24,382 nt of DNA from the IMG/VR virus record IMGVR_UViG_3300042924_004826, positions 1 through 24,382 of that record; one strand, written 5' to 3'. The notes beneath the pieces were generated by a model that did not search any database, was not told the origin of the DNA, and saw only the letters and a program-made list of their open reading frames with translations. Position 1 is the stretch's first letter. Each line of letters begins with the position of its first letter. Positions 1 to 24,382 of this stretch are shown here, piece after piece. The translations under genes were made by a program, and so were the position numbers. This stretch comes from a virus.

Positions 1-142
1 CGCCGCGCTTGCGACCGGGAAACTGCAAGAAGTTGAGCCCTATCCGGGCGAGGGCCTGTGCATCGTCTCGCGTGCCGCGATCGTTGACGTCGCGCCGTGG
101 CCCCATCCGCTCCCTCGCGACGTGCGCTAGTGGTGACGCTAC
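1..142 (+). repeat. Direct repeat, copy 1 (other copy 672-813)
   Basis: Bases 1-142 are the same as 672-813 (offset 671) except for one silent change at 115/786. The repeat covers the 3' end of the small gene and the first 12 bases after its stop; the copies then diverge abruptly (TTGCGG at 143, GCGCTGG at 814). The left limit is hidden by the window edge, so the true unit is longer. Confidence 0.9.
2..130 (+). CDS. 3' end of a duplicated small conserved phage protein (truncated by window edge)
   Basis: An open frame runs from the window edge to TAG at 128-130 and encodes the last 42 residues of the same protein that is complete at 520-801. The nucleotides match 672-801 with a single difference (T at 115, C at 786), which is silent (Pro CCT/CCC). 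The start lies outside the window. The identity continues 12 bases past the stop, so this is a recent duplication of gene plus downstream flank, not two old paralogues. I cannot tell whether the upstream part is intact. The GTG at 130-132 overlaps its TAG and opens the next reading frame. Confidence 0.75.
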   Translation, partial: AALATGKLQEVEPYPGEGLCIVSRAAIVDVAPWPHPLPRDVR

Positions 143-369
143 TTGCGGGGGCGACGCCGCGGTCGCGGTCGTGGTCGGGGCCGCGGTCATGGTCGTGGTC
201 GTGGCCGTGGTCGTGGTCGTGGTCGGGGTCGCGGTCGGGGTCGCGGTCGTGGTTGCGGTCGCGGCCGCGGTCGCGGTCGTGGTCGGGGCCGCGGTCATGT
301 TCGTGGTCGTGGCCGTGGTCGTGGTCGTGGTCGGCGTCGCGGTCGGGGTCGCGGTCGGGGGCAGAATGA
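130..369 (+). CDS. Putative Ser-Trp/Ser-Arg dipeptide-repeat microprotein 1
   Basis: A 79-residue ORF starts with the GTG that overlaps the TAG of the preceding gene (TAGTG) and ends in TGA at 367-369, inside an ATGA. It begins MVTLLAG and is then almost wholly S-W, S-R and S-G dipeptides with a few Pro, Leu and Cys. Three downstream ORFs (801, 953, 1069) share the start pattern M-(V/I)-(T/A)-L-(L/R)-A-G and the same dipeptide composition. An in-frame GTG at 97 is another possible start. No function is recognised. Ser-Arg-rich tracts in other proteins often bind nucleic acid, which is only an analogy here. The GGNCGN array could be translated in other frames (Gly-Arg, or Val-Ala-Gly) or not at all. 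Unlike the later members, no gene start with a clear ribosome-binding site overlaps its stop; the next good start is at 520. Confidence 0.4.
   Translation: MVTLLAGATPRSRSWSGPRSWSWSWPWSWSWSGSRSGSRSWLRSRPRSRSWSGPRSCSWSWPWSWSWSASRSGSRSGAE
155..363 (+). repeat. GGNCGN hexamer array 1
   Basis: About 35 imperfect copies of a six-base unit GG(T/C)CG(T/C/G) run almost without a break. A higher-order repeat lies on top: 161-249 and 269-357 match at an offset of 108 bases (18 units) with two mismatches (192/300 and 227/335). This suggests growth by slippage plus block duplication. Nearly all variation falls on the third and sixth base of the unit. Confidence 0.9.
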
Positions 370-519
370 CCGCGCCGCGGCGGCGCATAGCCCCTGGTCG
401 TGGTCGACGTGGGGAGGCCAGCACTACGCGATGCGCTCAAGCGCTGGCCCGCATCTGTACGCCGGATCGTGGTCCGGCGGGTTTCAAGTGTCAAAGAGCA
501 AAACAACAAAGGAGAGACC
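370..519 (+). other. Spacer between array 1 and the small conserved gene
   Basis: No convincing gene of its own is seen in this 150-base spacer. The last 30 bases are clearly A-rich compared with the surroundings and carry AAAGGAGAG at 508-516, a good ribosome-binding site four bases before the ATG at 520. A promoter may lie here, but I see no clear -35/-10 pair. An ORF from ATG 366 runs through in another frame and then out of frame through the gene at 520; I do not count it as a gene. Confidence 0.5.
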
Positions 520-801
520 ATGATCACCAGCAGCGAGCACCCTTACACCATCGGAGACGCCGTGATCGTTCGCACGGTGACGATGTACTACACGGGCCGA
601 ATTGTCCGCGTATACCCTGGCGAGTTGGTTCTGTCCTGCGCCGCTTGGATCGCGGACACCGGCCGCTGGTCCGCCGCGCTTGCGACCGGGAAACTGCAAG
701 AAGTTGAGCCCTATCCGGGCGAGGGCCTGTGCATCGTCTCGCGTGCCGCGATCGTTGACGTCGCGCCGTGGCCCCATCCGCTCCCCCGCGACGTGCGCTA
801 G
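520..801 (+). CDS. Small conserved phage protein of unknown function (93 aa)
   Basis: The ATG at 520 follows GGAGAG and gives 93 residues, ending TAG 799-801. The protein has alternating hydrophobic strands and conserved-looking blocks: HPYTIGDAVIVRTVTMYYTG, then LVLSCAAWIADTGRW, KLQEVEPYPGEG and IVDVAPWPHPLP. From memory this matches a family of short phage proteins with a 'HPY.IG....IRTVT...TGRL...LVL..AAWIADTGR' pattern, whose function I do not know; this was not searched. The likely all-beta character suggests a small structural or binding protein, not an enzyme. Its 3' end is duplicated at 2-130. The stop overlaps the next start (TAGTG), so it heads the coupled chain that leads to ssb. 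Confidence 0.85.
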   Translation: MITSSEHPYTIGDAVIVRTVTMYYTGRIVRVYPGELVLSCAAWIADTGRWSAALATGKLQEVEPYPGEGLCIVSRAAIVDVAPWPHPLPRDVR

Positions 802-813
802 TGGTGACGCTAC
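672..813 (+). repeat. Direct repeat, copy 2 (other copy 1-142)
   Basis: This is the second copy of the 142-base repeat described at 1-142. It covers the 3' half of the small conserved gene and the first 12 bases downstream. The near-perfect identity in a region otherwise rich in slippage products argues for recent duplication or ongoing gene conversion. Confidence 0.9.
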
Positions 814-956
814 GCGCTGGATTCTGGACTGCGGCGCCGCGGTCGTGGTCGGGGTCGCGGTCGCTGTTGCGGACGTGGTCGCGGTCGTGGTCGCGGTCGC
901 GGTCGCGGTCGGGGTTGCGGTCGGGGTCGGGGTCGGGGTCGGGGGATGCGCCATGA
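801..956 (+). CDS. Putative Ser-Arg/Ser-Gly dipeptide-repeat microprotein 2
   Basis: The GTG at 801 overlaps the TAG of the gene at 520 and opens a 51-residue ORF, MVTLRAGFWT followed by S-W, S-R and S-G dipeptides, ending GDAP and TGA at 954-956. The TGA lies in an ATGA whose ATG (953) starts the next ORF. A GTG at 768 in the same frame is an alternative start inside the previous gene. Relative to microprotein 1 the first codons are the same (MVTL), because the flanking DNA is duplicated, and the body differs. Function is unknown. The C-terminal S-G run is encoded by the G-quadruplex motif at 923-945. Translation has not been shown; the support is the exact stop/start coupling on both sides and the shared N-terminal motif. 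Confidence 0.45.
   Translation: MVTLRAGFWTAAPRSWSGSRSLLRTWSRSWSRSRSRSGLRSGSGSGSGDAP
840..945 (+). repeat. GGNCGN hexamer array 2
   Basis: About 17 units of the GG(T/C)CG(T/C/G) hexamer are interrupted once near 863-875. The last units become homogeneous GGGGTC, which forms the G-run motif listed separately. The array ends at the ATGATC start of microprotein 3. Confidence 0.85.
923..945 (+). promoter_or_regulatory. Canonical G-quadruplex motif over a ribosome-binding site
   Basis: Three GGGGTC units followed by GGGGG give four G-runs of at least four bases with two-base TC loops, a textbook intramolecular G-quadruplex pattern on the plus (coding, mRNA-like) strand. The last run (941-945) is also the only Shine-Dalgarno-like purine run in front of the ATG at 953, at a spacing of seven bases. 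Folding in RNA would hide it, and a ribosome translating the ORF at 801 would open it. Folding and regulation are inference. Confidence 0.55.
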
Positions 957-1072
957 TCGCCCTACGCGCTGGACGAGACGTCTCCGGATCTTGGTCGCGG
1001 TCGTGGTCGGGGTCTTGGTCTTGGTCAAGCTCGCGCCGCCGGTCGCGGTCGTGGTCGGAGGATGCGCCATGA
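953..1072 (+). CDS. Putative Ser-Trp/Ser-Arg dipeptide-repeat microprotein 3
   Basis: The ATG at 953 overlaps the TGA of the previous ORF (ATGA) and gives 39 residues: MIALRAGRDV, a body of S-W, S-R and S-G dipeptides and the ending SEDAP. TGA at 1070-1072 again overlaps the next ATG. The sequence around its start and the start at 1069 is the same 20-base block (953-972 and 1069-1088), so microproteins 3 and 4 arose by duplication of a start cassette. The purine run in front of this start is GGGGG. No known domain is recognised. It could be a non-functional by-product of repeat expansion, but the kept frame, start and stop argue for translation. Confidence 0.45.
   Translation: MIALRAGRDVSGSWSRSWSGSWSWSSSRRRSRSWSEDAP
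991..1061 (+). repeat. GGNCGN hexamer array 3
   Basis: A shorter and more degenerate array lies between the two copies of the 20-base start cassette. It includes GGTCTT units and a non-repeat patch near 1025-1040. It ends in GGAGG, which is the ribosome-binding site for the ATG at 1069. Confidence 0.75.
1057..1061 (+). promoter_or_regulatory. Ribosome-binding site for microprotein 4
   Basis: GGAGG lies seven bases before the ATG at 1069, ideal for a Shine-Dalgarno site. It differs by one base from the GGGGG in the equivalent place before 953 (A at 1059), turning a hexamer-repeat unit into a consensus site. This is one of the better arguments that the ORF at 1069 is translated. Confidence 0.6.
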
Positions 1073-1257
1073 TCGCCCTACGCGCTGGCCGCACCGCCCC
1101 GGGGCCGGAGTCGTGGTCGGGGCCGCGGTCGCGGTCGTGGTCGGGGTTGTGGTCGCGGTCGTGGTCGTGGTCGCGGCCGTGGTCCTCAGCGCGCTCGCGA
1201 CTGTCGCTCACACCTATTAGTCAAGCATTTTGGAATAACAACGGAGAGAACACATGA
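1069..1257 (+). CDS. Putative Ser-Trp/Ser-Arg dipeptide-repeat microprotein 4, coupled to ssb
   Basis: ATG 1069, with GGAGG seven bases upstream, opens 62 residues: MIALRAGRTA, a body of S-W, S-R and S-G dipeptides, then a non-repetitive tail LTPISQAFWNNNGENT. The TGA at 1255-1257 overlaps the ATG of ssb at 1254. The tail is encoded by the A/T-rich stretch with the ssb ribosome-binding site, so it may simply be read-through of a leader. This ORF has the best start signal of the four repeat ORFs. The position directly in front of ssb suggests co-expression with DNA replication or recombination functions. No known family is recognised. Confidence 0.5.
   Translation: MIALRAGRTAPGPESWSGPRSRSWSGLWSRSWSWSRPWSSARSRLSLTPISQAFWNNNGENT
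1108..1186 (+). repeat. GGNCGN hexamer array 4
   Basis: Thirteen or so units of the same hexamer family lie in the body of microprotein 4. The array decays into unique sequence at about 1187. The next 65 bases become A/T-rich and lead to the ssb start. Confidence 0.85.
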
Positions 1258-1607
1258 TCCACTGTACTATCGTCGGTCGTCTCGGGAAAGACGCCCGTGC
1301 CATCCCAGGCGCCACCGGCGGCGCGTCGTTCTCGGTCGCCTGCGACCACGGGTTCGGCGACAAGCGCGTCACCACCTGGGTTGACGTGACCCTCTGGGGT
1401 AAGCGCGGCGCCGGAATGTTGGAACGCGGGCTACTGCCGAAGGGGCAGGTCGTCGCCGTTCGTGGCGAGCTTTGGACCGAAGACCGCGAGGGCAAGACCT
1501 GGGTGAAGGTCAACGCGGACGAGGTCGAGCTGGTCGGTGGCAAGCCGGCCGGCTCGGACGCCGCCCCCGCGCGCAAGCCCGCCGCCGACGATGAGATCCC
1601 TTTCTGA
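1254..1607 (+). CDS. ssb: Single-stranded DNA-binding protein (SSB)
   Basis: The protein has 117 residues. It begins with the OB-fold strand MIHCTIVGRLGKDA, continues with ASFSVACD, the block TWVDVTLWGKRG (residues 41-52), LPKGQVVAVRGEL and WVKVNADEVELV, and ends in a short linker and the acidic tip DDEIPF. The OB fold of roughly 100 residues plus acidic Phe-ended tail is the hallmark of bacterial and phage SSB, which coats single-stranded DNA and recruits partner enzymes through the tip. The linker is very short compared with host SSBs, as is usual for phages. GGAGAG lies seven bases before the ATG. The stop overlaps the following start (TGATG), and the start overlaps the stop of microprotein 4 (ATGA). 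Confidence 0.96.
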   Translation: MIHCTIVGRLGKDARAIPGATGGASFSVACDHGFGDKRVTTWVDVTLWGKRGAGMLERGLLPKGQVVAVRGELWTEDREGKTWVKVNADEVELVGGKPAGSDAAPARKPAADDEIPF

Positions 1608-2623
1608 TGCGCGACGCCATGCTCACAGCCCGCAGCGCGGGCGAAGACTCTCACCAGGTCGCGGCGGACAAGCTCGACGCCGCGATCCGCCTTCGCTTCG
1701 GGTGGCGAGACCGGTGGGAGCTGGACGCCATCGCCCGGTCAGTCGAGGCGCATCGGGCCGGCGTCTTGACCGCGCTCCGCCGGCTACAGACCGCCGGAGC
1801 TTGTGTCCCGGTCGGCGATGTGTGGTGGTCAGTCGCCGCGTTTCGCCGGCAGTTCGGCGAGCCGCCGACTCCGCCGACGCGTCAGGTCGCCGAGATCCCC
1901 GCCCCTCCCGGGCGACGGAAGGTCGTCACGCCAGCCGCCGCCGCCGAGCCCGCGCCGACGACGTGGCCACCTGCACCGGAGCGGGCACCGGCACCGGAGA
2001 GGCCGACGGCACCGACGCCGAAGCCGGCACCGACGCCCAAGCCCAAGCCGCCGCCCGAGCCCGAGTCGCCCGCGCCGCCGTCGACCGACGGGCCGCCAGA
2101 TCCCGGACTCGGTCGCCGTATCGTCGCCTGGGTGCTGGCCCAGCCCGAGCCCGTGACGATCGCGCAGATCGCCGCCGGCCTTACCGTCAGTCGCGACCGC
2201 GTCGCCCGTGAGATTGCACGGCCTTCAGCGGCGAGAATGATCGGTAAGAGCGGCACAAAACGGAACCCGTGGGACCCCGCGTCGGGCTTCCGGTACTGGC
2301 GACCGACGCCCGAAGACCTGCCCGCGGCCGTCCCGCTTGCCGAAGCCCAGGCCGAGATCAAGCGCGGGACGCGCCACCTCGTCGCCGGGACCGCGGATCC
2401 CGCGATGCTCGCGGCCATCGCCCGACACCCAGGGCAGGGCGTCGATTGCCTACCGACGTCGATGGACGTCTGGTGGGCGCCGGACTCCTACGGTGGACTG
2501 CGCCTCCGGGTGCAGCTGTCGTCGCCGACGACTCCGCCGACCGCCGTCCGCATCATCGCGCAGGTTCCGATCTTGGCGCCGCGCACCGTCGTTGACCTGA
2601 CTATCCGAGAGGAGCAAGCGTGA
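1607..2623 (+). CDS. Pro-rich protein with two winged-helix-like segments, function unknown
   Basis: The protein has 338 residues. Residues 36-80 look like a helix-turn-helix with a following wing (LDAIARSVEAHRAGVLTALRRL, then CVPVGDVWWS). Residues 85-165 are a Pro/Ala/Lys-Pro linker that contains PTPKPAPTPKPKPPPEPE. Residues 168-232 hold a second winged helix (IVAWVLAQPEPVTIAQIAA, SRDRVAREIA, ending in the wing GFRYWRP). Residues 240-338 form a further globular domain with strand-like segments. Such a layout suggests a DNA-binding protein, for example a replication initiator, a loader or a regulator, and the position between ssb and an exonuclease fits replication. No catalytic motif is seen. 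The start overlaps the ssb stop, and its own TGA overlaps the next start (GTGA). Confidence 0.8.
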   Translation: MRDAMLTARSAGEDSHQVAADKLDAAIRLRFGWRDRWELDAIARSVEAHRAGVLTALRRLQTAGACVPVGDVWWSVAAFRRQFGEPPTPPTRQVAEIPAPPGRRKVVTPAAAAEPAPTTWPPAPERAPAPERPTAPTPKPAPTPKPKPPPEPESPAPPSTDGPPDPGLGRRIVAWVLAQPEPVTIAQIAAGLTVSRDRVAREIARPSAARMIGKSGTKRNPWDPASGFRYWRPTPEDLPAAVPLAEAQAEIKRGTRHLVAGTADPAMLAAIARHPGQGVDCLPTSMDVWWAPDSYGGLRLRVQLSSPTTPPTAVRIIAQVPILAPRTVVDLTIREEQA

Positions 2624-3351
2624 GCACGATCTATCTTGATATCGAGACCGTCCCCGTGGACGCCCGCCCTGGCATGACAGAGCCCCCCGGGCGATGGATG
2701 GCCCGTGCCCCTGACGAGGTCAAGCGCCTGAAGGCTGACTCTGACGCCGACTTTGCCACGAAGTGCGCCGACTGGGCGCGCGAGCAGTGGCAGAAGGAGA
2801 GCCTCGACCCAGTCGGACGGGCGCCTGCGATCGGCGGTCGCGTGCTGGCGATCGGCGTGCAGTCGGGCGACGACGACGTCACGGCCTGGACGTCCTACAT
2901 CGAAGGCGACGTCCTGACGGAGCTTGAGACGTACCTCGACGGCCATTGCGGGCGACACTGCCAGATCGTGGGGCACAATATCCGCGGCTTTGACGCGCCC
3001 TTTCTGGCGGCCCGTGCGCTACGTAGCCCGACGAAGTACCCCTTGATCCTTCGCGCCTTCATGCCTCGCGACCGTTGGGGCCCCGGCCCGCACATCGTCG
3101 ACACGATGCAGCTGATCCCCGTGCCGTCGTACGGTGGACGCCCGACCGGTACCTCGCGGCTGTCCGACTGGGTGTCGTACCTTGACCAGGCCGTGGCCGA
3201 AGATCAGATCGACGGCTCCCAGGTGCTCGGCCGGTACCTCGCCGGCGACCTGGAGGCGATCGTGCGCCACCTCATCGCCGACGTGCAAGAGGTCCGCATC
3301 CTACATCGTCTTGTCGAGGCCGCTCGAGGTCAGGGCCGCCAGGTCGAGTAA
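2620..3351 (+). CDS. DEDD-family 3'-5' exonuclease (PolB exonuclease-domain-like)
   Basis: The protein has 243 residues and starts at GTG 2620, with GAGAGGAG upstream. Exo I is YLDIETVP, giving acids D7 and E9. Exo II is VGHNIRGFDAPFLAARAL with D125. Exo III is RHLIADVQEV with D221. These four acids hold the two metal ions of DEDD exonucleases, which remove nucleotides from 3' ends. The overall form resembles the stand-alone 'PolB exonuclease-like' phage proteins. In that group exo III is normally YxxxD; here the residue four before D221 is His (H217). Role: proofreading or recombination processing next to SSB. Its 3' end overlaps the convergent endolysin gene by 22 bases. The assignment of family is firm; the substrate is inferred. 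Confidence 0.88.
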   Translation: MSTIYLDIETVPVDARPGMTEPPGRWMARAPDEVKRLKADSDADFATKCADWAREQWQKESLDPVGRAPAIGGRVLAIGVQSGDDDVTAWTSYIEGDVLTELETYLDGHCGRHCQIVGHNIRGFDAPFLAARALRSPTKYPLILRAFMPRDRWGPGPHIVDTMQLIPVPSYGGRPTGTSRLSDWVSYLDQAVAEDQIDGSQVLGRYLAGDLEAIVRHLIADVQEVRILHRLVEAARGQGRQVE

Positions 3352-3788
3352 GGCCCGCCCGAGCCCGAAGGCGCGGACGATCGTAGCAGGTCGCCCCGCG
3401 CCTTCGCCGCTCCCCTGGGATGGCCCAGGTGCAGGAAGTTGCCCGACGGGTAGACGATGGCCTGATCCAAGGTGGGCAACTGCCCCGCCCGATGCGCCTC
3501 ATAGATCGCGCGCATCGCCGACTCCACCGGGATCCCCACCGGGACCAGGTCGACCGCGTCGCCCGTCAGGTGGGCGGACGAGGACGAGCCGCGCACCGCG
3601 AGGTTGACCCCCGGGCTCCGGTATGCCGAGGTGATGCGGAGCGGGACGCCGAGGATCGCGCGCACCGGCTCCAGGAGACCGTGGGCGAGGGCCTGCAGTC
3701 TCGCAAGCTCCACCGGGCCGGGGATGTTCTCAAGGCCCGTGCTGGTTTGGGTGAGTTCTTGCAGCGTAAAGTTAGGGGAAAGCTTCAC
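3330..3788 (-). CDS. Endolysin, peptidase M15 family (zinc D,D-/L,D-peptidase type)
   Basis: The protein has 152 residues from the GTG at 3788, chosen because it overlaps the TGA of the upstream gene (GTGA). Residues 1-15, MKLSPNFTLQELTQT, are the typical opening of short M15 peptidases. Residues 54-58 (SAYRS) and SSAHLTGDAVD (71-80) carry the zinc ligands H73 and D80, and FLHLGH (118-123) supplies the third ligand, H120 or H123. The enzyme cuts peptide bridges in peptidoglycan to release progeny. No signal peptide is seen, so it needs the holin. It is the last gene of the late operon, directly after the holin-like gene. A frame extending to 3866 is a shadow of the upstream gene. Confidence 0.9.
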   Translation of the reverse strand: MKLSPNFTLQELTQTSTGLENIPGPVELARLQALAHGLLEPVRAILGVPLRITSAYRSPGVNLAVRGSSSSAHLTGDAVDLVPVGIPVESAMRAIYEAHRAGQLPTLDQAIVYPSGNFLHLGHPRGAAKARGDLLRSSAPSGSGGPYSTWRP

Positions 3789-4096
3789 TTCTGCACCGCG
3801 TCCCAGCCGATCAGCGCCGCGAAACCGGTCACGATCGAGACGAGCGACGTGAGCGCGTGCTTCCACAAGTCCGAGCTCGCCGCCACCTTAGCGGACTCGG
3901 CGCCCTGATGGGCCGCCTGCTGCGCCACCAGCGCGTCTAGCAGGGTCTTCGACTGATCCTGGAAAGCCTTAATCAGCCGGTCCTCTCTCGCTTGCGACGC
4001 CGAGCGGTGCTCTTTGAGTTCCTTCTGCAGCCCGTTCAGGTCTCGCTCCACCGCCTGGAGGCGCGACAAGATCAGCGCCGTTCCGTCCTCACTCAT
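3785..4096 (-). CDS. Holin-like membrane protein with coiled coil (XhlA-like layout)
   Basis: ATG at 4096 follows AGGGGGG and gives 103 residues. Residues 8-60 are amphipathic and heptad-like (LSRLQAVERDLNGLQKELKE and onward), predicted to be coiled coil. Residues 81-97 (ALTSLVSIVTGFAALIG) are a single membrane-spanning helix, followed by a short tail WDAVQK. This N-terminal coiled coil plus C-terminal membrane helix is the layout of XhlA-type holin or holin-accessory proteins. Its neighbour is the endolysin, which starts on the last bases of this gene. Role: to permit endolysin release or to signal membrane permeabilisation; this is inferred from layout and position. Confidence 0.7.
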   Translation of the reverse strand: MSEDGTALILSRLQAVERDLNGLQKELKEHRSASQAREDRLIKAFQDQSKTLLDALVAQQAAHQGAESAKVAASSDLWKHALTSLVSIVTGFAALIGWDAVQK

Positions 4097-4178
4097 ACCG
4101 CCCCCCTGCTCACACCGCGAGCGTAACACGTCGCTTCCGGGTGTCGTCACAGGGCCAGTCAGGGCTAATCAGTCCCCG
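4097..4178 (-). other. Intergenic gap before lysis genes
   Basis: This 82-base gap is the largest in the left half of the late operon. It holds the AGGGGGG ribosome-binding site for the holin-like gene. A separate lysis promoter would fit here, but the possible boxes are poor and I do not call one. Confidence 0.3.
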
Positions 4179-4439
4179 TCAGATCGTCAGGGCGTGGTGT
4201 AGTCCCATCGGGAGAACGCCGTCGGAAACGCCGACGATGTCGGGACCGACGACTGACAGACTCCACACCATCCGATGGTCCTCGTCGGCGCAGACGCCGT
4301 ACTGACCGACTGCACCCTGGAGGCCCCGCGGCGCGTAGATCCGCGCTCCACAGGTACACCCGAGGTCTTCGATCCGATCCCACGTCACGGGCGACGCCAG
4401 ATCCACGCCCTCACCCGCTCGCCCCTCGCCGCCGGTCAC
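4179..4439 (-). CDS. Small hypothetical protein with a Cys-x-Cys motif
   Basis: The GTG at 4439 overlaps the TGA of the gene before it (GTGA), and the frame stays open for 86 residues. Cysteines are at 28, 30 (CTC) and 50; a fold with a metal ion or disulphide is possible but not shown. No family is recognised. It sits between a tail-associated structural gene and the lysis pair, where small accessory proteins are common. A nearby overlapping frame (4165-4383) lacks a coupled start and was not preferred. Confidence 0.6.
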   Translation of the reverse strand: MTGGEGRAGEGVDLASPVTWDRIEDLGCTCGARIYAPRGLQGAVGQYGVCADEDHRMVWSLSVVGPDIVGVSDGVLPMGLHHALTI

Positions 4440-5605
4440 CGCTGCACCACCTGCGCCCAGAGCTGGTGCGTGGTGGCGGTCGTTGCGGTCGCGTATTGCA
4501 CCGGGATCAACGCCGCGGATTGCTCGATCTTGATGCCTTCAGGCGACAAATTGTTGACGCTGCTGATCTGCGCCACCGGGTTCGGGGAGACGGCGATCGG
4601 CCGGTACGCCACCAGCGAGATCGCACCGCCACCCAGGGTGGTCCCGAGCGTGATCGACGCGACGGCCTGGACGCCCTCGTCACCCGCGGCAAGCTGGAAC
4701 GGGATCAGCGTGCCCGCGACCGCCGTCGCCGGGAAGCTCGCCATCGTGGCGGTTCGCCCGGCGTTCCCGTGGTTGTCAGTGTATGACGCCGTGATCGTCG
4801 TGACGGCGCCGGCGTTCGTGGTCGCGGTCGTGACCAGGATCGCCAGACCGACCCCGTTCCCGCTCGTCGTCGACTCGATGTCCCGCGCGGGGAACGCTAC
4901 CGAGGTCACCGTCTGCGCCGTCGTCGTCGTCGGCGATAGTCCAGTATTGACCCACAGATAGTCCATGATGACGATCTGACAGGCGACCGTCGCCACGGTC
5001 TGCAGCTGGGTGAGGTACAGGCTCAGACCGGCGCCCGCGGTGGGCAGCTTGAGCACGCCATCATCGGCGAGCGTCGTTCCGTCGGTCGCACGCCCACCGA
5101 CACCCGGCGTGCCAGGAGACCACGCGCCCGGCGTCCCGGTCGACGCGTGGTGCGAATGCCAGATACCCGCCGCTTCTGTCGCCGCGCCGACCTTGTGCGC
5201 CCAGACCGAGTAGCCCGCCGTCTGGGCGTCGGATCGCTGCGTTCGTTCGCGACCCGCCGAGTCGATGGAATACCACCCGCGCCCGTCGGCATACGCCAGG
5301 GTATGCCCGGGTTGGACCGTCGCTTTGACGATCGTACGCGCCGTCCCGCTGGGCTTCGCTTGGACCGTGACCGTCGTGTTGGACGTCCCGGCATTCCGCA
5401 GGGTCAAGCCGCGGATCTGCCGCTGGGTCGACGCCCCGGGCGCCGCGACGATCGTTGTCGTCGTCGCCGTCGACACCTGACCGGTACCCGCGGAAGCCGC
5501 GACGCCGGACGAGGTGTGATCCGCCCAGGCCGCCACGTAATCAACCGCGACCGCGGCGGATGTCACCAGCTCGAGGCTATCGGTGGTCGACGGTAGGAGA
5601 AGCAT
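4436..5605 (-). CDS. Phage structural protein, tail or decoration (389 aa)
   Basis: The protein begins MLLLPSTTDSLELVTSAAVA, a start I associate with virion proteins that carry a short beta-rich N-terminal domain (residues 1-110, ending VQPGHTLAYADGRGWYSID). The middle (120-205) is Gly/Ser/His-rich, and the C-terminal 210-389 is Thr/Ala/Val-rich beta structure with HQLWAQVVQR at the end. No enzymatic motif is present. The composition (low Lys/Cys, high Thr/Ala/Gly) and the position after the fibre gene suggest a fibre, fibre-tip or decoration protein. ATG at 5605 follows the fibre stop directly (TGA, then ATG). Function beyond virion structure is not certain. Confidence 0.7.
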   Translation of the reverse strand: MLLLPSTTDSLELVTSAAVAVDYVAAWADHTSSGVAASAGTGQVSTATTTTIVAAPGASTQRQIRGLTLRNAGTSNTTVTVQAKPSGTARTIVKATVQPGHTLAYADGRGWYSIDSAGRERTQRSDAQTAGYSVWAHKVGAATEAAGIWHSHHASTGTPGAWSPGTPGVGGRATDGTTLADDGVLKLPTAGAGLSLYLTQLQTVATVACQIVIMDYLWVNTGLSPTTTTAQTVTSVAFPARDIESTTSGNGVGLAILVTTATTNAGAVTTITASYTDNHGNAGRTATMASFPATAVAGTLIPFQLAAGDEGVQAVASITLGTTLGGGAISLVAYRPIAVSPNPVAQISSVNNLSPEGIKIEQSAALIPVQYATATTATTHQLWAQVVQR

Positions 5606-7552
5606 TCAAACCCCAGTAAGCCAAGCGGCCGAGACCGCCTGCGATGTGGTGATACCCGAGCCGCCGCCCCCGGGCGGTACCGCCCAGGTCTGATCGCCGC
5701 GAAGGTAGGTCGACGCGCTCGCCGTGCCGCTCGCCAGTCGCGCGGTCCCGACCGTGCCAGAGGTCAGGTCCGACGCGCTCGCCGAGGATGCGATCGTCGC
5801 CAGTCCGAGCGTGGTCCGCTGTGCCGCCGCGTCGACGTCGTCCAGGATGGCGCGACCGGCCGCGGTACAGGCGATCTCCTCGACGGAGCCGGCGCCCGCG
5901 GTGGACCGTCCAAGCAGGCGGTCGGTGGCGCTGACGTTCTGGATCTTCGCGTACGTGACGACACCGGCGTCAATCGTCCACACCGTCCCCGAGCTGCTGA
6001 CGGTGATGTCGCCCTTGTCGCCGTCGGTGACGCCACCCGAGGAAGGAGCCGCCCAGCTCCCGTCGGCGCGGAGGAAGTTGGTCGTTCCGCCGCCAGAAGC
6101 GGGGGCCAGTCCTTTGAGAGTCGATGTGAAAGCGTCGAGAAGCGTCGTCGCCTGGGTGCCGGTCAACGACTCGACGTTACCCGTGGCGGCGGTGACGCGT
6201 CCGAGAATCCGGGCGGTGGAGATCGTCGCGAGGTTCGACAGCGCGACCGTGTTCGTCGCGAGCTCCGCCCCCGTGACCAAGGTGCCGACCGACCACGTGT
6301 TGGCGCCCGTGCGGCGTGCGATACCCGTCCCGGACAGCGCCGCGATCGCGGTCAAGTCGGCGTCGGACGCCTGCGCTCCCACGTCCGAGGCCGTGATCCC
6401 TGACCAGGTCTGATCGCCGCGAAGGTAGGTCGACGCGCTCGCCGTGCCGCTCGCCAGTCGCGCGGTCCCGACCGTGCCAGAGGTCAGGTCCGACGCCGAC
6501 CCGCTCGACGCGATAGCCGCGAGTCCGAGCGTGGTCCGAGCCGCGCTTGCGTCGACGTCGTCAACAAGCGAGGCGCCGAACGCCGAGATCCCGTGAACGC
6601 CAGAGGTGAGCGCCGCATGAGTCGAGACGGCGGAGGCGGCAGTCCCAGCCGGATCGGCGCCCACCTGGGCTGCGGTCGTCGCGTGGGGGTTCGACGTCGA
6701 AGCGACGTGCGACGCAACGTTCGACGCCGTCACGCCACCGACCGCGTCGACGGTCCAGGTCGCGCCCGAGCCCGAGACGGTGACGTCGCCCTTGTCACCG
6801 TCCGTCACGCCGCCCGCGCTCACCGTCGCCCAGGTGCTATCGCCGCGCAGATACGTGGTCGCGTCCGCCGTGCCGGTCCCCAAGCGTACCGCGGGAACCA
6901 AGTTCTGGACGTCATTCGTACGGCCCGGCCCCATCACGAGGATCTCGCCGGTCGACGCCTGGACGCGGACCACGCGGCCGATGTTTTGGACCAGCTCCGT
7001 GGTCCCGGTCGGTCGGGTGCCGGTCAGCCCGCCGCCGACGGCGACAAAGACCACACCGTTGATCGGATAGGCGGACGTGTCGAGCGACCGCACGATCCCA
7101 AGCGAAGTGGCGAACCCCTGCCCGTTCTGCGCAAGGGTCGCCTCCAGAAGCCCGATCGCCGGCATCTTCGCCGCGTTTCCGGCGTCCGCCGCCGCCACCT
7201 CGGTGGCGCCCGACGCGCCGACCGACCCCGTCGCATACACCGGGGTGCCGGCGAGAAGCTGGCCGCCGCTCGTGTTCTTGACCGCGAAGCGGACCGCCTC
7301 GATGTGCGCGTACGTCTGATCGCCGCGCAGGAAGGTCGAGTTGTCCGCGGTCCCAGTCCCGAGCCGAGCGGTGGCCACTGGGCTGTCGAGCGTCCACACC
7401 GTGCCGCCGCTCGAGACGGTGATGTCGCCCCGGTCACCGTCCGCGACCAGCGCGGCACCGGAGCCGACGGCGCCCGAGCGCAGTCGAATCGTGTACACGC
7501 GCGGCCCGCCGACCGTGTAGACCCGCGGTGTGAGGCGGATCGTCACGTCCAC
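5606..7552 (-). CDS. Repetitive tail fibre protein
   Basis: The protein has 648 residues from a GTG at 7552 that overlaps the end of the preceding gene. Several modules recur: TARLGTGTAD near 61 and VRLGTGTAD near 222; GVTDGDKGD(V/I)TVS at 248 and 507; DDVDA..RTTLGLA at 331 and 571; a block ending STYLRGDQTW at 349-383 and 589-623 (period 240). NPHATTAAQVG (288-298) is the NPH..T..QVG motif seen in many long tail fibres. Such repeats make trimeric beta-helical shafts; the end that binds the host is normally C-terminal, here unusually short and Gly-rich. No chaperone domain is seen. The DNA copy of one module is exactly repeated. Confidence 0.88.
   Translation of the reverse strand: MDVTIRLTPRVYTVGGPRVYTIRLRSGAVGSGAALVADGDRGDITVSSGGTVWTLDSPVATARLGTGTADNSTFLRGDQTYAHIEAVRFAVKNTSGGQLLAGTPVYATGSVGASGATEVAAADAGNAAKMPAIGLLEATLAQNGQGFATSLGIVRSLDTSAYPINGVVFVAVGGGLTGTRPTGTTELVQNIGRVVRVQASTGEILVMGPGRTNDVQNLVPAVRLGTGTADATTYLRGDSTWATVSAGGVTDGDKGDVTVSGSGATWTVDAVGGVTASNVASHVASTSNPHATTAAQVGADPAGTAASAVSTHAALTSGVHGISAFGASLVDDVDASAARTTLGLAAIASSGSASDLTSGTVGTARLASGTASASTYLRGDQTWSGITASDVGAQASDADLTAIAALSGTGIARRTGANTWSVGTLVTGAELATNTVALSNLATISTARILGRVTAATGNVESLTGTQATTLLDAFTSTLKGLAPASGGGTTNFLRADGSWAAPSSGGVTDGDKGDITVSSSGTVWTIDAGVVTYAKIQNVSATDRLLGRSTAGAGSVEEIACTAAGRAILDDVDAAAQRTTLGLATIASSASASDLTSGTVGTARLASGTASASTYLRGDQTWAVPPGGGGSGITTSQAVSAAWLTGV
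5684..5776. repeat. 93-base perfect direct repeat in the fibre gene, copy 1
   Basis: Bases 5684-5776 and 6404-6496 are identical over 93 positions at an offset of exactly 720 bases (240 codons), so recombination between them would remove or add a module in frame. Similarity continues beyond at lower identity. The perfect identity at wobble positions marks a recent duplication or gene conversion. Confidence 0.92.
6404..6496. repeat. 93-base perfect direct repeat in the fibre gene, copy 2
   Basis: This is the partner of 5684-5776. It encodes the first occurrence, in protein order, of the module ending LRGDQTW (residues 353-383). Confidence 0.92.
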
Positions 7553-7884
7553 ACCGTCGCGGTCCGTACGATCTGCAGGCTCCCTTCAACCAGCGTTACG
7601 CGCCGGCCGTTGGTCAGGGTGGCGACGACTTCGTAAACTGCGAAGCCCGGCACGAGCTGCGCGGTGTCGGCGTATGCGGCCTCGACCGTCCACGCCCCGC
7701 CGGCACCCGAGACGGTCCCGGAGCATGTGACCAGTAGCAGGCCCCCGGGCTCCGAGCGGATCTCACACTGGACCGTCGACAGCGTCTCGATCGTCCCGTC
7801 GTCAGCCGTGGGCGCGGTACCGTCGAGGATCCACGTCCTCCCGATGCGGACTACGTCATCGTGCTGTAGGACGTCGATCGGCAT
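7543..7884 (-). CDS. Small beta-rich virion protein (baseplate or fibre associated)
   Basis: The protein has 113 residues from the ATG at 7884, one base after the previous stop. It alternates strands throughout (VVRIGRTWILDG, VQCEIRSEPGGLLLVTCSG, AAYADTAQLVPGFAVYEVVATL, RVTLVEGSLQIVRT) and looks like a single immunoglobulin-like or baseplate-upper-protein-like domain. It lies next to the tail fibre gene, which starts inside its last codons, so it may link the fibre to the tail. No named family could be assigned. Confidence 0.7.
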   Translation of the reverse strand: MPIDVLQHDDVVRIGRTWILDGTAPTADDGTIETLSTVQCEIRSEPGGLLLVTCSGTVSGAGGAWTVEAAYADTAQLVPGFAVYEVVATLTNGRRVTLVEGSLQIVRTATVWT

Positions 7885-7885
7885 A

Positions 7886-8395
7886 TCAGGCGGACCGGCC
7901 GGCGATGAGGGCCTTGTACGTCACAGTCCCCGTGCTCGCCGAGACCGGGATGAGGTCCGCAGTCCCGGCGGTCGTCGCGAGGCCGGCGGTTCCGAGGTCG
8001 AGCAGCAGCGCCCCGCCCGGCGGGATGACGATCTTGTCAGTCGCGCCGGACAGGATCCCGATGAGGTTCGCCGCGCCGCCAACCAAAAGGTTCCCGGCCG
8101 AGGCCGTGTTTTCGAGGTACACGTACTGCACGTCGGCAAACGAGGTCGTCGCACCGCCGGCGATCTGCGAGGTCAGCGACCCGACCAGGTCAATCGACGC
8201 GCCGCCGGTGCCGACCGAGCCGGACGCGGTGCTCCACACCCGATCGATCTCCCCGTTCGCCGTGCCGCTGGACATCTGCCGGGCCTTGGTGGCGACGTGC
8301 TGCAGGTTCGTCGCGGCAGCCGCGATCCCTGCCTGGGTGTCGAGCTCCGTCAGCTCGATCGAGACTGCAACGGTTCCTTGTGCCTGACGCGCCAT
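7886..8395 (-). CDS. Phage structural protein with a C-terminal beta domain (169 aa)
   Basis: ATG 8395 follows GGGGAG. The N-terminal half (1-75) includes LTELDTQAGIAAAATNLQHV and is helical; residues 85-169 form a beta domain with FADVQYVYLENTASAGNLLV, IVIPPGGALLLDL and a closing TVTYKALIAGRSA. I recall this C-terminal pattern (a 'V.PGG.LLL' loop and a terminal strand) from many small phage virion proteins in metagenomes; this was not searched. Probably part of the tail tip or a decoration. The upstream gene's TGA lies in its ribosome-binding region, so translation is coupled. Confidence 0.7.
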   Translation of the reverse strand: MARQAQGTVAVSIELTELDTQAGIAAAATNLQHVATKARQMSSGTANGEIDRVWSTASGSVGTGGASIDLVGSLTSQIAGGATTSFADVQYVYLENTASAGNLLVGGAANLIGILSGATDKIVIPPGGALLLDLGTAGLATTAGTADLIPVSASTGTVTYKALIAGRSA

Positions 8396-8399
8396 GTGG

Positions 8400-10352
8400 T
8401 CACTCCCCTGCGCCCGGTGGCGCCTCTCGGATGGTAAGACGTACGGTCGGCGCCGCCGACAGGTGGTCGGAGACCGCCTGCACGAGCGCGACGCGATCGG
8501 TCAGGTGGAGGTCGCCGTGCGATAGGCTAACGACGTCGCCGGGCTGAAGCCACCCTAGCACCTCGCGGGGGCCAGTGTACGCGACCTGCCGGTGACGTGT
8601 CCAGAGCGCCGCCGACTTCCAGGCAAGGACGCGCTGGGCGACGACGCGATCCACGATGATGTCGGACTGTAGCACCGGGGCGGTCCGTCGCCCGTGGCGC
8701 TGCAGGCTTGCTCGAGTGTAAACGTTCGACGCGGTCCCGAACGCCGCCCACCACCCGGGCAGAGGAGACCACGCGCCCGTCAGGCCCTCGCGCCCGTGGT
8801 AGGTGCCGGCCGCCACGTCCCGGGCGAAGTCGATCGACAGCTCAGACGCCGGCGATCCCGAGACCGTCACGCCACCGACCAGCTCTAGCAGGTCGCGATC
8901 GGCGTCCAGCGAGGTCACCGCGTCACGCGTCGTCGCTTCCCAGCGCGTGATCAGCGGGTACAGGCCGCGCGGCCCGCTCACCAGCGCGACCGGCAGGATC
9001 GGCAGGAGGTGCGCGCGTATCCAGTCGAGCGGCGTGCATTGCTCTTCGATCGATCCGCTGACTCGACACCAAGACAGCGCGTCCACCGCCGAGAGACAGC
9101 GCGACAGGTCCACGGGTACCGTCGACCGTCGGAGTAGCCACGTCAGGATCTCGCCGGCGGTGTCGACCAGCCCGCCGTCAGCGTCGAGCAGGCCGCCCCC
9201 ATCGCCGCCCGCGGAGACGGGCTGCCAGCTGACGGAGATCGCGTTGCCGAATACCCACCGGTCTACGCCGCCTTCCATGCCGGTCGCCGTGATCACGGGC
9301 GACGATGGCGACAGCGTCTCGTTCCCGTCCTCTCCGCCGACGTCGGCGGTCAAGCGAACCACGGCGCCCAGGGCGGTCGCCGACGCCGTGAAATCGTTGG
9401 CGACGTCGTTGACGGCTGCTGCGATCTCTGTCGCCAGAAGCGCCTGGGTGACGAGGGTGCCATCGAAGTCATTCGCGCCGGCGGTCCGAGGCGCCGCCAC
9501 ACCCGTCAGGGTCACGCCGAGGATGTCGACCGTAACGCCGACCGCGCCGCCCGCGACAGCCGCCGGTTGGACCTGGAGAAGCCCGGTCGCCTTCGGGACT
9601 TGTGGTAGGTTGATCCTGGCGATCGGGTTGCCTTGGTTGTCGAACCCGTTGATCACGGTCGACGCCACCCACCCGCCGCCGGCGTCCTCATCGCGAGCCA
9701 GCACCGTCAACGCCTGGACGTGGTGACCCGCGATGACTGCGTCATAGGGCACCGCGGATCCGACGGTGTACGCGGTCGAGCCGCTGTATCGCTTGGATCC
9801 GCCCTCGGCGCCGACGTAGTAGCCCGGCGCCCCGAAGACGACGGGCGCCAGCTCGGCGGAGTAGTCGATCTCCAGGGTGTGCGTCGACTCGTCGATCGGC
9901 ACCGCCAACACCGTGCCGGCTTCGTCGATGCTCGAGGCGTCCGCCGTGAAAGTGACCGGCTCGCCGAGCCGTCCGTACACCGGATCGGCGACGACACCCG
10001 TCAGCAACACAACGCGGCTATCCCAGCTGTCGAGCAGGTCGGCGATCGCCACTTCGACGGGCGCGCCGTCCAGCGGATGGCCATCCTCCACCAGCCGGGC
10101 GACGTCGTCGGGCCAGATCGCCGAGACCGACGCGCCCTGTGGCTCGACGTCGACGCCCTCGCCGATCGCGAGCTCCGCTTCATCCGACCATGACAGCGAG
10201 TCGATCGCGGCGACCACCTCGACGGCGCCCAGCGAAGACGACGCCGAAAACGTGCGCGTCCCGAGCCGCCACACCCGGCCGGCGAAGGTCACCGAGATCA
10301 CGATCGCGAGGTCGCGGTCGGCGGTCAGGGCGTCGGGAGAGAGGCGGATCAC
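8400..10352 (-). CDS. Baseplate-hub-like tail protein (650 aa)
   Basis: The GTG at 10352 overlaps the previous stop (GTGA), giving 650 residues. The N-terminal half (1-215) is a beta-rich domain with repeated acidic strands. Residues about 250-375 contain a module seen in several phage tail proteins, VTVDILGVTLTGVAAP then an Ala-rich helix EIAAAVNDVANDFTA and VVRLTADVGGEDGNET. The rest (400-650) has CLSAVDALSWCRVSGSIEEQ, helices, and a last strand set LQPGDVVSLSHGDLHL. Position after the tape measure and sialidase-like protein, and before the fibre, is where distal-tail, hub or tip proteins are encoded. No lysozyme or protease motif is recognised, so a structural role is inferred. Confidence 0.72.
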   Translation of the reverse strand: MIRLSPDALTADRDLAIVISVTFAGRVWRLGTRTFSASSSLGAVEVVAAIDSLSWSDEAELAIGEGVDVEPQGASVSAIWPDDVARLVEDGHPLDGAPVEVAIADLLDSWDSRVVLLTGVVADPVYGRLGEPVTFTADASSIDEAGTVLAVPIDESTHTLEIDYSAELAPVVFGAPGYYVGAEGGSKRYSGSTAYTVGSAVPYDAVIAGHHVQALTVLARDEDAGGGWVASTVINGFDNQGNPIARINLPQVPKATGLLQVQPAAVAGGAVGVTVDILGVTLTGVAAPRTAGANDFDGTLVTQALLATEIAAAVNDVANDFTASATALGAVVRLTADVGGEDGNETLSPSSPVITATGMEGGVDRWVFGNAISVSWQPVSAGGDGGGLLDADGGLVDTAGEILTWLLRRSTVPVDLSRCLSAVDALSWCRVSGSIEEQCTPLDWIRAHLLPILPVALVSGPRGLYPLITRWEATTRDAVTSLDADRDLLELVGGVTVSGSPASELSIDFARDVAAGTYHGREGLTGAWSPLPGWWAAFGTASNVYTRASLQRHGRRTAPVLQSDIIVDRVVAQRVLAWKSAALWTRHRQVAYTGPREVLGWLQPGDVVSLSHGDLHLTDRVALVQAVSDHLSAAPTVRLTIREAPPGAGE

Positions 10353-13300
10353 AGCTCTTCCTCGATCAGGAGCTCGCCGACCCGCTGTACCTCGGACCAC
10401 AGCTCATCGCCGATCACCACCTCCCGAGACAGGGTGCCCGTGATTCGACCGTAGATCGTCGCCTCGGTGCTCGACTGGGTGGCGGTCCCGACACCCGAGC
10501 GCAGCGCGCCGACCAGCACGACGGGCGACGCCGCGCCGTCCAACTCGTCGATCAGTCCCGCCAGGAGAGACGGGGTATCCGCACCGACCGCCCGCCCGTC
10601 GATCGCGTGCGAGCCCGTCAGGTAGGGAGGCGCCGCGCCGTCATAGAGGCCGACGGTGGGGATCCCCTCGCGCCAAGACACCGCCACGGTCCGACGCGCC
10701 GGGCCTCGGACACGCGACACGCGACCGCCGCCGCCCACGTCGACCAGCTCGACGTCTGGGATCAGCTCCAGCGACCGCCCCCAGCTGTACGGCTCAAGCG
10801 GAAGCCACGGCCCGATCAGGCAGACGCCCGCGCGCAGGTAGTCCTCGACGGTCGCAGCCGCCCGGAAGGTCACCCGAACCCGGCGGTAGCTCCCAACGGC
10901 GTTCACCACCAGAACGCCGGCCGGACGCCATATATCGATCGTCCCGCTGGTCGGCTCGGCGCCGCTCACCGTCTCAAGGTAGATCGTCGGCGAGAGCGTG
11001 CCGGACGTCCACCGCCCGGAGGTCGACCGGGCGATCCGCCGGCTGACGCCACCAGCGAACGCGACGGTCCCGCCAACGAGCTCGCCGCGATGAAGCCACG
11101 CCGCCGCGGTCGGTGACGCCGCCGACACGTCGACGACGATGGAGTCGCCGCGCCGGACGAAGGGAAGCGACGTCAAGCCCGCCGCCAGGTCGAGCGTCCC
11201 AAGCGTGGTCCAGGCGGCACCGTCCCAGCCAGCCAAGTCGGCCTGCCTAAAGTTCGCCCGCCCCAGGTACATCCCCACCGAGCCGGTCTCCGACAGCACG
11301 GCGTTCGACGCCGTGTCCGGCAAGGCCCACGCGATGTATTCGTCGGCCGCGTCCTGGGTGGCGCGCCACTCCCGCCGCGGGCTCGCGATGGTCAGCGGGT
11401 GTAGCTTGTCGACGCCGTAGGTGTACTGGGCGACGGACGTCCAGGTATCGCCGGCACCCGTTGGACCGTCCAGGAGTCGCACGCGGGTTCCGCCCGGCAG
11501 GTCGGCGGATGCGCCGAAGAGGCCGGGGAGCATCTGCCCCGCCGTCATGTCGGCGCCGATCGGCGCTTGCGACGCGTAGGGGCCGGTGTTGTCGTCGAGT
11601 TCGTACCCGACCAGCCGGATGGTCAAGAACGCCGAGTCGACCAGCTCGGCAACCTGCGCCATGCGCCACTCGGACACGGCCGCCGATGCGGCAACGTGCC
11701 CCCACCGTACGACACCGTTCGCAAGCGGAGACGACGCGTTAGCGACCAGGGTCGTCGAGGCGGCTGCCAAGATCCAGGTCTTCGCCCCCGCTGACTGCGA
11801 GGCGGCGCCGGTGGAGCGATACCACACGGTGCAGCTCGATCCGCGCATAAGCACCCGCACCCGGATCCCCGCCGTCGTCGACGTTGTGATCGTGGCAAGC
11901 GCGGTGCCGCCGTTGGTATCCCACACCCGGAAGGCCGTGGTAGTAAACCGGATGGAAAGCCGATAATCCGTGGTCCCGTTGCCTTGGTTGACCACCAGCG
12001 CGATACGGTCCGCAGTCGTCGCGCCGCCCGAAGAGGGAGCGAGATCCACCTCGGCGACGACCGCGTTCAGGACCGAGGCCGCGAGGTTGACCGCGTAGTG
12101 AACGGCGACCGCCGCGCCCGTTGTGATGCTCCATCCAGTCGCGGTCACGGCCTCGGTCGGAACGCCACCCGTGGCAAGCCGCGTATAACCGACGTTGTCG
12201 GGATTCTCGACGCCGATCCAGGTCGTCGCGGCCGGCTGCTGCCGATAGGTCTCGCGATACAACGCGGGCCACGTCGGCGACGACCAGCCGCCCGCATAGT
12301 GCGCGATCAAGCTGTCTGTATCAAAGGCCTGCGTCGTCGTCGCCACCCGCCCCACGAAGACGGTCTGCCCGCGCACCTGACACGCCGTCAGCTGCGACGG
12401 GTCGAGGTCGGCGTCGCCCGTCCAGGCTCGGCCGTAAAACCACTTGCTCCCGTCGTCTCGGGAGTATGCGATCTGGGCGTAGGTCGCGCCGCCGGACGTC
12501 CAGGGCGTCAAGATGTACAGCGTCCGGCCGACGTACCAAAGAGCCGACTGGGTCGGGTCCGCCGTCGTGAAACTGGGGATCTCGACGGGCTCGGACCCGT
12601 TAATGTACGGAGTCCAGGCGCTCGACAGTTGACGCGCCCGCCACTCCAGAGAGGGCGGGTGGTAGTAGGTCATCACAAAACCGCCGCCCGGATGCGCCAC
12701 TACCTCGACGGCGCGGGCCTTCTCCCCGTCCGCGCTCGCCGCGGTCGCCGAGTCGCCGAGGATGACCTCGGTCAGCGTGTAGCCGTTCGCATCCGAGGCC
12801 CACTGTTGGGCGACGTATCGCGACGTCACGTTGTCAAGCAGGCTCGCGAAGACGACCACGGTCCCCTGACTATACGCGGCCCGGAGGCGTCCGAGGGTGT
12901 ACGTCCCGGCGGCGATCGCCAGAGGGAGACCGACTCGGTCGGCGACCGTCTGCCACGTGGCGCCGTCGTCGTCGCTCGCCATCACCCGGAGATAGGCGGC
13001 GTCTGACGCAGTGGTCCAGTGATAAAGAAGCACGCGCCCGCTCGGGAGCTGCAGTAGCGCAGGGTGCGACGCGGTCGGAATGTCCGAGCCGCTCGAGGCC
13101 GTGACCGCCGCGCCCCATCCGACACCCGGGGTCAGCTTGCGCACGTCCACCCGCTGGGCTGACGCCGTCGCCCGGTGAGTCGCCAGGAGCACGGCGCCGG
13201 ACGCCAACTCGATCACATGCGGCCGGGTGTCGCTGTCCGAGCCGCCGTTCGCTCGCCTGACGACCCACTCCCAGCCCGCGACCCGCCACGGCTCGTCCAG

Positions 13301-13567
13301 GCCGTGCCACGCGCCCGCCGCCGAGTCCCTCCACACGAAGCCCGCCGCGGTCCGGTTGGATCCGGCGAACCCCCCGCGAGTCGTCTTGATCTCCAGGTAG
13401 CCAGAAGCCGGCGGCGTTCCGGCCGTTTCCAGGCCCGCGGCCTCTGCGCTCCCTGACGGCTGACCCGCAAGCCCGCCCGTCTGGGTGTAGGAGCTCGCCG
13501 CCGCGACGATCGACGCGGGCGTCAACCGGGGGTCAGGGTAGATCAGTCCGCGGAGGTCGGTGGTCAT
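10349..13567 (-). CDS. Large tail protein with sialidase-like Asp-box beta-propeller
   Basis: The protein has 1072 residues; the ATG at 13567 overlaps the tape-measure stop (ATGA). Residues 110-440 look like a beta-propeller: RPHVIELASGAVLLATH, then two Asp boxes, SDDDGATW at 198-205 and SRDDGSKW at 369-376, each with the S-x-D-x-G-x-(T)-W pattern. Residues 460-640 look like a jelly-roll carbohydrate-binding or LamG-like domain, and 650-1072 are mixed beta. Asp-box propellers are found in sialidases and in non-enzymatic binding proteins. I see R115 but cannot identify the full arginine triad, so binding and not hydrolysis is the safer reading. It probably touches host surface glycan. Confidence 0.78.
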   Translation of the reverse strand: MTTDLRGLIYPDPRLTPASIVAAASSYTQTGGLAGQPSGSAEAAGLETAGTPPASGYLEIKTTRGGFAGSNRTAAGFVWRDSAAGAWHGLDEPWRVAGWEWVVRRANGGSDSDTRPHVIELASGAVLLATHRATASAQRVDVRKLTPGVGWGAAVTASSGSDIPTASHPALLQLPSGRVLLYHWTTASDAAYLRVMASDDDGATWQTVADRVGLPLAIAAGTYTLGRLRAAYSQGTVVVFASLLDNVTSRYVAQQWASDANGYTLTEVILGDSATAASADGEKARAVEVVAHPGGGFVMTYYHPPSLEWRARQLSSAWTPYINGSEPVEIPSFTTADPTQSALWYVGRTLYILTPWTSGGATYAQIAYSRDDGSKWFYGRAWTGDADLDPSQLTACQVRGQTVFVGRVATTTQAFDTDSLIAHYAGGWSSPTWPALYRETYRQQPAATTWIGVENPDNVGYTRLATGGVPTEAVTATGWSITTGAAVAVHYAVNLAASVLNAVVAEVDLAPSSGGATTADRIALVVNQGNGTTDYRLSIRFTTTAFRVWDTNGGTALATITTSTTAGIRVRVLMRGSSCTVWYRSTGAASQSAGAKTWILAAASTTLVANASSPLANGVVRWGHVAASAAVSEWRMAQVAELVDSAFLTIRLVGYELDDNTGPYASQAPIGADMTAGQMLPGLFGASADLPGGTRVRLLDGPTGAGDTWTSVAQYTYGVDKLHPLTIASPRREWRATQDAADEYIAWALPDTASNAVLSETGSVGMYLGRANFRQADLAGWDGAAWTTLGTLDLAAGLTSLPFVRRGDSIVVDVSAASPTAAAWLHRGELVGGTVAFAGGVSRRIARSTSGRWTSGTLSPTIYLETVSGAEPTSGTIDIWRPAGVLVVNAVGSYRRVRVTFRAAATVEDYLRAGVCLIGPWLPLEPYSWGRSLELIPDVELVDVGGGGRVSRVRGPARRTVAVSWREGIPTVGLYDGAAPPYLTGSHAIDGRAVGADTPSLLAGLIDELDGAASPVVLVGALRSGVGTATQSSTEATIYGRITGTLSREVVIGDELWSEVQRVGELLIEEEL

Positions 13568-15438
13568 CGGGTGCGCCTCCCGGGTACAGTAGCCCCATCC
13601 AGCGCCCGCGCCAACGGCGTGTCTAACCGCAGGTGGTCTCGCAGGACGATCGACAGGTCGCGGTGCCGGTAGCGCATCACGAGTTCGTCGCCGCTTCCGC
13701 CGCCCTGGCGTCCGCGATTCAGGGCCGCCAGGCCGTCCGGTCCGAGCGCGGACATCCCGCGGCGGGTGACGACGCCTTCACCCGGGGAGGCCTGGATCAT
13801 GCGATGATCGGCTTCGACGACGCCACCGATGGCAAAGCTCGGCGGCGACTCGGACGCCACCTGCGCGATCTGCAGGGCCGTGGGCGGGCCGACGACCGCG
13901 GCGGCGAGGATAGGCGCGAGCCACCCGGACGGCGCGAAGGTCGCCAACGCGTTCATGTACGCGACCGCGCCGGACATCACGATCGACGAGATAGCCGCCC
14001 CCTGACGCAGCGCCCAAAGGCGCTTGGCCTCTTTCTTCTCGCTATCGCTCAGGTGGCCCATCGACTCAATCTGCTTGTCGATCGCCCACACCGCGAGGTC
14101 CGCCACGCCGCTGTAGACTTGATCCGCTAGGCTTAGCTGGTTCAAGATGTATTCAGTCTGGGCGTCTTTGAGTTCCTTGGTTACCGCCTTCTGTATCTCG
14201 CTAAAGGCGACCCACTGATCATGCGCTTGCTGGTCCGCCGCCGCCTTGTCGGCCGCCAGTTTCGCGGCTTCTTCCGCCCGCTTCGCGTTGACCTTGTCCT
14301 CTTCCTCCTGACGAGCCGCGGTCATCTCCGCGAGGACCGCCGCCCGAGCCGTGTCCGCGAGCGCGTGATCTTGCGACACCGCCTCAAGCTCGGCGATCTT
14401 CGCGATCTTCTCATCGTACTTCGCGATCATCTTCTCTTCGCTCGTCATCGTCGACTCGGACGCCGACTGCAGGATCCCCTCAAGCGCGGCGGTCGCGGCG
14501 GCCTGTTTGGCGAGCGCTTGCTCGTGCTCCTTCGAGGCGTCGCCCGCTTTGCGCTGGCTTCCTTCGAGGCTCTTCAGGTGCTCATCTAGACCGGCCGTGA
14601 TCTCGGTGGTCGACGTCGCGGCCTTCGCCAACTCGAAGAAGCTCTTGCCGGTCTTCGTCGTCGCCTCGGCGACTTGCTCCTGACCACCCCACAGGTCCGC
14701 CAGGGCCTCGCGAAGGTTCGTCACGTCGCCGGACAGCACGGCTAGGACCGGGTGGGCGTCGGTCCACAGACGGGTCAGGGTTGCGAAACGTTCCGCCGTG
14801 ATCCCGAAGTGATCGGCGAGCCACGCCCAGTCGTCAATCGACTGCGAAACGGCGCCCGCGATATCGTTAAAAGCCGGGAGAAACGCCTCCGCCATAACCA
14901 GCGTTAGCCGGTCCATCTGAAGAGACAGCTTGTTCATCTCGACGTTATACTCGGCGACCGCGTCGCGCTGCTCCTGGGTGATGAGCGACCCGCGGCCCAT
15001 CTCATCCATGCGCGCGATCGCCTCGGTCGCGGCGTCCCCGAGCGCCACCATTGCCCCGGCGTAGGCGGCGACCGCCCCGAGGGCCGCCGTTACCCCTCCG
15101 ACGGTCCCGATCGCCGCGGTCCCCATTGCGCCGATCGCCCCGGTCGCGCCCTCTGCAGTGTCGGACAAGTCGCCGAGGGCCCCGGTCGCCGCGCCCAACG
15201 GGCCGCCCATCACCCGTCCGAGCCCTTCGATAGCCTTTAGCGCAGACTGCGTCTTCTTGGCGCTGTCCTCCTGCTCCCTTGCCAGCTTGTCCGCTGCCTT
15301 CTCGGCGACCTTGTAGGCCTTCGCCAGCTTCTGGATCCGCTTCTCGGTCTCCTCGACAGACGCGCCGCCGGCCAGCATCTGGCTTTTAAGCTGGTCCATG
15401 TCGGCAATGAACTGAAGCCGGATCTGCTCGGTGGCCAT
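13564..15438 (-). CDS. Tail tape measure protein
   Basis: The protein has 624 residues. The first 70 residues are coiled coil (ADMDQLKSQMLAGGASVEE and onward). Residues 90-135 are a Gly/Ala-rich hydrophobic stretch, 280-440 is a long charged coiled coil, and 478-525 is a second hydrophobic segment. The C-terminus has FAIGGVVEADHRMIQ followed by PGEGVVTRRGMSALG, an ending I know from many tape measures. It sets tail length and is ejected with DNA. At about 0.15 nm per residue the tail would be roughly 90 nm, short for a siphovirus. It follows the chaperone region as expected, with one extra gene in between. Confidence 0.92.
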   Translation of the reverse strand: MATEQIRLQFIADMDQLKSQMLAGGASVEETEKRIQKLAKAYKVAEKAADKLAREQEDSAKKTQSALKAIEGLGRVMGGPLGAATGALGDLSDTAEGATGAIGAMGTAAIGTVGGVTAALGAVAAYAGAMVALGDAATEAIARMDEMGRGSLITQEQRDAVAEYNVEMNKLSLQMDRLTLVMAEAFLPAFNDIAGAVSQSIDDWAWLADHFGITAERFATLTRLWTDAHPVLAVLSGDVTNLREALADLWGGQEQVAEATTKTGKSFFELAKAATSTTEITAGLDEHLKSLEGSQRKAGDASKEHEQALAKQAAATAALEGILQSASESTMTSEEKMIAKYDEKIAKIAELEAVSQDHALADTARAAVLAEMTAARQEEEDKVNAKRAEEAAKLAADKAAADQQAHDQWVAFSEIQKAVTKELKDAQTEYILNQLSLADQVYSGVADLAVWAIDKQIESMGHLSDSEKKEAKRLWALRQGAAISSIVMSGAVAYMNALATFAPSGWLAPILAAAVVGPPTALQIAQVASESPPSFAIGGVVEADHRMIQASPGEGVVTRRGMSALGPDGLAALNRGRQGGGSGDELVMRYRHRDLSIVLRDHLRLDTPLARALDGATVPGRRTR

Positions 15439-15445
15439 GTGCGCC

Positions 15446-15895
15446 TCAGGTGTCGGACGTGATGGTCTTGACGATCGACTTCGCCAGGTCGGCGCCTAGC
15501 TTGCTTGCGACCTGACGTGCGGGATCTTTGACCAGCTGCTGATAGGCCGATCTGGTCTTGCTTAGCCCGTTTTGACTCGACTTCACAAGATACGTGTATC
15601 GCGCCGGGTTCCCGATCGAGCCCACCAGCCCGCCCGTGGTCACCGATCCGAAGGATGCCCACGTCGTCGCCGAGGGTACCGGGTTTCCGCTCAGGCGCTT
15701 CCCCTTCTTCGTCGGCGAGACTGGCCACGCCTTGGAGATGTCGACCCGGAAAGCGTCGACGCCCGCCTCCATCGTTGGCAAAGCGTCGGGCAGCAGCTCC
15801 GCGGCGGCCTGCCTAAGCTCGGCAGCGAAGTCCCGATCCATCTTGATCGGGCTATCGCTTCCGACCGTCCAGCGTGGGGGCGACTTTTTTGGCAT
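15446..15895 (-). CDS. HK97 gp10-like / minor tail or tail-completion protein
   Basis: The protein has 149 residues from the ATG at 15895, which lies inside the end of the GT frame. After a Lys/Pro-rich start the helix DRDFAAELRQAAAELLPDA leads to WPVSPTKKGKRLSGNPVP, GLVGSIGNPARYTYLVKSSQ and a C-terminal helix. The pattern (helix, 'W.v..G.L', then 'G.vgn.a.Y..lv') resembles gp10/gpG-like neck and tail-completion proteins, which usually lie ahead of the tail tube gene. A later in-frame ATG at 15841 (MDRDF) is a possible start. Family placement is tentative. Confidence 0.6.
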   Translation of the reverse strand: MPKKSPPRWTVGSDSPIKMDRDFAAELRQAAAELLPDALPTMEAGVDAFRVDISKAWPVSPTKKGKRLSGNPVPSATTWASFGSVTTGGLVGSIGNPARYTYLVKSSQNGLSKTRSAYQQLVKDPARQVASKLGADLAKSIVKTITSDT

Positions 15896-16402
15896 CTCTC
15901 CCCCTCGTCTGAAGCTCGGCGATCAGGGTCGCCTGGGTCTCTCGGTCAAGCGTCGCGAACCAGCCGGGGGCCTTCGACCATTCGCGCTCGATCTGCAGGA
16001 TCGCGCGCTTCAGTCGACCCTGGTCCCCGGCCTCGAAAAACCCCGGGCCTCTGCGATCTGCTGCCCGGTGGGAAGGTGCAGGCGCAAGAACGACAGGGCG
16101 CGCACCCCGGCGATCACAAGATCCGCCGGATCGACTTGCGCCGACCATTCGGTGAAGATCGCATGCGCGAAATTCGACGGGTTGTGGCCGACCTTCGCAT
16201 ACGACACCCGAGGGCGTCCTCGGACGTCGTCGGGCCAGCACAGGTAAAGAGCCATCGCTCCCGCGCGGATCGGCGATTGAAGCGCCAGACATTCCCAAGC
16301 GACGACGATGTCGCTTGGCGCGCGAAGGCGGACGGTCTGGTTCCCGATCTCGACGGTGTCCAACGCGTCGGGCGCGTCAGAGGTGGTCTCGGTCTCGGAC
16401 AT
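15852..16402 (-). CDS. Tail assembly chaperone GT, made by -1 frameshift (183 aa)
   Basis: Ribosomes that slip -1 at GGGTTTT (16043-16037) leave frame 1 after residue 122 (G121-F122) and continue in the overlapping frame with FEAGDQGRLKRAILQIEREW, ending at 15852; the product is 183 residues. In lambda-like phages the G and GT proteins guide the tail tube around the tape measure. Position between the tail tube and the tape measure, and the exact frame relation, support the call. The downstream extension has one long helix and a WF pair and ends in LDGRKR. The unshifted protein is listed separately. Confidence 0.88.
16010..16402 (-). CDS. Tail assembly chaperone G (unshifted, 130 aa)
   Basis: ATG 16402 follows GGGAG at a spacing of eight bases. 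The product has 130 residues: an acidic Ser/Thr-rich start, VEIGNQTVRLRAPSDIVVAW, then helical segments to LHLPTGQQIAEARGF, and eight residues beyond the slip site (SRPGTRVD). It shares its first 122 residues with GT. Its role is to bind the tape measure during tail assembly. The start and slip site are both clear. Confidence 0.87.
   Translation of the reverse strand: MSETETTSDAPDALDTVEIGNQTVRLRAPSDIVVAWECLALQSPIRAGAMALYLCWPDDVRGRPRVSYAKVGHNPSNFAHAIFTEWSAQVDPADLVIAGVRALSFLRLHLPTGQQIAEARGFSRPGTRVD
16037..16043 (-). promoter_or_regulatory. Programmed -1 ribosomal frameshift slippery heptamer G GGT TTT
   Basis: The heptamer fits X XXY YYZ exactly in the frame of G: codons GGT and TTT re-pair as GGG and TTT after slipping one base back. 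It sits in the run GGGGTTTTT (16044-16036). The shifted frame is open upstream and downstream. No downstream pseudoknot was worked out by hand; the following 40 bases are GC-rich. Confidence 0.88.
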
Positions 16403-16422
16403 GGTAGGGACTCCCTGGGTGG

Positions 16423-16947
16423 TTAGGCGATCTGGTCGGCGTACGCGACGCCGTTGACATACACGGCGCCGCGGGCGGTGGCGGAGATCGTGAACTTCGC
16501 CGGGCCGCCGCCCGAATCTTCCGCGATCTGGAACGAGAAGTGACAGTCTTTCAGCTCGAGGCTCCCGTCGGCGTCGTCGCCGTAGTCGGTCCCCTCCAGC
16601 TCCCAGCGCAGGTGCGCCATGAGCGGACGCGGACCGGTGCCGGCCGTGTTCGTGATCCCCGAGTATCCGCCTCGGACCAGCAGAAAGTCCATGATGACGC
16701 CGGCGGTCACGTTCGTGAGCTCCGCCAGCATCGCGGAAAACTGCGCGGTGGGGTAAACGCGCGCCCCGTGGCCCGAGCCGCGATACTTCCCGCGCGCCTC
16801 AAACGGCACCTCCTCATTAAGAGTGCGCTTCAAGCCGTCAATCGCGAGGTCGCCCATCTCGTACGGGATCGTGAGGGTGGTCCCCGATCCGTCGATGATC
16901 TTCAGACGTCCCTGGGCAAAGTTCTTGATATGCGAGGAAAGAGCCAC
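16423..16947 (-). CDS. Major tail tube protein
   Basis: The protein has 174 residues from the GTG at 16947, with GAGGTGAT just upstream. The beta-rich sequence includes LKIIDGSGTTLTIPYEMGDL, a following GLKRTLNEEVPFEARGKYRG, then LLVRGGYSGI, WELEGTDYGDDADGSLELKD and HFSFQIAEDSGGGPAKFTIS. The long loop with 'R..G..g.ar' and the final strands are typical of siphovirus tail tube proteins that stack as hexamer rings. Position between the tail terminator and the chaperones is the standard one. Confidence 0.85.
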   Translation of the reverse strand: MALSSHIKNFAQGRLKIIDGSGTTLTIPYEMGDLAIDGLKRTLNEEVPFEARGKYRGSGHGARVYPTAQFSAMLAELTNVTAGVIMDFLLVRGGYSGITNTAGTGPRPLMAHLRWELEGTDYGDDADGSLELKDCHFSFQIAEDSGGGPAKFTISATARGAVYVNGVAYADQIA

Positions 16948-16956
16948 GGTATCACC

Positions 16957-17430
16957 TCACTGAATGGTAAGCATATGCCGGGCTGTGCCCGCGATCTCGG
17001 ACAGGAGCCACGTCCCGTCAGCGACGGTCTGGCGCGATACGGTATCCGACCAATCCACGTGTAGCCCGTCGGACGACCCGGGTCCGCCCGACACCCGGGT
17101 GAGGGCGACCAGGAGCGCGGCCTCCCCGTCAAGCGCGGCGCAGTACTCGGACCACTGGTACCCCTCCGGCAGTCGCCAGATCCACCGGACCGCGATCGCC
17201 GTGTCGGCGCGGCCGAGCGCCGCCCGCCGGATGCGCGACGACTCGGGACCAGGTGCCAGTCGAGTCGACCGGGCCTCCACCGTGAAAGCCTTATGCCCCC
17301 ATCCTTCCGGGTCGCCAGGAAAGTTCCCCGCGGCGAACGGGGAGATCCGCCACCCGGGAAGCGTCTGCACCGCGGTCGCGATCTCGCGCACCACGTCGCC
17401 GGCGGTCAGCGCCCCCAAGGCGTCCCCCAC
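16957..17430 (-). CDS. Tail terminator / tail-completion protein
   Basis: The protein has 157 residues from the GTG at 17430, overlapping the upstream gene by 25 bases. The early helix VVREIATAVQTLPGWRISPF, the strands HKAFTVEARSTRL and TAIAVRWIWRLPEG, the helix CAALDGEAALLVALTRVSG and the last strands fit the small alpha/beta tail terminator proteins (U or gp17-like), which cap the tail tube. The location between the connector and the tail tube supports this. The start is not certain, because no strong ribosome-binding site is seen. Confidence 0.68.
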   Translation of the reverse strand: MGDALGALTAGDVVREIATAVQTLPGWRISPFAAGNFPGDPEGWGHKAFTVEARSTRLAPGPESSRIRRAALGRADTAIAVRWIWRLPEGYQWSEYCAALDGEAALLVALTRVSGGPGSSDGLHVDWSDTVSRQTVADGTWLLSEIAGTARHMLTIQ

Positions 17431-18176
17431 CGGGTGCCGGTCAGGCCGCGGGCGTTGGTCCAGAGACTGCCCGCCGCGGTGACGGGCGTGGGGTCCGCTT
17501 GCCCGTCGTCGCCGACGTCATAGGTCAGCGAGACCTGAACCCAGGCGCCTTCGTACTGCTGGCGGTAGAGCTTGGCTTGTTCGAGATACGCCTCGTTGGC
17601 GCGCGTCGTCAACGACTCGAAGACCAGCGCCAGGGTCAACAAGACGTGCGGAGTCACCAGCTCGGACGTCCCGACGACCAGCCACGGGCGACGGCCGGCG
17701 CGCAGTAGGCGTTGCGTGATCTCGCGCCACGCTTCTTCGAGGTACGGCTGCAGCGTCATCCCAGGGATCAACGGCTGCACCCCCGGTTGGTGCGGCGACA
17801 GCGTCGGGACGCGCCGCCAAATATCGGCATCCGAGGCCGCCATCGCCGGCACACATCGAACCAGTGCGCCGGGCTCCCGGAAGGTATGCACCACCCCGTC
17901 GGGCATTGTCAACGCCCACTCGGTGCGCCACGCGTCGCCCAGGGTAAGCGCGGACGTGGTGGTTCCCAGCACCGTATAGGTAGCCACGCCACCGACTTGC
18001 GTCGTCGCTCCCGTCACCACCGAGGCGTTCTCGGCGTTGTACAGGGTAAAAACGCCAGCCGATGGCGCGGCAAGGCTCCCGCCGCGGTAGACCGCCAGAG
18101 CGAGCGTCGTATCCCGCCCACGCTGCACCAGCATGGGCCCGTCGACGCGGGGGCTGTAGGCAACCGCGATGGGCAT
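17406..18176 (-). CDS. Head-tail connector protein with N-terminal beta domain
   Basis: The protein has 256 residues. Residues 1-105 are an Ig-like beta domain (GGSLAAPSAGVFTLYNAEN and GVATYTVLG). Residues 140-225 are helical, with LEEAWREITQRLLRAGRRP, LVTPHVLLTLALVFESLTTR and YLEQAKLYRQQYEGAW, as expected of gp6/gp15-like connectors that form a ring under the portal. The end (TYDVGDDGQAD onward) is a flexible tail. Fusion of a beta domain to the connector is less common. ATG at 18176 starts two bases after the previous stop. Role: to join the filled head to the tail. Confidence 0.68.
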   Translation of the reverse strand: MPIAVAYSPRVDGPMLVQRGRDTTLALAVYRGGSLAAPSAGVFTLYNAENASVVTGATTQVGGVATYTVLGTTTSALTLGDAWRTEWALTMPDGVVHTFREPGALVRCVPAMAASDADIWRRVPTLSPHQPGVQPLIPGMTLQPYLEEAWREITQRLLRAGRRPWLVVGTSELVTPHVLLTLALVFESLTTRANEAYLEQAKLYRQQYEGAWVQVSLTYDVGDDGQADPTPVTAAGSLWTNARGLTGTRWGTPWGR

Positions 18177-18178
18177 CG

Positions 18179-18670
18179 TCAGACCATCTCGGCGACGAGG
18201 AAGCTATCGCAGCGGCAGGAGTTGCCGGCGTTGGCGACCGACCAAAGGCCGGTGGCCTCGATCTTCTGGGCCACGGTCGAGTCGAGCGACAGCGACTCAA
18301 AGGCGACGCGGGCGGTAGCGGTACCCTCGGCGCCCGGAGCGGAGCAGAAGCCCGACACGAGGACGACAGAGGTCGAGCCAGTGTTGCGCACGGTGGCGGT
18401 CAGGCTCCACGCGACCACGTCGCCGTTGGCAACGTCGACCGCGCCGGAGTCGGCGACGACGGTCCCGGTCAGCGTGGTCGGACCAACGCGGACGCGGATC
18501 CGCAAGGTGTCGGTGGAGTTGGTCGCGGTGGCGACGACGGCGCCCGACAGCTGGTAGACCTTGCCGGCCTGCAGGCCGTTCGCGGGGATCTCGTAGGATC
18601 CAAGAACGGTCTCGGCGGTCGAGTTGGTGAGGGCGGTGCCAGCGGCGAGAAGCGTATAGAGCAGGCGCAT
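18179..18670 (-). CDS. Beta-rich virion protein, probable decoration or fibre (163 aa)
   Basis: ATG 18670 follows AGAGGTAG. The protein has repeated strands: TETVLGSYEIPANGLQAG, KVYQLSGAVVATAT, NSTDTLRIRVRVGPTTLTG, GDVVAWSLTATVRN. I recognise the theme (ETVL..Y.IPAN.L..GK and NSTDTL.vRVR.G) as common among phage virion proteins of unknown precise role, from memory and not a search. It probably decorates the head, because its gene lies between the capsid and connector genes. Two Cys residues lie near the end (SCRCD). Confidence 0.7.
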   Translation of the reverse strand: MRLLYTLLAAGTALTNSTAETVLGSYEIPANGLQAGKVYQLSGAVVATATNSTDTLRIRVRVGPTTLTGTVVADSGAVDVANGDVVAWSLTATVRNTGSTSVVLVSGFCSAPGAEGTATARVAFESLSLDSTVAQKIEATGLWSVANAGNSCRCDSFLVAEMV

Positions 18671-18673
18671 GTT

Positions 18674-18844
18674 CTACCTCTTGTCCCGCTCAAGGCGGGT
18701 GTGAGCTTGTTCGGACGCCTGACGCGCAATGCGTCGGGCGTTGTCGGCGGTGATCCCCGCCTCCCGCAGCTGCTGATATCCCCGCTGCTCGGTCGCCGTC
18801 CGCGAGCTGTGCGCGCTCGCGCCGGACTCGGTCTTGTCGCTCAT
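18674..18844 (-). CDS. Small helical protein (56 aa) coupled to the preceding head gene
   Basis: ATG 18844 overlaps the TGA of the upstream gene (ATGA) and gives 56 residues, MSDKTESGASAHSSRTATEQ followed by a helix rich in Arg, Gln and Ala (REAGITADNARRIARQASE). It is charged and probably soluble, and no family is known. The frame continues upstream through another gene, which hides the real start. It is followed after three bases by the gene at 18670. Confidence 0.65.
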   Translation of the reverse strand: MSDKTESGASAHSSRTATEQRGYQQLREAGITADNARRIARQASEQAHTRLERDKR

Positions 18845-19500
18845 GCCGCCCCCATCATCCGCGCCGCGCGGATCGCCTCGATCGCTGCTTCGGTTCGCTT
18901 GATCTGCCCGCGGAGACTCGGGTTCCGATCGACGCGGTCGACCAAGCCCGAGAGGATCGACGCTTGATCCTGCTCGAGCTTGTCGAGGATAACCGGCGTC
19001 GGCGGCGGGAGGATCCCACTGGCGACCAGCGACTGCAGCCACGCGACGTAGCCGCGGGTCCGACCGACCAGTGCGGAGCCCGGGGTCGGGTGCTCCCACG
19101 GCGAGACGTGCGCGGTCCCGCCCTCGACACTGACAGGGACGCAATACCGGACGCCGCCAACGGTGGGGTCGAGCACGATATATCCGCGTCGTTCCTTGAT
19201 ATATCGGCTGTTGTCCATCACGTATTGGACGCGGCCGGTCTGCGGATCGCGGCGCGACTCGACGCGCGAGACGCCACCCAGCAGCGGGAGCTTCGCGAGC
19301 TGGGGCACGACGACGAAGGCGCCGTCGTCGCAGTCGTCCATCGCGGTCCACCGCTCCGGGTGGAACATGTACAGAAAGGGCGGCGAAGTCTGGATCCGCG
19401 GGAGGGCCGCCGGTGCGGCGACCCGCCCCAAGATCTCGTAGGGCTCGCTGTCAGCGGGGGCCGGCACGGGGGCCGGCGGTGGCTTGACTTGCTTGGACAT
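18841..19500 (-). CDS. Head-associated protein of unknown function (219 aa)
   Basis: ATG 19500 follows GAGGT. The N-terminal Pro-rich region (KPPPAPVPAPAD) leads to PFLYMFHPERWTAMDD, AFVVVPQLAKLPLLGGVSRV and RGYIVLDPTVGGVRYCVPV, then HVSPWEHPTPGS. The C-terminus (145-219) is helical, with LEQDQASILSGLVDRVDRN and TEAAIEAIRAARM. No enzymatic motif is seen. The position right after the major capsid gene suggests a head decoration, a head-completion or an internal head protein. I cannot assign a family. Confidence 0.65.
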   Translation of the reverse strand: MSKQVKPPPAPVPAPADSEPYEILGRVAAPAALPRIQTSPPFLYMFHPERWTAMDDCDDGAFVVVPQLAKLPLLGGVSRVESRRDPQTGRVQYVMDNSRYIKERRGYIVLDPTVGGVRYCVPVSVEGGTAHVSPWEHPTPGSALVGRTRGYVAWLQSLVASGILPPPTPVILDKLEQDQASILSGLVDRVDRNPSLRGQIKRTEAAIEAIRAARMMGAA

Positions 19501-19544
19501 CTGCTACCTCGGGAGCCCGGGACTATGCCCGGGCGGTGGAGTGA

Positions 19545-20465
19545 TCAGGGAGCGTCGGACTGGATAGTGAGGCCCGCGGCGTCGTCGAGCTCCACCACGC
19601 CCATGTTCGCGTGGCCCACGTAGGTGGTCTCGGCGCCGAGCGAGTCCCGGTTGCGCTCCATGAGGACCGGCCCGACGTAGACCTGATCGCTCGGGAAGTC
19701 CAGCGGCGAGATACCGTCGGCCCAAGCGATGGCGCCGGCGCCCAGGAAGGCGGAGGCGACGTCCGCACCGGCGTTCATCGAAGGAGCGCGCGAGGTCTGG
19801 TAGATCTCGGTCTCCAAGAACGAGCCCTTGTACGCCCCACCGGCGCGAGACACGAACTCCCCGCTCTGCGCCTGCCACTGGATGGCGCCCGCGGACGCGG
19901 TGGCGATATCGTTCTGCAGGTCGGTGACGGCCTGGGTGTGGCCGATAAACAGGAGAGGCCCGCGGTTATTCGCGACTTCCATCACCTGCTTGCCTGCAAG
20001 GAAGGTCGCCAAGGTCATGTTCGATCCGCTGGTTCCGATCGGCGTCCCGAAGGTGTCGAGCAAGTTTGCGACCAGGTCGACCAAGGCCCCTTCGTAGCTG
20101 GCGAAGAAGTCTTCCGCGAGAAGCGCCGCATCGAACTCGCCGAGCCCGTCGGTCAGTTTCGCGAGGTCGGTCGCCTTCCGCGCGAGTGCGAAGGGCGACA
20201 CGGTCACGTCAGCAAAGGCGCGGCCGATGTCGGTCACCGTGGCGGCGGCGCCGTCGGCGCGGGGCTGCATGCGATCGCGACCGCCGAGGCCGAGACGGCG
20301 CACGCGAACCACGTTGGATTCGCGCATATTGACGCGACCACCGTAAACGAAGGCCGGATGCGCCGGGAGGCGGAAGGGGTCGTTGAGCAGGTACTGCCAC
20401 TGCGCCGCCATGACTTGCGAGAGGCGGTGGCCATCGGCCAACAGAGAAGCGTAGGTCTCACCCAT
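19545..20465 (-). CDS. Major capsid protein
   Basis: The protein has 306 residues: a helical N-terminus (LADGHRLSQVMAAQWQYLLN), FVYGGRVNMRESNVVRVRRL, the block VTVSPFALARKATDLAKL, a long helical spine from about 105 to 140 (LGEFDAALLAEDFFASYEG), then PLLFIGHTQAVTDLQNDI, FLGAGAIAWADGISPLDFPS and a beta ending. This is the HK97-like capsid plan with no protease-cleaved delta domain. It is preceded by a scaffold gene, as in phages that assemble heads without a protease. The sequence just ahead of ATG 20465 lacks a strong Shine-Dalgarno site, which is odd for the most abundant virion protein. Confidence 0.87.
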   Translation of the reverse strand: MGETYASLLADGHRLSQVMAAQWQYLLNDPFRLPAHPAFVYGGRVNMRESNVVRVRRLGLGGRDRMQPRADGAAATVTDIGRAFADVTVSPFALARKATDLAKLTDGLGEFDAALLAEDFFASYEGALVDLVANLLDTFGTPIGTSGSNMTLATFLAGKQVMEVANNRGPLLFIGHTQAVTDLQNDIATASAGAIQWQAQSGEFVSRAGGAYKGSFLETEIYQTSRAPSMNAGADVASAFLGAGAIAWADGISPLDFPSDQVYVGPVLMERNRDSLGAETTYVGHANMGVVELDDAAGLTIQSDAP

Positions 20466-20573
20466 GATATGACTCGGCGGACCGCTGTAGCCTGTTGCGC
20501 CCTTTCACGGTTGGCGGCACCTAGTGGCTTGGGTCTCGGATCTGGCATACCAAACCCGAGCCCGGCGTGCAAG
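20466..20573 (-). other. Intergenic gap between scaffold and major capsid genes
   Basis: At 108 bases this is the longest gap in the right part of the late operon. It holds the hairpin at 20531-20563 and no gene. A capsid promoter or an RNA processing site would fit here, since capsid needs higher expression than scaffold, but no clear -35/-10 pair is seen. Confidence 0.35.
20531..20563 (-). other. Two-part RNA hairpin upstream of the capsid gene
   Basis: GGG and CTCGG (20531-20533 and 20535-20539) pair with CCGAG and CCC (20556-20563), with one bulged base at 20534. An inner TGG/CCA stem (20543-20545 and 20550-20552) closes a four-base loop. No run of U follows on the minus strand, so it is not an ordinary intrinsic terminator. 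It might stabilise or separate the capsid message. The pairing is by eye only. Confidence 0.4.
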
Positions 20574-21185
20574 TCAGCGCAACTCGCCGCGCTTCCGCAA
20601 CTCCTCAAACTCCGCCCGCGCCGTGCGATCTCCGCGGGCCATCCTCTCTGTCAGCGCCTGCAGTCGCGACACATCCGCGCGGCTCGGGGTCGCCGCCGCA
20701 CCCGCGGTCGCTGGGGCCTGCGCCGTCGTCGTCGTCGCCGGTTGCGCCACCGGTTGCACCGCGGTCGGTGCCGAGCTCGCCGCCACCGGAGTCGGCGCGT
20801 CGATCGTCCGAGCGAGCCACGGGGTCAGGGCCTTGGGCGCCTTGCCCGGGTCGGACCGCAACTGGCCAAGCCACCCGACCAGATCGGGCCGCGACTCCTC
20901 GGGGAGTTTGTTGTGGTACAGTCGGGCCAGCTCGACGGCCTCGGGATCTGTCCACCCGGCACGCGCCAAGGTGGCCTCCTCCCGGGCGCCGGTCAGTTCG
21001 CGCTCGAGTTGCGCGGCCTTTGCCGTGGCAGTCCCGGCGGCCTCTGCCGCTTTCCGCGCCGTGTCACGTTCGGCGATCACCGCCGCGAATCGCTGATAGG
21101 GGATCCACTTCCCGCCGGACTGATCGACATACTCGTCTGCAGGGGGCGACGTCGTCGACGCCGGGGGCTGCGCTTGTTCGCTCAT
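20574..21185 (-). CDS. Scaffold protein
   Basis: The protein has 203 residues: a Pro/Ser-rich start, then GGKWIPYQRFAAVIAERD and a coiled coil (residues 30-75, KAAEAAGTATAKAAQLEREL), a middle helix region, an Ala/Pro/Thr-rich linker at 130-165, and a basic C-terminal helix (SRLQALTERMARGDRTARAE) that in such proteins binds the capsid. It guides capsid assembly and leaves or is lost before DNA packaging. The ATG at 21185 overlaps the portal stop (ATGA). The position between portal and capsid is standard. Confidence 0.83.
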   Translation of the reverse strand: MSEQAQPPASTTSPPADEYVDQSGGKWIPYQRFAAVIAERDTARKAAEAAGTATAKAAQLERELTGAREEATLARAGWTDPEAVELARLYHNKLPEESRPDLVGWLGQLRSDPGKAPKALTPWLARTIDAPTPVAASSAPTAVQPVAQPATTTTAQAPATAGAAATPSRADVSRLQALTERMARGDRTARAEFEELRKRGELR

Positions 21186-22504
21186 GTGTCGCTCTCCTCG
21201 ACGCCGTCGGGCGCCTCTTCGTCTTGGGTGTCCTCGGCGTCGTCGGGCTCCTCGACTTCGGGCGCCGCCTCGTCTTCCGCGGCGGTCTCCTCCAGCTCGG
21301 GGGCTTCGTCCTCCTCAAACCAGTAGCGCACGCGCCACCCGTCGACGGGGAGGTCGAGGTTGCCGACGCGATTCAGCTCCTCCGCCACCCGGCTACACAA
21401 GCGCTCATCTGCGAACCGGAAGACGGGCGCGTATCGCTGTTGGGCGGTCTGCTTCGCGGTCGCACTGATCTCCAGGGCGTAGCCCGAGCGAGGATCGCCA
21501 CTGACTCGCGCGGCGTCCGCGGGGTCAAGGTCGAGATAGGCCGCCATCCGGCGTTCATACCCCTGGATCCCCTGGGCGATCTCGGTCGGGTTGCCTCCGC
21601 TCTGCCACTGCCCCACGATCGGCTGGGTCTCGATCTCGCGTCGCGTGCCCTGCAGCACGGTCGACGGGTCAGTGACGATGGCGCTCCGAGCCGCCGCCCC
21701 GGAGCCTTCGGGAGACGCCGGGCCCCAAGCGACGTCGATGGAGTACCGCTGGGGCCAGCTCGCGTCTTGCAAGACGTGCAGGTAGAACGTCCACTGCACG
21801 GCGACCGACAGCGTCCCCCAGTACAGCTCTTGCTCCTCGAAGGGATCCCAGAGCGCCCCGGTCATCGCCGCATGGTAGAGGACGTGAGGGATCCCCTCGC
21901 GACCGTCGCCCAGGCCGCGGATCTCATCGCCGCGGATCGACTCGACGCGCATGGGCTGACCGACGCGGTACACGTCGACCACCCACTGGGGTTCCCGGCC
22001 GACGGTGCGGATCCGGTACTCCCGCAGCTCGACCGGCTGATCCGGTTGCAGCGGGTCGGGAACGCCGACGACCAGGTCTGGGTAGACCGGCCGAAGAAGG
22101 ACGTCGTACGATCCGTCCGAGCGGGTCACGCCCTGGACGTCGAGGAGCATCTCGCGCAGTCCGAGCGTGTCGCGCTGCAGTCGCTGGAGGAGAGGGATCG
22201 CGCCGGCGAGATCCATGTGCCGCGACAGGACGACCGCCGCGGCGGCGTCGTCGTGCTCGATCGTCCAAGGCCGATCGTACAGAGTCGCCCGACCGCCGGC
22301 CGCTTTGCGAAAGGGGTTGGCGCTCAGGTCCGGCGTCCCCCAGGCGTCGGCGCGCACCGACCCGACCCGACGCCGGAGCTCGTCTTCGAGGTCGGTCATC
22401 CACCGCCCGTAAAGCATCCGCCGCCGCCGGCGGGTGTGCTCCCAGCGTTCCGAGTCTTCGCGGTTTGTGGGAGCGGGCGGGACGTGGACGGGCATCGAAG
22501 ACAT
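21182..22504 (-). CDS. Portal protein
   Basis: The protein has 440 residues. Helical stem-like parts (RRRRMLYGRWMTDLEDELRR) are followed by the core with LRDMLLD-type strands (DVQGVTRSDGSYDVLLRP), RIRTVGREPQWVVDVYRV and WDPFEEQELYWGTLSVAVQW. A long helix near residues 310-400 includes TEIAQGIQGYERRMAAYLDL and SGYALEISATAKQTAQQRYA. The C-terminus from about 398 is a highly acidic tail. It forms the twelve-part ring through which DNA enters. Position between the terminase and scaffold is standard. ATG 22504 follows the terminase stop by three bases. Confidence 0.88.
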   Translation of the reverse strand: MSSMPVHVPPAPTNREDSERWEHTRRRRRMLYGRWMTDLEDELRRRVGSVRADAWGTPDLSANPFRKAAGGRATLYDRPWTIEHDDAAAAVVLSRHMDLAGAIPLLQRLQRDTLGLREMLLDVQGVTRSDGSYDVLLRPVYPDLVVGVPDPLQPDQPVELREYRIRTVGREPQWVVDVYRVGQPMRVESIRGDEIRGLGDGREGIPHVLYHAAMTGALWDPFEEQELYWGTLSVAVQWTFYLHVLQDASWPQRYSIDVAWGPASPEGSGAAARSAIVTDPSTVLQGTRREIETQPIVGQWQSGGNPTEIAQGIQGYERRMAAYLDLDPADAARVSGDPRSGYALEISATAKQTAQQRYAPVFRFADERLCSRVAEELNRVGNLDLPVDGWRVRYWFEEDEAPELEETAAEDEAAPEVEEPDDAEDTQDEEAPDGVEESDT

Positions 22505-22507
22505 GCA

Positions 22508-23977
22508 TCACCCGAAGCGGACTACAGAGGAAGACGACCGACGGCGCGACCGCTCGCCGAAGATCCAAGGGTCAAGGGCGTAGCGCAGGGCGTCCACCGG
22601 GTCTTTATAGTCCGAGTCGCGCATATCCCACCGCTCCATGGAGTCGATAAGCCGCCGGCACCGCGGGTGCACGGTCAGGCGACCCGACGACACTAGGTGG
22701 TAGACGTATCGCGCCCCGATCCGCAGACTACCAGCGCGGCCCTCTCCGCGTTTTACGGTTTCAATCTGCACCGGGGCCCCGTTGCCGATCTGCCCCGTGC
22801 GAAACAATTCTTTCGCGATGTGCGCCGCCAGATCCTTGTTGCTCTTCTGACCGCCGGTCCCGGGCATGTGAACGCGGTCGCCGTGCGCAAGGTCGACGTC
22901 GGACCACCGGAGCCCGTGGCGCTCCAGCATGGAGAGGATCCCCTCGGCATCGTGACGCGGTTGGGCGACGCCGGTCGCGTCGACGTACTCGTCGATGACG
23001 TGCACCACCGGCGCCTCGGAGTCGCGTTCATCGACGTAGAGCAGGAGAGCGATCTGCTTGCCGGGTCGGTCGCCGTGGTCAACGCCGATGGCGACGGTAA
23101 ACTCTGGCGCGTCGGGCAGGGCCGGCGAGATATTCGCCGAGCACCATCGGCTGAAGTATCGATCGGTGGTACCGCCCCTCCATGCGCCGTCCACCACGAT
23201 CGGCCGCTCCCAGTCGTCGCACAAGTCGCCGAGTTTGGCGATCCACGCTGCATCCTTGGGGACACCTGACGCCGTGGTGACTGGCTTCGACGTGCCGACC
23301 GGGATGAGCTCCGCTTCGGTCAGCGGTCGCCAATGGTCGTGGATGGTCCCGGCTTCGCAGAGCGAGCGCAAGTGCTCGATCGTCTCGTCGGGTGCGTTGA
23401 TCGGGGTCAAGCTCATGAGCAGGACGCCGCCGCGGTCCTCGAGGCGCTTCGCCGCTTCGACCAAGAGGCGGGTCGAGCTCGGTGGCTCGTCAAAGAGGAC
23501 CACATCAATCGACGCGCCGGCGAAGCTGATCGTATCCTGGCCCGCTGTCTTGATCCGAATCAATGACCCGTTGCGAAACTTGACAACTGGCGACTTGATC
23601 GGGGCGAAGCCTTGCTCCACTGTGTAAGCCGTGCGCGGGTCAAGCTCGCCCCAAGGCAGGAGCGCGGCCAGTTTTTCCTGGATCCCAAGGCTCTGCTGCC
23701 AGCTTGCGCAGATGATGTAGGCTTGGATCGGCGGAGGCGGCACGGCGACGCCCAGGGGATGGCGCCCGCGGCACCGGCCGATCACCTCGGCGAGGGCCGG
23801 CGTGGTCTTGCCGATCGTCTGGTTGCCCGCGCGGATCAGCTTCGCCCAGTGGGTGTCGGCCAGGAACGCCCTCTGCAGGGGCAGCCACCGCATGGCGGCG
23901 ATCGGGTCGCGTGCGCGGTCCGCCGCGGCGGCCTGCACCCCGGCGAGGATCGCGCGCATCGCCTCGACGTCGATCAC
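22508..23977 (-). CDS. terL: Terminase large subunit (ATPase and nuclease)
   Basis: I use the GTG at 23977, just after the small-subunit stop, giving 489 residues; the ATG at 23959 is also possible, and the frame further upstream lies within the small-subunit gene. Walker A is GNQTIGKT (51-58), Walker B is VVLFDE (159-164), and the coupling motif is SLTP (189-192). The nuclease part has IGVDHGD (D300), HVIDEY (D329) and KDPVDALRY (D462), which are the metal-binding acids of the RNase H-like fold. The enzyme cuts the concatemer and pumps DNA through the portal. The Walker A with Asn-Gln after Gly and the motif spacing are typical of large terminases. Confidence 0.95.
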   Translation of the reverse strand: MIDVEAMRAILAGVQAAAADRARDPIAAMRWLPLQRAFLADTHWAKLIRAGNQTIGKTTPALAEVIGRCRGRHPLGVAVPPPPIQAYIICASWQQSLGIQEKLAALLPWGELDPRTAYTVEQGFAPIKSPVVKFRNGSLIRIKTAGQDTISFAGASIDVVLFDEPPSSTRLLVEAAKRLEDRGGVLLMSLTPINAPDETIEHLRSLCEAGTIHDHWRPLTEAELIPVGTSKPVTTASGVPKDAAWIAKLGDLCDDWERPIVVDGAWRGGTTDRYFSRWCSANISPALPDAPEFTVAIGVDHGDRPGKQIALLLYVDERDSEAPVVHVIDEYVDATGVAQPRHDAEGILSMLERHGLRWSDVDLAHGDRVHMPGTGGQKSNKDLAAHIAKELFRTGQIGNGAPVQIETVKRGEGRAGSLRIGARYVYHLVSSGRLTVHPRCRRLIDSMERWDMRDSDYKDPVDALRYALDPWIFGERSRRRSSSSVVRFG

Positions 23978-23978
23978 G

Positions 23979-24305
23979 TCACCGCCCGAAGTGCACGAGG
24001 CGCGGGCGACGACGCTGCTCGATGGCCTCGGCGAGGCGATCGACGAAGGCATCGGGCAACGAGGGCACGAGCGCGATCACCTGATCCAGCATGGCGTCGG
24101 GAGTCTGCGCCCGATCGGCCTCAAGCGCGGCGAGCTCGGCCTCCTCAGCGGCGCGGAGATCGGCCTGCAAGTCGCGCTTCGTACGGAGCAGGCGCTCGGC
24201 GGCGACGTAGCTGCCGGCCTCGGTCGCGGAGCGCTGCAGCTTGTCGGCCTCGTCGAGCAGGGCGCGCAATTCGCGCACAGTGCGGGCGATCTTGGGTCGA
24301 GCCAT
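23979..24305 (-). CDS. Probable terminase small subunit
   Basis: The protein has 108 residues: MARPKIARTVRELRALLDEA, then a coiled coil (residues 25-65) and a helical C-terminus, LDQVIALVPSLPDAFVDRLA, ending in basic RRRPRLVHFGR. The position directly in front of the large subunit and the coiled-coil core fit small terminases, which recognise the packaging site as a ring. No clear helix-turn-helix is visible, so the call rests on position. GGAGGAG lies nine bases before the ATG. Confidence 0.65.
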   Translation of the reverse strand: MARPKIARTVRELRALLDEADKLQRSATEAGSYVAAERLLRTKRDLQADLRAAEEAELAALEADRAQTPDAMLDQVIALVPSLPDAFVDRLAEAIEQRRRPRLVHFGR

Positions 24306-24314
24306 AGGTAAAAA

Positions 24315-24321
24315 CTCCTCC
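24315..24321 (-). promoter_or_regulatory. Ribosome-binding site of the terminase small subunit gene
   Basis: GGAGGAG on the minus strand ends nine bases before ATG 24305 and fixes the start. The 60 bases upstream are A/T-rich for this genome and hold a TATTTT, and may carry the late promoter, but no -35 box at the right distance is visible before the window ends. Confidence 0.65.
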
Positions 24322-24382
24322 GTATTGACGGTTAGACCGGCGTTTTGGGAAAATAGTGCGCGCGTAACAAAACAACGGCAAC

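Follow-up and report, generated by a model that had tools for sequence, protein, structure and literature searches.

Near the start of the virus record analysed here, four short open reading frames (ORFs) are carried by hexamer arrays and encode, behind a short head, Ser-X dipeptides in which X is Trp, Arg or Gly. Are these ORFs genes, or by-products of a DNA repeat? The window, that is the whole stretch of 24,382 bases under analysis, is linear and probably a fragment. All four ORFs were found and read as a preliminary description of this DNA had given them, two ending in DAP. On the plus strand, microprotein 1 (130..369, 79 aa, array 161-357) begins with VVTLLAGATPRSRSWSG, microprotein 2 (801..956, 51 aa, array 838-941) with VVTLRAGFWTAAPRSWSG, microprotein 3 (953..1072, 39 aa) with MIALRAGRDVSGSWSR and microprotein 4 (1069..1257, 62 aa, array 1110-1184) with MIALRAGRTAPG; the second ends in DAP and the third in EDAP, and the TRF scores of the window arrays are 205, 124 and 87. 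Microproteins 1 and 2 have GTG starts that overlap the TAG of the gene upstream, and ATGA overlaps join 2 to 3 (953-956), 3 to 4 (1069-1072) and 4 to ssb (1254-1257), the gene for a single-strand DNA-binding protein (1254..1607, plus strand; PF00436, E 1.2e-07; phrog_44, E 1e-16). The length of these ORFs is no evidence by itself because the GGTCGN repeat is almost stop-free in all six frames. What is not due to chance is the set of start/stop overlaps together with the recurrence of the same arrangement in unrelated phages.

The TAG overlapped by microprotein 2 belongs to a gene of the 'AWIADTG' family, hereafter the partner gene (526..801, plus strand), the product of which has a predicted Sm/LSm-like fold. 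It has a candidate ATG at 520, and its aligned product (523-801, 92 aa) begins with ITSSEHPYTIGDAV. The ORF in front of it (431..523, plus strand) encodes a non-repetitive Ser/Gly/Trp-rich microprotein, MRSSAGPHLYAGSWSGGFQVSKSKTTKERP, whose TGA overlaps an ATG at the partner gene start. A homologue of this microprotein lies at 2292-2384 of another phage (L009), with 8 of 13 differences at codon position 3, and in both phages its stop overlaps the next start. Microprotein 1 overlaps a copy of the partner gene (1..130, plus strand; a duplicated 3′ end, near-identical to 672-801) that is cut by the contig start. When 1-142 is compared with 672-813, the partner 3′ end proves to be duplicated almost exactly, and the arrays behind the two copies differ. 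No promoter- or terminator-like site was found in window 1-1700.

Relatives of the partner gene allowed us to look at the same locus in other phages. A Ser-X hexamer array follows the partner in all of the first nine relatives (48-85% identity). An alignment of nine sequences retrieved 283 relatives from viral contigs, and the best 80 of them were used; further relatives are present on 8 contigs of metagenome-assembled bacterial or archaeal genomes. In a phage collection of 50,697 records, the environmental genome MW202573 holds the only main-type relative and another environmental genome, MW202825, which carries a divergent partner type, the only other one; a search of plasmids returned no partner relative. 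We then examined 69 distinct partner loci whose tail measured 250 bases or more, and found arrays within 900 nt in 60 of them, at a median distance of 32.5 nt after the partner stop. All 60 arrays have an ATG or GTG in the Ser frame after the partner end, compared with 17 of 120 in the other two frames, and a Shine-Dalgarno-like site precedes 20 of the 60 array starts versus 17 of 244 background ATGs. Among the nine loci without a clean array, two (L066 and L058) have Ser-X-rich ORFs of mixed codons, one (L059) has three Ser/Tyr/Arg/His-rich ORFs and one (L034) keeps the head MSAAVLRAGYDRA without the repeat.

The reverse search, in which viral contigs were scanned for arrays alone and neighbours were ignored, gave at least 52 clean arrays that had nine units or more and were preceded by 450 b or more of sequence. 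Among the arrays listed, 41 of 52 have the partner at most 1.5 kb upstream on the same strand; in three other cases (L250, L269, L300) it lies just downstream, and one array (L306) shares its contig with L096, which has a partner. With 283 partner stretches in 2.9 million contigs, the pairing of array and partner is far from chance. The constant neighbour of the arrays is thus the gene just upstream (window 526-801) and not ssb. The preliminary description had taken production with SSB as the defining link, which is not supported: ssb follows the array in the window, where it adjoins it, and in L009, while the gene downstream of the array differs between phages. Other neighbours include RecT/Bet/Erf annealing proteins, exonuclease VIII, RecE-type exonucleases, NinB, a Holliday resolvase and a helicase, counted as present rather than as enriched.

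It is well supported that the four ORFs of the window belong to a microprotein family widespread among phages. Its typical member has the head M-N-A-A-I-L-R-x-G-[FY]-[DE], more generally M-[NT]-[AQ]-A-[IVL]-L-R-x-G-[FY]-[DE], followed by (Ser-[Trp/Arg/Gly])n, with X occasionally K, Q, L or M. The proposal of a microprotein family with a common start and a fixed reading phase holds across related phages, where arrays of different length retain the same frame, start and stop. Several tandem copies occur in some phages (L049, L054, MRYLFEGS heads behind a GGAGATAAGG site), and there are further head types (SKQKYR-, N-x-N-T-type). Divergent partners (L227, L230, L237, L263, L264, L267, L291, L293), 16-24% identical to the window partner, have loci with non-canonical microprotein heads, for example MRASKQKYR or MNVNTARGRYRR, which suggests that partner type and head type are inherited together. 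The array ORF of MW202573, which reads MNAAIIRAGLDASWSWSWSWSRSRSW..., bears the annotation 'hypothetical protein'. Pfam gave no domain in the four window microproteins and PHROGs gave one match (E 0.074); in the open-access literature on phage dipeptide repeats, DUF6948 and phage Sm-like proteins, we found no description of the family. Hundreds of uncultivated phages thus have a gene pair of Ser-X microprotein and predicted Sm-like protein that appears not to have been described.

The arrays show clear protein-level selection on the reading frame, the start and the Ser-[Trp/Arg/Gly] pattern. Different arrays write serine with different codons: TCG 118, AGC 28, TCT 6 and TCA 4, where the array scans have inflated the figures for TCG and AGC, or TCG 47, AGC 13, TCT 5 and TCA 3 in the partner-derived arrays alone. 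On the partner tree (84 columns, many forks unresolved) this corresponds to at least 18 switches of Ser codon, at least 12 of them between TCN and AGY, and supported sister pairs differ (L090 AGC and L095 TCT, L067 TCG and L091 AGC, L036 AGC and L101 TCA). TCG and AGC have no base in common at any position, and their exchange alters the meaning of the other frames, from RG or VV to AG or LE; thus, only the Ser-X peptide is kept. Alternating serine is a feature of all 60 arrays, though L028 shows it only in part. Differences in the head fall 59, 45 and 135 times on codon positions 1, 2 and 3. The G>A change in the second or third base of X that would make a stop was seen in none of 1104 TGG units, against 88 of 2220 other units (P-value 1.4e-15); units are not fully independent, and the changes are spread over many loci (CAG 15, GGA 9 and AAG 8 loci). 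The change GGG>GAG, which gives Glu, occurred once, compared with 59 cases of CGG/AGG>CAG/AAG and 14 of the silent GGG>GGA. Glu is avoided in the tail, which has almost no acidic residues.

These results bear on two explanations in which the peptide itself would not matter. One holds that the arrays are a DNA or RNA repeat element (an origin, a recombination hotspot or an RNA platform for an Sm-like ring) with incidental ORFs; the arrays are hexamers, mostly with NGG, next to recombination genes, and repeats would be a plausible target if the Sm-like protein formed an RNA-binding ring. Yet alternating serine is kept although as many as three bases of the hexamer differ from phage to phage (TCG/AGC), stops and Glu are avoided, and three loci (L066, L058, L034) keep a Ser-rich peptide or a head without a clean array, so that we regard a repeat element as very improbable. 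An RNA element was also rejected directly: the predicted fold of 801-956 is no better than that of shuffled sequences (z -0.04), and Rfam has no match in window 1-3400. The other explanation treats the ORFs as leader or coupling ORFs, translation through the array regulating the next gene, here ssb. The ATGA overlaps into ssb in the window and the homologous overlap in L009 are what would be expected of it; the same fold score, the variable downstream gene, and the need for a functional peptide implied by Ser-X kept despite different codons, by Glu avoidance and by head conservation all argue against it and leave it improbable.

A simpler alternative offered in the preliminary description was that the shared starts had been copied along with the repeats. 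Locally this stands, for window copies 3 and 4 only. Across phages it fails because the head is conserved with mostly third-position differences, because arrays have been rebuilt with different Ser codons, and because L034 has the head and no array.

What is held constant in the tail seems to be composition rather than order. Over 120 arrays, X is Trp, Arg and Gly at 0.318, 0.356 and 0.325, with a spread near binomial, and the median net charge is +9. The order of the three is near random, 15.5% of 103 arrays exceeding shuffles in internal repetition at P-value < 0.05. Single-base deviants from the Ser codon within an array show no synonymous bias (31 of 106 synonymous); individual residues are therefore weakly constrained. 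Arrays seem to arise through the shuffling of three unit types at maintained composition rather than by point mutation. Of 110 arrays, 67 use only CGG for Arg, 32 only AGG and 11 both; point mutation and plain drift both fail to account for this pattern. This use of one Arg codon per array (99 of 110) also led us to reject random base hypermutation and, together with a variable base that uses three of the four letters, speaks against the target of a diversity-generating retroelement. A CRISPR-PAM decoy was rejected by reasoning, as NGG follows from the single Trp codon.

The nature of the partner protein was approached by structure prediction. AlphaFold2 with nine partner sequences gave a single-chain model with pLDDT 87.3 and pTM 0.78, which has the bent five-stranded barrel of the Sm fold. 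Nearly all of the top 50 Foldseek matches in the PDB are Sm/LSm chains (probability 1.00, best E 1.6e-3), and the match to 1i8f_C has a TM-score of 0.80 on the target and an rmsd of 1.4. Among viral models (BFVD), the matches include DUF6948 phage proteins, a Gordonia phage 'RNA binding protein' and a 'Sm-like domain' protein. In profile comparisons, Pfam LSM reached E 0.042 in one of the nine members, hhalign placed the partner TGR...LVL.AAWIAD in register with Sm1 at a probability of only 0.4%, and the partner consensus RGAIV resembles Sm2. A PDB profile search gave no LSm match, and searches of Pfam, PHROG and NCBIfam nothing below E 0.02. We call the partner putatively 'Sm-like in fold', and not a proven member of the Sm family, because sequence methods do not confirm homology.

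How the two products might work together can be outlined from these properties. The tail is lengthened, shortened and rebuilt by repeat turnover, which keeps about equal thirds of Trp, Arg and Gly and no stops. It would be an intrinsically disordered cationic chain, with Trp and Arg as 'stickers' and Ser and Gly as 'spacers'. Translational coupling would match the microprotein to the Sm-like protein in site and amount of synthesis; for that protein it may act as a low-complexity tail supplied as a separate chain. Such a tail could bind and concentrate phage RNA or single-stranded DNA near the recombination and replication machinery, which would comprise the nearby ssb, RecT/Bet/Erf and exonucleases. 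The chances seem to us evenly balanced that a disordered cationic chain serves as the separate tail of the Sm-like protein and binds phage nucleic acid near recombination and replication genes. The wider reading is possible but rather doubtful: a two-gene ribonucleoprotein system in which an Sm-like ring and separate repeat-born tails would condense together on phage RNA or single-stranded DNA, the peptide being selected for composition, not sequence, and repeatedly rebuilt from new DNA. Binding of nucleic acid, already suggested in the preliminary description, becomes more plausible with an Sm-fold partner and the avoidance of acidic residues. AlphaFold2 gave no confident structure for the microprotein chain, and a read-through fusion of partner and microprotein, modelled with five sequences (L022 and four others), gave neither a confident head or tail structure nor docking; this model neither supports nor excludes direct docking on the predicted Sm-like domain.

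The same charge and composition could serve other ends. A protamine-like, DNA-condensing chain might coat or compact phage DNA, or occupy host DNA, with the Sm-like neighbour only a co-expressed early gene. The median charge of +9, Trp able to stack on bases, the near lack of acidic residues and the position of arrays beside ssb and annealing proteins would fit; it leaves unexplained why array and Sm-like gene are so tightly paired whichever of them the search starts from, and the conserved head suggests a specific partner, which makes this explanation unlikely. A cationic, antimicrobial-like membrane peptide that aids lysis or excludes rival phages would likewise account for Trp and Arg content and net positive charge. 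However, inspection revealed neither a signal nor a membrane segment, Ser strictly occupies every second position of the tail, unlike the usual amphipathic pattern, and the gene sits among replication and recombination genes, not lysis genes; we give this idea little chance.

Several known systems resemble the phage pair in part. Eukaryotic SmB/D1/D3, LSm4 and LSm14 are Sm/LSm proteins with low-complexity tails. The phage pair likewise combines an Sm-fold core, here predicted, with an Arg-rich disordered partner sequence; it differs in that the tail is encoded in trans, is made of Ser-Trp/Arg/Gly and not RG/RGG, and in that the likeness of the core comes from fold prediction. The Ser-Arg dipeptide tract recalls the RS domain of SR splicing factors, and the best phmmer match of the microprotein in the PDB is SRSF1 (4c0o, E 0.027), a compositional one; unlike SR proteins, the microprotein has no RRM, comes from a prokaryotic virus, and carries Trp at a third of its X positions and Gly at another third. 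Phage Sm-like/DUF6948 proteins in BFVD resemble the partner in predicted fold but share only about 6-23% identity with it, and we found no known association of theirs with a Ser-X microprotein.

The closest published case is that of the Borg aaTR Sm ribonucleoproteins. In Borg elements, tandem repeats give rise to disordered extensions at the N-terminus of Sm proteins, the repeat being fused in 5 of 19 proteins, with units of 4-17 residues and Trp almost absent (PMC9879509). In both systems fast-evolving repeats of a mobile element yield a disordered peptide tied to an Sm protein, and similar amino-acid character arises from unrelated DNA repeats (PMC9879509). In contrast to Borgs, the phage repeat was a separate, overlapping or adjacent ORF in the loci examined, and not a fusion; it is built of Ser-X dipeptides in which Trp fills about a third of the X positions, and it is paired with the Sm-like gene almost universally.

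The family offers a clear natural case of selection on low-complexity protein composition, in which the DNA repeat is replaced and the dipeptide grammar kept. Through its composition of stickers (Trp/Arg) and spacers (Ser/Gly), hypotheses on disordered proteins can be put directly to the test in a small phage system. The family also ties a dedicated disordered chain to a putative Sm-like protein encoded by bacterial viruses. Repeats that are usually written off as junk, or hidden by low-complexity masking, can turn out to be conserved genes, an example being the deposited record MW202825, which leaves its arrays mostly, and most of the array region, unannotated. In this record (MW202825.1, our L347, flagged UNVERIFIED_CONTAM), an apparent Illumina adapter (agatcggaagagcgtcgtgtagggaaagagtgt) follows the arrays at about 3125-3159.

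Two further observations concern the window itself. Its stretch from about 78 to 255, comprising the partner 3′ end and the start of the copy 1 array, is about one base apart from 6214-6390 of a 108-kb contig (L010) whose partner protein is only 80% identical to that of the window; near-identity of this stretch despite the divergence of the partners points to recent recombination at the site. The gene after ssb (1607-2623) has weak HTH matches and contains a Pro/Ala-rich linker with 18-base tandem repeats (1965-2070).

Follow-up and report, generated by a model that had tools for sequence, protein, structure and literature searches.

Does an unbroken chain of overlapping stop and start codons show that a row of repetitive ORFs is translated, and with which gene do the encoded microproteins belong? 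This question is raised by positions 520–3351 of a viral sequence (IMG/VR record IMGVR_UViG_3300042924_004826, positions 1–24,382; the window, i.e., the whole 24,382-nt stretch analysed), in which seven consecutive ORFs are joined by six overlapping junctions at 801 (TAGTG), 953, 1069 and 1254 (ATGA), 1607 (TGATG) and 2620 (GTGA). All six junctions were found, and the seven ORFs contain no internal stops. A first-pass annotation had considered such a run unlikely if the repeat ORFs were untranslated and had taken it to support translational coupling of the microproteins to ssb. We noticed that a precursor of the chain lies 5' of this range, where a truncated small gene leads through TAGTG into another repeat ORF. 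The features are as follows:

2–130, + strand: second copy of the Sm-like small gene, 3' part only, cut by the window start; stop codon TAG at 128–130
130–369, + strand: Ser-X microprotein ORF 1 (VVTLLAGATPRSRSWSGPRS...), joined to the truncated small gene by a TAGTG junction
370–519, + strand: spacer; the equivalent DNA in relative L002 sits directly 5' of ssb
520–801, + strand: small gene (ATG to TAG), 93 aa, class A, predicted Sm/LSm fold (family alignment A2, model and PDB matches)
801–956, + strand: Ser-X microprotein ORF 2 (GTG to TGA), overlapping the small gene at TAGTG
953–1072, + strand: Ser-X microprotein ORF 3 (MIALRAGRDVSGSWSRS...), ATGA overlap
1069–1257, + strand: Ser-X microprotein ORF 4 (MIALRAGRTAPGPESWS...), ATGA overlap, GGAGG upstream
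1254–1607, + strand: ssb (PF00436, E 1.2e-7; phrog_44, E 1e-16), with its own GGAGAG tract
1607–2623, + strand: neighbouring ORF with no assigned function (no match in Pfam and PHROG scans)
2620–3351, + strand: neighbour, possible PolB-type 3'-5' exonuclease (PF10108, E 0.0058, weak and below cut-off; phrog_403, E 0.0026)

The two small-gene copies are 97% identical (window 1–149 vs. 672–820), the array of ORF 1 is nearly the same as that of relative L004, and window 1–525 aligns with positions 1891–2386 of L002. Our explanation, which we hold with evenly balanced confidence, is that 520–1257 and the truncated twin at 2–369 represent a phage module encoding a 93-aa Sm/LSm-like protein and coupled Ser-(Arg/Trp/Gly) microproteins.

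The junctions by themselves carry little of this argument. The 953 and 1069 junctions are found in two copies of a single 116-nt cassette and therefore count as one event. A gene that starts with ATGA or GTGA always closes some ORF in another frame; beyond base 300, the + strand contains 114 ATGA/GTGA-type sites, 37 of which have at least 150 nt of open frame upstream, and the GGTCGN repeats are stop-free in every frame. When positions 807–1250 were shuffled with dinucleotide composition preserved, 801 and 1257 were still bridged by an unbroken chain in 6% of shuffles. Given this frequency and the copied cassette shared by the 953 and 1069 junctions, the stop/start chain alone is weak evidence for translation. 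Thus, the number of junctions did not bear the weight placed on it, while the conclusion drawn from it, that the repeat ORFs are translated, is backed by comparative evidence.

In the Ser-X ORFs, Ser occupies every second residue and alternates with Arg, Trp and Gly in nearly equal shares. The Ser codons are mixed (TCG 814, AGC 401, TCA 252 and TCT 236 in total), and their choice differs between phages. At the conserved positions of the class A leader block ([I/V]LRxG[Y/F][D/E]), variation is found mainly at base 3, as illustrated by the Gly codon with entropies of 0.21, 0.21 and 1.96. Among 31 arrays defined by nucleotide sequence, the Ser frame had 5 stops, all located at the array 3' end, and the other frames had 27 and 43. 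The shares of Arg, Trp and Gly did not depend on GC content (p 0.15, 0.48 and 0.29), while the use of AGG vs. CGG tracked it (rho -0.51, p 6e-6). Array length varied in multiples of 6 nt. Untranslated simple sequence, for which neither frame preference nor amino-acid constraint is expected, does not fit these arrays. Because of the mixed Ser codons, the base-3 variation of the leader, the off-frame stops and the GC-independent residue shares, the repeat ORFs look like real translated genes that evolve as protein-coding sequences. Of the first overlapping starts, only some 50% are preceded by a Shine-Dalgarno (SD)-like tract, so the level of Ser-X expression is uncertain.

On the codon, leader and frame tests, the reading of the arrays as pure DNA repeats unrelated to genes was rejected. 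A subtler proposal is that the arrays function at the level of DNA or RNA, with GG every 6 nt serving as a quadruplex, a Chi-like site, a PAM-rich decoy or a recombination hot spot, and that the open frames are a by-product. Consistent with it are the X codons, nearly all of which are NGG even in AT-rich phages of 33–45% GC, a bias that protein-level selection alone does not require; the variation, which is concentrated at a single position of the unit (0.55 vs. 0.08–0.15 elsewhere); and the near identity of the first array of the window and the adjoining gene end to those of a 108-kb phage, with flanks of only about 70% identity, which resembles a recombination site. Such elements would not, however, be expected to be restricted to Ser codons from two unconnected codon families, nor to hold the Arg, Trp and Gly shares constant while synonymous AGG/CGG usage follows GC content, and they need no conserved leader, start codon or frame. 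We therefore regard this proposal as improbable.

Equally doubtful is the suggestion that the act of translation matters rather than its product, i.e., that runs of NGG codons slow or drop ribosomes and thereby tune downstream genes or occupy host translation. The X codons coincide precisely with the NGG set, and NGG codons near gene starts are suppressive through peptidyl-tRNA drop-off (PMC12204400). The drop-off was described, however, for 5' codons and not for runs of 40–100 codons, and the genes 3' of the module differ among phages. First-position substitutions of TGG (Trp) would yield the identical codon set, and the GC independence of the amino-acid shares also speaks against an effect of codons only.

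Comparison of environmental phages places the repeat ORFs with the small gene. Within 400 nt 3' of the small gene, 76 of 84 non-redundant loci have a hexamer array that can be read as (Ser-[Arg/Trp/Gly])n, and in 51 of these 76 the Ser-X ORF overlaps the small-gene stop (40 by -4 and 11 by -1). Junctions from one repeat ORF to the next overlap in 28 of 44 cases. A second family of small genes, class B, is followed by a Ser-X ORF in 25 of 29 loci, with the same repeats behind a leader of a different type, xxKQK(Y/W)R; 12 of these 25 junctions overlap. Counting against the module, seven loci with sufficient downstream sequence have the small gene and no repeat ORF. In an independent scan for arrays, a class A or B gene was present upstream in 57 of the 87 arrays with at least 1 kb of upstream sequence and mixed Arg/Trp/Gly, compared to 2 of the remaining 88. 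The phages carrying the module span 33 to 72% GC. By these comparisons the module is widespread, pairing a predicted Sm-like gene with Ser-X ORFs in scores of unrelated environmental phages, and the repeat ORFs apparently multiply as cassettes that usually keep their overlapping junctions. The recurring overlaps fit translational coupling inside the module.

Some Ser-X ORFs lie in other frames, with gaps of 0, 1, 2, 4, 7, 10 or more nt before the start, by which frameshift fusion of the small protein with the repeat frame was rejected as a general rule. Several pure SRSRSR (AGCCGG) arrays were also rejected as family members, as they are the antisense of Gly-Ser arrays that follow DUF6948 genes. 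The single match among isolated phages was MW202573.1, in which the overlapping 43-aa ORF is annotated as a CDS, and a search of plasmids gave no match; thus, no cultured model was found.

The small proteins of both classes are confidently predicted to adopt an Sm/LSm fold and to be Sm/Hfq-like. The class A model (pLDDT 94) consists of strands, and its N-terminal helix is not clear; the class B model (pLDDT 90) has a helix and strands. By prediction, this agrees with the fold that defines the Sm superfamily, a bent sheet of five strands after a short helix at the N-terminus. With VIA-align, the best PDB match had Z 9.8 and rmsd 2.6 over 70 residues for class A, and Z 10.5 and rmsd 1.8 over 66 for class B, and all the matches listed were Sm/LSm proteins or chains of Sm-containing particles; the Foldseek E-values were modest (5e-3 and 1.3e-3). 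The two families are homologous (hhalign E 6e-9). Sequence searches gave no convincing PDB homologue. Class A had no match in scans of Pfam, PHROGs and NCBIfam, and Pfam LSM did not exceed the cut-off in any class A protein scanned or in class B, where the best E was 0.067, in 2 of 28 members. In the class A alignment (n = 79), Gly26 is invariant (79/79) and the Sm2-like Arg75 and Gly76 occur in 63 and 43 members, respectively, and the acidic or Asn RNA-binding residues (Asp/Asn) of Sm1 are not evident.

We propose that ribosomes finishing the small gene would start again at the first microprotein and afterwards at every further cassette, so that each Sm-like protein would be accompanied by several repeat peptides. 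The small protein may assemble into a ring and bind RNA or ssDNA, the short class-specific leader of the microprotein may dock on it, and the Ser-Arg/Trp/Gly tail would provide in trans a flexible, basic and aromatic arm. Early in infection, such arms could condense or anneal nucleic acid or gather it into a local compartment. The same two genes might instead encode a host-directed, membrane-active or toxic peptide, with the Sm-like protein controlling or neutralising it. One known type of antimicrobial peptide is rich in Arg and Trp, the overlapping two-gene layout resembles that of toxin-antitoxin operons, and the copy variation of Ser-X ORFs is high. The Ser-X products showed neither a signal peptide nor any other mark of a toxin, however, and the strict alternation of Ser and the content of Gly are atypical, so we attach little probability to a host-directed role.

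The weakest proposal is that of the first-pass annotation, in which the microprotein ORFs, coupled to ssb, set its expression. In the window, ORF 4 does end in ATGA on the ssb start, and it reaches that point solely through an atypical, non-repeat tail that passes through the ssb leader; the overlap is therefore probably fortuitous, and the ATGA itself comes from the Ile codon at the second position of ssb, which L002 has as well. In the closest relative (L002/L003), a gap of 178 nt separates the stop of the repeat ORF from ssb, which is preceded there by a purine-rich tract of its own and in the window by the SD-like GGAGAG. Other relatives have no ssb beside the module: the PHROG ssb family was found upstream of the module in 1 of 52 cases and downstream in 1 of 44. 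Thus, the overlaps recur in relatives within the module and not between microprotein and ssb. The annotation had named as counting against its own claim relatives with ssb directly after the small gene and no junctions lost, which would trace the ATGA sites to one copied cassette; for ssb, the comparison goes most of the way to such a refutation. Gene order suggests that ssb is a downstream neighbour in this phage, outside the conserved module, and a coupling to ssb is very improbable.

Preferring the Sm/LSm-like module, we suggest more tentatively that it represents a widespread, undescribed phage ribonucleoprotein system, in which a Sm-like ring would be furnished with rapidly expanding sticker-and-spacer microprotein cassettes as disordered arms in trans, perhaps forming a condensate, and in which the parallel with DUF6948 would reflect a general phage design. 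With the search terms used, the literature yielded no work on DUF6948 and no description of a Sm-like gene with Ser-X ORFs. Low-complexity hexamer arrays are usually masked, or set aside as non-coding, and those analysed here bear signs of protein-level selection. If the predicted fold is right, many environmental phages bring a Sm-like protein together with dedicated, minimal disordered peptides. On that condition, the module would offer a compact, naturally occurring system for studies of RNA chaperones and bacterial condensates, with disordered arms that differ in number, length and Arg/Trp/Gly composition.

Among known systems, the phage Hfq-like protein gp39 of Adephagia was likewise placed in the Sm/Hfq fold by structure prediction, and the passage describing it mentions no repeat-peptide partner (PMC11373665). 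Hfq itself, a bacterial Sm-like RNA chaperone, shares the predicted fold, and its disordered C-terminal domain acts as an arm modulating the nucleic-acid-binding core (PMC5606850), as in the model proposed here. In contrast to Hfq, the module is phage-encoded, its small protein matched no Hfq family when Pfam, PHROG and NCBIfam were scanned, and its arm is proposed to be a separate, repeated gene product that is basic and Trp-rich, whereas the Hfq arm is acid-tipped. Archaeal and eukaryotic Sm/LSm proteins (PF01423) supply the best PDB matches to the predicted models (Z 9.8 and 10.5) and share the Sm2-like Arg-Gly with most class A members; they differ in the Sm1 pattern and the Pfam matches noted above. 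Ser-Arg or Arg-Gly low-complexity sequence is also linked to RNA-binding proteins in SR proteins and in the RG-rich tails of Sm/LSm proteins, from which the Ser-X products are distinguished by strict alternate Ser, near-equal Arg, Trp and Gly, and their form as separate microproteins with no RRM. The DUF6948 (PF22253) phage proteins belong to another small-protein family with other repeat residues, but their profile weakly resembles that of class A (hhalign E 1.6e-4, probability 50%), and they show the same arrangement of a small protein followed by an alternating-dipeptide hexamer array, (Gly-[Tyr/Ser/Asp/Asn])n.

The seven ORFs and six overlapping stop/start junctions reported between window positions 520 and 3351 by the first-pass annotation are present exactly as described. 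Their unbroken chain had been offered as an argument that the repeat ORFs are translated. The junctions are real, but the chain by itself is weak evidence of translation, because the GGTCGN runs of the window repeats are stop-free in all frames, the junction sites at 953 and 1069 are copies of one 116-nt unit, ATGA/GTGA starts each close some ORF (114 sites on the chain strand of the window, 37 of them preceded by an open stretch of 150 nt or more) and dinucleotide shuffling of window 807-1250 yielded a chain without breaks between 801 and 1257 in 6% of cases.

Stronger evidence came from relatives. The 93-aa small protein as query identified nine IMG/VR loci, and an alignment query identified at least 80, overlapping those nine; bacterial or archaeal MAG contigs supplied eight loci, and a single one came from a database phage. 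Removal of near-identical copies (90% identity of the small protein) left at least 84 loci, and the relatives are metagenomic in every case except one. In 76 of 84 loci, an ORF with serine at alternate residues (Ser-X ORF) lies within 400 nt downstream of the small gene. Between the serines come mainly Arg (661), Gly (534) and Trp (498), and the ORF is degenerate in a few loci (e.g., L015, L043 and L098). The Ser-X start overlaps the small-gene stop in 51 loci (4 nt in 40 and 1 nt in 11), where re-initiation may occur. The same plan is found in the window at 520-1257 and at the truncated second copy (2-369).

The window protein belongs to class A, whose Ser-X leader approximates MNAAILRxG(Y/F)(D/E). 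DNA scans for the arrays themselves revealed a second family, class B (consensus EGLxxLLGERVTLFCxNYIYTGTLxGVN...IVYETG), which is homologous to class A (hhalign probability 95.9, E 6e-9). A Ser-X ORF follows the class B gene in 25 of 29 loci, with a 4-nt overlap in 12, and its leader is of the IRxLKQK(Y/W)R type. With both profiles, a class A or B gene was found upstream of 57 of the 87 mixed R/W/G arrays with enough upstream sequence, vs. 2 of the 88 arrays with a different composition. Because the leader differs by small-protein class while the repeat stays constant, the leader may be the part that docks on the small protein.

Several features bear on translation of the Ser-X ORFs. The Ser codon is phage-dependent (TCG, TCA, TCT or AGC), which DNA-level constraint would not readily explain, and the codon sets of different phages are not connectable via single synonymous steps. 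The leader-block codons for conserved residues (Gly, Asp/Glu, Arg and Ile/Val) differ chiefly at the third base in a set of 30 loci. Across 31 arrays bounded by 6-nt periodicity, 5 stops fall in the Ser frame, at the array 3' end, compared with 27 and 43 in the remaining two frames. How much Arg, Trp and Gly each contribute is independent of genome GC, while the choice of AGG vs. CGG for Arg tracks it (rho -0.51, p 6e-6). As the detector seeks alternating Ser, Ser-frame counts are partly by construction, and the weight is carried by leader codons, stop counts, GC tests and the TCN/AGC contrast, which together make protein-level selection the best reading of these sequences. Such selection does not fully explain why the X codon is nearly always NGG in all arrays, AT-rich phages included, or why within-array variation is centred on its first base. 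Rapid homogenisation via whole-unit gain or loss would contribute to NGG uniformity. Gaps in the alignable array part of the close relatives L038 and L041 are multiples of 6. TCC and AGT are near-absent from all Ser-X arrays.

At least two Ser-X ORFs occur in 23 of the 70 loci having at least 1 kb downstream. Cassette-to-cassette overlap is a recurring design, because 28 of 44 junctions between Ser-X ORFs have a 4- or 1-nt overlap and each phage reuses its own leader (MTTHMM... in L062, MMMIIN... in L089, MNTSILYGAW in L082 and MIALRAGR in the window). The proposed coupling to ssb did not recur: in the closest relative, L002, the Ser-X ORF stops at 2202 and ssb begins at 2381. Elsewhere the module neighbours DNA polymerases, annealing proteins, anti-repressors, terminases and others, with ssb once upstream and once downstream. 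Because the L002 spacer that lies ahead of ssb has its window counterpart ahead of the second small-gene copy, a duplicated module was probably inserted in front of ssb in the window. The window spacer (370-519) is conserved with L002 DNA upstream of ssb, and both contain a short open frame, MVDVGRPALRDALK....

Window 50-250 is almost identical to L004:6195-6390, from a 108-kb phage contig, over the small-gene 3' end and the start of array 1, and identity falls to about 70% over the remainder of the small gene. This sharp mosaic border looks as if it came from recent recombination. The window ORF at 1607-2623 (338 aa, with a long proline-rich middle) had no Pfam or PHROG matches; L002 has a similar ORF after ssb. 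Late genes occupy 3330-24052 on the opposite strand:

3330-3866, minus strand, endolysin-like M15 peptidase
13564-15438, minus strand, tape-measure-like protein
22508-24052, minus strand, weakly terminase-like protein

Sister arrays, (Gly-[Tyr/Ser/Asp/Asn/His])n, lie directly 3' of another small gene matching Pfam DUF6948 (E 8e-32 in L085), which has weak profile similarity to class A. Some phages carry both systems. The DUF6948-type arrays are in these loci:

L085, 1562-1790
L365, 1989
L362, 440
L073, 2756
L225, 4775
L237, L250 (minus strand)

Sequence searches of the small proteins did not reach the Sm/LSm family. AlphaFold2 models had mean pLDDT of 94.1 for class A (79 sequences, window protein first) and 89.9 for class B (28 sequences), and their best Foldseek PDB matches were nearly all Sm/LSm (E 5e-3 and 1.3e-3, respectively; probability 1.00). 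All rows among the VIA-align matches listed were Sm/LSm proteins or chains of Sm-containing particles, the best having Z 9.8 and rmsd 2.6 over 70 residues for class A and Z 10.5 and rmsd 1.8 over 66 residues for class B. An Sm2-like Arg-Gly is found in most class A members. A shared fold is no proof that the small proteins bind RNA or assemble into rings.

Most likely, the small protein and Ser-X peptide would form a single nucleoprotein complex, an Sm-like ring with disordered, basic, aromatic arms supplied in trans, which may bind nucleic acid and might act in annealing or condensation. The Sm fold itself is already known; judged against open-licence papers, we consider the small protein/Ser-X pairing and the repeat peptide to be novel. 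The nearest working analogy for such a ring with arms, as distinct from an established relative, is Hfq, in which a disordered C-terminal domain tunes the Sm core (PMC5606850).
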